Assembly (NCBI RefSeq): GCF_003597675.1 | Contig: NZ_CP030827.1 | Coordinates: 3,469,501-3,533,500, forward strand | Direction: 5' to 3' | Length of the DNA stretch: 64,000 nt | Source of the DNA: Neorhizobium sp. NCHU2750 | Lineage (GTDB): Bacteria; Pseudomonadota; Alphaproteobacteria; Rhizobiales; Rhizobiaceae | Part shown: in pieces, positions 1 to 64,000 of the stretch | Numbering within the stretch: position 1 is the stretch's first letter | Layout: the number at the start of each line of letters is the position of its first letter | The notes under the pieces: model-generated | The model's database searches: none | The model's input: the letters and a program-made list of their open reading frames with translations, nothing else | Told to the model about the DNA's origin: nothing | Program-made: the position numbers and the translations under genes

Positions 1-828
1 GGTATTGCGCATGTATCCTCGCTCGCCGGCTACAAGGTACAGATCTACGATCTGGCGGCCGACCGGATCCAGGCGGCACTGGCAACCATCAACGGAACGC
101 TTGCCCGCGCCGTATCGAGCGGCAAGCTGACCGACGAGGAGCGCAATGCAGCCCTCTCCAAGATCTCCGGCTCCGACAACGTCAACGATCTCGCCGCCAT
201 GGACATCGTCATCGAAGCCGCGACCGAGGACGAGAGCGTCAAGCGCAAGATCTACGCCCATGTTTGTCCCGTATTGAAGCCGGAAGCGCTGCTCGCGACC
301 AACACCTCGTCGCTGTCGATCACCAGGCTCGCTTCCGCGACCGACCGCCCCGAGCGCTTCATGGGTATTCATTTCATGAACCCGGTGCCGGTGATGAAAC
401 TGGTCGAACTGGTGCGCGGCATCGCCACCGACGAGCCGACCTTCAGGGCCGCCAAGGAATATGTCGCCTCGCTCGACAAGACCGTCACCGTGTCGGAGGA
501 TTTCCCCGCCTTCATCGTCAACCGCATCCTGTTGCCGATGATCAACGAGGCGATCTACACGCTCTATGAAGGCGTCGGTTCCGTGGATGCGATCGACACC
601 GCCATGAAGCTCGGCGCCAACCACCCTATGGGACCGCTGCAGCTTGCCGACTTCATCGGCCTCGATACCTGCCTGTCGATCATGCAGGTTCTCTATGACG
701 GCCTGGCGGACAGCAAGTACCGCCCCTGCCCGCTTCTGGTGAAATATGTCGAGGCCGGCTGGCTCGGCCGCAAGTCCGGCCGAGGCTTCTACGATTATCG
801 CGGCGAGACCCCGGTTCCCACCCGCTGA
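1..828 (+). CDS. 3-hydroxybutyryl-CoA dehydrogenase (5' partial)
   Basis: The reading frame is open from the first base, so the gene begins outside the window; probably about 15 N-terminal residues, including the Rossmann GxGxxG loop, are missing. The visible 275 residues carry the NTSS, GIHFMNPVPVMKLVE and VNRILLPMINEA segments that hold the Ser, His, Glu and Asn of the 3-hydroxyacyl-CoA dehydrogenase active site. The enzyme interconverts acetoacetyl-CoA and 3-hydroxybutyryl-CoA with NAD(P)H in the cytosol, in butanoate or polyhydroxybutyrate-related metabolism. It converges on the next gene, stop to stop, with an 11-nt gap. Family assignment is strong; the exact physiological substrate is inferred. 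Confidence 0.9.
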   Translation, partial: GIAHVSSLAGYKVQIYDLAADRIQAALATINGTLARAVSSGKLTDEERNAALSKISGSDNVNDLAAMDIVIEAATEDESVKRKIYAHVCPVLKPEALLATNTSSLSITRLASATDRPERFMGIHFMNPVPVMKLVELVRGIATDEPTFRAAKEYVASLDKTVTVSEDFPAFIVNRILLPMINEAIYTLYEGVGSVDAIDTAMKLGANHPMGPLQLADFIGLDTCLSIMQVLYDGLADSKYRPCPLLVKYVEAGWLGRKSGRGFYDYRGETPVPTR

Positions 829-839
829 TCAGAGGCGGC

Positions 840-2666
840 TCAGGAAGCCGCCCTGCTCTGTTCGACCCGCGCCTGCAGCATCCGCTCGAACGCCCGCTTG
901 ATCGCGTAGACATGCGGGTCCTTGTATTCGAAGCCCTTGTTGCGAAGGTGAATGAGCATTGTCGCATTGACTTCGAAGATCACCACATTGCCGTCGTGGT
1001 CCAGTCCGCAATCGATGCCGAAATAATCGAGCCCGACGCGCCGCTGGATTTCGGCAAGCACCGCCATCTGCCGCTCGCCGAAATAGCGTTCGGGATGATT
1101 GAGGAAATCTTCTTCCTCATGCCGCATCCATTCGATCTCGGCCATCCGGGTCGAAGCATGGTGGACTTTCCAGACATCGCCGATCGCCAGGTGATAGGGC
1201 AGGATCTCACCGCCGACGAAAATGAAGCGGTACTTGCGGAAATGCCCGTCCTTCGAGCTGTAGTCGACATAGTGGGTAAGGTAGAGCGACTGGTCACCGG
1301 CCTCTCCGGCAAATGCTACGAGCGTATCGGCATCAGCCACCAGTTCCATCATCTCCCCACCATGGAAACCGCTCTGCCGCACGATGACCGGCAGCGGCGG
1401 CGCCTCGCTTCGGCGGACGGCTGCGACGAGATCCGCGGGCATCACCTTCTTCGTCACCGGCATGACGGCGTTCGGCAGGTCTGCCAGCAGTTCGGCGATC
1501 GACTCGCGATTGGTTCCCGCAATCAGTGTCGGATGGTTGACCACCGGCAAGGAGAGGAGGTCCACCATCTCCCGCGTGGCATCGATCGTGTCGAGCCCGC
1601 GATCCGGCTCGGCAACGAGGTTAACGATGATATCCGCTCCGATATCGAGCTTTGCCGGATCATGGCTGTAGCCGGGAATGACGACGAAGAGGTCGGCGTC
1701 GAAAGGGGCACCCTTGATCAGGTCTTCATAGGGTGTGTTGCCGCCGACAGGCGAGAACAGCATCAGGGCGTGCAATTTAGCCGGTTGCGTCGCGGCCGGA
1801 TAATGTCGGGCGGCGCCCATAGCCGCCACCTGACGGAAGCAGATTTTCGCCGCCTCCACATTGCCTAGCATCTGCTCGATACTGCCGCAGAGCAGCAGGA
1901 CCTCGCGATCACTACCATCCAGCCTCAGGGCCTGCTGTGCGCAGAAGAGTGCTTCTTCGGGCCGGTCTAGGTCACGCAGCGCCAGCGCCTTGTTGTAAAG
2001 GGCCGTAAAATCGTCCGGAGCAAGGGTCAGGCCACGATCATAGGCGAGAAGCGCTGCGGCATTCTGGTTGCAATGCTGCAGCAGCGTGCCGAGACGAATC
2101 CAGCAGGCGGCATTTTTCGGCCTAGTCTTGCAGCTCTCGCTGGCAGCGGCAATGGCCCCGTCCATATCGCCGCGTGCCTTGAGCAGCTCGATGCGCTTTC
2201 CCTCGGCAAGCGCATGCTGGGGATCGAGCGCAAGCACTGCGCCGAAACCCTCCAATGCCTCGTCGAACCGCTTCATGTCGGCGAGAAGCAGCGCCCGCCT
2301 GTAAGTGAGGTCGACTTTGTCTCCCTGCCCCGAAGCAAGGATCATCGCGTAGCAGGAGAGCGCGCGCTCGAATTCACCATTGGCGTGACAGGCCTGGCCA
2401 AGCCCGCGGATCACCTGCGGATCGCCGGGACTTACCACCATCGCGGCCTCGAACCAGTTCACGGCCTCCTGGGTCTTGCCGGTCTGCAACATCAGGAAGG
2501 CCAGCGTGCTGCATGCGGCCGGATGACGGCGCACCGCATCCGACCAAGAGAGCAGAAGATCGATTGCTTCCTGGTAGTGACCGGCGCCCATCAGCGCGCT
2601 GGCCTGGCTGACGGCGGACGAGAAGGCCGCCTGATCATCGGGCTGCGAAGAAAGTAACTGATGCAT
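840..2666 (-). CDS. TPR protein with C-terminal ATP-grasp-like domain
   Basis: About 608 residues from ATG 2666; the frame stays open upstream to a TTG at 2735, so the start is uncertain. The N-terminal half consists of tetratricopeptide-like helical repeats (for example AWFxRLGTLLQ-type and ALxxYDRGLTLAPDD-type units). The C-terminal half has the look of a RimK-type ATP-grasp fold: a KYRFIFVGGEILPYH segment, then GIDCGLDHDGNVVIFEVNAT, with the E-x-N metal-ligand pair at about residues 565 and 567. ATP-grasp enzymes ligate a carboxylate to an amine or thiol through an acyl-phosphate, while TPRs bind peptides or proteins, so a peptide- or protein-modifying ligase is a reasonable guess. No substrate or precursor peptide is evident nearby. 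Confidence 0.7.
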   Translation of the reverse strand: MHQLLSSQPDDQAAFSSAVSQASALMGAGHYQEAIDLLLSWSDAVRRHPAACSTLAFLMLQTGKTQEAVNWFEAAMVVSPGDPQVIRGLGQACHANGEFERALSCYAMILASGQGDKVDLTYRRALLLADMKRFDEALEGFGAVLALDPQHALAEGKRIELLKARGDMDGAIAAASESCKTRPKNAACWIRLGTLLQHCNQNAAALLAYDRGLTLAPDDFTALYNKALALRDLDRPEEALFCAQQALRLDGSDREVLLLCGSIEQMLGNVEAAKICFRQVAAMGAARHYPAATQPAKLHALMLFSPVGGNTPYEDLIKGAPFDADLFVVIPGYSHDPAKLDIGADIIVNLVAEPDRGLDTIDATREMVDLLSLPVVNHPTLIAGTNRESIAELLADLPNAVMPVTKKVMPADLVAAVRRSEAPPLPVIVRQSGFHGGEMMELVADADTLVAFAGEAGDQSLYLTHYVDYSSKDGHFRKYRFIFVGGEILPYHLAIGDVWKVHHASTRMAEIEWMRHEEEDFLNHPERYFGERQMAVLAEIQRRVGLDYFGIDCGLDHDGNVVIFEVNATMLIHLRNKGFEYKDPHVYAIKRAFERMLQARVEQSRAAS

Positions 2667-2822
2667 GAAATCGACTTCTGGCGGGAGTAAATCTGGCGCA
2701 AAAATCCCCGTCCGGGCTTGCGCAAGGCTGTCCAAAACCCTGCGTGGAAATCTCTGGCGCTTACTCTGCCAAGCCTCAACCGAGGCGCGCAGATTGACGC
2801 ATATCGGACCGTTTTGGCCGTT

Positions 2823-3506
2823 TCACGAGCCGATCGCCGCCTTGACCAGTGCGGCTGCGTCGGGGCTGTCCCAGGCCGCGGGACCGTTCATAGACGAGAT
2901 GAGGCAACCCTTTTTGTCGAGGATCAGCGTCGCCGGCAGACCGAAAGCAAGCCCTTCCTTCTTCACCGCGTTGAAGACACCCATCGAACTGTCGCGATAA
3001 AAGCCGAGCCGATCGATCTTGTAGTCCTCCAAGAATTTTTTCGGCTTCTCGTCGCTGCCGGTATCGATATTGACCGCGACGACCTCGAAATCCTTGCCGC
3101 CCATCTTCACCTGAAGCGCGTTGAGTGCCGGCATCTCTTCCCGGCACGGCACGCACCATGTAGCCCAAAGATTGACCAGCACCGTCTTGCCCGAAAGATC
3201 CGCGGTCTTGATATCCTGCCCTCCGGGGCCTTTGAACGCCAGATCGATGCGTCGCGGCGGCTGTGCCTCGACCATCGCCGCCACCTGCCCCCTGGAGAAG
3301 CCGGCAACCGATTTCGCCAGTTCGGCCGAGCCTTCGCACTGCCCGGCAGAGGCCGTCAGAAGACTGCCCCCACCCTGGCCGCCCTCGCCATTGCCAGACC
3401 CCATGCTCGTCACGTATACCGCCACGGCACCGGCAAGGATCCCCGCGACGGCGGCAATCACGATCAATCGGACGGACGGAAGGCCAAGCGGTCTTTTGGA
3501 CGTCAT
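2823..3506 (-). CDS. tlpA: TlpA-type thiol:disulfide oxidoreductase
   Basis: A 227-residue membrane-anchored thioredoxin-fold protein. An N-terminal hydrophobic segment (about residues 14-34) would anchor it in the inner membrane with the catalytic domain in the periplasm. The WCVPC redox motif lies at about residues 117-121 and is followed by the REEMPAL helix typical of TlpA/ResA proteins. The family keeps cysteines reduced for cytochrome c or cytochrome oxidase assembly. ATG 3506 is preceded by GGAG at a good distance. It is divergent from argH with only 24 nt between start codons, so the two promoters must overlap each other or the coding sequence. Confidence 0.9.
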
Positions 3507-3530
3507 CAATCACTCCAGGACTTGAGCACA

Positions 3531-4931
3531 ATGGCCGACAAGAAGGACGCGACCTCTTCCAACCAGATGTGGGGCGGACGCTTCGCTTCCGGGCCGGACG
3601 CGATCATGGAGGAGATAAATGCCTCGATCGGTTTCGACAAGAAGCTCTATGCCCAGGATATTCGCGGCTCGATTGCCCATGCCACCATGCTGGCCGAAAA
3701 AGGCATCATTTCGCGCGAAGATAAAGACAAGATCGTCGAAGGTCTGAACACGATCCTGTCAGAAATCGAAAGCGGCCAGTTCGAGTTTTCCCGCAAGCTC
3801 GAAGACATCCACATGAACATCGAGGCGCGACTGGCAACGCTGATCGGCCCGGCCGCCGGACGCCTGCACACCGCCCGCTCGCGCAATGATCAGGTGGCGC
3901 TCGATTTCCGCATGTGGGTCAAGGAGGAGCTCGCCAAGACCGAGAAGATGCTGACGGCCCTGATCGCAGCCTTCCTCGATCGCGCCGAGGAACATGCCGA
4001 GACGGTCATGCCCGGCTTCACCCATCTGCAGACCGCCCAGCCGGTCACCTTCGGCCACCATTGCATGGCCTATGTCGAAATGTTCGGCCGTGACCGCGCC
4101 CGCGTGCGCCACGCGATCGATCACCTGGACGAAAGCCCAATCGGTGCCGCAGCCCTTGCCGGCACCGGCTTCCCGATCGACCGCCACATGACGGCAAAGG
4201 CCCTCGGTTTCCGCGAACCGACCCGCAACTCGATCGACACCGTCTCCGACCGCGATTTCGCGCTGGAATTCCTCTCCGTCGCCGCCATCTGCGCCGTCCA
4301 CCTGTCGCGTCTCGCCGAAGAGATCGTCATCTGGTCGACACCCCAATTCGGCTTCGTACGCCTGTCGGATGCCTTCTCCACCGGCTCTTCGATCATGCCG
4401 CAGAAGAAGAACCCTGATGCCGCCGAACTGGTACGCGCCAAGACCGGCCGTATCAACGGTTCGCTCGTCGCGCTGCTGACGATCATGAAGGGCCTGCCGC
4501 TCGCCTATTCCAAGGATATGCAGGAAGACAAGGAACAGGTCTTCGACTGCGCCGAGAACCTCGAACTGGCGATTGCCGCCATGACCGGCATGATGCGCGA
4601 CATGACGATCCGCACCGACCGCATGCGCGCCGCCGCGGGCTCCGGCTATTCTACCGCCACCGACCTTGCCGACTGGCTGGTGCGCGAGGCTGGCCTTCCC
4701 TTCCGCGATGCCCACCACGCCACCGGCCATGCCGTGGCGCTGGCGGAAAAGAAGGGCTGCGACCTTTCCGAACTGTCGCTGGAAGAGCTTCAGGCGATCA
4801 ACCCGGCAATCACCGAGAAGGTCTTCGACGTGCTGACCGTCGACGCCTCCGTTGCCAGCCGCCAGAGCTTCGGCGGCACAGCACCGTCCGAAGTCAGAAA
4901 GCAGATCGCCTACTGGCGCAACAGGAACTGA
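3531..4931 (+). CDS. argH: Argininosuccinate lyase
   Basis: The 466-residue product is full length for the family and splits argininosuccinate into arginine and fumarate, the last step of arginine synthesis. The fumarase/aspartase-superfamily signature [12 protein letters not shown] is present, with the catalytic serine in the mobile loop, and MWGGRF near the N-terminus is typical of ArgH. The frame runs open far upstream, but the start [10 protein letters not shown] at 3531 fits the family and the divergent tlpA boundary. The downstream genes lptM and lysA are in the same direction and closely spaced, so an argH-lptM-lysA operon is likely. Confidence 0.97.
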
Positions 4932-5045
4932 ACCACCACATCTGGCCTATGTCCCAGATGCAGGAATAATCACTGCACAAGCGCGCGGAACTTCGCTATG
5001 AAAGTTTCGCCGCCTGTCAGCATCTGCGCCGGAGAAGAGAAAAGA

Positions 5046-5249
5046 ATGTCGAAGTCGCTGGTCAAATTTGCCCGCATCACCCTTGCGCTGAGCCTTGCCG
5101 GCGTCATTGTCACCGGCTGTGGCCGCAAAGGCGACCTGGACCGCCCGAGCACGCCGCTCGAACAGCAGAACGTGCGCAAGAGCGCCAAGGACGAAGGCAA
5201 GAAGCAGCCCGTGCCGGACCGCCCCTTCATCCTCGACAAGCTCCTGTAA
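5046..5249 (+). CDS. lptM: LptM-like small lipoprotein
   Basis: A 67-residue lipoprotein precursor: a hydrophobic signal peptide ending in a VTGCGRKGDL lipobox, then a short polar tail. The Cys-Gly-x-Lys-Gly-Asp-Leu pattern after the acylated cysteine is characteristic of the YifL/LptM family, which in E. coli assists maturation of the LptD lipopolysaccharide translocon at the outer membrane. The ATG at 5046 follows GGAGAAGAGAAA; an in-frame upstream ATG at 4998 would place 16 non-signal residues in front and is less likely. Its position between argH and lysA is conserved in rhizobia, as in many proteobacteria that carry it beside lysA. Confidence 0.85.
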   Translation: MSKSLVKFARITLALSLAGVIVTGCGRKGDLDRPSTPLEQQNVRKSAKDEGKKQPVPDRPFILDKLL

Positions 5250-5264
5250 TTCCAGAGACCTGAC

Positions 5265-6533
5265 GTGAACCATTTCCAGTATATCGACGGCGTGCTGCAC
5301 GCCGAAAACGTCGACATTCGCGATATCGCCAAGGCGGTAGGCACCCCCTTCTATGTCTATTCGACGGCAACGCTCGAGCGTCATTACAAGGTTTTCGCCG
5401 CCGCGTTTTCCGATGTCGACGCGATGGTCTGCTATGCGATGAAGGCCAATTCCAATCAGGCGGTGCTGAAGACGCTCGGCCGCCTCGGCGCCGGCGTCGA
5501 TGTCGTTTCGGGTGGTGAGCTGCGCCGTGCGCTGGCTGCCGGTATCCCCGCAAGCCGCATCATGTTCTCCGGCGTCGGCAAGACGGTTGCCGAAATGGAT
5601 CTGGCGATTTCCGCCGGCATCTACTGCTTCAACGTCGAATCCGAGCCGGAACTGGAAGTGCTGAACCTGCGCGCCGTCAAGGCCGGCAGACGAGCGCATG
5701 TTTCCTTCCGCATCAACCCGGATGTCGATGCGGGCACCCATGCCAAGATCTCGACCGGTAAAAAGGAAAACAAGTTCGGCATCGCCTATGAGCGTGCCCG
5801 CGGCGTCTATGCCCATGCCGCCACGCTTCCCGGCATCGAAGTGACCGGCATCGACATGCATATCGGCAGCCAGATCACCGAGCTGGAACCGTTCGAACAT
5901 GCCTTCCGCCTGCTGCGCGAACTGGTCGACGCGCTTCGCGGCGACGGCCATACCATCGACCATGTCGATATCGGCGGCGGCCTCGGCATCCCCTACAAGG
6001 ACGACAAGACCCCGCCGCCCCTGCCGGATGCCTATGCGGATACGGTCAAGCGCCAGCTGCGCTCGCTCAACTGCAGGATCGTCACCGAGCCGGGCCGCCT
6101 GATCGTCGGCAATGCCGGCATTCTGGTGACCGAGGTCATCTATGTGAAGGATGCCGGCGAAAAGACCTTCGTCATCGTCGATGGCGCCATGAACGATCTC
6201 ATCCGCCCGACGCTCTACGAGGCCTACCATATGATCCGCCCGGTCGTCGTACCGGCGGCCGATGCGCCGCGCATCAAGGGCGATGTCGTCGGCCCGGTCT
6301 GCGAGACCGGCGACTATCTGGCGCTTGACCGCGAAATGGCCGAGCCGAAGCCGGGCGACCTGATCGCCGTGGCCTCCGCCGGTGCTTACGGTGCCGTCCA
6401 GGCCGGAACCTACAATTCCCGCCTTCTTGTGCCGGAAGTTCTGGTCAAGGGTCCGGAGTTCCACGTCATCCGCCCGCGCGGCACCTATGACGAGCTTATC
6501 GGCCTGGATTCCGTACCGGCCTGGCTTGCCTAA
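5265..6533 (+). CDS. lysA: Diaminopimelate decarboxylase
   Basis: This 422-residue PLP enzyme of the alanine-racemase fold group IV decarboxylases converts meso-diaminopimelate to lysine, the final step of lysine synthesis. It shows the PLP-lysine motif YAMKANSN, the HIGSQI segment, the glycine-rich phosphate-binding GGGLG and the C-terminal CETGDYLA element contributed to the partner subunit's active site. Translation starts at a GTG, 15 nt after the lptM stop codon. It is followed after a 146-nt gap by the TIGR02302 gene on the same strand. Confidence 0.97.
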   Translation: MNHFQYIDGVLHAENVDIRDIAKAVGTPFYVYSTATLERHYKVFAAAFSDVDAMVCYAMKANSNQAVLKTLGRLGAGVDVVSGGELRRALAAGIPASRIMFSGVGKTVAEMDLAISAGIYCFNVESEPELEVLNLRAVKAGRRAHVSFRINPDVDAGTHAKISTGKKENKFGIAYERARGVYAHAATLPGIEVTGIDMHIGSQITELEPFEHAFRLLRELVDALRGDGHTIDHVDIGGGLGIPYKDDKTPPPLPDAYADTVKRQLRSLNCRIVTEPGRLIVGNAGILVTEVIYVKDAGEKTFVIVDGAMNDLIRPTLYEAYHMIRPVVVPAADAPRIKGDVVGPVCETGDYLALDREMAEPKPGDLIAVASAGAYGAVQAGTYNSRLLVPEVLVKGPEFHVIRPRGTYDELIGLDSVPAWLA

Positions 6534-6679
6534 GCCTTCATTTCCCGCATAGCGCGACCTTCACTTTTGCGGGAAAATGCCCAAAATTTGGGGGCTGGCG
6601 AAAGCCTGCCCTCGTCTTCGCCACAAACATCGCTATTGTATAAGCTTGATTTGCGCCGCCACGAGTGGAGACGGACCGC

Positions 6680-9454
6680 ATGAGCTTAACCCGCAAAGGT
6701 GCTTTCGAGACGCATCCCGCGCTTGCGCGCCGGGTAGCGCTGAAGCGTTCCTTTGCGCGTACCGTGCTCTTCTTCGAACGTCTGCTCCCGCTCGCACTGG
6801 CGCCGGTCGGCATTGTTGCCCTGTTCTTCGCCTTTTCCTGGTTCGGCATTTTCCGCATCGCGCCGGACTGGCTTCGCTGGATCCTTCTGGCGATCTTCGC
6901 GCTCGGTCTCGTCTTCACCCTCTATCCGCTGGCCCGCATCCGCTGGCCGAGCGTGTCCGAAGGCGATCGTCTGCTCGAAGACCGCAACAACCTTCCCCAC
7001 CAGCCGGTCGGCGTGCAGGAAGACGAGCCGGCCTTCGAGACGCCCTTCTCGCGTGCCTTGTGGAAGGAACACCAGATCCGCATGGCCGAGCGGATCGCCG
7101 CACTTGATACCGGCCTGCCACAGCCGGATATCGCACGCCACGACCGCTACGCCCTGCGCTCCATACCGGCGCTGCTCTTCGTCGTTGCGCTCGCCTATTC
7201 CGTCTCCAATGGCGGCGGCAGCCTCGGTGATGCCTTCGCCCCCGCTCCGCCCTCGGCCAGCGTCAATCCCGACCTGAGGATCGATGCCTGGCTGACACCG
7301 CCCTCCTATACCGGACGTGCACCGATCTTCCTCACCGGCCAGCAGGCGCAAAACGCCGGCGGCACCATCTCCATCCCGCAGAACTCAGCGCTGACCGTGC
7401 GCGTTACCGGTGGCGAGGGCGAAGAAGCCGTGGTCTATACGACCGCAGCCGACGGCAAGGCCGCGACGCTCGAGACCGACGAAGCCAAGGCGGCTGCGAA
7501 AAAGGCTGCCGAGGCCAAGCAGGGCGCTGCATCCCAGCCCTCTGCCCAGCCCGCCGCTCAACAAACTGCTTCATCGCAGACGGCAGCCAATGACAAGCCG
7601 GCCAGCCCGCCGCCCGCCCTGCAGGCGGCACAGGGGGCGAGCCAGACTGTGCCCCCGCGCAACTATTCCATGTCGGTCGGCGAAAGCGGCAAGCTCTCCG
7701 TCAATGGCGAGAACTGGACCTTCAACGTCATCCCCGACCGTGCGCCCGAAATCGCCTTCGAAGGCCAGCCGAAGCGTTCGGTCAACGGTGCGCTGGAAAT
7801 CGGCTTTCGCGCAAGGGACGACTACGGCATCCGTGAGGCCCACGCGCTGATCGAACCGGCCGACCCGCAGGACCCGGCGGCAAAGCCGCTCTATCCGCTG
7901 CCGGAATATAGGCTCGACCTGCCGCGCCAGACCCGCGGACAGGAGATCAAGGGGCTGACCAGCCGCAGCCTGATTGAGCATCCGCTGGCCGGAAAGCGCG
8001 TCCGCATCACGCTTGTGGCAACCGATGGCGCCGGCCAGACCGGCCGCAGCCCGCCCTATGAGATGGTCCTGCCCGGCCGCAGCTTCTCCGAGCCGCTGGC
8101 AGCAGCCGTGGCCGAGGAACGCCAGGTCTTTTCGCTCGATACCCGCCAGATGCCCCAAGCGATCGCGCTCAACGAGGCGCTGACCATTCGCCCCGACGAG
8201 ACCATCCCCAACCTCAGCCACTTCCTGCTGATCCGCTCGGCGCTGGAGCGCATGAAGCTCGCGAGCGGCGATGAGGAAATGAAGAAGACGGCCGATTACC
8301 TCTGGGAAATCGCCCTCGGCATCGAGGACGGCGATCTGTCGCTGGCCGAACGGCGCCTGCGCGATGCCCAGCGCAACCTTTCCGAAGCACTGCAGAATGG
8401 CGCAAACGATCAGGAAATCTCCCGCCTGATGAAGGAAATGCGCGATGCCATGCAGCAATACATGAAGGAACTCGCCCAGCGCATGCAGAACGCGCCGCGC
8501 GGCCAGAACAACATGCAGGCGCAGAACGTCATTCGCCAGCGTGACCTGCAGAACATGATGGACCAGATCGAGAACCTGGCCCGCTCCGGCAATCGCGATG
8601 CCGCCCAGCAGATGCTCAACGAATTGCAGCGGATGATGAATAACCTGCAGGCCGGCCGGCCGCAGCGCGGCCAGCAGGGCCAGCAGCAGCAGAGCAGCCA
8701 GATGCGCCAGCAGATCGACAAGCTCGGCGAGATCATGCAGGAACAGCAGAAGCTGATGGACCAGACCTTCAAGCTGGACCAGGCGATGCGCGACCGCATG
8801 CAGCGCGGCGATCCGGACGATCAGGGCGAAGGCGACGACCAGCAGCAGTCACAACAGGGCCAGCAAGGACAGCAGGGTCAACAAGGACAGCAGGGCCAGA
8901 ACGGCCAGCAGAACACCGACCAGATGACCGCCGAACAGCTTCGCGAGGCGCTCAAGAACCTGCGTGCCCAGCAGGAAGGCCTCGGCAAGAAGCTCGGGGA
9001 ATTGCAGAAGGGTCTGAAAGGCCTTGGCATGCAGCCCGGCGAAGGCTTTGGCCAGGCCGAGCGTGAAATGGGCAATGCCGGTCAGGCGCTTGGCGAGGGC
9101 CAGGGCGAACAGGCAGTCCAGGGCCAGGGCAATGCGCTCAACGCGCTGCGCCAGGGCGCCCAGAACATGATGCAGCAGATGATGCAGGCCATGCAGGGGC
9201 AACAGGGCCAGCAGGGGCAGGAAAACGGCCAGGGCGAAGGCATGGCCAATCAGGGTGGCCAGGACGGACGCGACCCGCTCGGCCGGCCCCGCTCGACCTC
9301 AGGTCCCGATTTCGGCGATCAGGTCAAGGTACCGGACGAAATCGACGTCCAGCGCGCCCGCGAAATCCTCGACGCCATCCGCAACAAACTCGGCGGCACG
9401 CTGTCGGGCGATGCGGAACGGCAATATCTGGAACGCTTGCTGCAAACCCAGTGA
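6680..9454 (+). CDS. TIGR02302 family membrane protein with Gln/Gly-rich tail
   Basis: A 924-residue alphaproteobacterial protein of the TIGR02302/DUF4175 type. Two or three hydrophobic helices in the first 75 residues and another near residue 165 predict an inner-membrane anchor. The central part carries an Ala/Pro/Gln linker (about residues 275-325) and a beta-rich region. The last 300 residues are extremely rich in Gln, Gly and Met, with GQQGQQGQ repeats. Function is not established; lysA adjacency is typical in rhizobia. ATG 6680 with GGAG nine bases upstream was preferred to the in-frame GTG at 6665. Confidence 0.88.
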   Translation: MSLTRKGAFETHPALARRVALKRSFARTVLFFERLLPLALAPVGIVALFFAFSWFGIFRIAPDWLRWILLAIFALGLVFTLYPLARIRWPSVSEGDRLLEDRNNLPHQPVGVQEDEPAFETPFSRALWKEHQIRMAERIAALDTGLPQPDIARHDRYALRSIPALLFVVALAYSVSNGGGSLGDAFAPAPPSASVNPDLRIDAWLTPPSYTGRAPIFLTGQQAQNAGGTISIPQNSALTVRVTGGEGEEAVVYTTAADGKAATLETDEAKAAAKKAAEAKQGAASQPSAQPAAQQTASSQTAANDKPASPPPALQAAQGASQTVPPRNYSMSVGESGKLSVNGENWTFNVIPDRAPEIAFEGQPKRSVNGALEIGFRARDDYGIREAHALIEPADPQDPAAKPLYPLPEYRLDLPRQTRGQEIKGLTSRSLIEHPLAGKRVRITLVATDGAGQTGRSPPYEMVLPGRSFSEPLAAAVAEERQVFSLDTRQMPQAIALNEALTIRPDETIPNLSHFLLIRSALERMKLASGDEEMKKTADYLWEIALGIEDGDLSLAERRLRDAQRNLSEALQNGANDQEISRLMKEMRDAMQQYMKELAQRMQNAPRGQNNMQAQNVIRQRDLQNMMDQIENLARSGNRDAAQQMLNELQRMMNNLQAGRPQRGQQGQQQQSSQMRQQIDKLGEIMQEQQKLMDQTFKLDQAMRDRMQRGDPDDQGEGDDQQQSQQGQQGQQGQQGQQGQNGQQNTDQMTAEQLREALKNLRAQQEGLGKKLGELQKGLKGLGMQPGEGFGQAEREMGNAGQALGEGQGEQAVQGQGNALNALRQGAQNMMQQMMQAMQGQQGQQGQENGQGEGMANQGGQDGRDPLGRPRSTSGPDFGDQVKVPDEIDVQRAREILDAIRNKLGGTLSGDAERQYLERLLQTQ

Positions 9455-9518
9455 GCCGGACGACGATCCCCTCACCAACAAAATCTAAGACTTAGCCTTT
9501 GGCTAAAGCGTGTCGCAT

Positions 9519-10037
9519 CTATTCGGCCTCATAGCCTGCTGCCTTGAAGAAGTTTCGGCATTCAGCGACTGAGAAGAGGCTGACGATATCGCCGAGCGCT
9601 TGGCTTATTGTATCGAAGCTGCGTGCGGCCCGCTTTCGCAGAAGCGCCTTGAGTTTCGAGAAGGCCATCTCGATGGGGTTCAGGTCCGGGGAATAGGGTG
9701 GCAGGAATAGAAGCCACGCTCCCTTTTGTTTGACCAGTTGTTCAGCTCGTTCGCTTTTGTGGAAGCCGACATTGTCGAGGATGACGACGTCGCCGGGCGA
9801 CAGTGTCGGCGCAAGTTGCGTTTCGATCCATGTTTCGAAGATACGGCTGTTCATAGGTGCGTTGATGATCCATGGCGCAGTCCGGCCATAGGATCGCAGA
9901 CCCGCAATGAAGGTCTGGGTTTTCCAGTGACCGAATGGGGCATAGGCGGTAAAACGGCTGCCTTTGGCAGACCATCCGGTGCGCTTTGTCAGGCGGGTGT
10001 TCGTCGAAGTCTCATCGATAAAGATCAGCCGCGACAA
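9519..10037 (-). CDS. IS630 transposase, catalytic DDE frame
   Basis: Catalytic half of the IS630 transposase. The three acidic residues of the DDE triad are visible in IFIDETST, VVILDNVGFHK and DLNPIEMAFSKLK. The frame remains open upstream of the nominal TTG start at 10037, reading KKSLKASEQRRPEIARARD back to the A8 tract, so the natural protein is a fusion with the upstream frame. Joining them needs a +1 (or -2) shift, which a seven-A tract would supply without recoding. The stop codon lies 3 nt inside the left inverted repeat. Confidence 0.85.
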   Translation of the reverse strand: MSRLIFIDETSTNTRLTKRTGWSAKGSRFTAYAPFGHWKTQTFIAGLRSYGRTAPWIINAPMNSRIFETWIETQLAPTLSPGDVVILDNVGFHKSERAEQLVKQKGAWLLFLPPYSPDLNPIEMAFSKLKALLRKRAARSFDTISQALGDIVSLFSVAECRNFFKAAGYEAE

Positions 10038-10077
10038 GGCCTTGTTGAAGAACGACTTTCGGCGGTTGATCCACAGA

Positions 10078-10473
10078 TCACGCGCCCTGGCGATCTCCGG
10101 TCTGCGCTGTTCGCTTGCCTTGAGGCTTTTTTTTATTGCTCAGCCCAAGCCGGTGCAGAAACCGGCCAACTGTCGCACGATGGACTTCGATACCGCGCTC
10201 TGCGAGTTCGACACACAGCTCATCCAAGGTCACCTCACCATGGGCCGCCACGCGGTCGCTGATCCAGTCTTCATGGGCCGAAAGCTTGCTATGGCCAGGC
10301 GGATGGCCCTGCCTGGCTGCAGCAAGCGAACCAGATGAACGGTGCAGGATCATCATGTTATTGACGAACCGAGGCGAAACGCGGAAATGCCGCGCCGCTT
10401 CCCGGTTACTATTACCTTCATTCACAAACGCAACGACACGCTCACGCAACGCGATCGGATGCGGCTTGCCCAT
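10078..10473 (-). CDS. IS630 transposase, N-terminal frame (helix-turn-helix)
   Basis: A 131-residue product starting MGKPHPIALRERVV, with GGAG just upstream of ATG 10473. It contains the winged helix-turn-helix DNA-binding region (EAARHFRVSPRFVNNMM) and a second one (TLDELCVELAERGIEVHRATVGRFL) usual for IS630 transposases. The frame hits an A8 run (T8 on the plus strand, 10127-10134) after GLSN and then continues in the wrong frame to a stop at 10078. The catalytic part resumes in another frame, so this ORF alone cannot make a working transposase. Confidence 0.85.
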   Translation of the reverse strand: MGKPHPIALRERVVAFVNEGNSNREAARHFRVSPRFVNNMMILHRSSGSLAAARQGHPPGHSKLSAHEDWISDRVAAHGEVTLDELCVELAERGIEVHRATVGRFLHRLGLSNKKKPQGKRTAQTGDRQGA

Positions 10474-10797
10474 GGTGCTCTCCTTCCATGGGCAAAGTGA
10501 AACACAGATCACACAAAACGGGAATCCCGAATCCGGTTAGCCGCGACACGCTTTAAGATCTTGATTGCCCTCGCGCGGGACGCGCTCCGGCCTTTGTTCG
10601 CTAAAATCGACTTTATCGATTTTTGGACTTCGTCCAACGCTCCAAAGCCTCTCCCGCAGGGGGAGAGGTAGCGCACCGAGCAAGCCTCCTCGGCATCTCT
10701 CCCCTTGCGGGAGAGAAAGCGATTTCAACATCTTAGCCAAAGGCTAAGTGTTAGAAATCGCAAGAGAGGGGATAATGTCTTTAAGAGACCGAAAACC

Positions 10798-11175
10798 TCA
10801 CGCCGCCCGGCTGGTCGCCCCTGCAAGCGCCATGGCGACGGCCTTGCGGATATCCGGCAGCGCGAATGGCTTCGGCACGACATCGACGATCTTGGCGGCG
10901 AGATCGTCGGCACGTTCCCGCTGTTCGGCATAGCCGGTCATCAGCAGGATCTTCATCTCGGGAAAACGGGCAGAAGCCTGATGGGCAAGCTCGATCCCGT
11001 CCATCACCGGCATGCGGATGTCGGATAAAAGCAGGTCGTAGGAGCCTTCGTCGAGCCGCTCCAGGCCCTCGGCGCCGTCACCGGCTTCAAACGTCTCATG
11101 GCCATCCAGGCGCAGCGCGCGGGCAACGAAGCGGCGAAGGGATTCCTCGTCTTCGGTAATCAGGATTCTGGCCAT
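10798..11175 (-). CDS. Single-domain response regulator, CpdR-like
   Basis: A 125-residue stand-alone receiver domain with no output domain. The acidic pair is in LITEDEE, the phospho-acceptor Asp in LLLSDIRMPVMDG, the switch Thr in LLMTGYA and the conserved Lys in PKPF. Size and sequence style resemble the CpdR family, which delivers substrates to ClpXP during the alphaproteobacterial cell cycle; a specific CpdR paralogue cannot be assigned. ATG 11175 (MARILITEDE) was preferred to ATG 11184 because GGAG is too close to the latter. It is transcribed away from the downstream repeat. Confidence 0.85.
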   Translation of the reverse strand: MARILITEDEESLRRFVARALRLDGHETFEAGDGAEGLERLDEGSYDLLLSDIRMPVMDGIELAHQASARFPEMKILLMTGYAEQRERADDLAAKIVDVVPKPFALPDIRKAVAMALAGATSRAA

Positions 11176-11327
11176 AGCGATCATCGCTCCCTCTGTTTCA
11201 TTTCGGGAGCAAATGACCAGACTTTCCTTTTCGAGGAGTAAACGCCACCCCTACCGCGGCCTCGGATGGTTAACGCCTTGCGACCGCAACCGGGCTAATT
11301 CCTGTACCCGGCCGCCGTCCTTGAGCC

Positions 11328-11870
11328 TCAGGCATCGCCCTTGACCACGCCGACGAAAGGCAGTTCACGGAAGGCATAGGCCGCATCCATGCCATAGCCG
11401 ACGACGAAATAATCCGGGCATTCGAAACCGACATAATCGGCTTCCAGTTCTTCCTTGCGCTTGACGCTCTTGTCGAGCAGGACGGCGATCGTCACGTTGC
11501 GGGCACCGCGCTCGTAGAGCAGTTCCTTGGCAAATTTCAGCGTCCGGCCGGATTCGAGAATATCATCGATCAGGAGGACGTCGCGGCCATGCACATCGCT
11601 GTCGATATCTTTCACGATGCGAACGCCCTGCGACACCGTGCCCGTGCCGTAGCTCGACAGCGTGATGAACTCGACTTCCGGCGCAAGCCCGGTTTCATGC
11701 AGCGCCCGGATGAGATCGGCGGCGAAGATGAACGAGCCCTTGAGGATCGCGATGACCAGCAGGTCTTTCACCGGGCCGGCCGCGATCTCGGCCGCGATGG
11801 CGTGGTTACGTTCCGCGATCTGCTCTGCGGTGAAAAGCGGGTCTATCTGCTTGCCGCGCACGATGGGCAT
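11328..11870 (-). CDS. hpt: Hypoxanthine phosphoribosyltransferase
   Basis: A 180-residue purine salvage enzyme that converts hypoxanthine (and guanine) plus PRPP to IMP or GMP. The PRPP-binding loop DVLLIDDILESGRTL is intact and followed by the VLLDKSVKRK hinge and the C-terminal DYFVVGYGMD purine pocket typical of bacterial Hpt. ATG 11870 has GGAG at a proper distance; the upstream in-frame ATG at 11894 adds eight residues without a ribosome site. Confidence 0.95.
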   Translation of the reverse strand: MPIVRGKQIDPLFTAEQIAERNHAIAAEIAAGPVKDLLVIAILKGSFIFAADLIRALHETGLAPEVEFITLSSYGTGTVSQGVRIVKDIDSDVHGRDVLLIDDILESGRTLKFAKELLYERGARNVTIAVLLDKSVKRKEELEADYVGFECPDYFVVGYGMDAAYAFRELPFVGVVKGDA

Positions 11871-11935
11871 GAGGCTCTCCTGCATGTCTCTCAAAGCATG
11901 GGCGATAGCACGAGAGACAGTATCAGAGAAAGGAG

Positions 11936-12634
11936 CTAGGCGCCGCGCGGCACCAGCGACAGTCGCAAATCCGGAAGTTTTCCACCGGGATGGGGCACAC
12001 GGGCCGAAAACCCATAGCTTTGCCCGCCACCGATCTGTGCGGCAGCCGTGGAAATCAGCGTGGTCGCGACCACCGTGTTGCCGGAGACGAGGTCGGCGCG
12101 GATCACCGGCATGGCGAGCTTTCCATGCGTGCGGTTCTCGACGATGCCGTTGATCAGCAACACCCGCATGCCATTGGCATCCTGCGGCGTCATCGTCACA
12201 TGGGTGATGTCGATCGGCTGGGCCGGCGGCACGGGCTTGGTGCCCGGGATCAGCGAAAAGCCGCCGAACAGCATGAACACGGCAACGACCGCCACTGCGA
12301 CCGTGGCGATGAACATGTCGGCCGGCATCTTGAGAAGCTTGGTCTCGATCAAGCCGGCCAAACCGCTTCCAAGACCGCTCGCAAGACCGGCGGAAGCCGG
12401 CTTGCGGGCCGCGACGGCAGAAACCTCGGCGCGCTGGCGGCTTCGGAAGGCATGCACCGTTCCATCCTGCGGCGCCCGATATTGGGAGGACCTGTCACGC
12501 ACCGTTTCGAACTCGGCATCGACGACGTCTACCGGCCGGCGGAAATGCAGAACCTTCCCCCTCGCCTCTTCGGGCGGGAGAATGTCGATCACGGCCTTGG
12601 CGCTGGCCTGCTGGCGGTCGTGGTAGGTGCCCAT
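11936..12634 (-). CDS. Membrane protein with C-terminal DUF3426-like domain
   Basis: About 232 residues from ATG 12634 (MGTYHDRQQ, preceded by GGAGAGAG); the frame is open to ATG 12703, which adds 23 residues. The N-terminal 80 residues are polar, and a single transmembrane helix lies roughly in the middle (MFIATVAVAVVAVFMLFGG). The C-terminal domain has the THVTMTPQDANGMRVLLINGIVENRT pattern of DUF3426/FxLyD-like periplasmic beta-domains. Related rhizobial proteins sit beside ftsE. Function is unknown. Confidence 0.75.
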   Translation of the reverse strand: MGTYHDRQQASAKAVIDILPPEEARGKVLHFRRPVDVVDAEFETVRDRSSQYRAPQDGTVHAFRSRQRAEVSAVAARKPASAGLASGLGSGLAGLIETKLLKMPADMFIATVAVAVVAVFMLFGGFSLIPGTKPVPPAQPIDITHVTMTPQDANGMRVLLINGIVENRTHGKLAMPVIRADLVSGNTVVATTLISTAAAQIGGGQSYGFSARVPHPGGKLPDLRLSLVPRGA

Positions 12635-12861
12635 CGCGCTCTCTCCGTCCGCCTCGCCGGGGCCGCTTCGATCCCATGAATCAAGCGTGAAGAGGTCGGG
12701 CATTGAAACAAGTTCCCGCCAGTCGTAAACTAATATGGTTAACGCTTTCCAAATCCGACCAGAAAATCGTGCTTTTGACTGCTTGATTTACCTTTCGTTT
12801 ACGCGCGGCGTTAAGAAGATAGCCGTTCGCTAGCGTTGCAAATGCCAGGACAAGGTCTCCG

Positions 12862-13521
12862 GTGATCCATTTCGAAAATGTTGGTCTGCGTTACGGCATG
12901 GGCCCGGAAATTCTTCGGGATATGACGTTCGACATTCCGAAACGTTCCTTCCAGTTCCTCACCGGGCCTTCGGGCGCCGGCAAGACGAGCCTGCTGCGCC
13001 TTCTGTTCATGTCGCTCAATCCGACCCGCGGCATCATCCGCATGTTCGGCCGCGATCTTTCGCAGATCCCGCGCGGCGAATTCCCGATGCTGCGCCGCCG
13101 CGTCGGCATCGTCTTCCAGGATTTCCGCCTTCTCGATCATCTGACGACCTACGAGAACGTCGCCCTGCCCTTGCGCGTCCGCGGCAAGGATGAGGCCTCC
13201 TATCGCAATGATGTGATCGACCTGTTGAAATGGGTCGGCCTCGGCGAGCGCATCAATGTCCTGCCGGCAGTCCTGTCCGGCGGCGAGAAGCAGCGTGCGG
13301 CGATCGCCCGCGCCCTGATGGACCGGCCGGAAATATTGCTTGCCGACGAACCGACAGGTAACGTCGATCCGCCGATGGCGCGCCGGTTGCTGAGCCTCTT
13401 TCTCGAACTCAATCGCCTCGGCACGGCCGTGGTCATTGCCACCCACGATCTCGCGCTGATGGATCAGGTCGATGCGCGACGGATGATCCTGACCGAAGGG
13501 CGGCTCGACATCTATGAATGA
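12862..13521 (+). CDS. ftsE: Cell division ATP-binding protein FtsE
   Basis: A 219-residue ABC ATPase that works with FtsX in the divisome to control periplasmic amidases. Walker A (GPSGAGKTS), the Q-loop (VFQDFRLLDH), the signature LSGGEKQR, Walker B (ILLADEPTGN) and the switch ATHD are all present. It starts at GTG 12862 and overlaps ftsX by 8 nt, so the two are translationally coupled. It is divergent from the DUF3426-like gene. Confidence 0.96.
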   Translation: MIHFENVGLRYGMGPEILRDMTFDIPKRSFQFLTGPSGAGKTSLLRLLFMSLNPTRGIIRMFGRDLSQIPRGEFPMLRRRVGIVFQDFRLLDHLTTYENVALPLRVRGKDEASYRNDVIDLLKWVGLGERINVLPAVLSGGEKQRAAIARALMDRPEILLADEPTGNVDPPMARRLLSLFLELNRLGTAVVIATHDLALMDQVDARRMILTEGRLDIYE

Positions 13522-14554
13522 GGCAGGCCGAGTGAAGCAGCCAGCGCTTCAGGATGACACGCAACAGGCCGGCGGCGGCGAGGGCTCACCGCGCCGTGCA
13601 CCCATGCGCGTGCGCCCCACGGGCCCGATCCTGCCGCCGTCGAACATCCAGGGCAACGCCCTGATGGTCGTCATCGCAATCATGGCCTTCCTCGCCTGTC
13701 TGACGCTTGGCGCCGTCAGCATGGTGCGCGCCACGGCGGCCGGCTGGCAGAGCCAGATTTCCCGCGAGATCACCATCCAGATCAAGCCGTCCGACGGGCT
13801 AGACATGAATGCCGCGCTGCAGAAGGCGAAAGATATCGCGCTGAGCTTCGTCGGCACCAAATCCGGCACGATCATGGATGACGAGGCAACCGCGAGACTG
13901 CTCGAGCCCTGGCTCGGTTCCGACCTGAAACTCGACGACCTGCCGGTGCCCCGCCTCATCATCGTCACCATCGACGAAAGCAATCCGCCGGATTTCGCCG
14001 CCATGCGCGACCTGTTGAAATCGGAAGTGCCGCAGGCCTTTCTCGATGATCACCGCACCTGGGTCGACCGCCTCGTCTCCATGGCACGCACGACGGTCTG
14101 GATCGGCACAGGCGTGCTGATCCTCGTCTTTACCGCCATGATCCTCACCGTCATCTTCGCCACCCGCGGCGCGCTTTCCGGCAACAGGCACATTGTCGAG
14201 GTGCTGCATTTCGTCGGCGCGGAACGCACCTTCATCGCCAAGGAATTCCAGAAGCATTTCCTCAAGATCAGCCTGAAGGGATCGGCGATCGGCAGCGTGC
14301 TCGCAGCACTTCTGTTTGCCACGGCAAGCCTCTGGCAATCGAATTTCCGCGCCACGCCGGAGAGCGATCAGGCGACGGCACTTTTCGGCTCCTTCACCAT
14401 CGACTGGAGCGGCTATCTCGGCATCTTCGCCACCATGCTGATCATCGCCCTGCTGACCACCGTGACCGCCCGCTTCACCGTGATGCGCACGATCGACGAA
14501 ATAGACCTGGTGCGCTCCGACCCATCGAGATCGGATGGCCTGCCGCCATCATGA
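13514..14554 (+). CDS. ftsX: Cell division protein FtsX
   Basis: A 346-residue permease-like partner of FtsE. A cytoplasmic N-terminal tail of about 45 residues precedes the first membrane helix (LMVVIAIMAFLACLTLGAVSMV). A large periplasmic domain follows, then three further helices in the C-terminal half, giving the 4-helix FtsX/MacB-type topology. The protein transmits FtsE ATPase activity to periplasmic murein hydrolase activators. Its start lies inside the ftsE 3' end. Confidence 0.95.
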   Translation: MNEAGRVKQPALQDDTQQAGGGEGSPRRAPMRVRPTGPILPPSNIQGNALMVVIAIMAFLACLTLGAVSMVRATAAGWQSQISREITIQIKPSDGLDMNAALQKAKDIALSFVGTKSGTIMDDEATARLLEPWLGSDLKLDDLPVPRLIIVTIDESNPPDFAAMRDLLKSEVPQAFLDDHRTWVDRLVSMARTTVWIGTGVLILVFTAMILTVIFATRGALSGNRHIVEVLHFVGAERTFIAKEFQKHFLKISLKGSAIGSVLAALLFATASLWQSNFRATPESDQATALFGSFTIDWSGYLGIFATMLIIALLTTVTARFTVMRTIDEIDLVRSDPSRSDGLPPS

Positions 14555-14623
14555 CAATCGGTCATATTCCCGATATCGTTTGCGGGACTATGCTTTGCCT
14601 TAATCTGCGACTAATGACGGACC

Positions 14624-15358
14624 ATGAGATTCGGCCGGAGCAATCGCTGGACGTCTGAAGACCGCCCTCCGGGTCGGCGAGGATTCTGGCTATTGTCGCG
14701 CCACAGCCTGCTGCGGCGTTTCGCCAGGCGCCTCGTTCTCCTGGCTTTCATCGGCATAGCCATCCTCGTCGGCGGCTTCCTCTGGTTCGCCGATTCGGTC
14801 TCCTCGCTGCGCGCGCCCGACGGCGTGAAGGCTGACGCGATCGTGGTCCTGACCGGCGGCTACCTGCGCATCGAGCAGGCCGTCGGCCTGCTGCGGGACG
14901 GTGCCGGCAAGCGGCTCCTGATTTCCGGCGCCCATCCCTCGACCACGCCGACCCAGATCCGCAGGACCACCCAAGGGTCGGCGGACCTCTTCAAGTGTTG
15001 CGTCGATATCGGCTATGACGCCATCGACACGATCGGCAATGCCAATGAGATTGCCCGCTGGATCCACGATCACGATTACAAGTCCGTACTCGTCGTCACC
15101 AACAATTACCACATGCTGCGCAGCCTGCATGAGCTGCGCCGGGTCGATCCGGTCACGCAATTCATCCCCTATCCGGTCATCACCGCAGATCTAACCCGCC
15201 GTGCCTGGTTTACCGAGCCGGATACGCTGCGCACCATGCTGGGCGAATATGCCAAGGTGGTCCTGTCCGCTTTCCGCGACTGGCTCGGCTTCGAGCGCTG
15301 GAGCGGGCTGCGCACCGATGAGGAAGAACAGAAGGAAAAACAGGCGACCGACTCCTGA
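14624..15358 (+). CDS. YdcF/ElyC family DUF218 protein
   Basis: A 244-residue protein with a single N-terminal membrane helix (about residues 33-55) and a DUF218 domain containing ADAIVVLTGG and VVTNNYHMLRS, hallmarks of the SanA/ElyC/YdcF family. Members affect envelope integrity and lipid-carrier or peptidoglycan steps, but the reaction is unsettled. It follows ftsX by 69 nt and precedes plsC by 83 nt on the same strand, a conserved rhizobial ftsE-ftsX-ydcF-plsC arrangement. Near the start, TTAATCTGCGACTAA resembles a degenerate CtrA site but departs in one half. Confidence 0.88.
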   Translation: MRFGRSNRWTSEDRPPGRRGFWLLSRHSLLRRFARRLVLLAFIGIAILVGGFLWFADSVSSLRAPDGVKADAIVVLTGGYLRIEQAVGLLRDGAGKRLLISGAHPSTTPTQIRRTTQGSADLFKCCVDIGYDAIDTIGNANEIARWIHDHDYKSVLVVTNNYHMLRSLHELRRVDPVTQFIPYPVITADLTRRAWFTEPDTLRTMLGEYAKVVLSAFRDWLGFERWSGLRTDEEEQKEKQATDS

Positions 15359-15441
15359 CCCTCTTGCCCTGCAGTCGGGCAAGACCTCTTTTTTCCGGCG
15401 GAAATCTCGTGTAGGCAACGCCTGTTCAAGAGGACGCCAAC

Positions 15442-16233
15442 ATGCTTCTGCTGCGCTCGGTGCTGTTCAACACCGCCTTCTATCTCAACACCATCGCCCG
15501 CATGATCGTGCTCTCGCCGATCTATTTCGTCATGCCGCGCAAGCCTGCCTATGCGATCCCCAAAGCATGGGCCGCATCCTGCAACTGGCTGATGGCAAAG
15601 ATCGTCGGGGCGACGTTCGAGATCGAGGGCCTTGAAAACGTGCCCGAAGGCGGCTGTATCTTCGCCCCCAAGCATCAATCGGCCTGGGATACCGTGGCGC
15701 TTCTGCCCTACCAGCGCGACCCGGTCTATATCCTGAAGCGCGAACTGATGTGGATCCCGCTCTTCGGCTGGTATGCGGCCAAGCAGAAGATGATCCCGGT
15801 CAATCGCGGCGCTCGCGGCAAGGTGATGATCGAGGTGATGAAGCGCACCCGCGAGGAAATGGCCGCCGGCCGCCAGCTCATCATCTACCCGGAAGGCACC
15901 CGCCGCGCACCGGGCGCCGAACCCGAATACCGCTACGGCATCGCCCGCATCTATCGCGACGTGAAGGTGCCTGTCGTGCCGGTGGTCGCCCATTGGGGCT
16001 TGTTCTGGGGTCGCCGCAAGCTCATCAAGCATCCGGGCCATTTCAAGGTCCGCATCCTGCCGGCAATTCAGCCCGGCATGGATCCTGACGCCTTCTACGC
16101 CCACCTGATCGACGTTCTCGAAAAGGCGAGCGACGAACTGCTGGTCGAGACGGTGAAGGCCAATCCGCACCTGCCGCTGCCGCCGACGGCCGTCAAGCGG
16201 CTCGCCGAACTCAAGGCTCAGTCGGCGGACTGA
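15442..16233 (+). CDS. plsC: 1-acyl-sn-glycerol-3-phosphate acyltransferase
   Basis: A 263-residue inner-membrane acyltransferase that converts lysophosphatidic acid to phosphatidic acid. The catalytic HX4D motif is HQSAWD, and the second hallmark YPEGTRRAPG is intact. An N-terminal hydrophobic segment fits membrane association. AGAGGA precedes ATG 15442. The last 16 nt overlap the 3' end of the convergent ChaC-like gene. Confidence 0.94.
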   Translation: MLLLRSVLFNTAFYLNTIARMIVLSPIYFVMPRKPAYAIPKAWAASCNWLMAKIVGATFEIEGLENVPEGGCIFAPKHQSAWDTVALLPYQRDPVYILKRELMWIPLFGWYAAKQKMIPVNRGARGKVMIEVMKRTREEMAAGRQLIIYPEGTRRAPGAEPEYRYGIARIYRDVKVPVVPVVAHWGLFWGRRKLIKHPGHFKVRILPAIQPGMDPDAFYAHLIDVLEKASDELLVETVKANPHLPLPPTAVKRLAELKAQSAD

Positions 16234-16772
16234 CGGCCTTCCGCCTTACTCACCGCGTCTGCCACGGCTTCCAGCCACAAATCGCGAATGCCCATTTTCT
16301 TCAGATGGGCAACGGTGTTGATCACATAAGCGTCATTGGGGCCTGACTGGCCGTGTGACCTGAGCACGATTTTGGCGGCTTCTTCGACATCGAGGCTGCC
16401 GGCATATTGAACATGGTTCCGATCGACGACATAGGCCACGGCCTTCACCCGCCGTCCGTCCGGCAAGCCGATCGGCAGGATCCTTTCCAGATAGACATTG
16501 GTGATCAATTCCCGCTTGCGCAGGTAATCCAGCGCATCGTCGCGCTCTTCCGCCGCCACCCGAAACGCCACGCCCCGGCAGGAACCTCCACGATCGAGCC
16601 CCATGACGAGACCAGGATTTTCCTCGGTGCCGCGATGCGCGGTGGACCAGATGCAGAGCGAGCGGCGAAATCCGTGGACACGCGCCGCCTGCCGCTCAAC
16701 ATAGGGGAAACCCGGATTCCACATCAGTGATCCGTAGCCAAAGACCCAAAAATCGTCCATATCGCACGCCAT
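16218..16772 (-). CDS. ChaC-like gamma-glutamylcyclotransferase
   Basis: About 184 residues with the family's N-terminal VFGYGSLMWNPGF substrate loop and the downstream RELITNVYLERILP region. ChaC enzymes release 5-oxoproline from glutathione in the cytosol. ATG 16772 gives MACDMDDFWVFGYGS; ATG 16760 (MDDFW) is equally possible because neither has a clear ribosome site. The gene overlaps the end of plsC tail to tail by 16 nt and is nearly back-to-back with the DUF2125 gene. Confidence 0.88.
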   Translation of the reverse strand: MACDMDDFWVFGYGSLMWNPGFPYVERQAARVHGFRRSLCIWSTAHRGTEENPGLVMGLDRGGSCRGVAFRVAAEERDDALDYLRKRELITNVYLERILPIGLPDGRRVKAVAYVVDRNHVQYAGSLDVEEAAKIVLRSHGQSGPNDAYVINTVAHLKKMGIRDLWLEAVADAVSKAEGRQSAD

Positions 16773-16808
16773 GCATCGCCTGTTCTTGAGCGGCACCAAT
16801 GGGAGAAC

Positions 16809-17816
16809 ATGATGGCAGCGTCAAGCCGAACCGGCACCAGCAAGGCAATATGGTGGATTGCTGGTACCGTCGTCGTCGTTATCGCGCTTTATACGGCAGG
16901 CTGGTTCTATACGGCCTCGATATTGCGGGAGAAAACCCTGCTTCTTCTCGGCAGTCGCTCGGATGCCGGCATCTCGGCCTCCTGCGACGATGCCGAATAC
17001 CGCGGCTTCCCCTTCCAGATCGGGCTCTACTGCACCCGGGTGGACGTCGATGACAACGTCAACGGTATTTCCGCAAGCTTCGGCGCCCTGCGCTCGTGGA
17101 CCCACGTCTACAATCCCAAGCACATCTTCTGGGAACTCGATTCGCCCTCCGAGATCCGCACCAGCAACGGCCTGACGGTATCGACCAGCTGGCTACTGCT
17201 GAAGTCCAATCTCATCACCAAGCTGAAGGGCATCGAGCGTAGCACGATGACGCTGGAAAAGCCGAAGACGACCATCGTCTCCTCGGCAACCGGCCAGACA
17301 TTCGACATCGCGGCCGATCAGGCCGAGATCAAGCTTCGCCAGGATGGTGCCGATCTCAACGCCTCGATCGCCCTTGAGAACGCCACGACGACGGCCAAGG
17401 GCCTGCCGCAGCTTCTTCCGCCGACGACCACCAGCATCAGTGTCAACTTCGAAAACCGCGCCGGTGTGCTCGACGGCAGCGACCGTGGCGGCCTTGCACT
17501 GCGCGGCTCACAGGGGCGGTTGCGCGAATTCAAGGCGGATCTCGGCCAGGGCCAGGTACTGACCCTATCCGGCCCCTTTTCCTTCGATGATCAGGGCCGC
17601 ATGTCGGGCAAGCTGAAGCTGAGGATGGAAGACATTCCGGCCTGGCAAAAGAGCCTGACGGCCGCCTTCCCGGATCTTCAATCGACGATCGGCACGGCGG
17701 CGAACATGCTTCAGGCGCTCGGCGGCGGATCGAAGGCCTCGCTCGACATCACCATCCGCCGCGGCAAGGTATTTGCCGGCGGCCTGATCCCGATCGGCGA
17801 AATCCCGCCCGTCTGA
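16809..17816 (+). CDS. DUF2125 domain protein
   Basis: A 335-residue protein with one N-terminal membrane helix (IWWIAGTVVVVIALYTAGWFY) and a long beta-rich extracytoplasmic domain. The early YRGFPFQIGLYC segment is typical of DUF2125 proteins, which are found widely in Alphaproteobacteria and have no established function. Starts at tandem ATGs (16809/16812) after GGGAGAAC. It converges on tyrC with a perfect hairpin between the two stops. Confidence 0.85.
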   Translation: MMAASSRTGTSKAIWWIAGTVVVVIALYTAGWFYTASILREKTLLLLGSRSDAGISASCDDAEYRGFPFQIGLYCTRVDVDDNVNGISASFGALRSWTHVYNPKHIFWELDSPSEIRTSNGLTVSTSWLLLKSNLITKLKGIERSTMTLEKPKTTIVSSATGQTFDIAADQAEIKLRQDGADLNASIALENATTTAKGLPQLLPPTTTSISVNFENRAGVLDGSDRGGLALRGSQGRLREFKADLGQGQVLTLSGPFSFDDQGRMSGKLKLRMEDIPAWQKSLTAAFPDLQSTIGTAANMLQALGGGSKASLDITIRRGKVFAGGLIPIGEIPPV

Positions 17817-17828
17817 ACGATAGGAGAA

Positions 17829-17850
17829 CCGAAGCCGCAACCGGCTTCGG
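17829..17850. terminator. Hairpin between convergent genes
   Basis: CCGAAGCC-GCAACC-GGCTTCGG forms an 8-bp perfect stem between the DUF2125 and tyrC stop codons. There is no real T-run on either side, so it is a weak or Rho-assisted terminator candidate. Confidence 0.45.
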
Positions 17851-17870
17851 ATACCATTTCGAAAGCTGGG

Positions 17871-18803
17871 TTATTTCTTCGCATCCAGCGCGTGGCGGCC
17901 GAAATCCGGCGCATCCACATCCTGACCCGCCTGGACGATGGAGCGGCGGATCGCCCTTGTGCGGGTGAAGAGTTCGAACAGCTTGTCGCCCTCGCCCCAG
18001 CGGATCGCCCGCTGCAGATAGGCAAGATCCTCGGAAAACCGCGACAGCATTTCCAGGATCGCATCCTTGTTGTGCAGGCAGACATCCCGCCACATGGTGG
18101 GGTCGGATGCCGCCAGACGGGTAAAGTCGCGAAAGCCGGAAGCCGAATATTTGATGACTTCCGATTCTGTCACAGTGCCGAGATCGTCCGCCGTGCCGAC
18201 GATATTATAGGCGATGATGTGAGGCAGGTGCGAGACGATCGCCAGAACCTTGTCATGGTGCTGCGGGTCCATCTCGTCGATGCGCGAGCCGAGCGCCATC
18301 CAGAACGCCTTGAGTCGATCGAGCGCACCGGGATCGGTATCCGGCAGCGGCGTGAAGATGCACCAGCGATCGCGGAAAAGCCCCGCAAAGCCTGCATCCG
18401 GACCGGATTTTTCCGTACCCGCCAGCGGATGGCCCGGAATGAAATGAACGTTGTCCGGCATGTGCGGCGCCATCTGCGCGATGACCGATGCCTTGGTCGA
18501 GCCGACATCGGTGACAATCGCGCCGGGCTTCAGCGAGCCGGCAATCTGCTGGGCAACCGCTTCCGAAGCGCCGACCGGCACCGAGACGATGACGAGATCG
18601 GCATCCCTCACCGCATCGGCGGCCGACACCGTATACTCGGTGCCGAGCTCCAGCTCTTCCGCCCGTTTCAGCGTTTCTTCGCTGCGCGTCGAGACGACCA
18701 CATGTTTCGCCAGCCCGAGCTGCTTGACGTCGCGGGCGATCGAGGAGCCGATCAGGCCGATACCGATCAGCGCGATCCGCTCGAAATGCACGTCGCTCAT
18801 CAT
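17871..18803 (-). CDS. tyrC: Prephenate (or cyclohexadienyl/arogenate) dehydrogenase
   Basis: A 310-residue NAD(P)-dependent dehydrogenase of tyrosine synthesis. The Rossmann GxGxxG is [13 protein letters not shown] near the N-terminus, and the [10 protein letters not shown] motif that binds the prephenate/arogenate ring lies mid-protein. Its ATG overlaps the hisC stop as ATGA, so it is the second gene of a hisC-tyrC pair, an arrangement that implies the aminotransferase serves aromatic amino acid synthesis as well as, or instead of, histidine. Confidence 0.92.
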
Positions 18804-19906
18804 TTCCGTCCCATGAACTCGCCGAGCGCCTCGATGACGCCGCGATTAGCCTCTTCCGAGCCAACGGTCATCCTGAGCGCGTTCGGCAAGCCGTAGCCCT
18901 TAACCGCCCGCAGGATATAGCCGCGGCTCGTCAGGAATTCATCGGCATCCGGTGCCCGCTTGCCATCGACATCGGGGAAGTGGATCAGCACGAAATTGGT
19001 GACCGAAGGCGTGACCTTGAGACCGATCGCCTCGAACGCATGGTTGAGCTTGTCGAGCCACAGCGTATTGTGTTCGACGGCCTCGACGATGAAATCCTGA
19101 TCGCGCATGGCGGCAGCACCGGCAGCGATCGCCGGCGCATTCATGTTGAACGGACCACGCACGCGGTTCAGCGCATCGAGAATGCCGGCCGGGCCGTACA
19201 TCCAGCCGATACGCAATGCGGCAAGACCGTAAGCCTTGGAGAAGGTGCGGCACATCACGACATTCTTGTTCTGCGAAACGAGTTCGACACCCGCCTCGTA
19301 GTCGCTCTTGCGCACATATTCGGCATAGGCGGCGTCGAGAACGAGGATGACATTCTTCGGCAGGCCGGCATGCAGGCGGCGGATATCGGCAACCGGCACA
19401 TAGGTCCCGGTCGGATTGCCCGGATTGGCGATGAAGACGAGCTTGGTCTTCTCCGTCACCGCGCCGAGGATCGCGTCGACATCGACCGTGTATTCCTTCT
19501 CCGGCACTTCGACAGCCTTGGCGCCGGCGCCCATGATCTGGATCTTGTAAACGAGGAAGCCGTGCTGGGTGATGATCGCCTCGTCGCCCGCGCCAAGATA
19601 GACGTGACACAGTAGACCAAGCAGTTCGTCGGAACCGTTGCCGCACATGATGTTGGCGACGTTGAGCCCGTGCACCGAGGCGATCGCCTCGCGCAGTGCC
19701 AGCGCCTGCCCGTCAGGATAGAGCTCAAGATGGCCGGCCGACTGGCGGAAAGCCTCGATGGCCTTCGGGCTTGCGCCGAGCGGGGTCTCGTTGGAGGAAA
19801 GCTTGAACACACGAGCGACGCCCGGAGCATGTTCCTTGCCGGGCACATAGGCGGCGATATCCAGAATGCCTGGACGCGGAACGGGCTCACTCACAACGAT
19901 GCTCAT
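18800..19906 (-). CDS. hisC: Histidinol-phosphate/aromatic aminotransferase
   Basis: A 368-residue class I/II PLP aminotransferase. The PLP lysine is in [25 protein letters not shown] is the substrate-loop motif, and the [12 protein letters not shown] segments match HisC. It catalyses histidinol-phosphate/2-oxoglutarate transamination, and many HisC paralogues accept aromatic substrates. Coupling with tyrC favours a role in tyrosine/phenylalanine synthesis. ATG 19906 ([13 protein letters not shown]) is the likely start; the frame is open to 20002. Confidence 0.9.
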
Positions 19907-20017
19907 CGGATCAACCTTCTCGGAAATGCCTGCTCTGGCAGGGGGTGTGAGTGGGATTAAAGCCGAATGCGGCCTTTGTCGAGTGGTGAGCGCGGTCGAC
20001 ACGCTGCGATAGAGAAA

Positions 20018-20758
20018 CTATTGCGACCGCATGGACCGCACGCCCTGGGGTGCCAGAACCGGTACGAAAACACGACGCGACGCGCGGGCTGCAACCGGCA
20101 GGCCCTGATAGAGACGTTTCTGCGCCTCGATGATGAGAACGCCCGAGAACAGCGGCCAGAAACGACGTCCCATTCGCTCGAAGACATTCCGGGCTCGCAG
20201 CACCGCACGCACTCTCGACGGCGGAAAGAACAGGGCTTCAGCCGCAGCACCAGGGGTGAAGTTCGTCTCGCGCAGCAATGTCGTCAGCTGGCTTCGGGAA
20301 TAGGGGCGACCGGAACCAAAGGGCGTATGCTCCATGCGCGCCCACACCCCGCGCCGGTTCGGCACGACGATGACGAGCCGCCCACCCGGCGCCAGAATGC
20401 GCCAGATCTCCTTCAGGCTCTCCCGCGGGTTCTCGGCAAATTCTAGCGAATGCACCATCAGCACCCGGTCGATCGAGGCATCGGGCACCGGCAGTTCCTC
20501 ATCGAAGACGAGCGCGGTCGAAGACAGTTCGCCGACCGGCCAGTTCACCGCACCCTGCCCTGCCGGCATGAAGGCGAACGTCCGCTCCGTGTCGGCACGA
20601 AAACGGTCGAGATAGGGGATGGCGTAACCGAGCCCGACGAGACGCTCCTCCGGCAGCCGGGCCCAGAGCGAGGCGAGCGCCATGGCGATAGACTGTTCGG
20701 CCAGACGGCCGAGCGAGGAATGGTAGAATTCTCGAAGGTCAACAATATCGACAGACAA
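20018..20758 (-). CDS. Class I SAM-dependent methyltransferase
   Basis: A 246-residue protein with a degenerate methyltransferase fold: VLMVHSLEFAENP (motif IV/post-II region) and EIWRILAPGGRLVIVVPNRRG (motif V/VI of the UbiE/COQ5 superfamily). The glycine-rich SAM motif I near VGLGYAIPY is diverged. Substrate unknown. The nominal start is a TTG at 20758. It is divergent from gloB across 89 nt, as in other rhizobia. Confidence 0.8.
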   Translation of the reverse strand: MSVDIVDLREFYHSSLGRLAEQSIAMALASLWARLPEERLVGLGYAIPYLDRFRADTERTFAFMPAGQGAVNWPVGELSSTALVFDEELPVPDASIDRVLMVHSLEFAENPRESLKEIWRILAPGGRLVIVVPNRRGVWARMEHTPFGSGRPYSRSQLTTLLRETNFTPGAAAEALFFPPSRVRAVLRARNVFERMGRRFWPLFSGVLIIEAQKRLYQGLPVAARASRRVFVPVLAPQGVRSMRSQ

Positions 20759-20847
20759 AACGCAAATGCTCGTGTTCTAAGGTTGGACTTGGATGCCCCT
20801 GCCTCTACATTGTTCCGCAAAAGACATAGAGCAATAGGTGCATCCTG

Positions 20848-21618
20848 ATGAAGCCTCTCGAAATCGAAGTTTTTCCCTGCCGAACCGATAATTTCGGCGT
20901 TCTTGTTCACGATCCGGAAAGTGGCCTGACCGCTTCGATCGATGCGCCGGAGGAAAAACCGATCGTCGAGGCCGCCACCCGCCGCGGCTGGAAGATAACC
21001 CACATTTTCACCACCCACCACCACACCGACCATGTGGAGGCGAACCTCGCGCTCAAAGAGCGCTACGGATTGGAGATCATCGGCCCGATCAACGAGGCGG
21101 TCGCCATTCCCGGTCTAGACCGCAGCGTTGCCGATGGCGACGAATTCCTGTTCGGCGATCATCCGGTTCGTGTGATCGAGACGCCCGGTCACACCGCAGG
21201 GCATATCTGCTTCCATTTCCCCGAGGACAAGATCCTGTTTGCCGCCGACACGCTGTTTGCGCTCGGCTGCGGCCGCCTGTTCGAACGCCCGGCAGCCGAT
21301 ATGTGGCATTCGCTGCAGAAGCTTGCCGTGCTTCCCGACGAGACTGCCATTTATTTCGGCCACGAATACACGCTGTCCAATGCCCGTTTCGCCCTGACCA
21401 TCGATCCCGGCAACGAAGCCTTGAAGCGGCGCGCGGCCGAGATCGAGGAAATACGGGCAGCCGGCGGCTTCACCATTCCGACCATGATGGGGCTGGAAAA
21501 GGAAACCAACCCCTTCCTGCGCGCAAACGACCCGGCCATCCGCCGCAACCTCGTGATGGAAAGCAGAACAAACGAGGAAGTCTTCGCCGAAATCCGCAAG
21601 CGCAAGGACGAGTTCTGA
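20848..21618 (+). CDS. gloB: Hydroxyacylglutathione hydrolase (glyoxalase II)
   Basis: A 256-residue metallo-beta-lactamase-fold enzyme that hydrolyses S-D-lactoylglutathione to D-lactate and glutathione, completing methylglyoxal detoxification. The binuclear metal motif THHHTDHVE, the second ligand [10 protein letters not shown] and the late FGHEYT are intact, as is the C-terminal NPFLR glutathione-binding stretch. A cupin gene begins 4 nt after the stop, so they are co-transcribed. Confidence 0.95.
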
Positions 21619-21622
21619 ACCG

Positions 21623-22060
21623 ATGGCGGCCGGATCATCAAGGCAAACCGCCGATCAAATCATCGTCACGCTCGGCATGCAGCGCCACCCGGAGGGCGGC
21701 TGGTTCGTCGAGATGTTCCGCGATGGCGACGGCAGAACCCGTGGCGCATCGACCGCCATCTATTATCTTCTTCAGGCGGGCGAGCGCTCGCACTGGCACC
21801 GGGTCCGCGATGCCGCCGAGGTCTGGCACTACTATGCCGGTGATCCGCTGCTGTTGAAAATTTCCGATGGCACTACAGTCAACGAGATCCGCCTCGGCGT
21901 CGACTTCGCGACCGGCGAGCGGCCGCAGGCAGTTGTCCCGGCCAATGCCTGGCAGGCGGCCGAACCGCTCGGCGCCTATACGCTGGTCGGCTGCACCGTA
22001 GCCCCGGCTTTTGAATTCTCAAGCTTCGAAATGGCTGAGCCCGGCTGGCAGCCGGGCTGA
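21623..22060 (+). CDS. DUF985 cupin-fold protein
   Basis: A 145-residue single-domain beta-barrel protein of the DUF985 family. The diagnostic HPEGGWFVE, YYLLQAGERSHWHRV and AEVWHYYAGDPL segments carry the cupin metal-ligand histidines. Proposed roles in the family are sugar epimerase-like or binding functions, without firm evidence. Lies directly behind gloB. The end of the gene contains a GC-rich hairpin (22038-22058), possibly aiding termination. Confidence 0.88.
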   Translation: MAAGSSRQTADQIIVTLGMQRHPEGGWFVEMFRDGDGRTRGASTAIYYLLQAGERSHWHRVRDAAEVWHYYAGDPLLLKISDGTTVNEIRLGVDFATGERPQAVVPANAWQAAEPLGAYTLVGCTVAPAFEFSSFEMAEPGWQPG

Positions 22061-22072
22061 AACGGCGCGAGA

Positions 22073-22198
22073 TCAATCGCGCGGCGGCTTGCCGTGCTTA
22101 CGGTCGAAATTGCGTATCCAGAGATAGGCATAAAGTGAACCACCTGCTGCAATGCAGAGCGGCAGTATGTAGAATGCGAATATCTGCAGGCTTGTCAT
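22073..22198 (-). CDS. Small single-helix membrane protein (41 aa)
   Basis: A 41-residue ORF from ATG 22198 with a strong ribosome site, GGAGG five bases upstream. The sequence has one transmembrane helix (FAFYILPLCIAAGGSLYAYLWI) and a basic tail ending KHGKPPRD. Its ATG overlaps the stop of the preceding 75-residue ORF as ATGA, so the two are translationally coupled. No function recognised. The ribosome site and coupling are the main evidence that it is a gene. Confidence 0.65.
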   Translation of the reverse strand: MTSLQIFAFYILPLCIAAGGSLYAYLWIRNFDRKHGKPPRD

Positions 22199-22422
22199 TG
22201 AAGCCTCCGAAGGACGAAATTGCCAGATAAATGTAACATGGCAGCGGCAAAAAGCCAAGATAATACAGCCCCGATGAATTGCAGTGCACCGGCTTGGCTG
22301 CCTGCGGATGTGTAGAGTGCCGCAGCGATGGGAGCGAAGACGCCCACGGTCAAGCAGGATGTAGATGCCCGGTCGAAGGCATTAGCGAGATATCTCGTTT
22401 GTTCATTTTGGATGAGCGACAT
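22195..22422 (-). CDS. Small two-helix membrane protein (75 aa)
   Basis: Starting at ATG 22422 (MSLIQNEQTRYLANAFDR), the product has two hydrophobic stretches (VGVFAPIAAALYTSA and LQFIGAVLSWLFAAAMLHLSG) and ends FVLRRLQ. It overlaps the downstream 41-residue ORF by 4 nt. The frame is open to 22482 with alternative starts. The ribosome site is weak. Small inner-membrane protein of unknown role; GC content is a little lower than in its neighbours. Confidence 0.65.
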   Translation of the reverse strand: MSLIQNEQTRYLANAFDRASTSCLTVGVFAPIAAALYTSAGSQAGALQFIGAVLSWLFAAAMLHLSGNFVLRRLQ

Positions 22423-22503
22423 GCTAAAACAGGCCAAGTGAAACAATGCACCCAAGCATAACGGCAGACCAAAAACTCGCAACCCTAGATAGCAGTTCGG
22501 TGA

Positions 22504-23388
22504 TTATTCCGCAACAGCCGTCCCCGATCTCATCCGGATCATCTCCTTCGCCGCCAGCAGCGCCCCACCGGTAATCAGCATGCAGGCAATGAGAATACGC
22601 CAGCTTGGCTCAGCAAATCCGGTGAGCAGCAGGACGAGGGTCGAGAGCAGCGGTGCCGCATAGCTCGCCGCGCCGATCACCTGGATATCGCCGTTCTTCA
22701 CCCCGTAATCCCAGGCGTAGAAAGCAGCACCCACCGGCAACAGGCCAAGGCCGACCACCGCCATCCATTCCCCGCCACTGGCCGGCCAGACCGTCGTCTC
22801 GAGCGCCATATGGCAGACGAGCGACAGAAGCGATGTCGCGAGGCAAAATCCGGTCACCACATCCGTCGAAACCCGCTCGAAACTGCGCGTCATCAGCGAA
22901 TAGGCGGCCCATGAGAAGGCACAGAGAAGGGCTGCGCCGTAACCCACGAGATAGGACTGATCGAACGAAACCCCGTTGCGCGAGACGATCGTCACCGTGC
23001 CGCAAAGCCCGGCAAGCGCGCCAGCGACATGATACCAGCGCAGCCTTTCCCCCGGCAGAAGCGCCGAGCCGATGACGATCAAAAGCGGCCACAGATAGGC
23101 GATCAATCCCGCCTCGACGGCCGGCGCGTTCCGCAATGCCGTGAAATAGAGGAAGTGATAACCGAACAGGCCGGCAATCCCGGTGATCCACACCTTGGCC
23201 GGCTGCCGCAGCAATCGGATCCGTTCCGGCCTCAGCGAAAGCAGGATCAGACCGGGCAAGCTGCCGATCGCAAAGGTCATCGCATTCATCTGGAATGGTG
23301 GAACGCGGCCGGACGCGGCCGTCATCAGCGCCAGAAGCGACCACATCAGGATCGCCGCAAAGCCGATCAAAGTACCCTTTACCCTCAC
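22504..23388 (-). CDS. EamA-family (drug/metabolite) transporter
   Basis: A 294-residue inner-membrane protein with ten predicted helices in two EamA repeats, the standard DMT exporter architecture (RhaT/YddG-like). The sequence VEAGLIAYLWPLLIVIGSALLPGE is the conserved end of the first repeat. The start is a GTG at 23388 preceded by GAGGGGCAGG. Family members export amino acids or metabolites; the substrate here is unknown. Confidence 0.9.
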   Translation of the reverse strand: MRVKGTLIGFAAILMWSLLALMTAASGRVPPFQMNAMTFAIGSLPGLILLSLRPERIRLLRQPAKVWITGIAGLFGYHFLYFTALRNAPAVEAGLIAYLWPLLIVIGSALLPGERLRWYHVAGALAGLCGTVTIVSRNGVSFDQSYLVGYGAALLCAFSWAAYSLMTRSFERVSTDVVTGFCLATSLLSLVCHMALETTVWPASGGEWMAVVGLGLLPVGAAFYAWDYGVKNGDIQVIGAASYAAPLLSTLVLLLTGFAEPSWRILIACMLITGGALLAAKEMIRMRSGTAVAE

Positions 23389-23448
23389 GCCTGCCCCTCT
23401 TGCACCGTCTGTCAGGCCCTCATGGTCCGCCTGTCCGGGGCCGGCCGA

Positions 23449-24234
23449 TCACTCGCCATAGCGTGCGGCGGTAATGTAGAGCGGTCCCATCCTCGTCGGG
23501 ATGCGGGCATAGATGGGCGCATATACCGTGGCATCATCGCCTTTGGCAAACCACACTTCCATCGGCGTCTGCCTGAGATACTCGATATCGGATCGGCCCT
23601 TGCGATATCCGGATTTCGGCTCGTAGCGCACCGAGCAGACGGTCACCTCGCCCTTGAACCCTTTTGTCTCGTAGGGCTTGGTTCCCTCCTGCTTCAAGAC
23701 GAGGTCCATGCGCGACTCGCCGTCATAGACCGGCACCCGGCCGGAGCAGATCTTCGCGCCGGCAGGAAAGATAAGCCCGCTCAACGGATCGAGCACCGAC
23801 TTCAGGTCGCCGGGCGCCACCGGGATCCAGTTGTCGGGGTTGCGGCGCGGCGGCGGCTTGATCGTCGTGTCGGTCACGTTGCCGTTCTGGTAGATGACGT
23901 CGTAGATGCGGGTGCGCTTGCCGAGCTTGTAGACCAGATTGTAACGGTCCGCCTGCAGCCGGTCGCCGCTGATCCGCCCCGCGACATTCGTCTCCGCCGA
24001 AACCTTCTTGATGACGTTGACGATGCCGCCCGACTGGAAGATGCCGTTGATCTTGTAGTCGTTGCCATCAAACTCGCTGGAAAACTTGGCGGTCCCGATC
24101 GGCAATATGCCGAGCGTGATGTCGTACTCGGTCACCTGCGTGATATCCGCAGACAGGGCCGGCACGGCGCTCGCGGCCAGGGACAGAGAGAGCAACAGGG
24201 CAATTCCCGCAAGCGGGCGGATGATGTGAAACAT
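23449..24234 (-). CDS. DUF3108 periplasmic protein
   Basis: A 261-residue protein with a cleavable signal peptide (LAGIALLLSLSLAASAVPALSA) and a DUF3108 body, recognised from TEYDITLGILPIGTAKFSSEF and the late EVWFAKGDDATVYAPIYARIPT. These beta-rich periplasmic or outer-membrane-associated proteins are common in Alphaproteobacteria and have no proven function. ATG 24234 was chosen because the signal peptide follows directly; the open frame upstream runs into the rpmB region and is not coding. Confidence 0.85.
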   Translation of the reverse strand: MFHIIRPLAGIALLLSLSLAASAVPALSADITQVTEYDITLGILPIGTAKFSSEFDGNDYKINGIFQSGGIVNVIKKVSAETNVAGRISGDRLQADRYNLVYKLGKRTRIYDVIYQNGNVTDTTIKPPPRRNPDNWIPVAPGDLKSVLDPLSGLIFPAGAKICSGRVPVYDGESRMDLVLKQEGTKPYETKGFKGEVTVCSVRYEPKSGYRKGRSDIEYLRQTPMEVWFAKGDDATVYAPIYARIPTRMGPLYITAARYGE

Positions 24235-24475
24235 GGGCTGCCTGCACGTGTTGGAATATCGTCTTGTGGGATATAAGACGCGCATCATGGCAAGAAAATA
24301 GCCAAGCTTACTGCGGCCTTCGGTGCAAAGCCTATCGATTGCCAAGGTTTTGGCTTGACGCGCGCGGCCCCACTGACTATAGAACCGCAACTTTCCAATC
24401 AGGACCAGTTGGATCGGCGTGCCGGACATTGTCCGGATGAGCCTCCGATTGCAGAAGAAAATAAAGGTGAATGCC

Positions 24476-24766
24476 ATGTCTCGTGTATGCGAACTGACCG
24501 GCAAGGGCGTAATGACCGGCAACAACGTCAGCCATGCCAACAACAAGACCCGTCGTCGGTTCCTGCCGAACCTGTGCCAGGTCACGCTGATCTCCGACGC
24601 TCTCGGCCAGCGCTTCCGTCTGCGTGTTTCCGCGCATGCCCTGCGTTCGGTTGAACACCGCGGCGGCCTTGATGCCTTCCTCTTGAAGTCTGATGAAAAC
24701 GAACTGTCGATGCGCGCCCGCCTGCTGCGTCGCCAGATCGCCAAGAAGACTGCAGAAGCCGCTTAA
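24476..24766 (+). CDS. rpmB: 50S ribosomal protein L28
   Basis: A 96-residue basic ribosomal protein, full length for alphaproteobacteria. [25 protein letters not shown] is the conserved L28 N-terminus, and the [15 protein letters not shown] segments contact 23S rRNA. It is transcribed alone, with a terminator hairpin after the stop. Confidence 0.98.
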
Positions 24767-24798
24767 TAGCGCCTTCCTCGACTTCACCGGCTTTGGAG

Positions 24799-24837
24799 AA
24801 GGCTTGACCGGTTGAACCCGGACAAGCCTTTTCTCTT
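24799..24837 (+). terminator. Terminator of rpmB
   Basis: AAGGCTTG (24799-24806) pairs with CAAGCCTT (24823-24830), with an inner CCGG/CCGG extension and a following TTCTCTTT run. It lies between rpmB and the transporter gene. Confidence 0.7.
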
Positions 24838-24848
24838 TGGCTAAACGC

Positions 24849-24876
24849 AACTGGTGGCATACCCCAGGATAAAAAA
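24849..24876 (+). promoter_or_regulatory. Candidate preQ1-I riboswitch
   Basis: The leader ends CTGGTGGCATACCCCAG then GATAAAAAAA and the start codon. A CTGG/CCAG stem, a short loop with CATACC, and an A-rich tail match the general shape of the preQ1-I aptamer (stem-loop with A-rich tail pseudoknot). The AGGA ribosome site sits at the stem base, so ligand binding could block translation of a queuosine-precursor transporter. The fit is by eye only. Confidence 0.5.
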
Positions 24877-25518
24877 ATGCAAGCTTTACGCTACACTTCC
24901 CTCTATGCTCTGGCCATGGCGGCCGTCGTCGTCGCCTCGAACTTCCTCGTGCAGTTCCCGGTCAACGGGACCCTGGTCGGCATCGCGCTTGGCGATCTTC
25001 TGACCTGGGGCGCCTTCACCTATCCCTTCGCCTTCCTTGTCACCGACCTGACCAACCGCCAGTTCGGACCGAAGGTCGCACGCCGCGTCGTGTTCGTCGG
25101 CTTCTTCCTCGGCGTTGCCCTGTCGCTCTGGGCATCCGCACCGCGCATCGCGATAGCTTCGGGAACCGCATACCTGATCGGCCAGCTGCTCGACATTTCC
25201 GTGTTCAACCGGCTTCGCCGCCAGACCTGGTGGCAGGCACCGCTTGCCGGCTCGCTCATCGGCTCGGCACTCGACACGACGCTGTTCTTCTCGCTCGCCT
25301 TTGCGCCCGTCTTCGCCTTCCTCGGCGCCAATGAAGACTTTGCCATCGGCTGGTCGCCGATATTGGGCGTCTTCGCCACGGAGGCGCCGCGCTGGCTCTC
25401 CTGGGCGCTTGGCGACCTGGTGGTGAAGATCGTCGTCGGCATCGTGCTCTTGCTGCCCTATGGTGCGCTGATGAGCGTTTTGAAGCCGATGCCGCAAGCG
25501 GCCACGAAGACCGCCTGA
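24877..25518 (+). CDS. Queuosine precursor transporter (YhhQ/VUT family)
   Basis: A 213-residue inner-membrane protein with about six helices. GALTYPFAFLVTDL-like GAFTYPFAFLVTDLTNRQFGPK is the defining motif of the YhhQ/DUF165 family, whose E. coli member imports preQ0/preQ1 for tRNA queuosine synthesis. ATG 24877 follows AGGA with 7-nt spacing. The upstream leader may be a preQ1 aptamer, and a strong hairpin terminates the gene. Confidence 0.92.
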   Translation: MQALRYTSLYALAMAAVVVASNFLVQFPVNGTLVGIALGDLLTWGAFTYPFAFLVTDLTNRQFGPKVARRVVFVGFFLGVALSLWASAPRIAIASGTAYLIGQLLDISVFNRLRRQTWWQAPLAGSLIGSALDTTLFFSLAFAPVFAFLGANEDFAIGWSPILGVFATEAPRWLSWALGDLVVKIVVGIVLLLPYGALMSVLKPMPQAATKTA

Positions 25519-25525
25519 CTTTGAC

Positions 25526-25555
25526 GAAGGGAGCCTCGGGCTCCCTTCTTTTATT
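25526..25555. terminator. Bidirectional terminator
   Basis: GAAGGGAGCC-TCG-GGCTCCCTTC forms a 10-bp perfect stem followed by TTTTATTTC. It lies between the convergent transporter and esterase genes; the esterase stop (25551-25553) is in its T-rich tail. Confidence 0.88.
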
Positions 25556-26540
25556 TCTTCCAAGCAAATTCCAGCATCACGCTGCGCTGGAAGAAATTGC
25601 CGTTATCGTCCGAAACCAGGATGACATGCGGCAACCCGTCTGCCCCCTTGATGACGTCGATGCCTTCCATATTGTCGATCGCGTAGCTTGCGTCGGCATC
25701 GACCAGAACTTCGCCATCGACCACGGCACCCGGCCGGATGTCATCGCCCCTGATGAGCCTGATCCGCATGCCCAGGCCGCCGAACAGGCTGAAGCGCCGC
25801 TCGAGCAGCAGCATGTCGCCATTCGGCAGGAAGGCACCGTCGGTCGCGTCATAGGGATCATGGCGAACCACCGAGAATTCACCCCGCATCGGCCCGTCGA
25901 TGATCGCGGCCAGCATATTGCCTTCCTCATCGAGGCTTCGCTCGGCCACCACGATCAGCCCGCCCTTGAGCGGGCCGTCGGCCGGCGAAGGCACCAGCGT
26001 CTCCATTCCGGCATTGCGCCGCAATTCCCGCCGCGGCAGAAGAAAATCGACGGTCCGCGCCGGCTTCGACGCCTCGAAGCCTGGATCAGGATAGGCATCC
26101 ACCCGATGCTGCTGCTCGAAACTGACATAGGCCTCGCCGTTCCGCAGCGCCAGCCCCTCGGCATCGGAGGCCGATTTCGATCCCGGACGCCCGCTGCGCA
26201 ACAGGATCGGGGCAACCGCCACTTCGGAAAGCCCCGACAGGCGGCCGGACGCATCCCGCTCGATCTCTCCACTCAACCAGTTACCCGTATCGAGCACCGT
26301 CACGAAATGCCTGCCGTCCGGCCGGAAGCGGATGCTGGAAAGCGATTGCACGCGGCCGTCGGTGGAGGTGAATTCGATGCCGCCGATAAACTCCAGCGGC
26401 CCGAAATCCCGCTCACTGGAACCCGGCTTGAACTCGGCAATCGGCTTGGCAGTCACCTTTATAGCATCCTGCGCAAAAGCAACGGCCGGTGCCATCGCAA
26501 GGACGACACCGGCCAGAAGAAGGTTCAAAAGCCTGGACAA
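25551..26540 (-). CDS. Esterase-like/phytase-like secreted protein
   Basis: A 329-residue protein with a signal peptide (LLLAGVVLAMAPAVAFA) and a beta-propeller-like body of the 'esterase-like activity of phytase' family: EFIGGIEFTSTDG near the N-terminus, SDAEGLAL and DNMEGIDVI as acidic metal-site motifs. It is predicted to act in the periplasm on phosphoesters; substrate unknown. The start appears to be TTG 26540, 5 nt after the cobT stop, so it is the last gene of the J-protein/cobS/cobT run. Confidence 0.82.
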   Translation of the reverse strand: MSRLLNLLLAGVVLAMAPAVAFAQDAIKVTAKPIAEFKPGSSERDFGPLEFIGGIEFTSTDGRVQSLSSIRFRPDGRHFVTVLDTGNWLSGEIERDASGRLSGLSEVAVAPILLRSGRPGSKSASDAEGLALRNGEAYVSFEQQHRVDAYPDPGFEASKPARTVDFLLPRRELRRNAGMETLVPSPADGPLKGGLIVVAERSLDEEGNMLAAIIDGPMRGEFSVVRHDPYDATDGAFLPNGDMLLLERRFSLFGGLGMRIRLIRGDDIRPGAVVDGEVLVDADASYAIDNMEGIDVIKGADGLPHVILVSDDNGNFFQRSVMLEFAWKK

Positions 26541-26545
26541 AGGCG

Positions 26546-28450
26546 TCAGCCGGCCCTGCGCATGCGGCTACCGCGACCGCCACCTGCGGCCTTGTCGGCA
26601 AACAGTTCGGCAAGCTGCTCGGTCATCGCGCCGGCCAACTCGTCGGCATCGACGATCGTCACGGCATTGCGATAGTAACGGGTCACGTCATGGCCGATAC
26701 CGATCGCCAGCAGCTCCACCGGAGACTTGGTCTCGACCTGCTCGATGACAGCACGCAGGTGCCGCTCCAGATAATTGCCCGGATTGACCGACAGCGTCGA
26801 GTCGTCGACCGGAGCACCATCCGAAATCATCATCAGGATCTTGCGCTGTTCCGGCCGGTTGATCAGCCGGTTATGCGCCCACATCAGCGCTTCGCCGTCG
26901 ATGTTTTCCTTCAGCAGACCTTCGCGCATCATCAGGCCGAGATTGCGGCGCGACCGGCGCCATGGTGCATCGGCCGACTTGTAGATGATGTGACGCAGGT
27001 CGTTGAGGCGGCCTGGCGATGCAGGCTTGCCGCTGGCCAGCCACTGTTCGCGCGCCTGCCCGCCCTTCCACGCCTTGGTGGTGAAACCCAAGATCTCGAC
27101 CTTGACGCCACAACGCTCCAGCGTGCGCGCCAGAATGTCGGCGCAGGACGCGGCAACCGTGATCGGACGACCGCGCATCGAACCGGAATTGTCGATGACG
27201 AGGGTGACGACCGTATCGCGGAACTGCGTGTCGCGCTCCTTCTTGAAGGAAAGCGGCTGCATCGGATCGATGATCAGGCGCACGAGACGGGCCGGATCGA
27301 GATAGCCCTCTTCAAGATCGAAATCCCAGGACCGGTTCTGCTGCGCCATCAGGCGGCGCTGCAGCCGGTTGGCAAGCCGCCCGACGGCACCCTGAAGATG
27401 CGCAAGCTGCTTGTCGAGGAAAGCCCGCAGGCGGTCGAGCTCCGCTTCGTCGCAGAGTTCCTCGGCGGTGATTTCCTCGTCGAAGGCCTCCGTGAAGATG
27501 TGGTAATCCACCTTCTCGTTGAAATCGTCGAACGGGCTGTTCGGCCGGCGCGTCTCGCCGGGCGTCTCGGAATGGTCGTCGGCCTCGTCGGACATCTCGT
27601 CGTCCGACATTTCGGCGCCGTCCATCTCGCCTTCGTCCATCTCCTCGTCGGCCGCTTCGCTCTGCTCGGCGGGCGCGGCGTCGGAACCGGCTTCTTCCTC
27701 GACCTCTTCGTTCTCGGTCTCGCCGCTGCTCGGCTGATCCTCTTCCGACTGGTTCTCGACCTCTTCCTGCTCCTGATCGTCGCCCTCGAGGTCCTCGGCC
27801 ATCTGCATCGACGACAGCATGCGGCGCACGACCTTGGCGAAGGCCTGCTGGTCTTCGATGACGGATTTCAGGTTGTCGAGATCGGTAGTCGCCTTGTCCT
27901 CGATGAACGGGCGCCACAGGTCCAGCACCTTCCCGGCGCTCTCCGGCGGCTTCTGGCCCGTCAGCTTCTCGCGCACCAACATGGCGATGGCCTCGCCGAT
28001 CGGCGCATCTTCCTGGCGCTCGATGCCGGAGAAATTCGCCTTGGCGTATTTCTCTTCCTGCATCGAATTGAGGTTGGCGGCGACGCCGGCCATCCTCAGC
28101 GCCCCGATCGATTCGACACGCGCCTGCTCGACGGCATCGAACACGCTGCGCGCATCCGAGCCCTGCGGCGACAGCGTCGCATGCACGCTGGTATCGTGGC
28201 AGGCAATCCTGAGCGCCATGGAATCGCCGAGACCACGGGTCACCGCAAGCTCATGCGCCGTCGGACGCTTCGAGATCTCCGGCAGGCGAATCCGCTCGCC
28301 GGCCAGGCCCGGACGCTCGTTGGCGAAGGAAACCTCGACCTCTTGATTGCCGGCAATCGACCGCACGCAGCCGGTGATCGCCCGCCGCATCGGCTCGGTA
28401 TCGACCGGACCGGCGGGCTTGCCCTTGGAATTGTCTCCGCGACCTGCCAT
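26546..28450 (-). CDS. cobT: Aerobic cobaltochelatase subunit CobT
   Basis: A 634-residue subunit of the CobN-CobS-CobT chelatase that inserts cobalt into hydrogenobyrinic acid a,c-diamide during aerobic cobalamin synthesis. The centre is a highly acidic Glu/Asp-rich linker (about residues 205-300). The C-terminal von Willebrand A domain has the MIDAS motif DNSGSMRG. It lies 19 nt downstream of cobS. CobN is not in the window. Confidence 0.96.
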
Positions 28451-28469
28451 CGGCTTCGCTTCCTCTGCG

Positions 28470-29462
28470 TTATGCTCCCAATACGATATTGGCAGCGCTT
28501 TCCTTCAGCTCGACGCCGAAGGCACGCTGGTACTGTTCGGCCACGAGGGTCCGTTCCAGTTCATCGCACTTGTTGAGGAAGGTGATGCGGAAGGCAAAAG
28601 CGACATCGCCGAAGATCTCGGCATTTTCCGCCCAGGTGATGACCGTACGCGGGCTCATCACGGTCGAAAGGTCGCCGTTGATGAAGGCCGAACGAGTAAG
28701 ATCGGCAACGCGCACCATCTTGGAAACCGTCTCGCGGCCTTCCTTGGTGGCGCCGAACGACTTCACCTTGGCGGCGACGATATCGACTTCCTTTTCATGC
28801 GGCAGGTAGTTCAGCGTCGTCACGATCGACCAGCGGTCCATCTGCGCCTGGTTGATCTGCTGCGTGCCGTGATAGAGGCCGGTCGTATCACCGAGGCCGA
28901 CGGTGTTCGCCGTTGCGAAAATACGGAAGGCGGGGTGAGGACGGATGACGCGGCTCTGGTCGAGCAGCGTCAGGCGACCCGACGATTCCAGCACGCGCTG
29001 GATGACGAACATCACGTCCGGACGACCGGCATCATATTCGTCGAACACGAGAGCGACGTTGTGCTGGTAGGCCCAGGGCAGGATGCCGTCCTTGAATTCG
29101 GTGATCTGCTTGCCGTCCTTCAGCACGATCGCGTCCTTGCCGACGAGGTCGATACGGCTGACATGGCTGTCGAGGTTGACGCGCACGCAGGGCCAGTTGA
29201 GACGGGCTGCGACCTGTTCGATATGGGTGGACTTGCCGGTACCGTGGAAGCCGGACACCATCACGCGTCGGTTATGAGCAAAGCCTGCAAGAATGGCGAG
29301 CGTCGTGTCGCGATCGAAGAGATAGTCCGGGTCGAGATCCGGAACATAGGGGTCACCATTGCTGTAGGCGGGAACCATCAGATCGGTATCGATGCCGAAG
29401 ACTTCCCGAACCGAAACGGTCGTGTCGGGGAGGTTGGTAATATCCAAATCAATCTTGCTCAT
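28470..29462 (-). CDS. cobS: Aerobic cobaltochelatase subunit CobS
   Basis: A 330-residue AAA+ ATPase, the motor subunit of the cobalt chelatase. Walker A is GFHGTGKST, Walker B is [11 protein letters not shown], and the sensor-1 region [15 protein letters not shown] is conserved. Start candidates lie in GTGATGATGAGC; ATG 29462 ([13 protein letters not shown]) best matches known CobS proteins. It is followed by cobT and preceded by the J-domain gene with a 61-nt gap. Confidence 0.96.
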
Positions 29463-29523
29463 CATCACTCCAGGGCACGGGCAACCGCCCGGCCGTCATC
29501 CACGCTGCCTTGATTTTTGAGGC

Positions 29524-30180
29524 TTAGCAGAAACCCGCCTGCTTCAACAACTGATATGCTTGCACCACGGCACGAAAACGTTCCTCCGATCCGCGGTCGC
29601 CGCCATTGGCGTCCGGGTGGTGCTTCTTGACCAACTCCTTGTAGCGGCTCTTGATCTCGGTAGAACTGGCATTGGCGCCAAGTCCCATCGTCTCGAAAGC
29701 CTTCGCCTCCAGCGTCTTCAGCTTGCGCCCCTGCGTCTCGTAGCGCCCGCCGCCACCGGCCCGCGCCTGGGACACGAAGCCGAACGGATCCCGGAAGCGC
29801 TGCTGCGCATAGGCTGCACCGGCCGAACCTGCGGCACCCGCACCACCGGACCGCGCCGTCGAATGCAGCGGTGCGTCCTTGGCATCCTTGTTGACGCCGA
29901 CCGTCCAGGTCGGGCGATGCCCGGTAATCGCTTCCTTCTGGTAGCGCGCGATCTCGCTGTCCGACAGGCCTGAGAAATAGTTGTAGCCCTTGTTATATTC
30001 CTTCACATGCTCGAAGCAGAACATGAAGAACTGGCCTTCCGCATTGCGTCCGACCGGCGCCCGGTGAATACCCGGCTTGTCGCAGCCGTCCCATTGGCAG
30101 GTCGGAGCCTGCGGCGGGGCATCTTGCTGCCTTTTCCGGCGCGTCCGGATACGGTCAAAATATTTGGAATCGAGCTTCAT
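29524..30180 (-). CDS. J-domain protein with N-terminal Cys/His motif
   Basis: A 218-residue DnaJ-class co-chaperone. The N-terminal part has a CQWDGCDKPGIHRAP...FCFEHVKEYN region with paired Cys/His residues that could bind metal. The J domain is at the C-terminus (about residues 155-216) with the essential HPD in YKELVKKHHPDANGGD. J domains stimulate Hsp70 (DnaK) ATPase; the client is unknown. ATG 30180 (MKLDSKYFDRIR) is the natural start. It is upstream of cobS and divergent from bolA. Confidence 0.9.
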   Translation of the reverse strand: MKLDSKYFDRIRTRRKRQQDAPPQAPTCQWDGCDKPGIHRAPVGRNAEGQFFMFCFEHVKEYNKGYNYFSGLSDSEIARYQKEAITGHRPTWTVGVNKDAKDAPLHSTARSGGAGAAGSAGAAYAQQRFRDPFGFVSQARAGGGGRYETQGRKLKTLEAKAFETMGLGANASSTEIKSRYKELVKKHHPDANGGDRGSEERFRAVVQAYQLLKQAGFC

Positions 30181-30224
30181 GAGACACACATTATGGGCTC
30201 CACCACGGAGCCGAACAAGAATTG

Positions 30225-30238
30225 ACAAACCGGTTTGT
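30225..30238. promoter_or_regulatory. 14-bp palindrome in the J-protein/bolA divergent region
   Basis: ACAAACCGGTTTGT is a perfect palindrome, flanked by outer arms CAAGAA (left) and TTCTTG (right). It overlaps a TTGACA hexamer on the plus strand, so it may be an operator controlling bolA, the J-protein operon, or both. Confidence 0.45.
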
Positions 30239-30297
30239 TCTTGGTTTCTGAGTTCCCCTTTTTTCGTCCCTCGCATCCACATCAAGGTCATTCGGCA

Positions 30298-30579
30298 ATG
30301 TCAGTCAGAACCCGTATCGAAGCCACGCTTCGCCAGAACCTCTCCCCCGAACGCCTCGACGTGATCGACGAGAGCCATCAGCACGCTGGACATCAACCGA
30401 ACGTGACCGGCGACGGCGAAAGCCATATGCGGGTCAGGATAGTATCGGCTGCGTTTGCAGGCATGAGCCGGATCGACCGGCACCGGACGGTGAATGCGCT
30501 CCTGAAACCGGAGCTCGACGCCGGCCTCCACGCGCTCGCGGTCGAGGCCGCAGCACCGGGAGAACCGACACGCTGGTGA
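30298..30579 (+). CDS. BolA family protein
   Basis: A 93-residue BolA/YrbA-type protein. ESHQHAGH and GDGESHMRVRIVSAAFAGMSRIDRHRTVNALL match the family, with the conserved histidines that bind Fe-S clusters together with monothiol glutaredoxins. BolA proteins regulate iron homeostasis, morphology or transcription depending on the species. ATG 30298 follows a CAAGGTC-type weak ribosome site. It is divergent from the J-protein gene. Confidence 0.92.
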   Translation: MSVRTRIEATLRQNLSPERLDVIDESHQHAGHQPNVTGDGESHMRVRIVSAAFAGMSRIDRHRTVNALLKPELDAGLHALAVEAAAPGEPTRW

Positions 30580-30740
30580 TAGAAAGTCGATGAAGCTCAG
30601 ATAAGAACTATCGGGATTGGCGCCAAGGTGCCCGACCTTAGAATCGCTAAGCATACGCGCAAAATCTGAAGAAGGCCGTAGCTGATATTTTGGCCGGCGC
30701 CTGACTTGAACTGTGAGCTTTTTGGGCTCATTTTGTTGCT

Positions 30741-30926
30741 ATGGCACAGGTCAAAACATCATCATCAGCCTTTACCGTCCGCAACTCGCGCACGGGACAG
30801 TTCGTTACCGTCAAAGGTGCTGGCGCGCTCAAAGGTAGTGAACTGGCCATCAAACGCGGCGTGGACCTGACCAAGCCGATAGCAAAACAGGCGCTTAAAG
30901 CTAATCGCAAACCGAAGGCAAAATAA
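30741..30926 (+). CDS. Small basic protein, putative antitoxin
   Basis: A 61-residue Lys-rich protein (MAQVKTSSSAFTVRNS...KANRKPKAK). I do not recognise its family; the middle RNSRTGQFVTVKGAG segment hints at a small beta fold. It is read directly into a PIN-domain gene whose TTG start touches its TAA stop, the usual antitoxin-before-toxin order. The region is more AT-rich than its neighbours and sits between core genes, which suggests acquisition. Confidence 0.6.
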   Translation: MAQVKTSSSAFTVRNSRTGQFVTVKGAGALKGSELAIKRGVDLTKPIAKQALKANRKPKAK

Positions 30927-31352
30927 TTGGCCGGATCGGTCCTCGATACGCACGCTCTATTTTGGCTCGTAACTCAGCCCGAAACTCTCCATGAAGATGC
31001 CTTGGTGGCAATAGCCGCCGCTCAGGAAGCCAGAAAGCTTTTCGTTTCACCTATCACAGCATGGGAATTGGCTATTGCAGTGAACAAGAAAACGAATGCT
31101 CCGGACATAGGAGGCTTTACGGTAAAGGATTGGTTCAAGGCAGCAATTGAAGCCACATCTTCAAAAATTGTGCCGATAGGTCCAGCTATCGCCCTCGAGG
31201 CAGCCAGCATGATCGCAACGACAGCTCACAAGGACCCTGGAGATTGCTACATCATCGCCACCGCTAGATACAAAAAAGTCCCAATCATAAGCCGAGACGG
31301 AATAATTCGTCAGATAGCGGAAACCGGCTACATCGACATTATTGGCTGCTGA
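30927..31352 (+). CDS. PIN-domain ribonuclease toxin (VapC-like)
   Basis: A 141-residue PIN domain. The acidic metal ligands are visible: D7 in VLDTHALFW, E47 in AWELAIAV, D103/D106 in DPGDCYIIATA and D124 in SRDG. VapC toxins cleave tRNA or rRNA and are neutralised by a cognate antitoxin. The start is TTG 30927, immediately after the stop of the small basic gene, with GAAGG eight bases upstream. Lower GC than the neighbouring aro genes. Confidence 0.88.
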   Translation: MAGSVLDTHALFWLVTQPETLHEDALVAIAAAQEARKLFVSPITAWELAIAVNKKTNAPDIGGFTVKDWFKAAIEATSSKIVPIGPAIALEAASMIATTAHKDPGDCYIIATARYKKVPIISRDGIIRQIAETGYIDIIGC

Positions 31353-31454
31353 ACCGCGTAAGCATTTGCAACCGCATTTCCCTTTGTCGACATGATTGCC
31401 TAGTCATAGCAGCGACAAAAAGGATGCGCCTTACACCAAATTTCAATCCCGCCA

Positions 31455-32342
31455 CTACTCCGCCGCCGGCACCGTATCTCCCGCCGGCCTGACCCTCAGC
31501 CGGGTGATCCGATTCTTCTCCCGCTTCATCACCACGAAGCGCTTGCCGTAGAAGGTGAAGGCCTGCCGCTCTTCCGGGATGAGCTTGGATTCGTTGATCA
31601 CCAAGCCTGCGATCGTCGTTGCCTCGCCATCCGGCAGGTCCCAGCCGAGGGCGCGGTTGAGATCGCGGATCGGCACCGAACCATCGACCACGATCGAGCC
31701 ATTGGCCTCCTTGCGCACGCCCTGGATCTCGACATCATGCTCGTCGGCAATATCGCCGACGATCTCCTCCATGATGTCCTCCAGCGTCACGATGCCCTGC
31801 ACCTCGCCATATTCATCGACGACGACGGCAAAATGCACCTTGCGCTTGAGAAAGGCCGCGAGCTGGTCCTTCAGGCTGGTGCTGTCGGGCACGAACCAGG
31901 GCTTCTGCATGATTTTCAGGATGTCGACATCGGCCGGCGTTGCCCCGGGCTCCAGCAGCGCCCTCAGAAGATCCTTGGCATGCATCACGCCGATGATGTT
32001 TTCGGTCGAGTTGCGCCACACCGGCATGCGCGTATAGGGGCTTTCCAGCACCGTGCGCACGATCACTTCGGCCGGGTCTTCGGCATTGACCGCCACCATC
32101 GCCATGCGGTGGCGCATCACGTCGGACACTTCGAGTTCGCTGAGATCGAAGAGCTCGCTCAGCCGGTCGCGGTCCTCGGCTCCGTAATTGCCCTCGCGAT
32201 GCAGCGTATTGAGCGCCGCATGCAGGCTGTCATGGCCGCAAAGCTCAAGTGTCCTGTGCTCCAGCGACGTTCCCGTCGCACGCATCAGCCCGCGGATGAC
32301 CGCATTGACGCCGCGCGAAAGAAGGCCGCCCGATGATGTCAT
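31455..32342 (-). CDS. CorC/HlyC-type CBS-pair protein lacking DUF21
   Basis: A 295-residue protein with a CBS-domain pair (about residues 75-200, including YTRMPVWRN and FAVVVDEYGEVQGIVTLEDIMEEIVGD) and a C-terminal CorC_HlyC transporter-associated domain. Rhizobial relatives behind aroB normally start with a DUF21 membrane domain of about 150 residues; here the N-terminus begins at MTSSGGLLSRGVNAVIRGLMRATG, corresponding to the end of that domain. It overlaps the aroB stop as ATGA. Likely a soluble CorC-like protein in ion efflux or membrane homeostasis. Confidence 0.85.
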   Translation of the reverse strand: MTSSGGLLSRGVNAVIRGLMRATGTSLEHRTLELCGHDSLHAALNTLHREGNYGAEDRDRLSELFDLSELEVSDVMRHRMAMVAVNAEDPAEVIVRTVLESPYTRMPVWRNSTENIIGVMHAKDLLRALLEPGATPADVDILKIMQKPWFVPDSTSLKDQLAAFLKRKVHFAVVVDEYGEVQGIVTLEDIMEEIVGDIADEHDVEIQGVRKEANGSIVVDGSVPIRDLNRALGWDLPDGEATTIAGLVINESKLIPEERQAFTFYGKRFVVMKREKNRITRLRVRPAGDTVPAAE

Positions 32343-33469
32343 CTGGCAAGCTTTTCGGTGAGGAAACTCAGGACTTCCGACGAGGGCACATCGTCGGCAA
32401 CGAAGGACTGGCCGATGCCATGGGTCAGGATGAAGGTCAGCTTGCCGCCCTTCACCTTCTTGTCCTGCATGATGGCGGTAAGAAGCATCTCGGCACCGGG
32501 CAGCTCGCCCGGAATGTCGCTCATTCTGGTCGGCAGGCCGACCGCCTTCAGATGCGCCTCGACGCGCCGGCCGTCGTCGGGGCTTGCAAGATTGAGCCGG
32601 GCGGAAAACTCGTGGGCCAGCACCATGCCGATCGCGACGCCCTCGCCATGCACCAGCCGTGCTCCGTCATACTGCACGGCAGCTTCCAGCGCGTGGCCGA
32701 ACGTGTGACCGAGATTGAGCAAGGCCCGCCGTCCGGTCTCGCGCTCATCCTCGACCACGACATCGGCCTTCGACTGGCAGCTGACGGCAACTGCCTCGAT
32801 CCGTTCCGGACCGCCGGCAAACACCTTTTTCCAGTTCTTTTCCAGCCATTCGAAAAAGGCCGGATTGTCGATCAGCCCGTATTTGGCCACTTCCGCATAA
32901 CCGGCACGGAACTCCCGCTCCGACAGCGTGTCGAGAACCGACGTATCGGCAAGCACCAGATCGGGCTGGTGGAAGACGCCGAGCAGGTTCTTGCCATGAC
33001 GGGAATTGACCCCGGTCTTGCCGCCGACGGAGGAATCCACCTGCGACAGGAGTGAAGTCGGGATCTGTACGAAGCGCACGCCGCGGCGAACGATGCCGGC
33101 TGCAAAGCCGGCGAGGTCGCCGATCACGCCGCCACCGAGCGCGATCACCGCATCATTGCGCTCGATGCGCGCCGCCAGCACCATGTCGCAGACGGTGGCC
33201 AGATGATCGAAACTCTTGGTCTTTTCGCCGGCGGGCAGCGTCAGCGACACGGCCTCGATGCCATCTGTCTGCAGCCCGTCCATCAATCCTTCGAGATAGA
33301 GCGGTGCGACATGTTCGTCGGTGATGATCGCCGCCTTGCGCCCCTTCAGCCGCGAGGTGATCTCGCCGCCGGCACGCGCCAGAAGGCCCGGCCCGATCAG
33401 GATATCGTAAGCCCGGTCTCCGAGCGGCACATGCACCAGGCGTTCGGGAGCACGGGTCTGAACTGTCAT
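32339..33469 (-). CDS. aroB: 3-dehydroquinate synthase
   Basis: A 376-residue NAD- and metal-dependent enzyme that converts DAHP to 3-dehydroquinate, step two of the shikimate pathway. The NAD-binding GGGVIGDLAGFAAG, the TSLLSQVDSSVGGKTGVN substrate loop and the zinc-ligand LNLGHTFGHALE are intact. Its ATG overlaps the aroK stop as ATGA, so it is coupled to aroK. Confidence 0.97.
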   Translation of the reverse strand: MTVQTRAPERLVHVPLGDRAYDILIGPGLLARAGGEITSRLKGRKAAIITDEHVAPLYLEGLMDGLQTDGIEAVSLTLPAGEKTKSFDHLATVCDMVLAARIERNDAVIALGGGVIGDLAGFAAGIVRRGVRFVQIPTSLLSQVDSSVGGKTGVNSRHGKNLLGVFHQPDLVLADTSVLDTLSEREFRAGYAEVAKYGLIDNPAFFEWLEKNWKKVFAGGPERIEAVAVSCQSKADVVVEDERETGRRALLNLGHTFGHALEAAVQYDGARLVHGEGVAIGMVLAHEFSARLNLASPDDGRRVEAHLKAVGLPTRMSDIPGELPGAEMLLTAIMQDKKVKGGKLTFILTHGIGQSFVADDVPSSEVLSFLTEKLAR

Positions 33470-34056
33470 TGCGCTTCGCTTTCATTGGCAAGCCCGGCAA
33501 CGGCCTGCAGAACTTCATTGACCATCACGTCCTTGCGGACATTGCCCGAAATAACGGTCAGATCCGCCAGTTCGTAGATCGGGTAACGCTGGATCATCAG
33601 GTTCTCCAGCGTCTGCTTCGGATTCTCCGTCTTGAGCAGCGGCCGGTGATCGCGCCGGTTGACCCGGTCCCACAGCGTATCGAGATCTGCCTTCAGCCAG
33701 ATGGAAAGGCCGCCGAGCTTGATCTGTTCCCGCGTCGCGTCATTGATGAACGCGCCGCCACCGGTCGAGACCACGCGCGGCCCCTGCTTCAGCAACCGCT
33801 CGATCACCCGCGTTTCCAGCGCGCGGAATTCACTCTCACCATATTGTGAAAAGAGCTCGGTGATCGTCATCCGCGAGACGGATTCGATTTCGGCATCAGT
33901 ATCGATGAACGAAACGCCCAATGTCTGGGCAACCAGCCGGCCGATGACGGATTTGCCCGCCCCCATCAACCCGACAAAGATCAGGTTGCGGTTGCCGAGC
34001 GCTGCGCGAGCCTGGTCCCGTAATGTTTCTCGCTCGACTGTAATCTCTTCACTCAT
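33466..34056 (-). CDS. aroK: Shikimate kinase
   Basis: A 196-residue kinase that phosphorylates shikimate. The P-loop is GLMGAGKSVIG, the shikimate-binding FIDTDAEIE and the GGGAF motif are present, as is the lid arginine region NRRDHRPLL. MSEEITVERETL at ATG 34056 is taken as start; an in-frame ATG at 34068 adds four residues. It heads an aroK-aroB-corC operon. Confidence 0.96.
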   Translation of the reverse strand: MSEEITVERETLRDQARAALGNRNLIFVGLMGAGKSVIGRLVAQTLGVSFIDTDAEIESVSRMTITELFSQYGESEFRALETRVIERLLKQGPRVVSTGGGAFINDATREQIKLGGLSIWLKADLDTLWDRVNRRDHRPLLKTENPKQTLENLMIQRYPIYELADLTVISGNVRKDVMVNEVLQAVAGLANESEAQ

Positions 34057-34202
34057 GATGCCGTCCATTCGCGAAAAACGGTATCAACAAATGTTCATGC
34101 ACCGTCAAGCCACGCAGGCCCCTGCATCACGCCAAACGTGCAGTTCTTGTTAATCTGTAAACCATTAGAGCTATAGTGCGCCGGAACGATACGGAGCTTT
34201 CC

Positions 34203-34358
34203 ATGCCGACACTTTTCCGCTTCCTGTTCATCCTGGCTGTCATCGCCGGCGTGATCTATGGCGGCATGGTGGCACTCGTGGTGCTGGTCGAACCGAAGGA
34301 TCGCGACATCACGGTGAGAATCCCCTCCGAACGGCTCAATCCGCCGCCTCAACAATAA
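34203..34358 (+). CDS. Small conserved membrane protein (51 aa)
   Basis: Product [20 protein letters not shown]..., 51 residues: one transmembrane helix and a short polar tail ending in Pro/Gln residues. GGAGC lies six bases upstream of ATG 34203. It precedes xerD by 11 nt and is divergent from aroK. Similar tiny membrane proteins occur at this position in rhizobia; no function is known. Confidence 0.72.
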
Positions 34359-34369
34359 CGGTTTCCGCG

Positions 34370-35314
34370 ATGAGAGATCTGTCAGCCGCCCATATCGAGG
34401 CCTTTCTCGAAATGCTGAGCGCCGAACGTGGCGCCGCTGAAAACACCCTTGCTTCTTACCGGCGCGACCTCGACGATCTCTACGAGTTCCTGATCACCAG
34501 GAAGACCACCCCGCTTGCAGCAGATAGCCCGGCACTTGCCGCTTATCTGGCAGATCTCGGAAGGCGCGCATTCGCCGCCACGTCGCAGGCACGCCGCCTT
34601 TCGGCCATGCGCCAGTTCTACAAGTTCCTCTATGCGGAGGGCCTGCGCACCGACGATCCGACCTCGGTTCTGGATGCACCGAAAAAGGCGCGCGCCCTGC
34701 CGAAGAACCTGAGCGAGGAAGATGTCACCCGCCTCTTGGATCGTGCCGCGGTGGAGGCAGCAGAGCCGGGAGAAAATAGCCTGTCGCGCCTGCGCATGCT
34801 TGCGCTTCTGGAACTGCTTTACGCCACGGGCATGCGCGTCAGCGAACTCGTCGCACTGCCCGTCAGGGTGCTGGAGCAGGATGGCCGCTTTCTGATGATC
34901 CGCGGCAAGGGCAACAAGGAACGTCTCGTGCCGCTCTCCCGCTCGGCCATCGCCGCGCTCCAGTCCTATGGCGAGGCGAAAAGGAAGGCCGAAGGCGATG
35001 ACGAGGAGAGCCCTTGGTTGTTCCCGTCCAGCGGCAGCGCCGGCTATCTGCCGCGCCAGGTCTTTGCCCGCGACCTCAAGGGACTGGCCGCCCGCGCCGG
35101 GCTGAAGGCCTCTTCGATCTCGCCCCACGTCATGCGGCATGCTTTCGCAAGCCATCTTTTGGCGCATGGCGCAGACCTGCGCGTGGTACAGGAACTGCTT
35201 GGACATTCAGACATTTCGACCACACAGATATACACACATGTGCTGGAAGAACGGCTTCGCCAATTGGTGGAAACACATCACCCTCTTGCAAAAGAGGCCA
35301 AAAACCGGGAATAG
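34370..35314 (+). CDS. xerD: Tyrosine recombinase XerD
   Basis: A 314-residue site-specific recombinase that, with XerC, resolves chromosome dimers at dif under FtsK control. The N-terminal SAM-like core-binding domain (residues 1-95) and the catalytic domain with Arg in TGMRVSELV, Lys in [38 protein letters not shown] and the catalytic Tyr are intact. Length and motifs suit a chromosomal Xer rather than an element-borne integrase. Confidence 0.94.
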
Positions 35315-35377
35315 AGGCCCCAACTGAAAATGGGACCTCCATGATCCCATGGCAAAAACAACGGGAAACCGGATCTG

Positions 35378-36331
35378 ATGCAGACTTATCTCGATTTCGA
35401 AAAGCCGATCTCCGACCTCGAGGCAAAAATCCACGAGCTGAAGAAACTCGCGGCCGAAGATGAGAGCATCGATACGTCCGACGAGATCAGCCGTCTGGAA
35501 GTGCGCGTCAAGGAAGCGACGCGCGACATCTATTCCAAGCTCGGCGCCTGGGAAAAGACCCAGGTTGCGCGCCATCCGCAGCGTCCGCATTTCGTCGACT
35601 ATTCGGCACACCTGTTCACCGAATTCACCCCGCTCGCCGGTGACCGCAATTTCGGCGAGGATGCTGCCATCCAGGCTGGCCTTGCCCGCTTCAATGGCAT
35701 GCCGGTGGCACTCATCGGCCAGGAAAAGGGCAGCGACACCAAAACCCGCCTGAAGCACAATTTCGGCAGCCCACGTCCGGAAGGCTATCGCAAGGCGATC
35801 CGCATCATGGAAATGGCCGACCGCTTCGGCCTTCCCGTCATCAGCCTCGTCGATACGGCCGGTGCCTATCCGGGCGTCGGCGCCGAGGAGCGTGGCCAGG
35901 CGGAAGCCATCGCCCGTTCGACTGAGATGTGTCTTGGCCTGAAAGTGCCGATGATCTCGATCGTCATCGGCGAAGGTGGTTCCGGCGGTGCGATCGCGAT
36001 TGCCACCGGTAACCGCGTCTACATGCTCGAACATGCCATCTATTCGGTCATCTCGCCGGAAGGTGCAGCCTCGATCCTGTGGCGCGACAGTACCCGCGCC
36101 CGCGAAGCGGCCACCAACATGAAGATCACCGCCGAAGACCTGAAGGGCCTCGGCATCATCGACGAGATCATCCCCGAACCGGTCGGCGGCGCCCATCGCG
36201 ACCCGAAGACGGTCATGGATGCGGCAGGCAAGGTCATTTCCTCGGCGCTGAAGGACTTGTCCAAGCTTTCCGGCGACGAAGTGCGCGCCGCCCGCCGCAA
36301 GAAGTTCCTCGATATCGGCCGCAATCTCTAG
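35378..36331 (+). CDS. accA: Acetyl-CoA carboxylase carboxyltransferase subunit alpha
   Basis: The 317-residue alpha subunit of the AccAD carboxyltransferase, which transfers carboxyl from biotin to acetyl-CoA for malonyl-CoA synthesis. The conserved GRKGSDT-type QEKGSDTKTRLKHNFGSPRPEGYRKA and GEGGSGGAIAI oxyanion-hole regions and the SPEGAASILW motif are present. It starts 63 nt after xerD. Confidence 0.97.
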   Translation: MQTYLDFEKPISDLEAKIHELKKLAAEDESIDTSDEISRLEVRVKEATRDIYSKLGAWEKTQVARHPQRPHFVDYSAHLFTEFTPLAGDRNFGEDAAIQAGLARFNGMPVALIGQEKGSDTKTRLKHNFGSPRPEGYRKAIRIMEMADRFGLPVISLVDTAGAYPGVGAEERGQAEAIARSTEMCLGLKVPMISIVIGEGGSGGAIAIATGNRVYMLEHAIYSVISPEGAASILWRDSTRAREAATNMKITAEDLKGLGIIDEIIPEPVGGAHRDPKTVMDAAGKVISSALKDLSKLSGDEVRAARRKKFLDIGRNL

Positions 36332-36509
36332 GCGCATCCTCCCCTTCGGGACGGTTGCCAAAATCGGCCATAGCGATCATAACAGTCGGCGTCTGGAGGT
36401 TTTGCTGGACATGCGATTTTGAGCGGTTAAGAAAATGTAAAGCTTACCGTATCATTATCCTACGCCTATGCCCCGGTTTGATGCCGAATTAGACATGTGG
36501 TCCGTCCCG

Positions 36510-37850
36510 ATGCGTCTGAAACACATCGCCTTTGCTCTTCTGGTTGCGACAGCTCTCACCGGCTGTAACGATACGCTCGATTCGTCGAGCATCGACCTCT
36601 CGACCGTCAAGAACAAGGTAAACCAGCCGCTGCCGGCCAAGGTTCTCGCCGATATGCAGGCGAAGAACATGCCGCGCACATCGCCGATCATGATCCGCAT
36701 CCTCAAGGAAGAGGGTAAGCTTGAGATCTGGAAGGCGACTGCCGACAACCGTTTCGACGTCATCAAGAGTTACGACATCTGCGCCTGGTCCGGAAAGCTC
36801 GGACCGAAAGTGAAGGAAGGCGATCGCCAGGCGCCGGAAGGCTTCTACAGCCTGACGCCGGCCCACCTGAACCCGAATTCCAAATATTATCTCGCCATCA
36901 ATACCGGCTATCCGAACCGCTACGACACCGCCAACGGTCGCAACGGCACCAACCTGATGATCCACGGTGCCTGCTCGTCCTCGGGCTGCTATTCGATGAC
37001 CGACGAGCAGATCCTCGAGATCTATGCCTTCGCGCGCGACGCCTTCAAGGGCGGCCAGACGACGATCCAACTGGAGGCGCTGCCCTTCCGCATGACGGCC
37101 GATAACATGGCCCGCCATCGCGACAGCGAGAACTACGCCTTCTGGAAAATGCTGAAGGTCGGCTACGACAATTTCGAAGTCACCAAGCGTCCGCCCGAAG
37201 TCGCCTTCTGCGACAAGAAATACGTCTTCAATCAGGACGGCAAGGGCGCCTTCAACGCAGCCGGCGCTTGCCCGTCCATGTCGACCCCGCCGGCACTCGC
37301 ATCCGCCCTGTCTTCCTACGAGAAGACCTATGATGTTGCCTACGAGAAGGCCGTCGACAAGCTTGGCACCAAGGTATGGTACGAGCCGACGGAAGCCGAG
37401 CGCAAGGCGGTTGTCGCCGAAAAACGCAAGGGCCATGACATCGCCTATGCGCCCACCGGAACCTCACTCGAAGCCGGCAAGCTGATGAGCCAGGCTGATT
37501 TCCAGGAAATGATGGAAAAGCGGATGGCGGCCAGCCAGCCGAAGCCTGCCACCACCATCATGGCATCCGCCGCACCGCAGCCGGCAACGACGGCCGCGCA
37601 GATGAAGCAGGGTCGCCTGCCCGCCGCGGCCACCGCAACGGCAACGGTTGCAGCCGCCACGCCGGCCACATCCGCAGAACCGACGACCACCGCCAGCATC
37701 GCCGCGCCTACGATCCAGACAGAGGCAGGCAAGGTGGCAGCGGTCCCGATTCCCGAGCAGAACCCGATGGACGCACTCGCCTATGCCGCGCCCGCAGCGC
37801 CGGTCAGCGAAGCCAAGAAGCCGTTCTGGAAGTTCTGGGACAAGCAGTGA
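36510..37850 (+). CDS. L,D-transpeptidase family lipoprotein
   Basis: About 446 residues from ATG 36510: a lipoprotein signal peptide with lipobox ALTGCND and a YkuD-type catalytic domain (murein L,D-transpeptidase, YafK-like). The catalytic His and Cys are in MIHGACSSSGCYSM. The C-terminal 110 residues are an Ala/Thr/Pro-rich low-complexity tail ending in KPFWKFWDKQ. The enzyme would act on peptidoglycan at the envelope. Upstream, GGTTAAGAAAATGTAAAG at 36425 is a one-half-degenerate CtrA-like site. Earlier in-frame ATGs at 36468 and 36495 cannot be excluded. Confidence 0.88.
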   Translation: MRLKHIAFALLVATALTGCNDTLDSSSIDLSTVKNKVNQPLPAKVLADMQAKNMPRTSPIMIRILKEEGKLEIWKATADNRFDVIKSYDICAWSGKLGPKVKEGDRQAPEGFYSLTPAHLNPNSKYYLAINTGYPNRYDTANGRNGTNLMIHGACSSSGCYSMTDEQILEIYAFARDAFKGGQTTIQLEALPFRMTADNMARHRDSENYAFWKMLKVGYDNFEVTKRPPEVAFCDKKYVFNQDGKGAFNAAGACPSMSTPPALASALSSYEKTYDVAYEKAVDKLGTKVWYEPTEAERKAVVAEKRKGHDIAYAPTGTSLEAGKLMSQADFQEMMEKRMAASQPKPATTIMASAAPQPATTAAQMKQGRLPAAATATATVAAATPATSAEPTTTASIAAPTIQTEAGKVAAVPIPEQNPMDALAYAAPAAPVSEAKKPFWKFWDKQ

Positions 37851-38095
37851 CCTCCCCTCATGAGAGCCTCTACGATCTCAGAGGCCTCAAATGCCCGCTG
37901 CCGGTCCTGAAGACCCGACGCCGGTTAAAGACCATGATGACCGGCGATTGCCTGACCATCGACACCAGCGATCCGCTGGCGGCGATCGACATCCCGCATT
38001 TGTGCAATCAGGACGGCCATACGCTGCTCAGCACAGAGAAGACCGTGAACGGCCACCGCTTCGTCATCCGCAAGGGCCAGACAGCCGAAATCTGA
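37847..38095 (+). CDS. TusA-like sulfurtransferase
   Basis: An 82-residue TusA/YeeD/SirA-fold protein. DLRGLKCPLPVLKTRR carries the family's Cys-Pro active-site motif. These proteins relay persulfide sulfur, for tRNA thiolation or other pathways. It begins with GTG at 37847, overlapping the stop of the preceding gene (GTGA), so it is translationally coupled to the transpeptidase gene. Confidence 0.88.
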   Translation: MTSPHESLYDLRGLKCPLPVLKTRRRLKTMMTGDCLTIDTSDPLAAIDIPHLCNQDGHTLLSTEKTVNGHRFVIRKGQTAEI

Positions 38096-38098
38096 CGA

Positions 38099-39298
38099 TC
38101 ACCGGCTGAAGCCGGGCACCGCGAGCGGATTGTCCTCCAGCGCAGCCCGGTCCGGCCGGTCGAGCCGCGGTTCGCCGGTGAAGGCGGCAAACAGGTCGGC
38201 AACGAATTCTTCCGACAGGCCCTTGGTGATCAGCACCATGCGGGTCTTCTGATCGGAACCTTGCGGCCAACGCGGCAGGCGTTGCGGCGGATGGAAGATC
38301 GCCTGTACCCCATGCAGCACAAGCGGGCGCTCCGGATTGTCGGAGAGCTTGACGACCGCCTTCATCCGCAAAAGCTTCTCGCCATGGGCCGAGCGCAGCA
38401 GATCGACGAACATGTCGATCGCCATCGGATCGATCGGCCTTTCATGGATGATCGAAAACGAGCGAATGTCGTTGCCATGGCGGTTCACGTCATGATGATG
38501 ATGGTGACCATGCGAATGGCCGGCGTGATCGTGACCATCATGATGATGGTGATGCTGATGGTCGTGCGCATGGTCATGATGATGGCCGTGGTGATGATCA
38601 TGATGATGATCATCGTCGGCCGCCATCTCGTCGCGCAGCCAGCGATCCACATCGGCGATTTTCGTTGCCGGATCGTAGAGCCCGTTGGCAAGCACCGACA
38701 GGCTGCCGGCCTCGGCGCTATCGCCATCGACGAGAGGCGCACGCGGATTGAGTGCCGCAAGCTTGGCCCTGAGCACGGAGAGCTGCGCCGCATCGGCGAG
38801 CGTCTGTTTCGACAGGATCAACCGGTCGGCGACGGCAACCTGCTTGACCGCCTCCTGATGCGCGTCAAGCGTCGCCAGACCGTTGACCGCATCGACGACG
38901 GTTACGACGCCTTCAAGGTCGAAATTCTGCGCGATGACCGGATTGCCCATCACCGACTGCATGACCGGAGCCGGATCGGCGAGCCCCGTCGTCTCGATGA
39001 CGACCCGCGTCACCGGCTTGGCGCGACCCGTCTGGATCGCATCGATCATCGAGGCAAGCGTATCGACCAGCTCGCCCCGCACCGTGCAGCACAGGCAGCC
39101 ATTCGACAACTCGATCATCGAATCGCCCGAGGATTCGACGAGCAGGTTGTCGATACCCACCTCGCCGAACTCGTTGATGATCACTGCGATGTCACGCGCC
39201 GCCGGATCCTGCAGCATGCGGTTCAGCAATGTCGATTTTCCCGCACCGAGAAAGCCGGTGATGATCGAGACCGGGATCCGTTCAGCCGCTATCGGCAT
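38099..39298 (-). CDS. CobW/COG0523 GTPase, His-rich
   Basis: A 399-residue P-loop GTPase of the CobW/ZNG/YjiA group. GFLGAGKST is the P-loop, the GCLCC metal motif follows, and the C-terminal CobW_C domain is complete. Between them, about residues 240-285, is a very His-rich stretch, with dozens of His and Asp, typical of zinc- or cobalt-binding metallochaperones. The pathway partner is uncertain; cobST 9 kb away and zinc homeostasis are both plausible. It lies 13 nt downstream of the carboxypeptidase gene. Confidence 0.92.
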   Translation of the reverse strand: MPIAAERIPVSIITGFLGAGKSTLLNRMLQDPAARDIAVIINEFGEVGIDNLLVESSGDSMIELSNGCLCCTVRGELVDTLASMIDAIQTGRAKPVTRVVIETTGLADPAPVMQSVMGNPVIAQNFDLEGVVTVVDAVNGLATLDAHQEAVKQVAVADRLILSKQTLADAAQLSVLRAKLAALNPRAPLVDGDSAEAGSLSVLANGLYDPATKIADVDRWLRDEMAADDDHHHDHHHGHHHDHAHDHQHHHHHDGHDHAGHSHGHHHHHDVNRHGNDIRSFSIIHERPIDPMAIDMFVDLLRSAHGEKLLRMKAVVKLSDNPERPLVLHGVQAIFHPPQRLPRWPQGSDQKTRMVLITKGLSEEFVADLFAAFTGEPRLDRPDRAALEDNPLAVPGFSR

Positions 39299-39311
39299 GG
39301 TGAGATCGTCC

Positions 39312-40466
39312 TTATGGGTTGGCGGCCGGCCTGACGACCGGCCTCGGCACCGCCGCACCCTTGGCAGGCGCCTTGGCCTCGCCCTTCTTCGGCGCAGTCT
39401 TCTTCACCTTCGGCGGCGGAGGAGGAACTTCACCGCCGGTGATCGGATAGACGGCCACATATTGCGGCGGATGATCCATCTCGTGAATATAGGGCGAATG
39501 CTGGATCGTGCGGCCGGCATCGTCGCGCGTCTCGCTGCGGATTTTGGCGGCCTTCGGATTGCAGATCTCGGCACTGACGTCGTTGACCTCGGACGTATCG
39601 CCCGACACCGGCAGCGAGGCAAGCGGCACGCCCTGGTTCGGCGCCGAGGTCAGCCCCTGCTGCAAAAGGTTTGCCGTGTCGTCGGCACGCCCGGCAAGGC
39701 TGTCGGAGCCGAGCACGACCGAAATGACGCTGCGGTTGCCGCGCGTGGCGGATCCGATCTGGTTGAAGCCCGAGGCGCAGATGAAGCCGGTCTTCATGCC
39801 GGTCGCGCCGTCGAAGCGGCCGATCAGGGTATTGTAGTTGTGATACTGGCGCTTGCCGGTATCGATGCCCTCGATGGTGAAATAGCCCATATATTCGGGG
39901 AAGTCGCGACGCAGCCGCAGCGTCAGCACCGCAAGGTCACGCGCCGTCGTATACTGGCCCTTGCCGGGCAGACCGTTCGGGTTGATGTAATGCGTCGAGG
40001 TCATGCCGAGCCTGGCGGCTTCCGCATTCATCATGGCAACGAAATTGTCCATCGAACCGCCGACGGTTTCACCCACGGCATAGGCCATGTCGTTGGCGGA
40101 CTTTACCAGCATCATCTTCAGCGCGTTGTCGAGCGTCATCGTCGTGCCGACGCTGAAATTCATGTTGCTCGGCGGCTGCGACACCGCCCTCTGGCTCATC
40201 GTCACCACGCTGTCGAGCTTGATGCGGCCGCTCTTCAACGCGTCGAAGGTCACATAGGTCGTCATCAGCTTGGTCAGCGATGCACCATACCATTTCAGGA
40301 AGGCATCCTGCTGGGCGATCACCCGACCGGTATTCGAATCGACGATGATTTTCGGATTTGCGGAAGCCGCGCCTGCAAAGGCCAGAGTGGCGGACAAGAC
40401 TGCGGCGGAAGCCAGGCGGGTGGACCGGCCGGCACGGAAAAGAGAAAACGGCAAGATTGTCCTCAT
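39312..40466 (-). CDS. D-alanyl-D-alanine carboxypeptidase
   Basis: A 384-residue penicillin-binding protein of the S11 family. After a signal peptide (LASAAVLSATLAFAGAASA), the active-site SxxK is SLTK, the SxN motif is KSANDM and the KTG motif is MKTGF. It trims the terminal D-Ala from peptidoglycan stem peptides in the periplasm. The C-terminal 60 residues are Pro/Lys-rich, without an obvious amphipathic anchor. ATG 40466 was chosen; an in-frame ATG at 40493 adds nine residues. Confidence 0.94.
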   Translation of the reverse strand: MRTILPFSLFRAGRSTRLASAAVLSATLAFAGAASANPKIIVDSNTGRVIAQQDAFLKWYGASLTKLMTTYVTFDALKSGRIKLDSVVTMSQRAVSQPPSNMNFSVGTTMTLDNALKMMLVKSANDMAYAVGETVGGSMDNFVAMMNAEAARLGMTSTHYINPNGLPGKGQYTTARDLAVLTLRLRRDFPEYMGYFTIEGIDTGKRQYHNYNTLIGRFDGATGMKTGFICASGFNQIGSATRGNRSVISVVLGSDSLAGRADDTANLLQQGLTSAPNQGVPLASLPVSGDTSEVNDVSAEICNPKAAKIRSETRDDAGRTIQHSPYIHEMDHPPQYVAVYPITGGEVPPPPPKVKKTAPKKGEAKAPAKGAAVPRPVVRPAANP

Positions 40467-40716
40467 GATTGCGGCGTTAAGCACGCGGCGCATAGACGCC
40501 CTCTATGACCAAGGAATGGCAAAGAAGATTGATTACGTCAATCACCGGAGGCACTATCACCGGTGGAGGGGATACATAACCGCGTGAAGCCGGCCACATC
40601 GGGCAGCAATGTGAGATGGCCTCGCGTCTGGTCACACGAAGAAACATGAAGAGGAGCATTGACGGCCGGTGCGTTTTGGCCGGAAATGCTCTGGACGTTG
40701 AAGGAAAGAGACACGA

Positions 40717-41880
40717 ATGCCCATATTGAACCGCGCAGCCGAGCTTCAGGGCGAAGTGACGGGCTGGCGACGATTTCTGCATCAGCATCCCGAAATTCTT
40801 TATGAGGTCCATGACACGGCAGCCTTCGTCGCAGAGAAACTGCGCGAATTCGGCGTCGACGAGGTGGTCACTGGCATCGGCCGAACCGGCGTCGTCGGTA
40901 TCATCCGCGGCAAGGGGGAAGGCACCCGCACGATCGGCATGCGCGCCGATATGGATGCGCTTCCGCTGACCGAGGTGACCGGCAAGGATTATGCGTCCAA
41001 GACACCGGGGGCCATGCATGCCTGCGGCCACGATGGCCACACCTCGATGCTTCTCGGCGCTGCCAAATATCTTGCCGAAACCCGCAATTTCAACGGCACG
41101 GTGGCCGTCATTTTCCAGCCGGCCGAAGAAGGCGGCGCTGGTGCGCTCGCCATGGTCGAGGACGGCATGATGGAGCGCTTCGGCATCGAAGAAGTCTATG
41201 GCATGCACAATATGCCCGGGATTCCGCTCGGCCGGTTCGCCATCCGCAAGGGCGGCATCATGGCAGCCCCCGACCGCTTCACCATCACCATCAAGGGCCG
41301 CGGCGGCCACGCCGCCCAGCCGCACAAGACGATCGATCCGATCTTCATCGGCTCGCAGCTCGTCGGCAGCCTGCAGGCTATCGCCGCCCGCAATGCCGAT
41401 CCCGTCCAGTCGGTGGTCATATCGGTCACCCGCTTCGATGCCGGCACCACCCACAACATCATCCCCGATACGGCAACGATCATGGGCACGGTGCGCACGC
41501 TGAGCGAAGATACCCGCGACCTTGCCGAAAACCGTATCCGCCAGATCGTCGACGGCCTCGTCGGCGCCCACGGCGCGGAGGCTGATATCGACTATTACCG
41601 GCAATGCCCCGTCACCTCCAACCATGACCGCGAGACCGACCACGCGATCGAAGCCGCAACCGAGATCGTCGGCACCCCGAATGTCGATCCGAATGTCGAC
41701 CCGACCATGGCCGGCGAGGATTTTGCTTATATGCTGAAGAGCCGCCCCGGCGCCTTCATCTTCATCGGCAATGGCGAAACCGCCCCGCTGCACAATCCCC
41801 GCTACGACTTCGACGACGAAGCGATTGCCTTCGGCATTTCCTACTGGGTACGGCTCGCCGAAAAACGCCTGTCGGAATAG
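40717..41880 (+). CDS. M20 family amidohydrolase/peptidase
   Basis: A 387-residue dinuclear-metal amidohydrolase of the hippurate hydrolase/N-acyl-amino-acid type. Metal ligands sit in HACGHDGHT and the catalytic Glu in FQPAEEGGAGA; GHAAQPHKTIDPI is the M20 dimerisation domain motif. It releases amino acids or indole-acetate-like products from amide conjugates in the cytosol; the substrate cannot be told. AAGGAAAGAG precedes ATG 40717. A GC hairpin (41896-41919) follows the stop. Confidence 0.92.
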   Translation: MPILNRAAELQGEVTGWRRFLHQHPEILYEVHDTAAFVAEKLREFGVDEVVTGIGRTGVVGIIRGKGEGTRTIGMRADMDALPLTEVTGKDYASKTPGAMHACGHDGHTSMLLGAAKYLAETRNFNGTVAVIFQPAEEGGAGALAMVEDGMMERFGIEEVYGMHNMPGIPLGRFAIRKGGIMAAPDRFTITIKGRGGHAAQPHKTIDPIFIGSQLVGSLQAIAARNADPVQSVVISVTRFDAGTTHNIIPDTATIMGTVRTLSEDTRDLAENRIRQIVDGLVGAHGAEADIDYYRQCPVTSNHDRETDHAIEAATEIVGTPNVDPNVDPTMAGEDFAYMLKSRPGAFIFIGNGETAPLHNPRYDFDDEAIAFGISYWVRLAEKRLSE

Positions 41881-42036
41881 GCCTTGAGCAACCTCCCGGA
41901 GGCGGCGTGCTGCCTCCGGACCGTTCAAGCGCAAAAAGCCAAGGCCTTGGACAAACAGGGCAAGCCGAAAGATCGCCATGCGACCCAGAAAAAGGCTTGG
42001 CTAATCCAGGCGGCTTTTGTATGGGTTGCGATAAGT

Positions 42037-42113
42037 GGTCCCATAGCTCAGTAGGATAGAGCGCAGGATTCCTAATCCTGAGGCCGATGGTTCGAATCCA
42101 TCTGGGATCACCA
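42037..42113 (+). tRNA. tRNA-Arg (anticodon CCU)
   Basis: The 77-nt cloverleaf is clear: acceptor GGTCCCA pairs with TGGGATC, the anticodon arm is CAGGATT-CCT-AATCCTG, the T-arm loop is TTCGAATCC, and CCA is encoded. It reads AGG codons. Confidence 0.96.
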
Positions 42114-42288
42114 CCGTTCCTCGAAATGATCAAAGGTTGCGCTTCAGGCTAAGGCTTGGCTATCCACGCGCGTGGGGCAACGAGGATGGGGCGATGCGCT
42201 TCCGAGTTTGCAGCGCTGACAGTTTCACCACGATTGACGTTTTTGCTTTACAGCAAGACAAAATCTGGTAACTCCCGCATTTGAGAGT

Positions 42289-42364
<76 letters not shown>

Positions 42365-42498
42365 CTCATTTTCCAGCCTTTTCACCTTTGCCCGGCCTGC
42401 GCATTTTTTGCCCGGCGCGATAGAGACAGAAGCCTGCGCGAAATCGCTGAAGTCGCCGTTCTTCCCATCCGCCCAACGCCATGCCGTATCGGACGCGA

Positions 42499-42807
42499 CT
42501 AGACCTTGGCGCGTCGCATCAACTCGTCCAGCGCCTCGCCGTAAGACATGCCGGTATCGTTGCAGAAGGTCTTGAAGCGGTTGATCACGTCGATGGGCGC
42601 ACGCACGAAGGCCTGATCGAAGGGCTGTGACGGTTTGCGGACGCGCGCCACACGCTCAACCACTTCCCGGCTTTTGAACCCCGCCCGTTCTGCGGCCCTA
42701 TCGCCGAGATCGTCTCTGTCGTTGGCGTCCTGGGCGCCGTCTCGCGGCGAGAACTTCGATACGTCGAGACGCTTGTCGTCCTGGCCAAACCCGAAATCCC
42801 TTGCCAT
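42499..42807 (-). CDS. Small partition-associated protein
   Basis: A 102-residue product ([17 protein letters not shown]...) with an Arg-rich middle and a C-terminal helical segment (RAPIDVINRFKTFCNDTGMSYGEALDELMRR) resembling a ribbon-helix-helix or CopG-type DNA-binding domain. Its ATG overlaps the ParA-like stop by one base (TGATG), so the two are coupled. The arrangement suggests the DNA-binding partner of the ATPase. Confidence 0.75.
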   Translation of the reverse strand: MARDFGFGQDDKRLDVSKFSPRDGAQDANDRDDLGDRAAERAGFKSREVVERVARVRKPSQPFDQAFVRAPIDVINRFKTFCNDTGMSYGEALDELMRRAKV

Positions 42808-43490
42808 CAGGCCGCCCTTTCATCCTTCAGTGTCTGAAGCAGTTCCAGCACTTCGCCGGTCAACTGCATCGCGTTTTCGATCGCAGCCGGCACGCCGTTG
42901 ATTGCCGTCTGACTGAGTTCCTGCAGCGCAAGTCGCTCCATGAACATGGCGTTATAGGCTTCCCTTCGGTGCAGATGAGTACCAAGCACCGGCAGGCCGC
43001 TCTTGCGCATCTGCTGGCTGATTTCCCGCTCGATCCGGCGCACGAAGGGCGGCGGGCTGGTCCGGTTGAAGGACAGTGCGAAATTCAGCGGCCGACCGAC
43101 ATCCGCCTCGCTTTCCCGGACAAGGCTGACCGCACGTGCCGCCTGCTGCGCATCAAGGGCGCTTCCGGCAAGCGGGATCAAGGTCAGGTCACTGCGGATG
43201 ATCGCCCGTGATGTCAGGCGGCTGGCCGTACCTTCAAGGTCGATGAAGACGAACTGCGCCTGCGAAGCCGTTTCGTTGATCAGGTCACGAATATTGGCTT
43301 CCGTGGCGTCGCTGCGAACCTTGAGCGGCAGCGTGCTTTTGCCGGACCGCCAGTCCGTGATCGGCCTGTTCGGATCGGCGTCGATGATGATGACCGAGGC
43401 CCCCGACTGCACCAGGCATGTCGCGATCGTCAGCAATGTCGTCGACTTCCCGGCGCCCCCCTTCGGGTTGGCTGCGCAGATGACAGGCAT
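42807..43490 (-). CDS. ParA-like ATPase (VirC1-type)
   Basis: A 227-residue deviant Walker ATPase. The P-loop is PKGGAGKST, followed by the switch [12 protein letters not shown] and the [11 protein letters not shown] segment. This short, ParB-less form resembles plasmid and island partition ATPases of rhizobia (VirC1/ParA group). ATG 43490 follows GGAGAACGAT. It is coupled to a small putative DNA-binding partner and preceded by a palindrome-rich, AT-rich leader. No replication gene is near, so it probably belongs to an island remnant or has a chromosomal role. Confidence 0.88.
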
Positions 43491-43530
43491 ATCGTTCTCC
43501 AACCTGTGAAACTGGTTCCATCTAGCATAA

Positions 43531-43650
43531 ATGAAAGCATGCAGGCAATCCTGCATTCAAGCAAGCTACCATCATTGCATGATCGCATTCTTGCGATCTT
43601 GATATCAACAATGATTGCATGCATGACATCAAGAAATCACGCATGCAAAA
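43531..43650. repeat. GCATGC-type palindromes upstream of parA-like gene
   Basis: This 120-bp AT-rich stretch holds repeated GCATGC (43537, 43617, 43641), a GCATGA variant near 43577, GATCGCATTCTTGCGATC (an inverted repeat at 43581-43598) and the palindrome TTGATATCAA (43599-43608). Such clusters are typical of partition centromeres (parS/parC) or autoregulatory operators. Confidence 0.6.
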
Positions 43651-43964
43651 AATTTTCATTTACCAATAACTATAGCAAAAACAGCATCTTAGAAAGGAAA
43701 GAACAGCCCAACACTCGAGACGAAACCGGTTGCATCGCGGAAGAGCGACGACTGGCAGGATCTATTCTGCTCAACCAAGGGCCATGACGCCAGGGAAGGA
43801 TGCGGGATCGGTCCACATGCCGGCCATTGCTGCCGACATGCGAGAGCCTCGTACATCAGGGACGGCGGCCTGCATTGCCGCAGGCTAAGAACAACCTCTG
43901 GCCTATTACCTCGCACCGACGCTGGCACGAAGCGTATTGTCGGAAGGCATGGACCCGCGACGCC
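43651..43964. other. Intergenic, no gene recognised
   Basis: About 310 bp between the palindrome cluster and the small membrane gene. Short ORFs in several frames have no ribosome site or recognisable family. GC is mixed. No tRNA, terminator or inverted-repeat pair of note was seen. Confidence 0.5.
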
Positions 43965-44117
43965 TTACGGCAGGATCGGTGATTGCGACGGGTGCTTGAT
44001 CGAACTGGTAAACATCGGGTCGACCGTCTGCAGGCGGTCCCAGGAAACCGAGACGCCGAACAGCAAGATTGCGATGATCGGTATAACAAGAAGCACGACG
44101 CCGCCGCTGATGCGCAT
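43965..44117 (-). CDS. Small membrane protein (50 aa)
   Basis: From ATG 44117, with GGAG seven bases upstream, the product is 50 residues: a transmembrane helix (GGVVLLVIPIIAILLFGVSV) and a polar tail. It is preceded at 44168-44182 by a perfect CtrA-type site, TTAA-N7-TTAA, so cell-cycle control is likely. Function unknown; a Flp-pilin-like or divisome accessory role is only a guess. The open frame upstream to 44324 is not supported by a ribosome site. Confidence 0.6.
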   Translation of the reverse strand: MRISGGVVLLVIPIIAILLFGVSVSWDRLQTVDPMFTSSIKHPSQSPILP

Positions 44118-44167
44118 GACCAACTCCAAAACTACATAGTCATGGCCGAGACCTTGTGCGCAGCAGC

Positions 44168-44182
44168 TTAACGGTTGGTTAA
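44168..44182. promoter_or_regulatory. CtrA-type binding site
   Basis: TTAA-CGGTTGG-TTAA matches the CtrA consensus TTAA-N7-TTAA exactly. It lies 51-65 nt upstream of the small membrane protein start codon (44117, minus strand). Confidence 0.6.
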
Positions 44183-44345
44183 TTTGTGCCAGTTTTACAC
44201 AACCGGGAAACGTATCCACAGCACGATTCTGGAAGGCACATGATTCGGCGAGAAGGGCCGAAAAATCGCCCCAATCCTCTCCCCCGCCGCGGCAACGTTC
44301 AAATCGGTGCCGGAATGAGGCCATTTCAAGGGCTTGGAGCGACCG

Positions 44346-46268
44346 TCAGTCCAATAGCGCACGCACGCGCACCGCGAGTTCCCGCGCCGTATAGGGCTTC
44401 TTCAGCCAGCTGCCCGAAAGCGCCAGCTCGCGCCCCGCAATCGCCGGTTCGGCATAGCCGGAGGTGAACAGAACCGGGATATGCGGCCGCTCGGAACGTA
44501 CCCTGTTTGCCAGTTCGTCGCCTGTCAGACCACCGGGCATGACGACATCGGTAAACAGCAAGGCGATATCGTCATGGCGATCGAGCTGCGAAAGCGCCTC
44601 ATTTCCGTTTTCAGCCTCGATCACCTCGTAACCGAAACTCGTCAGCCTGGAGACCGTCACCCGTCGCACCCGCGGATCGTCCTCGACCACCAGGATCTTC
44701 TCGCGCCCGCCGGGCAGCGGGCTGGAGACCTGGGCGCCGCCGCCATCGGCATGGCTGATATCGATCTTCCGCCTGGCGGCCGGCAGAAACATCCTCACCG
44801 ACGTGCCCTGGCCGATCTCGCTATAGAGCTGGATATTGCCGCCCGATTGCTTGACGAAACCATAGACCATGCTGAGGCCGAGCCCCGTGCCGGCACTCAC
44901 ACCCTTGGTCGTGAAGAACGGTTCGAACGCCTTCTCCTTCACCTCCGGGCTCATGCCGCTGCCCGTATCGGTGACAGCGACGAGAACGAACTCACCGGTG
45001 CGCATGTTGGAATACATCTGCGCATAATCGACATCGAGCTTGATGTGAGAAATCTCGACGGTCAGCTTGCCGCCGCGCGGCATTGCATCGCGCGCATTGA
45101 TGACGAGATTGAGAATGGCATTCTGCAACTGCGAAGCATCGACCAGCGCCTCGTTGGGCGCGCCGGCGATCACTGTCTTGAACTCGATCGCCTCACCAAG
45201 GGTGCGCCGCATCAGGTCGGAAAAACTGGAAACGAGCTGCCCGACATCGACGAGCTGATTGTTGAGCGGCTGCCGTCGGCCGAAGGCGAGAAGCTGGCCG
45301 GTCAGCTTGGCACCATCATCGGCCGCCGCCTGCGCCTCCTGGAGCAAGACCTTGAGGTTCGGATCCTCAAGCCGGTATTCCATCATTTCCAGATTGCCGC
45401 TGATAACGGTGAGCAGGTTGTTGAAGTCATGCGCCAATCCCCCGGTCAGCTGACCGATGGCCTCCATTTTCTGGGATTGGCGCAACTCCTCCTCGATCTT
45501 GTGGCGGCTCGTCAGGTCGCGGATGAAACCGGTGAAGATCCGCTTTCCGCCGCTTCGCGCCTCGCCGACGGCAAGTTCCATCGGAAACGTCGTGCCATCC
45601 TTGCGCAGCCCGGTGACCACGCGGCCATAGCCGATGATCCGGCGCTCGCCGGTTTCCATATAGCGGGAAATATAGCCGTCATGCGCATTGCGGTCGGGAT
45701 TAGGCATCAGCATGCGGACATTCTTGCCGCAAACCTCGGCCTCGCTGTACCCGAACAGGCGCTCCGCCGCGACACTGAACGAGGTGATGATACCCGCCTC
45801 ATCAATGACGATGGTCGATTCCGGCACGGTATCGAGAATGGAGCGTAGATGCGCCTCCCGTTCCGCCAGATCGTTCTGTACCCGTTTCATCTCGGTCACG
45901 TCGTTGTTGGTCTGGATAATGATGGGCAAGCCATCAACCGAAAGGGCAACGGCAACCCAGCGTGTCGCGACAAAGACCTGATGGCCGTCGCGACTGCGAT
46001 GTTCTACTTCCCCTTCCCAGGAATGATGCTCCGCCACGCGCTGGCGTATCTCGTCCAGCGGAACGGGAAACCGCGTCTGCAGCAGCCGGTGGACCGACTG
46101 GCCAATCGCCTCCTGGCGTGACCAACCGTAAAGCCTCTCACAGCCGCTGCTCCAGCGAATGATCGTCCCCTCGCCGCTGTGAACGAGCACATTGGCGTCA
46201 TCCAGCAAGTGAAGGACGGAATCCAGCTCAGCCTGGGTCGTCAGCGTGCTTCTTATTTTCTCAGGCAT
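44346..46268 (-). CDS. fixL: Hybrid FixL-type oxygen-sensing histidine kinase
   Basis: A 640-residue soluble hybrid kinase. PAS1 spans about residues 13-130. PAS2 (about 140-255) is FixL-like: [20 protein letters not shown], then [20 protein letters not shown]. The haem-ligand His is H196 and the ligand-sensing Arg R216, 20 residues apart as in FixL. Then come HisKA with H280 (GGLAHDFNN), the HATPase (NARDAMP, GTGLGLS) and a C-terminal receiver with D574 ([10 protein letters not shown]). The fused receiver is the hFixL arrangement of Rhizobium etli. It starts at ATG 46268, 18 nt after fixK, so a fixK-fixL operon is likely. Confidence 0.9.
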
Positions 46269-46286
46269 CAAAATTCCTGGCTGCGG

Positions 46287-47030
46287 TTAGTGGTGGCGAC
46301 GTTCGTCAGCCGAAACCATCGGCTCCCCCCAGCCGTATTCATCGTTGTCTCCGGCCAATTGTGCAAGCGTCATCGGCTTGATGATCTTGACCGAATGGCG
46401 ACCGACGCAGCCAAGCACGCCCTTTGTCGTCAGCTTGGTAATGGTGCGCGAGACCGTCTCGATGGTCAGCCCCAGATAGTCTGCCATGTCCTGGCGGGTC
46501 ATCGGCAACTGCACCATCGACTGAACCCCGGTCTTGGCCGCTGCCCGGCGCAAGTGCTTCAGCAGAAATGTGCAGAGCCGTTCCTCCGCGCTCTTGCACG
46601 ACAGCAGCACCATCTGGTCCTGGGCAGCGGCCATTTCGTCGCATACACGTGCGAAGAGCTGCGGGCGTAGCTCCTCCGATTCCTGGACGGCGGCTTCGAA
46701 AGTGCGACGGGCTAGACGGCGGATCTTCGTTCCGACGATCGCTTCGGCGCTGTAGAGATAATTGCCCTTCAGCGAAACGCCGAGGAGATCGCCTTCGAAG
46801 ACGAAACCGGTAATCACCCGGCGACCGTCAGAAATGATGCGGAATATCCTGAGCGCGCCTTCGGCCACTTCAAACACGTGCTTCGCGTCATCGCCTTCTA
46901 GGAAAAGCGACTGGCCCGGCTGCAGGCATTCGACGGGCTGGCGCGAAAACAGGCCGCTCAACGTTTCCGGTTCGACCTGCGAAAGAAGGTTTGTGGTGCT
47001 GCGTTCGCGATTATAGCTGGTGAGAAACAT
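46287..47030 (-). CDS. fixK: FixK-type Crp/Fnr regulator
   Basis: A 247-residue Crp/Fnr-family activator: N-terminal cyclic-nucleotide-like beta-roll and C-terminal helix-turn-helix RQDMADYLGLTIETVSRTITKL with the E-x-x-S-R recognition residues (E191, S194, R195) that read TTGA half-sites. It lacks the N-terminal Cys cluster of Fnr/FnrN (cysteines only at 35, 130, 145, 153), so it is a FixK that depends on upstream signalling rather than its own Fe-S cluster. ATG 47030 is the likely start; the longer frame crosses the regulatory region. Divergent from fxkR, upstream of fixL. Confidence 0.88.
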   Translation of the reverse strand: MFLTSYNRERSTTNLLSQVEPETLSGLFSRQPVECLQPGQSLFLEGDDAKHVFEVAEGALRIFRIISDGRRVITGFVFEGDLLGVSLKGNYLYSAEAIVGTKIRRLARRTFEAAVQESEELRPQLFARVCDEMAAAQDQMVLLSCKSAEERLCTFLLKHLRRAAAKTGVQSMVQLPMTRQDMADYLGLTIETVSRTITKLTTKGVLGCVGRHSVKIIKPMTLAQLAGDNDEYGWGEPMVSADERRHH

Positions 47031-47116
47031 GTTCGGATCCCCGTCGTTTGATGGGGGTAGTTGACGTGATTGCAGTAACACGCGAATGCTACCGCCGTAA
47101 AAGACGGTTCGAATTG

Positions 47117-47133
47117 GTAACAGTTTGTAACAG
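47117..47133 (-). promoter_or_regulatory. K-box-like FxkR site upstream of fixK
   Basis: On the minus strand the sequence is TGTTACAAACTGTTACC: two GTTAC half-sites ten bases apart, giving GTTACA-AACT-GTTACC. This agrees with the GTTACA-N4-GTTACA K-box recalled for R. etli fixK promoters, which is bound by FxkR. It lies about 87-103 nt upstream of the fixK start and 17-33 nt upstream of the fxkR start. A third GTAACA (plus strand) is at 47075-47080. Confidence 0.7.
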
Positions 47134-47149
47134 CCTGGCTTGATTTTAG

Positions 47150-47881
47150 ATGTCCCTTGATCCCGCCCACGCGGCACATATCCTTGTCGTTGACGACGAC
47201 CCTCGTATTCGCCAGATGCTCGCCCGCTATTTCGAGGGTGAGGGATATCGCGTTACCACCGTTCCGGATGGCGTCGAGATGAACGTCGTTATGCGCCAGA
47301 ACAGCGTCGACGCAGTCTTGCTCGACCTTTCGCTTCCCGGCGGTCGCGACGGTCTCGATCTTGCGCGCGATATCCGTGCCACGTCCGACGTGCCGATTAT
47401 GATGCTGACCGGACGCGACGATGTGGTCGACCGGATTATCGGCATCGAGATCGGCGCCGACGATTATATCGCCAAGCCCTTTCATCTGAGAGAGGTTCAT
47501 GCCCGGCTGAAATCCATCCTCAGGCGCCGCCAGCCGGCGCCTGCGGCAAAGCCGGCCCAGGAGGAAGACAGGATCATTCGCTTCGAGGGATGGTCGCTCA
47601 ACCTGTCGCGACGCCAGCTGGTTGATCCGGACGGGGCGGAGGTGGAACTCACGACCGGCGAATTCGACATGCTCGCGGCCTTCCTCAACCATGCAGGCCG
47701 GGTACTGACACGCGACTTCCTGATGGACCTGACCCGTGGCCGCCACCTGGAAGCATTCGACCGCACCATAGATGCGCAGATCGTCAGGCTGAGGCGTAAG
47801 ATAGAGGCTGATGCCAAGCATCCTCAGTTCATCAAAGCGATCCGCGGCATCGGCTACATCTTCACCGGAAAGATCGGCTGA
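47150..47881 (+). CDS. fxkR: FxkR-like OmpR-family response regulator
   Basis: A 243-residue response regulator: receiver domain with phospho-acceptor D59 (LLDLSLPGG), conserved T87 (MLTGRD) and K109 (IAKPF), and a C-terminal winged helix of the OmpR/PhoB type (LTTGEFDMLAAFLNHAGRVLTR). It is divergent from fixK, and in R. etli FxkR links hFixL to fixK. The assignment rests on this context as well as on the family. Its 3' end overlaps the convergent GNAT-like gene by 28 nt. Confidence 0.82.
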   Translation: MSLDPAHAAHILVVDDDPRIRQMLARYFEGEGYRVTTVPDGVEMNVVMRQNSVDAVLLDLSLPGGRDGLDLARDIRATSDVPIMMLTGRDDVVDRIIGIEIGADDYIAKPFHLREVHARLKSILRRRQPAPAAKPAQEEDRIIRFEGWSLNLSRRQLVDPDGAEVELTTGEFDMLAAFLNHAGRVLTRDFLMDLTRGRHLEAFDRTIDAQIVRLRRKIEADAKHPQFIKAIRGIGYIFTGKIG

Positions 47882-48318
47882 TCCGGCAGGCTGTCGCTAT
47901 CGGCGGAGATGATCAGCCCATGGCCTCTCGGACCATGGTCGAGGTAATCGACAAGCACGGGCCAGGTCGTCGGCACCGCCGTCCAGATATGGATCTTCTG
48001 GCAACGCTCAGCCATGGCGAATGTCTTTACCGCGGAAAACAGCAACGCCCTGACTTCCTCGCAATCCTTCAGGCTCACGGCGGCGATCAGCGGCACTTCG
48101 ACTTGGCGTCGAAAATCACCCTCTCCTCTCACCGCGACATGGCAGATACCGCGTATATACCCCTCCCGGTCCTTGACCACGAACCAGCGGCGGCAATCTG
48201 CTGCACGGCGGGTCAGCGCAGTCCATTGGTCGAGGTCGAGGCCGGGCATGATGCGCTCGATCAGAGCATAGGCCCGTAAAACGTCTCGGGCATGCAAGGT
48301 GCCGATCCTGTAGCCCAT
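47854..48318 (-). CDS. GNAT-like protein, FixK-box promoter
   Basis: A 154-residue protein with features of the acyl-CoA N-acyltransferase fold (RIGTLHARDVLRAYALIERIMPGL at the start, RRWFVVKDREGYIRGICHVAV as the central strands), though the acetyl-CoA loop is not classic. GGAGGGGCA precedes ATG 48318. A TTGAC-N4-ATCAA box is centred 84 nt upstream, so expression is probably FixK-dependent under low oxygen. Convergent and overlapping with fxkR. Family assignment tentative. Confidence 0.7.
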   Translation of the reverse strand: MGYRIGTLHARDVLRAYALIERIMPGLDLDQWTALTRRAADCRRWFVVKDREGYIRGICHVAVRGEGDFRRQVEVPLIAAVSLKDCEEVRALLFSAVKTFAMAERCQKIHIWTAVPTTWPVLVDYLDHGPRGHGLIISADSDSLPDQPIFPVKM

Positions 48319-48395
48319 TGCCCCTCCGTCGCGCTCTTATGCGCAGACGCGTGCATGCGTCCGGTGGGAGTGTGCGTGAGACGAGAAACGCCGCC

Positions 48396-48409
48396 TTGAC
48401 TTCGATCAA
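48396..48409. promoter_or_regulatory. FixK/Fnr box upstream of the GNAT-like gene
   Basis: TTGAC-TTCG-ATCAA matches the TTGAY-N4-RTCAA FixK/Fnr consensus. If the box sits at -41.5, transcription would start near 48361, giving a 43-nt leader to ATG 48318. Confidence 0.72.
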
Positions 48410-48425
48410 TGGGTGACATGCTCAC

Positions 48426-48992
48426 TCATGACATGCGCTTGCCCGAAGATGCATCCATGCCTCGCGGCATAATTCGCCGGTGAGGTAGCTGACGAAGGCC
48501 GGCAAATGCCCGAAGGATGCCGCCGAACAGGACGGCGAACAACGAACCGATGGCCACGCCGATCGCGGCCCAAACCCCACCCGCAAAGCTGAACGGCATC
48601 GCCGGCACGAACCATTTCATGGTCTTCGAGAAAATTGGCGGATCGATATGCTGCAGGATCGCCAGAGGCCTCAGGACCGGAGGCGCCGCCGCGAGATCCT
48701 CGAATTGATCCGAAAGCGCCTCATAACGCTCGAATGTCCTTCGCATCGCGTCACCCTGCGAATGCAGGAAGGGTTCACTGGACAGCGAATAGATGTTGAG
48801 TGCTGCACGCCGATCGAGCCCTTCGTGATTGGCCTGCTCGTCGAAGGTCTGGATGATGCTTGTCAATTCGTCGATCGCGCCGCCGAGACGCTGCCGATAC
48901 TGCTGGGCAAATTCCGGCGCCTGCGAAAACAGGACACCGCCCGAAGCGACCACCAGCAGGACCAAAACGCGGCGAACAACAGACAAGATCAA
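48426..48992 (-). CDS. DUF2937 family membrane protein
   Basis: A 188-residue protein with an N-terminal hydrophobic segment (VLVLLVVASGGVLFSQAPEFAQQYRQRLGG) and a C-terminal helix pair (FSFAGGVWAAIGVAIGSLFAVLFGG). The N-terminal SQAPEFAQQYxQRLGG pattern is characteristic of DUF2937. The start is a TTG (48992 or 48986; GAGGG suits 48986). Function unknown. It ends 14 nt from the FixK box of the downstream gene. Confidence 0.8.
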   Translation of the reverse strand: MILSVVRRVLVLLVVASGGVLFSQAPEFAQQYRQRLGGAIDELTSIIQTFDEQANHEGLDRRAALNIYSLSSEPFLHSQGDAMRRTFERYEALSDQFEDLAAAPPVLRPLAILQHIDPPIFSKTMKWFVPAMPFSFAGGVWAAIGVAIGSLFAVLFGGILRAFAGLRQLPHRRIMPRGMDASSGKRMS

Positions 48993-49070
48993 CCCTCGGC
49001 TTCATCGTTTCCGGTCAACGGAAAACCATCGCAAAGGTTGCAGGCCAACGTATTATCTGAGGCGAGCGCT

Positions 49071-50300
49071 CTAGCGGCTTGGCGAGCGCTCCTTCACCCG
49101 TTCCATCCGGAAGCCGAGGCCGATCAACCGTCCCGACAAGTGTGCGAGAACAGGCCAGCGGGCAATGCCGCGAATGAAACCCGGTGGCCCCTTGCGCTTC
49201 GCCTCGTCCTTCTCGTCCGCCCGCCGGCCGCTGCGCATCATCAATTGCAGCTTCTGCGTCGCCCGCGTCGGAAAACTGCGGCGCTTTTCGATGGCGGCAA
49301 GATCGGCATCGGAAAGCCTGTTTTCGCCAAGCGGCGCCGACAGCAGGTTTGCCGCAGCGACTGCATCCTGGATGGCGAGGTTTACGCCCACTCCGCCGAT
49401 CGGCGACATCGCATGTGCCGCATCGCCGATGCAGATCAACCCGGTCCGCCACCATTGGCTGAGACGATCGATTCTGACAGTCAAAAGGCTCGTATCGTCG
49501 AAGGAGCCGATCTCGCCCATCCGTGCCGGCGGCAGCGGCGAGACATCCGCCACCATTTTTCGAAAGGCCTCGATCCCCTTTTGCCTGATGTCGGCAAATG
49601 TCGTCCGTCGGATCACGTAACCACATTGCCAGTAATCGCCCCGGTCGATCAGCACGAGCCCCTGCCTTGGTCCCGCATGGCCCATCACCTCATGTGGATC
49701 GCCCGACTGTTTGGAGAGCTTCATCCACACGACTTCGCTCGGCTGGCCAAAGCTTTCGACAGTCAGTCCCGCCTTGTCGCGAATGACCGAATTGCGCCCA
49801 TCCGCGCCGACCACCAGCTCGGCCCGAATGGTGATATCGCCGCCCGCCATGCGGGCACGAAGCCCGCGGATACGGCCATCCTCCTCGACAAGGTCGGTCA
49901 CCTGCGCCTGCATGATCAGCCTGAAATTCGGATAGGCCTTGGCCGAAGCTGCAAGGAAATTCAAAAAATCCCATTGCGGCATGAAGGCGATGAAGCGGTT
50001 CTTCACCGGCAGCCGCGAAAAATCGGCGATCGTGATCGTGCGCCCGCCCATCTCCGCCGAGAGCTTTTCCGCCCGCGTATGCGGCAGCGCCAGGAACGCA
50101 TCGATCAGCCCCAGCTGGTCGATCACCTCCAGCGTCGAGGGATGGATCGTATCGCCGCGGAAATCCCGCAGGAAATCGCCGTGCTTTTCGACAACCGTGA
50201 CATCGACGCCCGCCCGCGCCAAAAGCAAGCCGAGCATCAGCCCCGCCGGGCCACCGCCGGCAATCACACAGGTTGTCTCGATCGTGTTGCTCTCTTTCAT
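49071..50300 (-). CDS. FAD-dependent monooxygenase
   Basis: A 409-residue class A flavoprotein hydroxylase (PHBH/UbiH fold). The dinucleotide motif VIAGGGPAGLMLGLLLARAG is at the N-terminus, the DG motif (VVGADGRNSVIR) mid-protein, and the FAD-ribityl GDAAHAMSPIGGVGVNLAIQDA near residue 290. It oxidises an aromatic or similar substrate with NAD(P)H and O2; the substrate is unknown. ATG 50300 (or GTG 50303) is the start, divergent from dxr. Confidence 0.92.
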   Translation of the reverse strand: MKESNTIETTCVIAGGGPAGLMLGLLLARAGVDVTVVEKHGDFLRDFRGDTIHPSTLEVIDQLGLIDAFLALPHTRAEKLSAEMGGRTITIADFSRLPVKNRFIAFMPQWDFLNFLAASAKAYPNFRLIMQAQVTDLVEEDGRIRGLRARMAGGDITIRAELVVGADGRNSVIRDKAGLTVESFGQPSEVVWMKLSKQSGDPHEVMGHAGPRQGLVLIDRGDYWQCGYVIRRTTFADIRQKGIEAFRKMVADVSPLPPARMGEIGSFDDTSLLTVRIDRLSQWWRTGLICIGDAAHAMSPIGGVGVNLAIQDAVAAANLLSAPLGENRLSDADLAAIEKRRSFPTRATQKLQLMMRSGRRADEKDEAKRKGPPGFIRGIARWPVLAHLSGRLIGLGFRMERVKERSPSR

Positions 50301-50429
50301 CACCTCATTTCGCTCCGATCGACGGCCGGATCAAGCCGGCCGTCATCACATCTGCCGTATTTCTCGGAACTCTTGTAGAGGCCGGCTTTCGCGAGTAGAC
50401 CAGCGGCAACTGTAAGAGTGGAAGAGGTC

Positions 50430-51617
50430 ATGGCAGACATTCTAAGGCGCCGCATCAGCATCCTCGGATCGACCGGCTCGATCGGCGTCAATACGCTCGA
50501 CGTGGTCGCCCAACTCGGCGGACGCGATGCTTTCGACGTGGTCGCGATCACCGGCAACAGCAATGTCGACCTTCTGGCCGAGCAGGCGAAAATGTTTGGC
50601 GCGCGCCTCGCCGTCACCGCCGATGACAAGCAGTATGCGGTGCTGAAGGACGCCCTTTCCGGCACCGGCATCGAGGTCGCGGCCGGCCGCGCCGCACTGG
50701 TGGAGGCGGGAGAGCGGCAGTCCGATTGGGTCATGGCCGCAATCGTCGGCACCGCCGGCCTTGCGCCCACCCTTGCGGCAGCAAAACGCGGCGCCGATAT
50801 CGCGCTGGCCAACAAGGAATGCCTGGTCTCCGCCGGCGACCTGTTCGTCAAGGCGGTCGCCGATGGCGGCGGCAGGCTGATCCCCGTCGACAGCGAACAC
50901 AGCGCCATCTTCCAGTCGCTTGAGGACGACCAGCGCCACGCCGTCGAACGCATCGTCATCACCGCCTCGGGCGGCCCGTTCCGCACGTTCAGCCGCGAGC
51001 AGATGGCCGGCGTGACGGTCGATATCGCCCGCGCCCACCCGAACTGGTCGATGGGCCTGAAGATTTCAGTCGGCAGCGCCTCGATGTTCAACAAGGCGCT
51101 GGAAATGATTGAGGCAAAGCACCTCTTCAATGTCCGCCCGGACCAGATCGAGGTCGTCGTCCACCCGCAATCCGTCATCCATTCGATGGTCGGCTATACC
51201 GACGGCTCGGTTATCGCGCAGCTCGGCTGCCCCGACATGCGCACCGCCATCGGTTATGCACTCACCTATCCCGACCGGCCGAAGCTGAACGTCGATCGCC
51301 TCGATTTCGCTAAGCTGGCCCGCCTTGATTTCGAGGCTCCCGACGAGATCCGCTTCCCGGCACTGAGGCTCGCCCGCACCGCCATGGCACGCGGCGGCGT
51401 GCAGGCTGCGGTAATGAACGCCGCGGAAGAAACCGCCTTCAACGCCTTCTGCGACCGCCGCATCGGCTTCCTGCAGATGGCCGATATTGCCGAACAGGTG
51501 ATGGAAGACATGACCGGCTATGGCGTCGCGATCACCATGGACGACGTCTTCGCCGCCGATGGCGAGGCAAGGCGCCGCGCCGGGGACGTCATCGCCAGAA
51601 TGGAAATGGCGGCTTAG
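50430..51617 (+). CDS. dxr: 1-deoxy-D-xylulose-5-phosphate reductoisomerase
   Basis: A 395-residue enzyme (IspC) that converts DXP to 2-C-methylerythritol 4-phosphate, committing carbon to isoprenoids. NADPH-binding GSTGSIGVNTLD is at the N-terminus, the metal-binding VDSEHSA and the ANKECLV segment are present, and SGGPFRT follows as substrate loop. ATG 50430 with GGAAGAGG upstream was preferred to GTG 50418. A RIME-like repeat follows the stop. Confidence 0.96.
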   Translation: MADILRRRISILGSTGSIGVNTLDVVAQLGGRDAFDVVAITGNSNVDLLAEQAKMFGARLAVTADDKQYAVLKDALSGTGIEVAAGRAALVEAGERQSDWVMAAIVGTAGLAPTLAAAKRGADIALANKECLVSAGDLFVKAVADGGGRLIPVDSEHSAIFQSLEDDQRHAVERIVITASGGPFRTFSREQMAGVTVDIARAHPNWSMGLKISVGSASMFNKALEMIEAKHLFNVRPDQIEVVVHPQSVIHSMVGYTDGSVIAQLGCPDMRTAIGYALTYPDRPKLNVDRLDFAKLARLDFEAPDEIRFPALRLARTAMARGGVQAAVMNAAEETAFNAFCDRRIGFLQMADIAEQVMEDMTGYGVAITMDDVFAADGEARRRAGDVIARMEMAA

Positions 51618-51626
51618 GGAGCCGTT

Positions 51627-51804
51627 CCCCTCACTTGCGATTTCTAACACTTAGCCTTCGGCTAAGATGTTGAAATCGCTTTCTCTCCCGCAAGGGGAGA
51701 GATGCCGGGGAGGCAAGCTCGACGCTATACCTCTCCCCCTGCGGGAGAGGACACAAAATCAAGATCTTAGCGTCAGCTAAGTCTTAGATTTTGTTGGTGA
51801 GGGG
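51627..51804. repeat. RIME-like palindromic repeat, copy 2
   Basis: An intact 178-bp copy, inverted relative to copy 1, between dxr and hemA. It starts CCCCTCACTTGCGATTTCTAAC, has TTAGCCTTCGGCTAA near one end, the CTCTCCCGCAAGGGGAGAG and CTCTCCCCCTGCGGGAGAG hairpins in the middle, and ends CTTAGATTTTGTTGGTGAGGGG. It lacks the roughly 75-nt block present in copy 1 and shows the uninterrupted sequence at the IS target site. Confidence 0.85.
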
Positions 51805-51817
51805 ATGGACCCGAACC

Positions 51818-53032
51818 TCAGGCCACATTTCGAGCCAGCGCGCAGCGCGACCACAACTGGTGCAGTGAAGCGACCAGATGCTCGATATCGGCATCGCTAT
51901 GCAGCGGCGTCGGGGTAATCCTGAGGCGCTCGGTCTTGCGCGGTACCGTCGGATAGTTGATCGGCTGCACATAGACATTACACGTATCGAGCAGGATGTC
52001 GGAGATCCACTTGCACTTCGATGCATCGCCGACCATGACCGGCACGATATGGCTCGGGTTCGGCATATGCGGAATGCCTTGGCTGTCGAGCAGGCCACGC
52101 AGCTTGCGCACGCGCTCCTGATGGCGGGCACGTTCGAACTGGCTGACCTTGAGATGCTGGATCGAGGCGACGGCACCGGCGGCAAGTGCCGGCGGAATGG
52201 CGGTCGTGAAGATGAAGCCCGAAGCGAACGAACGAATGAAATCGCAAAGCGCGGTAGACGCGGCGATATAACCGCCCATCACGCCGAATGCCTTGCCGAG
52301 CGTCCCTTCGATGATCGTCAGGCGATCCATCAGGCCTTCGCGCTCGGCAATGCCGCCGCCGCGCGGACCATACATGCCGACCGCATGAACTTCGTCGAGA
52401 TAGGTCATTGCGCCATACTTGTCGGCGAGATCGCAGATTTCCTTGATCGGCGCGATATCGCCATCCATCGAATATACGGATTCAAAGGCGATCAGCTTCG
52501 GCGCATTCGGATCGGCGGCCTTCAGCTTGGCTTCCAGATCGACGAGATCGTTATGCTTCCAGATCACCCGGTCGCACTTGCCGTAACGGATACCTTCGAT
52601 CATCGACGCATGGTTCAGCGCGTCGGAGAAGATGATGAGGCCGGGGATCTTCTGGCCGAGCGTGCCGAGCGTTGCCCAGTTCGAGATATAGCCGGAGGTA
52701 AAGACGAGCGCCTGCTCCTTGCCGTGAAGGTCTGCAAGCTCGCGCTCCAGAAGAACGTGGTAGTGGGTCGTGCCAGAAATATTCCGGGTGCCTCCCGCAC
52801 CCGCGCCACAGTGATCGATCGCCTCGTGCATTGCGGCCAGAACCGCCGGATGCTGGCCCATGCCCAGGTAGTCGTTGGAGCACCAGACGGTTACTTCCTT
52901 CTCACCTTCGGATGTGTGGTGGGTCGCCCGCGGAAAACTGCCACGATGCCTTTCGAGATCGGCGAACACGCGGTAGCGGCCTTCCTGATGAAGTCCGTCC
53001 AGCTCGCTCTTGAAAAATGCCTCGAAATCCAT
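51818..53032 (-). CDS. hemA: 5-aminolevulinate synthase
   Basis: A 404-residue PLP enzyme condensing glycine and succinyl-CoA, the first step of haem, cobalamin and (bacterio)chlorophyll precursor synthesis in Alphaproteobacteria. [42 protein letters not shown] and [14 protein letters not shown] (PLP lysine) are present. ATG 53032 ([13 protein letters not shown]) is the family start. A perfect FixK/Fnr box is 171-184 nt upstream, so haem synthesis is tied to low oxygen. Confidence 0.97.
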
Positions 53033-53440
53033 GCTAAACTCCAAAACCCTTGAAGGGTCTTCTTGATCTTTGCCAGCTTCTTCGTCTGCCTGCGGCAACG
53101 CGTCGTCAAGCCCGAAGAGGCGGTATGGGCGTAGCTGCGGCAATAGGCCCATCTTTTGAATTATTCCAATCTAAATCTTAGCGATAGCCAAAATGTGAAG
53201 ATTGACCCATGTCAACCGGCGAACAAAAGCTCTCGCCTGTGCCATCGCGCAACACATGGGCCGCTTGGTGCAGCCGGCAGCATTTCGCGCGATTAGTGCA
53301 CAACACCAAATTCCCGAATGCTGAAATAAAAATAACGCCGGCTATATGGACTCTCTGGCCTCACCGCCTATTGTTGGCTCAGAAGTGAGCAAAAGACGGC
53401 AACTGTACGTCACAACAGAGAAAACTTACCGGAGGGTGCC
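53033..53440. other. Regulatory intergenic between hemA and a lipoprotein gene
   Basis: About 400 bp between divergent genes. It holds the FixK box of hemA (53203-53216) on one side and the promoter region of the small lipoprotein, ending in GGAGGGTGCC, on the other. No credible ORF was seen. Confidence 0.6.
53203..53216. promoter_or_regulatory. FixK/Fnr box upstream of hemA
   Basis: TTGAC-CCAT-GTCAA is a perfect inverted repeat that matches the FixK/Fnr consensus. Position -41.5 would put the start site near 53168 and give hemA a leader of about 136 nt. Confidence 0.78.
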
Positions 53441-53704
53441 ATGAAAAAGGCTGTCATTATGATGCTGGTCGGTGCAGCGCTTGCAGGCTGCACCCCCACG
53501 GAACAAGGTGCCGGCATCGGCGCTGCATCGGGCGCCATCATCGGCGGCGCGGTGACGGGTAATGTCCGCGGCGCAGCAGTAGGTGCAGCCGTCGGCGGCG
53601 TTTCCGGCGCATTGATCGGCAGCGTCTCCGAGCAGCCGGGCCAGTGCTACTATCGCGACCGCTACGGCCGCCGTTACATCGACGATTGCCCGCGTCGCTA
53701 CTGA
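53441..53704 (+). CDS. Glycine-zipper lipoprotein
   Basis: An 87-residue lipoprotein: signal peptide with lipobox ALAGCTPT, then a glycine-zipper repeat region (GIGAASGAIIGGAVTGNVRGAAVGAAVGG) and a basic Tyr/Arg/Cys-rich tail (CYYRDRYGRRYIDDCPRRY). Such YMGG-like proteins sit in the outer membrane and are often stress- or virulence-linked, without a known reaction. GGAGGG lies 5 nt before the ATG. A strong terminator follows. Confidence 0.88.
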   Translation: MKKAVIMMLVGAALAGCTPTEQGAGIGAASGAIIGGAVTGNVRGAAVGAAVGGVSGALIGSVSEQPGQCYYRDRYGRRYIDDCPRRY

Positions 53705-53745
53705 TCCGGCTTTACTGACAGAAAGTCAGTTCTTTTCAAACATGT

Positions 53746-53776
53746 GGCCCCGAAACCAAGTTCGGGGCCTTTTATT
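53746..53776 (+). terminator. Terminator after glycine-zipper gene
   Basis: GGCCCCGAA-ACCAAG-TTCGGGGCC is a 9-bp perfect stem followed by TTTTATTTC. Confidence 0.92.
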
Positions 53777-53892
53777 TCAACGAATCGTCATGCGACCGAG
53801 ATCAAGGGTACCCCTGATGGCATTTTGCGGGTACAGAGATTGTCAGCGACCATGAGGGTCTTGACCGACGGCACCGATAACTAAGTCTGCGT

Positions 53893-55818
53893 ATGGAAAA
53901 GAAAAAAGCGGGGAGGATAAGCGACTGGAGCAGCCGGCGGCGCCGCTTGGCCTGCTTGCTGGCGGGTAGCCTGGCTCTTTCCCCCGTGCTTGCCACCAAC
54001 GCTTATGCTTTCAAGATCTTCGGCATCACGCTGTTCGGTGGCGATGATGATACGGTCGAAGTCATCGACCCGGTCCGCTATGCCGCAACGCTTGATAGCG
54101 GTGATGCGGACAAGGACCTGAAGAAGCGTCTCGAAGCCGCTTCCGCCCTGGTCAGCGACCAGAAACAACCCGTATCCGGCGATCTCGGTGTCGTGGTGAA
54201 GGCGCGCGAAGACCGCGACCGCCTTGTCGCCGTGCTTTATGAAGAGGCCCGCTACGGCGGCGTGGTGACGATCTCGATCGCCGGCAACGACATAGACAAG
54301 CTTCCTCCCAACCCGAGTTTCGACCACTCCAAGCCCGTTCCGGTCACCGTTAGCATCAGGCCAGGCCCTGTCTTCAAGCTGGGGTCGGTCCGTCTTGAAG
54401 GCGATGCGGCCGGCCTGAACCCGGCCGATTACGATCTGAAGCCCGGCGGCGAGGCCGGCTCGCTCGTCATCCTGAAAGCCGGCGAACAGATCGTCCTCGA
54501 CCTGAAGAAGCAGGGCCGCCCGCTTGCCCATCCGCTGCAGCGGCAGGTGACCGCCGATCATGCGACGCAGACGGTCGACGTCGTGCTCGGCGCCTATGGC
54601 GGACCGATTGCGCCCTTTGGCGCCGTGACGGTCAAGGGTGCTCGCGCGGTCGATGCGGATTTCATCAAGCGCTATTCCCGCCTCGACAAGGGCCAGCGCT
54701 ACTCTCCGGAACAGCTGAAGAAGGCCTCCGACCGGCTTCGCCAGCTCGGCACCTTTTCCAGCATCACCATCCACGAGGACGACAAGCTGGCGCCCGATGG
54801 CTCCCTTCCGCTTGCGATCGAAGTGTCGGAAGGCAAGTTCCGCTATTTCGGCTTCGGTCTCGAATATGCGTCCACCGATGGCGCCGGCGTCTCGGGCTAC
54901 TGGGGCCACCGCAACCTGTTCGGCCAGGCGGAATCGCTGCGCGTCGAAGGCTCGGTCACCGGCATCGGCGCAAGCGATGTCTCGACATTCGATTATTCCG
55001 CCGGCATTACCTATACGAAGCCCGGTGCCTTCGTGCCGGAAGCGACCTTCGTCTCCAAGCTGGAAGCCAAGAGCGAAAACCCGGACGACATCTACGAGGC
55101 CCAGTCCCTCACCTATTCCGCCGGCCTGACCTATGAGCTCAACTCGACCGACAAGGTCTCCGGCGGCGGCGAGATCGCCTATATCCGTGCCAACGACGTC
55201 TTCGGCCATAACGACTATCTGACCTTCAGCCTGCCGGTCTCCTTCGAACGCGATACGCGCGACAACAAGCTCGACCCGACCGAGGGCTTTTATGGAACCG
55301 TCTCAGCCAAGCCGAGTTACGAGGCCATTCGCGGCAATGTCTTCTCGTCCTTCGAAGGCCAGATCTCCGGCTATTACGGTGTCGGCGCCGAAGATCGCGT
55401 CGTCTTTGCCGGCCGCCTCGGTGCCGGGTCCATTATCGGCACCGGCGATCTGGCGGACATTCCGGTCACCCGTCGCTTCTACCAGGGCGGCGGCGGCTCG
55501 GTCCGCGGCTACAGCTATCGCGAGATCTCGCCCTATAATAAGGACAACGATGCGCTTGGCGGTAAGTCTTACGTTTTAGCGTCTTTCGAAACGCGCGTAA
55601 AAGTGACAGAAAAGGTTGGAATCGTACCGTTTATGGACGTCGGAACCGTTGCAACCGAAATCGTGCCCGATTTTTCTGATATACGCGCGGGGGCAGGTGT
55701 GGGATTGCGCTATGCGACGCCGTTCGGGCCGATCCGCCTGGATTTCGCAATTCCGTTGAAGCGTTATGACGGTGGTAATTCGTTCGGTATCTACGCTGGC
55801 ATCGGCCAGGCATTCTAA
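53893..55818 (+). CDS. tamA: TamA outer-membrane translocation protein
   Basis: A 641-residue Omp85-family protein. After a signal peptide (about residues 20-42, LAGSLALSPVLATNAYA) come POTRA domains (about 60-310) and a C-terminal beta-barrel ending in GIYAGIGQAF with terminal aromatic residue; GGGGSVRGY is the conserved barrel loop (VRGY). TamA and TamB assemble outer-membrane proteins and help transport lipids between membranes. tamB starts 17 nt downstream. Confidence 0.93.
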   Translation: MEKKKAGRISDWSSRRRRLACLLAGSLALSPVLATNAYAFKIFGITLFGGDDDTVEVIDPVRYAATLDSGDADKDLKKRLEAASALVSDQKQPVSGDLGVVVKAREDRDRLVAVLYEEARYGGVVTISIAGNDIDKLPPNPSFDHSKPVPVTVSIRPGPVFKLGSVRLEGDAAGLNPADYDLKPGGEAGSLVILKAGEQIVLDLKKQGRPLAHPLQRQVTADHATQTVDVVLGAYGGPIAPFGAVTVKGARAVDADFIKRYSRLDKGQRYSPEQLKKASDRLRQLGTFSSITIHEDDKLAPDGSLPLAIEVSEGKFRYFGFGLEYASTDGAGVSGYWGHRNLFGQAESLRVEGSVTGIGASDVSTFDYSAGITYTKPGAFVPEATFVSKLEAKSENPDDIYEAQSLTYSAGLTYELNSTDKVSGGGEIAYIRANDVFGHNDYLTFSLPVSFERDTRDNKLDPTEGFYGTVSAKPSYEAIRGNVFSSFEGQISGYYGVGAEDRVVFAGRLGAGSIIGTGDLADIPVTRRFYQGGGGSVRGYSYREISPYNKDNDALGGKSYVLASFETRVKVTEKVGIVPFMDVGTVATEIVPDFSDIRAGAGVGLRYATPFGPIRLDFAIPLKRYDGGNSFGIYAGIGQAF

Positions 55819-55835
55819 AAGGCGACTATAAGACT

Positions 55836-58800
55836 ATGACATTCATCGCCCGCCTCCTGAAATGGACTTTGAGAGCCGCAATCGCGGCAATCGGCGTCCT
55901 TTTCGTCATGGCGCTCGGCGTTGTCCTTTTCGTCGCCTTCACTCCCGTCGGTGGTGATCTTGCCGCCAGCCGCATATCCTCGCTCATATCGACCCCCGAC
56001 CGCGCCATTTCCTTTACCCGTCCCAAGGGATTGCTGACCGGTGATCTGCGCGTCGGCGATCTGGTATTGTCCGACAGCAAGGGCCCCTATGCGAAGATCA
56101 GCGGCATAGAGGTCGACTGGTCGCCCGCCGCCCTGTTCACCGGCGAATTCCGCGCCGACCGTGTATCCGCAGCCGCCGTCGATTTCATTCGCCCGCCCGA
56201 ACCCAGCACGGCCGTCCAGACTTCGACCAGCTCGAGCTCGGGCACGTCGCTGCCGGTGGGTATCCGGATCGCGGAACTGGATCTGCCCGACATCAATCTC
56301 GCCCAGGCGCTGTCCGGCAAGGACTTCGCCCTCTCGGTCAAGGGATCGGTGGATGCCACAGGCCCGAATATCGCGCTGAACCTGCAGGCGACACGCAAGG
56401 ACGAGCCGGATGCCAAGGCATTGGCCGACATCGTCTACGCCCCCTCCGAAAACCGCCTGACGGCAAAGGCCTCCGTATCAGAACCCCAGGGTGGCCTGCT
56501 CGCCCGCCTGCTGCGGCTGCCCGGAGCCCCGGCGGTCCAGCTGGCGCTTGATGGTGAAGGACCGCTATCGAACTGGGCGGGCAAGCTGACGGGCCAGGTC
56601 GACGGCCAGCCGGTCATCTCCGTCGACGGCCGCCATGTGCTGGTCGACAACAGCGGCCACCAGATCGAGATCAAGGGCGGCGGCCAGTTGGCAACGCTGA
56701 TGCCCCCCGCCTTGCGCGACCTGTTCGATGGCACGACAGATATCGACATCGCCGCAACCTATTCCAAATCGGGCCGCATCGATTTCCAGCGCGGCCAGCT
56801 GACATCGGGTGCCGTGCGCCTTTCGGCCAAGGGCGCCTGGGACCCGAAGGGCGACAACAGCCTGACGGCAAGCCTTGCCGGCACCAAGGGGCCGGTCGAG
56901 GTCGCCTGGCCGATCAACGGTCAGCCGAGCCGTTTTTCGGTCGAGACGCTGAACTTCACGCTGACCGGAGCCGCCAAGTCTGCGCGCTTCAACGCAACCG
57001 CTTCCCTGCCCTATGCCGAGCCTCCGCAGGGACGCTTCCGCCAGATCAGGGTTCAGGCCGAGAGCGAGGATCTCGATCTCGTCGATCGCGCCGGCAGTAT
57101 CCGCAGCCGCGTCACTGTCGCCGATCTCAATTTCGCCAATCCCGACATCGCCCGCATGGTTCGCGGCCCGGTCACGCTTGATGCGCCGCTGCGCCTCGCG
57201 CCGCCGGCAATCGGCCTCGACGCAGCCACGTTCGAAAGCGCCGGCTTCAACGGCACGGTGAGCGGCGCCTACGATACGTCCAAACAGGCTGTCACCGGCA
57301 ATTTCCGCATATCCGCCAATCCAAGCATCCTGCCGCCCTCCGTCTCCGGCCGTTTCGATGGCCCGATCGCCGCCGAAGGCTATGTCGACGTCGTCCAGGG
57401 CGGGCGCATGAGCCTCGAAAATATCGTCGTCAAGTCGAATGCCATCGAAGCGCATGGCAACGTGCTGATGGAAAACGGCAACGTTTCCGGCCGGCTCGCC
57501 GGCCGCCTGCCGGATATCAAGCGCTGGCTCGGCGACGCCGAAGGCGCCGCAGGCTTCGACGTGTCCGCCAAGGGGCCGCTCAATGCCGTCGCGGTCAAGG
57601 CCGTGGTCAATTCGGCCGAGGCCCGGCTCGTCGGCCGCAAGCTCGAAGACTTGAGCCTCGTGATCGATGGCACCGCCAATCCGCAGGCGCCACAGGGCCA
57701 CCTGACCGCCAAGGGCTCGATCGACGGCAAGCCGATCCATATCAATGCCGATGTCGCATCGGCCAATGGCGAAACTCAGGCCCCCGCAATCGATGCCGAG
57801 ATCGGCCCGAACAAGCTCACCGGCGCGCTCACCTTCTCATCCGATTTCATGCCATCCGGCCGCCTCGATTTCGATTTCCCCGATATCTCGCTGCTTGCAG
57901 CGCTCGCCGCCCAGCAGGCGCAGGGCGATCTCAAGGGCTCCGTCGTGTTCAACCGGCATGGTTCTGTCTCGGGGGCCGTCATCAATGCCAGCGGTTCGGC
58001 CGTTCGTCGCGGCAATGCCGGCCTCGTCCAGCCGGTCATCGACCTGACTATTCCCGACATCAAGACGATTGCGGCACAGGGTTCGATCCGCGCCGCTCGT
58101 CTCGGCACCGACAGCATTTTCCTACAGGGCCTCAACGTCGCCTTGCAGCATAGCGGCACCACGACCTCGGTCGATCTCTCCGCCAATTACGACAACGCGC
58201 CGCTGACGACGAAGGCAACCATCGAGACCGCCGGCGGCCTTGCGATCGGCCTGCAGAGCTTCGAGGCGACACCCCGCAGCATTCCCGTCCGGCTGGCGGA
58301 ACCGAGCCGCATCGTTATCGAGAATGGCGGTGCCCGACTGTCCGGCCTGACGCTGCAGACCGGGACGGGCAGCGTTTCCGTCAATGGCGCAGCCGGATCG
58401 AGCCTCGATCTGGTGGCGACGATCAAGGCTCTTCCTGCGAGCCTCTTGAACACCTTCCTGCCGACCATCCACGCGGCAGGAAGCATTTCGGGCACTATCA
58501 AGGCAACGGGCACCAGTGCGGCGCCTGCTGTAAAATACGATTTGGAATGGAGTGATGCCCAGCTTCGCCAGATGCGCGATGCTGGCATCAGTCCGTTTCG
58601 CATCTCTGCAGCAGGCACCTTTGCCGACGGTACAGTCGCACTAGAAAAAGCCCAAGTCACCGGCAGCGGCGGAATGCAAATTACCGCCGACGGTCGCGTC
58701 CTGCTGAACGAGAATGGCGGCCCTGCCCTCAATATCGACGCAGAGGCCAAAGCCGTGCCGGCCAATATCGCCAACGCCTTCGTGCCGAACCTCGGGGCAC

Positions 58801-60332
58801 AGGGAACGATCTCCGGAACGGTCAAGGCGACCGGCACCGCCCAGGCGCCTGCAGTCCGTTACGATCTGAAGTGGAATGACGCATCCGTCAGCCAGATGTC
58901 CGGCGCCGGCGTGGCAGCGGTCGACATCACCGCCGGCGGTACATTCGAGAATGGTCGCGTCACCCTCGATACGCGCCTGTCGGGCGGCGGAGGCATCGCG
59001 CTCTCCGGCGGCGGCTCGGTGGTCATCACCGGCGATCGCGCCCTGGATCTGAAATTCGCCGGCAATTTCCCCTTTTCCGTTCTGGCGGGCCAACTCTCGG
59101 CGCAGGGCTTCCTGCTTGAGGGAACCGGCAATGTCGATGTCAAGGTGGGTGGCAATGCTGCATCTCCCGCCATCAGTGGCACGCTCGCCACATCGGGTGC
59201 CCGGCTGATCGACGTCCGCCGTAACCTCGCCATCACCAACCTGTCGGCCAATGTCGCCCTGGATGGCAAGACGGCACGGCTTTCAGGCATTTCCGGCAAG
59301 CTTTCCGGCGGCGGTACCGTCTCCGTCGATGGCACGGTCGGCATCGATCCCGCATCCGGCTTTCCCGCCGACCTGACGATCAAGCTCGCCCAGGCGAGCT
59401 ATGCGGATGGCACATTGTTCGCCGTCACCGCCGATGGCACGCTCACCTTCAAGGGCCCCGTTATGTCCGGCCCCGTCCTTGGCGGCGAAGTCTCGCTCAC
59501 CAAGGCATCGATCACCGTGCCGGCCAAGTTGCCGACCTCGCTATCGGCCATCGATATTCGCCACCGCAACGCACCGGCCGATGTGTTGCGCCAGATGGAA
59601 GAAATCCGTCCGAAGCAGGCAAATGGCAGTTCCAACCCGATAAGGCTCGACCTGAAAGTGCGTGCGCCGAACGGCATCTTCGTTCGCGGTCGTGGCATCG
59701 ATGCCGAGCTTGGCGGCCAGCTTGCAATCGCCGGCACTGCGATCGATCCGCAGGTCATAGGCAAGTTCGAGATGCGCCGCGGCCGTATCGTCATCCTGAC
59801 GAAGCGTCTCGATTTCACCAATGGCGATATCACATTTGGCGGTGGGTTGATCCCCGTGCTGGACATGTCCGCCGACACGACGTCGGGCCAGACCACCATC
59901 ACCGTCGGTGTTACCGGCCTGGCGAACGACCCGACGATCGCCTTCACCTCATCTCCTGCCCTGCCGCAGGACGAAGTTCTCGCCCAGCTGATCTTCGGCC
60001 AGTCCATGTCGCGCCTGTCGCCTCTGCAGATCGCCCAGCTCGCCGACGCCGTCAGCCAGCTGGCCGGCGGCGGCTCGACCTCGCTCCTCCAGACGCTGCG
60101 CAGCAACCTCGGCGTCGACGATCTCGACGTCAATACCGATGCCACCGGCCAGACCACCGTCTCGGTCGGTCGCTACATCAACAACCGGACCTATCTCCAG
60201 GTCGAGCAGGGCGGTGAAAAGGGCGGCGCCGAGGCGACGATCAATCTCGATGTCGGCCGCGGGGTCAAGCTCAAGGCCGGAGCGGGTAGCGAGGGTGGCA
60301 AGGCCGGCGTCTTCTACGAAAAGGAATATTGA
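55836..60332 (+). CDS. tamB: TamB translocation/assembly module protein
   Basis: A 1,498-residue inner-membrane-anchored periplasmic protein. An N-terminal helix (AAIAAIGVLFVMALGVVLFVAF) is followed by a very long AsmA/TamB-like beta-groove with internal repeats and a C-terminal DUF490 domain (about 1150-1498) that includes the conserved LPQDEVLAQLIFGQSMSRLSPLQIAQLA segment. With TamA it spans the periplasm. Two roughly 120-residue units near residues 880-1100 (LPASLLNTFLPTIHAAGSIS and VPANIANAFVPNLGAQGTIS) are clear internal repeats. Confidence 0.94.
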   Translation: MTFIARLLKWTLRAAIAAIGVLFVMALGVVLFVAFTPVGGDLAASRISSLISTPDRAISFTRPKGLLTGDLRVGDLVLSDSKGPYAKISGIEVDWSPAALFTGEFRADRVSAAAVDFIRPPEPSTAVQTSTSSSSGTSLPVGIRIAELDLPDINLAQALSGKDFALSVKGSVDATGPNIALNLQATRKDEPDAKALADIVYAPSENRLTAKASVSEPQGGLLARLLRLPGAPAVQLALDGEGPLSNWAGKLTGQVDGQPVISVDGRHVLVDNSGHQIEIKGGGQLATLMPPALRDLFDGTTDIDIAATYSKSGRIDFQRGQLTSGAVRLSAKGAWDPKGDNSLTASLAGTKGPVEVAWPINGQPSRFSVETLNFTLTGAAKSARFNATASLPYAEPPQGRFRQIRVQAESEDLDLVDRAGSIRSRVTVADLNFANPDIARMVRGPVTLDAPLRLAPPAIGLDAATFESAGFNGTVSGAYDTSKQAVTGNFRISANPSILPPSVSGRFDGPIAAEGYVDVVQGGRMSLENIVVKSNAIEAHGNVLMENGNVSGRLAGRLPDIKRWLGDAEGAAGFDVSAKGPLNAVAVKAVVNSAEARLVGRKLEDLSLVIDGTANPQAPQGHLTAKGSIDGKPIHINADVASANGETQAPAIDAEIGPNKLTGALTFSSDFMPSGRLDFDFPDISLLAALAAQQAQGDLKGSVVFNRHGSVSGAVINASGSAVRRGNAGLVQPVIDLTIPDIKTIAAQGSIRAARLGTDSIFLQGLNVALQHSGTTTSVDLSANYDNAPLTTKATIETAGGLAIGLQSFEATPRSIPVRLAEPSRIVIENGGARLSGLTLQTGTGSVSVNGAAGSSLDLVATIKALPASLLNTFLPTIHAAGSISGTIKATGTSAAPAVKYDLEWSDAQLRQMRDAGISPFRISAAGTFADGTVALEKAQVTGSGGMQITADGRVLLNENGGPALNIDAEAKAVPANIANAFVPNLGAQGTISGTVKATGTAQAPAVRYDLKWNDASVSQMSGAGVAAVDITAGGTFENGRVTLDTRLSGGGGIALSGGGSVVITGDRALDLKFAGNFPFSVLAGQLSAQGFLLEGTGNVDVKVGGNAASPAISGTLATSGARLIDVRRNLAITNLSANVALDGKTARLSGISGKLSGGGTVSVDGTVGIDPASGFPADLTIKLAQASYADGTLFAVTADGTLTFKGPVMSGPVLGGEVSLTKASITVPAKLPTSLSAIDIRHRNAPADVLRQMEEIRPKQANGSSNPIRLDLKVRAPNGIFVRGRGIDAELGGQLAIAGTAIDPQVIGKFEMRRGRIVILTKRLDFTNGDITFGGGLIPVLDMSADTTSGQTTITVGVTGLANDPTIAFTSSPALPQDEVLAQLIFGQSMSRLSPLQIAQLADAVSQLAGGGSTSLLQTLRSNLGVDDLDVNTDATGQTTVSVGRYINNRTYLQVEQGGEKGGAEATINLDVGRGVKLKAGAGSEGGKAGVFYEKEY

Positions 60333-60542
60333 GGCGCTCCGCGCCCGCCTTGTCGTTCCGCCGCGTCGGCCGTCATATCCACCAGCGGTTTAGGTTTGAG
60401 CAATAATCCTCGGTTACTATCATTTCCAAGCGTTCCGGGAGTGGCCAAAAGCTGCGCCTGAACGCAACATGACGAACGCTTGAGCGCCCTTCATCCGGCG
60501 AGGCGTCCATCGTGCGGGCAATGGAGAGCTGGGGCAAATTTG

Positions 60543-61022
60543 ATGGCAACCACGATCAATTCGACAATGTATAGCGGCGAAGTGCTGGAAATTATCGCTT
60601 TCCGCCTTCACGACCAGGAATTCTGCGTCAAGACGACGACGATCCGCGAAATCCGCGGCTGGGCGCCCTCGACCCCCATTCCCCACGCCCCGGCAGACGT
60701 CATCGGCGTGATGAACCTGCGCGGCTCGGTCATCCCGATCATCGACCTTGCCTACAAGCTCGGCATGAAGAGCACGGTTGCCAACGAGCGCAGCGCCATC
60801 GTCGTCGCCGAGGTCCATAACATGGTAATCGGCATGCTGGTCGACCGCGTGTCCGACATTCTCACCATCCCGTCGAGCCAGGTGCAGCCCGTGCCGGAAA
60901 TCTCGGCTTCCTTCGATAAGTCCTTCTCCGAGGGCATCATCGCCAACGAGAATGGCATGATCTGCTTCCTGAACCTCTCCAAGATGTTCAAGGGCAGCGA
61001 GATGGACGATCTCGCCGCCTGA
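60543..61022 (+). CDS. cheW: CheW chemotaxis adaptor
   Basis: A 159-residue CheW domain protein coupling chemoreceptors to CheA. The conserved VMNLRGSVIPIIDLAYKLGM and MVIGMLVDRVSDIL stretches are present. ATG 60543 (MATTINSTMYSGE) is the start. It stands alone, away from a che operon, but the next gene is a chemoreceptor, which suggests a dedicated pair. A strong terminator lies behind it. Confidence 0.93.
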   Translation: MATTINSTMYSGEVLEIIAFRLHDQEFCVKTTTIREIRGWAPSTPIPHAPADVIGVMNLRGSVIPIIDLAYKLGMKSTVANERSAIVVAEVHNMVIGMLVDRVSDILTIPSSQVQPVPEISASFDKSFSEGIIANENGMICFLNLSKMFKGSEMDDLAA

Positions 61023-61050
61023 GGCGAGCGATTTACAGTCGAATTGCTGG

Positions 61051-61083
61051 AAGGGTCGCAGAAATGCGGCCCTTATTCTTTTT
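61051..61083 (+). terminator. Terminator after cheW
   Basis: AAGGGTCGCA-GAAA-TGCGGCCCTT pairs over ten positions (one T-G), followed by ATTCTTTTT. Confidence 0.88.
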
Positions 61084-61225
61084 CAAAGCTAATAATCGTA
61101 GTTTTAATAAAGGCTGCATTAATTTTTTAATGTCCTAATATAAGTGGAAGTTCAGCGCATTGGAGAGAGGCGCACTTCCACGCAATATGGCAGTAACCGC
61201 CAAGGTTACGTCTGAGGGACATTCC

Positions 61226-62977
61226 ATGCTGGGACTGGGCAAGACGGCAGGTGCATTGGACATCCTGGCCGCGATATCGAAATCGCAGGCAGTCATAGAA
61301 TTCGACCTGAACGGCACCATACTCGATGCCAATCAGAACTTCTGCAACGCGCTCGGCTATTCGCTGCAGGAGATCAAGGGCAAGCATCATCGCATCTTCT
61401 GCGAAGCGGAATATGCTGCATCTCCTGAATACAAAGCCTTCTGGGCCAATCTCGGCACCGGAAACTTTGATGCGCGCGAATACAAGCGGATCACCAAATC
61501 AGGCCAGGAGATCTGGATCCAGGCGTCCTACAACCCCGTCTCGCATCGAGGCAAACCCTACAAGGTGGTGAAGATCGCCACCGACATCACGGCCACCAAG
61601 ATGAAGGCGGCCGAGGATGCGAGCAAGCTTCTGGCCATCAGCCGTTCGCAGGCCGTCATCGAATTCCTGCCCGACGGCACGATCCTCGACGCCAACGACA
61701 ATTTCTGCGCCGGGCTCGGTTATGATCTGTCGGAGATCAAGGGCAAGCATCACCGCATGTTCTGCGAGCCGGGCTATGCGGCTTCCACCGAATATGCCGA
61801 ATTCTGGCCACGGCTGGCGCGCGGCGAGTTCATAGCCGATGAATTCGTCCGCTACGGCAAGGGTGGCCGCGAAATCTGGATCCAGGCGGCCTATAATCCG
61901 ATCGTCGACCTCAAGGGCAAGGTCACGAAAGTGGTCAAGTTCGCCACCGACGTGACGCCGCGCATGAGTGCCATCGGCCTTCTCGGAAACGGCCTTCGCG
62001 ACCTCGCCGAAGGCAAGCTCGACCAGTCGATCGACACACATTTTGTTCCCAGCATGGAAACCACCCGCCGGGACTTCAATGCGGTCGCAGCCAAGCTTAA
62101 GGATGCGATGGCTGTCGTCGCCCAGAACGCCTCGGGCATCGCCTCTGCCTCCAGCGAGATCCGCGACGCGTCGCAGGAACTCGCCAAGCGCACCGAGCAG
62201 CAGGCGGCTTCGCTGGAAGAGGCAGCGGCGGCGCTTGAACAGATAACCCGCACCGTCAGCGATTCCAGCCAGCGGGCGGAGGAGGCCGGGCGCCTCGTCA
62301 CCACCACCCGCCAGAATGCCGAGCAGTCGGGGAACGTGGTGGAGCAGGCCATATCTGCCATGGACGCGATCGCCGGGTCCTCCAATGAAATCACCAGCAT
62401 TATCGGCGTGATCGATGACATTGCCTTCCAGACCAATCTTCTGGCGCTCAATGCCGGCGTGGAAGCTGCCCGCGCAGGCGAAGCCGGCAAGGGTTTTGCC
62501 GTCGTCGCCCAGGAAGTGCGCGAGCTTGCCCAGCGTTCAGCCAAGGCGGCGAAGGAAATCAAGACGCTGATCAACACGTCGAGCCACCAGGTATCCGGTG
62601 GCGTCGAACTGGTTGGCAGGACGGGCGCCTCTCTGCGCGATATCGTGATCCAGGTCGCCAGCATCCACGAAAATGTTTCGGCGATCGTGGAAGCGTCCCG
62701 CGAGCAGGCCTCCAGCCTGCGCGAGATCAGCCAGGCGGTCAACCATATGGACCAGGCCACCCAACAGAATGCGGCCATGGTCGAGGAAACCACGGCAGCC
62801 AGCCATTCACTGGCGAGCGAAGCCGAAAGCCTCCGCGGACTGCTGATGCAGTTCGATATCGGGGCCTCGGGTGCCGCACTCCATCGGTCGGCGGTAAAAC
62901 CGGTTCAGGTCGGCACCGCCCCGCTCAGAAGGGCCCATGCCAATCTCAAGCAGGCATCCGGCTGGGAAGACTTCTGA
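61226..62977 (+). CDS. Soluble chemoreceptor with two PAS domains
   Basis: A 583-residue methyl-accepting chemotaxis protein without membrane segments. Two tandem PAS domains (about residues 12-125 and 133-247), each with the pattern SQAVIEFxxxGTILDAN and KGKHHR(I/M)FCE, are similar enough to be duplicates. The signalling domain (about 270-560) has the hairpin tip IGVIDDIAFQTNLLALNAGVEAARAGEAGKGFAVVA. PAS1/PAS2 suggest redox or oxygen sensing as in Aer-like receptors; cofactor unknown. GAGGGA precedes ATG 61226. Confidence 0.92.
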   Translation: MLGLGKTAGALDILAAISKSQAVIEFDLNGTILDANQNFCNALGYSLQEIKGKHHRIFCEAEYAASPEYKAFWANLGTGNFDAREYKRITKSGQEIWIQASYNPVSHRGKPYKVVKIATDITATKMKAAEDASKLLAISRSQAVIEFLPDGTILDANDNFCAGLGYDLSEIKGKHHRMFCEPGYAASTEYAEFWPRLARGEFIADEFVRYGKGGREIWIQAAYNPIVDLKGKVTKVVKFATDVTPRMSAIGLLGNGLRDLAEGKLDQSIDTHFVPSMETTRRDFNAVAAKLKDAMAVVAQNASGIASASSEIRDASQELAKRTEQQAASLEEAAAALEQITRTVSDSSQRAEEAGRLVTTTRQNAEQSGNVVEQAISAMDAIAGSSNEITSIIGVIDDIAFQTNLLALNAGVEAARAGEAGKGFAVVAQEVRELAQRSAKAAKEIKTLINTSSHQVSGGVELVGRTGASLRDIVIQVASIHENVSAIVEASREQASSLREISQAVNHMDQATQQNAAMVEETTAASHSLASEAESLRGLLMQFDIGASGAALHRSAVKPVQVGTAPLRRAHANLKQASGWEDF

Positions 62978-63000
62978 TCGAAAGAACATACCGAGGAGGA

Positions 63001-63031
63001 CGTGGGGAAGGCCGAAATGGCCTTCCCCACG
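63001..63031. terminator. Bidirectional hairpin between chemoreceptor and aldo/keto reductase
   Basis: CGTGGGGAAGGCC-GAAAT-GGCCTTCCCCACG is a 13-bp perfect stem between convergent stop codons. T-runs are short, but the stem strength and position support termination from both sides. Confidence 0.8.
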
Positions 63032-63037
63032 ACTGTT

Positions 63038-64000
63038 TCAGACCTTCACTTCAAAAGGAGCCGGACGGCGGCCGGCGGTCTGCCGTTCGACCATCCAGCC
63101 GGGATATTCCGGCGCCAGCGCACTCACCTCGTCGAGCCGCGCCATGTCCCCGGCGTCGAGGTGCACCGCGACCGCCTTGAGGTTCTCCTCCAGCTGCTCG
63201 ATGCGCTTGGCACCGATGATGACGCTGGTAACGAAGGGCTTGGCAAGAATATAGGCAAGCGCCACCGCCGCCACGCTCGCATCGTGCTTTGCGGCAATCT
63301 CGCGCATCGCCGCAACGCAGGCCCAGGCACGATAGGTATCGACCGGCGGGAAATCGAAATCCTGTCGCCGCCCTTCGCCATTGCCGGGAGCGCCGGGACC
63401 GTATTTGCCCGACAGAAGCCCGCCGGCCAACGGCGACCAGACCATCAGTCCGAGCTTCTCTTCCTGCATCATCGGAACGATGTCACGCTCCAGATCACGC
63501 CCGGCGATCGAATAATAGGCCTGCACCGTTTCGAAGCGGGCAAAACCGCGCCGTTCGGAAATACCGAGCGCCTTGGAAATGCGCCACGCCGCCCAGTTCG
63601 ACAGGCCGATATAGCGGACGAGCCCGCGTGACACGAGATCGTCGAGCGCCCGCAGCGTCTCGTCGATCGGCGTCACCGGATCCGTTCCATGGATCTGGTA
63701 GAGATCGATATGATCGACCTGCAGGCGCTCGAGGCTTTTCTCGACCGAATCCATGATATGCCCGCGCGAACCACCCCTATCATTGGGCTTGTCGCCCATC
63801 TGGCCAAGAAACTTGGTGGCGATGATGATGTCCTTGCGGGCAATGCCGATATTGCGGATCGCCTGGCCGAGGATGCGTTCGGAGGTGCCGAACGAATAGA
63901 CGTCAGCCGTATCGACGAAATTCACCCCCGCCTTGATCGACCGGTCGAGAATCTGGTCAGCGGCATCCTGGTCGAGGCCGGCGATCTTGCCCCATTGCGC
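63038..64000 (-). CDS. Aldo/keto reductase (5' partial)
   Basis: The frame is open to the window edge, so the N-terminus is missing. The 320 visible residues show NFVDTADVYSFGTSE with the catalytic Asp and Tyr, ATKFLGQMGD with the catalytic Lys, the YQIHGTDPVTP region with the catalytic His, and the C-terminal VIIGAKRIEQLEENL NADPH clamp. NADPH-dependent reductase of the AKR superfamily; substrate unknown. Confidence 0.92.
   Translation of the reverse strand, partial: AQWGKIAGLDQDAADQILDRSIKAGVNFVDTADVYSFGTSERILGQAIRNIGIARKDIIIATKFLGQMGDKPNDRGGSRGHIMDSVEKSLERLQVDHIDLYQIHGTDPVTPIDETLRALDDLVSRGLVRYIGLSNWAAWRISKALGISERRGFARFETVQAYYSIAGRDLERDIVPMMQEEKLGLMVWSPLAGGLLSGKYGPGAPGNGEGRRQDFDFPPVDTYRAWACVAAMREIAAKHDASVAAVALAYILAKPFVTSVIIGAKRIEQLEENLKAVAVHLDAGDMARLDEVSALAPEYPGWMVERQTAGRRPAPFEVKV

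Follow-up and report, generated by a model that had tools for sequence, protein, structure and literature searches.

A chromosomal hFixL-FxkR-FixK module in Neorhizobium sp. NCHU2750 and a small GNAT-like gene frequently linked to fxkR in the Rhizobiaceae

In Rlv3841, the hFixL-FxkR-FixK pathway is encoded both on plasmid pRL9 and on the chromosome, the latter carrying the cluster fxkRc-fixKc-hfixLc (RL1881-RL1879; PMC7888657). The sequence GTTACA-N4-GTTACA, or K-box, is the consensus for FxkR (PMC7888657, PMC4999443). The account in PMC7888657 describes the chromosomal cluster as devoid of a K-box and as having little role in free-living cells: in a mutant lacking hfixLc alone, fnrN expression is not reduced and only fixNOQP9 is lowered, to 71%, the plasmid copy being dominant. 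Activity of the pathway outside nodules has already been shown, in free-living Rlv3841 at 1% O2. In S. meliloti and Caulobacter, FixL is subject to feedback inhibition by FixT, a protein consisting of a single receiver domain (PMC7078487). An earlier note on the DNA analyzed here held that modules of the present kind are described mainly from plasmid-borne loci. The Rlv3841 cluster makes this statement outdated, and we do not regard the chromosomal setting as a novelty (PMC7888657).

The window, by which we mean the whole 64,000-nt stretch analyzed, comes from Neorhizobium sp. NCHU2750 (NZ_CP030827.1, positions 3,469,501-3,533,500; C1:3469501-3533500) and lies on a 4.32-Mb contig of a 6.35-Mb genome. 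It contains the following elements of the relay:

44346-46268, minus strand: hFixL, 640 aa from the ATG at 46268, a hybrid kinase of the order PAS-PAS-HisKA-HATPase_c-receiver (Pfam and PDB matches)
45516-45851, minus strand: haem PAS of hFixL, residues 140-251, with the H196 codon at 45681-45683 and the R216 codon at 45621-45623
46287-47030, minus strand: FixK, 247 aa, with Crp/Fnr domains (Pfam) and without Fe-S cysteines (translation)
47116-47131, minus strand: K-box GTTACA-AACT-GTTACC, predicted FxkR operator between fxkR and fixK, 86 bp before the ATG of fixK
47150-47881, plus strand: FxkR, 243 aa, OmpR-type with Response_reg and Trans_reg_C domains (Pfam), divergent from fixK

The three proteins are what the earlier note had taken them for. 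For the second PAS domain of hFixL, the PDB sequence comparison gives alignments to FixL haem PAS domains of solved structure (E 1e-39 to 5e-49). H196 and R216, 20 residues apart, do not vary in any of the 85 aligned hFixL rows, among which L105, L223 and L258 duplicate others. Residue 202 is variable across the same rows. With a haem PAS bearing the His and the Arg, a kinase core and a C-terminal receiver, the protein has the make-up of the hFixL class, and it is 62.4% identical to hFixL9 of pRL9; it is predicted to bind haem and to pass on phosphate. FixK, in contrast to the separate FnrN of this genome, which has CRGCEARHAGVC, lacks an N-terminal cysteine cluster, as expected of a FixK-type Crp/Fnr regulator. 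FxkR is an OmpR-type regulator close to those of R. etli and pRL9, being 76.5% identical to the p42f protein of R. etli CFN42 and 77.1% identical to FxkR9. The last base of fixK (46287) and the hFixL ATG (46268) are separated by the 18 nt that the earlier note had counted, and 119 nt lie between the start codons of fixK and fxkR.

The K-box upstream of fixK deviates from the consensus by one mismatch and is identical in all 16 bases to the K-box of fixK9b on pRL9. Allowing one mismatch, the 6.35-Mb genome contains 3 matches to the consensus, as against 7 and 5 for the reversed control pattern. The motif is therefore rare but not enriched, and its placement is what counts. A K-box precedes fixK in 62 of 63 hFixL-linked loci, with 0, 1 and 2 mismatches in 19, 37 and 6 of them, while shuffled sequences yield 0.08 of 63 at up to one mismatch. 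The only locus without it, L149, has a contig start nearby. When the divergent fxkR-fixK intergenic regions are considered, all 57 contain a K-box (0, 1 and 2 mismatches in 14, 35 and 8, thus 49 with at most one). Control of the fixK promoter by FxkR is what this arrangement would predict.

The set of 63 loci includes L104, L105 and L135, which repeat L028, L029 and L030. Repeats L111, L134, L140, L142, L154, L155 and L158 were left out of the scan, and no fixK was available in L129, L152 and L164.

The K-box was also sought in Rlv3841. Genome G235 was taken as this strain, its hFixL at C4:20661-22577 matching the pRL9 coordinates of NC_008379.1. A second, chromosomal hFixL copy is found at C1:1974480-1976360, and the cluster to which it belongs contains a one-mismatch K-box, GTTACG-GATT-GTTACA, at 1977174-1977189. 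Taking the published transcription start sites, 1977111 for fixKc and 1977167 for fxkRc (PMC7888657), the near edge of this K-box falls at -63 relative to fixKc and at +7 relative to fxkRc. The corresponding values for fixK9b and fxkR9 are -62 and +6 (by our own count, -62 being the position in PMC7888657). By sequence, then, the chromosomal K-box sits at nearly the same positions relative to the start sites as the plasmid one.

Like the window, the Rlv3841 cluster is chromosomal, has the three genes in divergent order, a one-mismatch K-box and the small gene described below as gene 4 (L163). Unlike it, the cluster belongs to a separate lineage in the hFixL and FxkR trees and is reported as K-box-less and minor (PMC7888657). 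The phylogeny proposed in the earlier note was run for these two proteins. Both window proteins group with those of R. wenxiniae, R. smilacinae and Aliirhizobium terrae (midpoint-rooted trees, that of hFixL being a quick one), and FxkR falls on the R. etli/pRL9 side, apart from the FxkRc lineage, as judged from a midpoint root only. The pRL9 genes differ from those of the window in being split between two clusters, fixK9b-fxkR9 and fixK9a-hfixL9, one of them beside fixNOQP; gene 4 was not found in the 17.9-kb pRL9 stretch. The chromosomal surroundings of the window module are given by two further genes, both named by reading their sequence:

50418-51617: dxr
51818-53032, minus strand: hemA, 5-aminolevulinate synthase, a candidate target of FixK/FnrN that shares this chromosomal slot

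Among the 20 close named loci (L021-L040), 8 keep the order hemA-dxr-monooxygenase-(small gene)-gene 4-fxkR-fixK-hfixL, with fxkR and fixK divergent: L021-L027 and L038. L035 and L036 show hemA-dxr-monooxygenase-fxkR-hfixL without gene 4. No match to hemA or dxr was obtained in the 16-kb stretch around the Rlv3841 chromosomal cluster. We considered whether the window module is the orthologue of that cluster and rejected this, given the different trees and the lack of a hemA-dxr slot in the stretch fetched. The sequence comparisons place the window module in a different lineage, in a hemA-dxr slot common to close relatives. Matches to hFixL at E<=1e-120 were obtained in 20 of 199 family genomes and, within one related genus, in 52 of 80 genomes.

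The module could be of minor weight or redundant, like hFixLc in Rlv3841, with FnrN exerting most of the oxygen control. The small effect of the hfixLc mutation and the dominance of the plasmid copy (PMC7888657) speak for this, as does the presence of FnrN, with a box nearby, in the strain genome. We hold it to be quite unlikely, since the window FxkR stands apart from the FxkRc lineage, the search of the genome returned only one FixK, and the other matches to hFixL are at most 49% identical. Among the best 19 of these (L002-L020) only L004 gives a haem PAS match at E<=1e-3 (27%), with no His at the haem position in the alignment.

The earlier note also proposed that the module is a general low-oxygen switch rather than one restricted to symbiosis, pointing to its chromosomal position near hemA and dxr. 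The position is as described; closeness to these genes alone proves nothing. In the strain genome, nifH gives three weak matches, none near the family cut-off (best 27.6 bits versus 394; the control search exceeded the cut-off in 3 of 14 genomes). A NodA search gave no match, the control search matching nowhere either. There is one ccoN, and a search with FixK returned three proteins, namely FixK itself, a single FnrN that has the cysteine cluster, and a Crp-like protein that is more distant. With no nifH above the cut-off and a single ccoN, FnrN and FixK, a general low-oxygen role of the module in this strain appears plausible from its gene content.

The pattern TTGAYNNNNRTCAA occurs at 44 sites in the genome against 3 for the reversed control. 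Two of these FixK/FnrN-type boxes are in the window, and the other 42 were examined on fetched stretches. Many have no clear promoter placement, and several of 20 chosen downstream ORFs belong by Pfam to families unrelated to respiration, such as LysR, MFS, UbiD and DUF3422. As judged from the sequence, the convincing candidates are ccoN, fixG, the stretch that separates FnrN (if its later start is taken) from a Radical-SAM gene, and also hemA and gene 4. One of the window boxes precedes hemA:

53202-53215, no strand assigned: FixK/FnrN-type box TTGAC-CCAT-GTCAA, placed about 170 bp before hemA

All 10 syntenic loci compared, several from close kin, have a box at this place as the window does; L258, which is the L021 locus again, was left out of the count. 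This fits a general low-oxygen role. hemA has already been published as an FnrN/FixK target (PMC4999443). The second box precedes gene 4:

47854-48318, minus strand: gene 4, 154 aa, GNAT-like (predicted), tail-to-tail with fxkR and overlapping its 3' end by 28 nt
48396-48409, no strand assigned: FixK/FnrN-type box TTGAC-TTCG-ATCAA, placed about 78 bp before the ATG of gene 4

The K-box, gene 4 and both boxes were absent from the earlier note.

Of 57 divergent fxkR-fixK loci, 41 carry gene 4 in tail-to-tail orientation to fxkR and 16 lack it; these loci are on stretches chosen from search matches and several are close kin. The proportion becomes 32 of 48 once the nine loci fetched because of gene 4 itself (L201, L204-L206, L251-L253, L256 and L257) are left out. 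Repeats L105, L255 and L258 were dropped before the 57-locus counts, along with L128, which has fxkR alone; L129 was dropped as well from the gene 4 box count. A protein search with gene 4 returned 19 matches including itself, and a profile search 42. Where named, the matches are "hypothetical" or "uncharacterized", except for one 110-aa entry labelled as an N-acetyltransferase-domain protein. The Rlv3841 copy is expected to carry the tag RL1882. The open-access PMC literature searched yielded no mention of RL1882, nor of hFixL coupled with an acetyltransferase; FxkR and GNAT came up together in a single review. As far as these searches show, gene 4 as a frequent travelling companion of fxkR in the Rhizobiaceae, often with a FixK/FnrN-type box, is new.

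Of 57 gene 4 copies, 34 have a perfect TTGAY-N4-RTCAA box in the 220 bp preceding them, another 8 have a box with one mismatch and 15 have none (L203 and L223, with one mismatch, are one plasmid counted twice). Shuffles give 0.025 of 57, and the density of the box is 0.037 per 222 bp over 1.48 Mb. In a crude control set, ORFs of at least 200 aa in the same loci, perfect boxes precede 185 of 1364 (13.6%); the difference from gene 4 has a Fisher p of 5e-15 when kinship among the copies is ignored. That control ORFs also have boxes fairly often indicates that these islands are box-rich. Grouping gene 4 at 60% identity leaves a perfect box in 14 of 25 clusters. In some of the box-less copies the upstream gene, inspected by eye, seems to end close by, so the gene 4 promoter may be further off. 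No K-box with two or fewer mismatches was found upstream of gene 4 in the 57 copies scanned. To judge from its boxes, gene 4 looks oxygen-controlled itself.

Such control would also befit a mere neighbour, a gene of the hypoxia stimulon that low-oxygen islands carry along and that does not act on the relay. In 394 family genomes, gene 4 occupies 22 places in 19 genomes, of which four, L247-L250, all in the same genus, are near neither fxkR nor fixK and have a perfect box too. L248, the unlinked copy whose neighbours were viewed, has close to it an ORF that reads by eye as acetate kinase, and several plasmid modules sit, by annotation, among phosphoketolase, acetate kinase, AdhP, Usp, Hsp20 and BON genes. 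On the other hand, 17 of the 22 places adjoin fxkR (L188 and L199 only part of it) and one adjoins fixK, and the tail-to-tail arrangement recurs in loci of Rhizobium, Neorhizobium, Agrobacterium, Sinorhizobium and Ensifer. We consider the chances of this reading to be about even.

The window copy of gene 4 has no Pfam or NCBIfam match. An AF2 model built from 35 sequences (pLDDT 83, pTM 0.81) shows a strand, helices, three strands, a helix, a strand, a helix and a strand, the order typical of GNAT proteins, and gene 4 is assigned a GNAT-like topology on the basis of this model. The best PDB sequence match of its profile is a diamine acetyltransferase (E 0.006, a weak match), and 2 of 22 members weakly match Acetyltransf_1 in Pfam (best E 0.033). 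One could conclude from these likenesses that gene 4 encodes an ordinary acetyltransferase, whose substrate in hypoxia would be a metabolite or a protein. Active GNAT acetyltransferases carry the acetyl-CoA motif [RQ]xxGx[GA]. A search of residues 60-110 found this motif in no member of either alignment (0 of 22 and 0 of 35, the two having members in common), and an Asp lies close to the expected position in 16 of 22 and 32 of 35, which makes an ordinary enzyme improbable. Cys106 is present in 22 of 22 and 34 of 35. Another scheme, which we offer as speculative and rather doubtful, makes gene 4 a degenerate GNAT-fold regulator, switched on by FixK and FnrN, possibly redox-sensing through Cys106 and acting back on hFixL or FxkR, a role for this relay like that of FixT. 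Gene 4 would resemble FixT in being a small protein induced by an oxygen relay, as suggested for gene 4 by its box alone. It differs in kind: FixT is a single receiver domain (PMC7078487), and gene 4 gives no Pfam match to one and has a GNAT-like predicted topology.

We regard it as likely that the window module is the hFixL-FxkR-FixK low-oxygen switch of this strain, with gene 4 as its conserved fourth member and output, modulating the hypoxic response. Loss of O2 from the PAS2 haem would lead hFixL to autophosphorylate and activate FxkR, which would bind the K-box and turn on the fixK-hfixL pair, so that the sensor would amplify itself. Through this K-box fxkR may also be limited, in line with what has been proposed for fxkR9 (PMC7888657). 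FixK, and later FnrN, would then bind TTGAY-N4-RTCAA boxes at the genes for the cbb3 oxidase and fixG, at the fnrN/hemN-like stretch, at hemA and at gene 4, whose product may modulate the hypoxic response in turn. The haem PAS and other domains, the FxkR identity, the placement of the K-box, the 44 boxes versus 3, and the linkage and box of gene 4 argue for this reading of the module. Counted against it are the minor role of the Rlv3841 chromosomal copy (PMC7888657), boxes that are poorly placed or at non-respiratory genes, the absence of gene 4 from 16 of 57 loci and of a perfect box from 23 of 57 copies, the four unlinked copies and the box-rich nature of the islands.

Both the type of the three-gene relay and its setting were known before; the novelty lies in gene 4, and the Rlv3841 K-box is a candidate correction. 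If functional, that K-box would alter the view of the chromosomal cluster of Rlv3841 as lying outside FxkR control. If gene 4 acts on the relay, the published models of the pathway lack a component.

Beside hFixL lies the following segment of the window:

42499-43556: gene for a ParA/VirC1-like ATPase (Pfam) and a small gene, between the hFixL and amidohydrolase genes

Because this segment has no match in the compared loci at E 1e-20, its genes perhaps represent an insertion in the window's lineage. As for gene 4, which encodes the GNAT-like protein, its matches in Aliirhizobium terrae (L027:7859-8297) are split into two overlapping pieces, so this copy looks broken. Gene 4 copies unlinked to fxkR occur at four loci of the same genus (L247-L250); they are 37-41% identical to the window's gene 4, and each has a perfect FixK/FnrN-type box. 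The copy in L248 is near an ORF reading, by eye, as acetate kinase.

The chromosomal fxkRc-fixKc intergenic region of the genome read as Rlv3841 carries a predicted K-box with one mismatch (L163:9175-9190 = G235:C1:1977174-1977189), whose position relative to the TSS differs by at most 1 base from that of the fixK9b/fxkR9 box. PMC7888657 reports that this chromosomal cluster lacks a K-box. Plasmid modules (L127, L129, L131, L133, L201 and L203-L206) often lie amid genes annotated as phosphoketolase, acetate kinase, AdhP, BON, Hsp20 and Usp, neighbours that suggest hypoxia islands.

Within hFixL, H196 and R216 are constant throughout the 85 aligned rows (three of them repeats), unlike position 202, where 33 rows have Arg and the others have one of His, Asn, Ser, Asp and Glu. 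We take this residue, from the alignment, to be the counterpart of BjFixL R206. Judging from sequence, hFixL proteins that vary here may differ in oxygen affinity.
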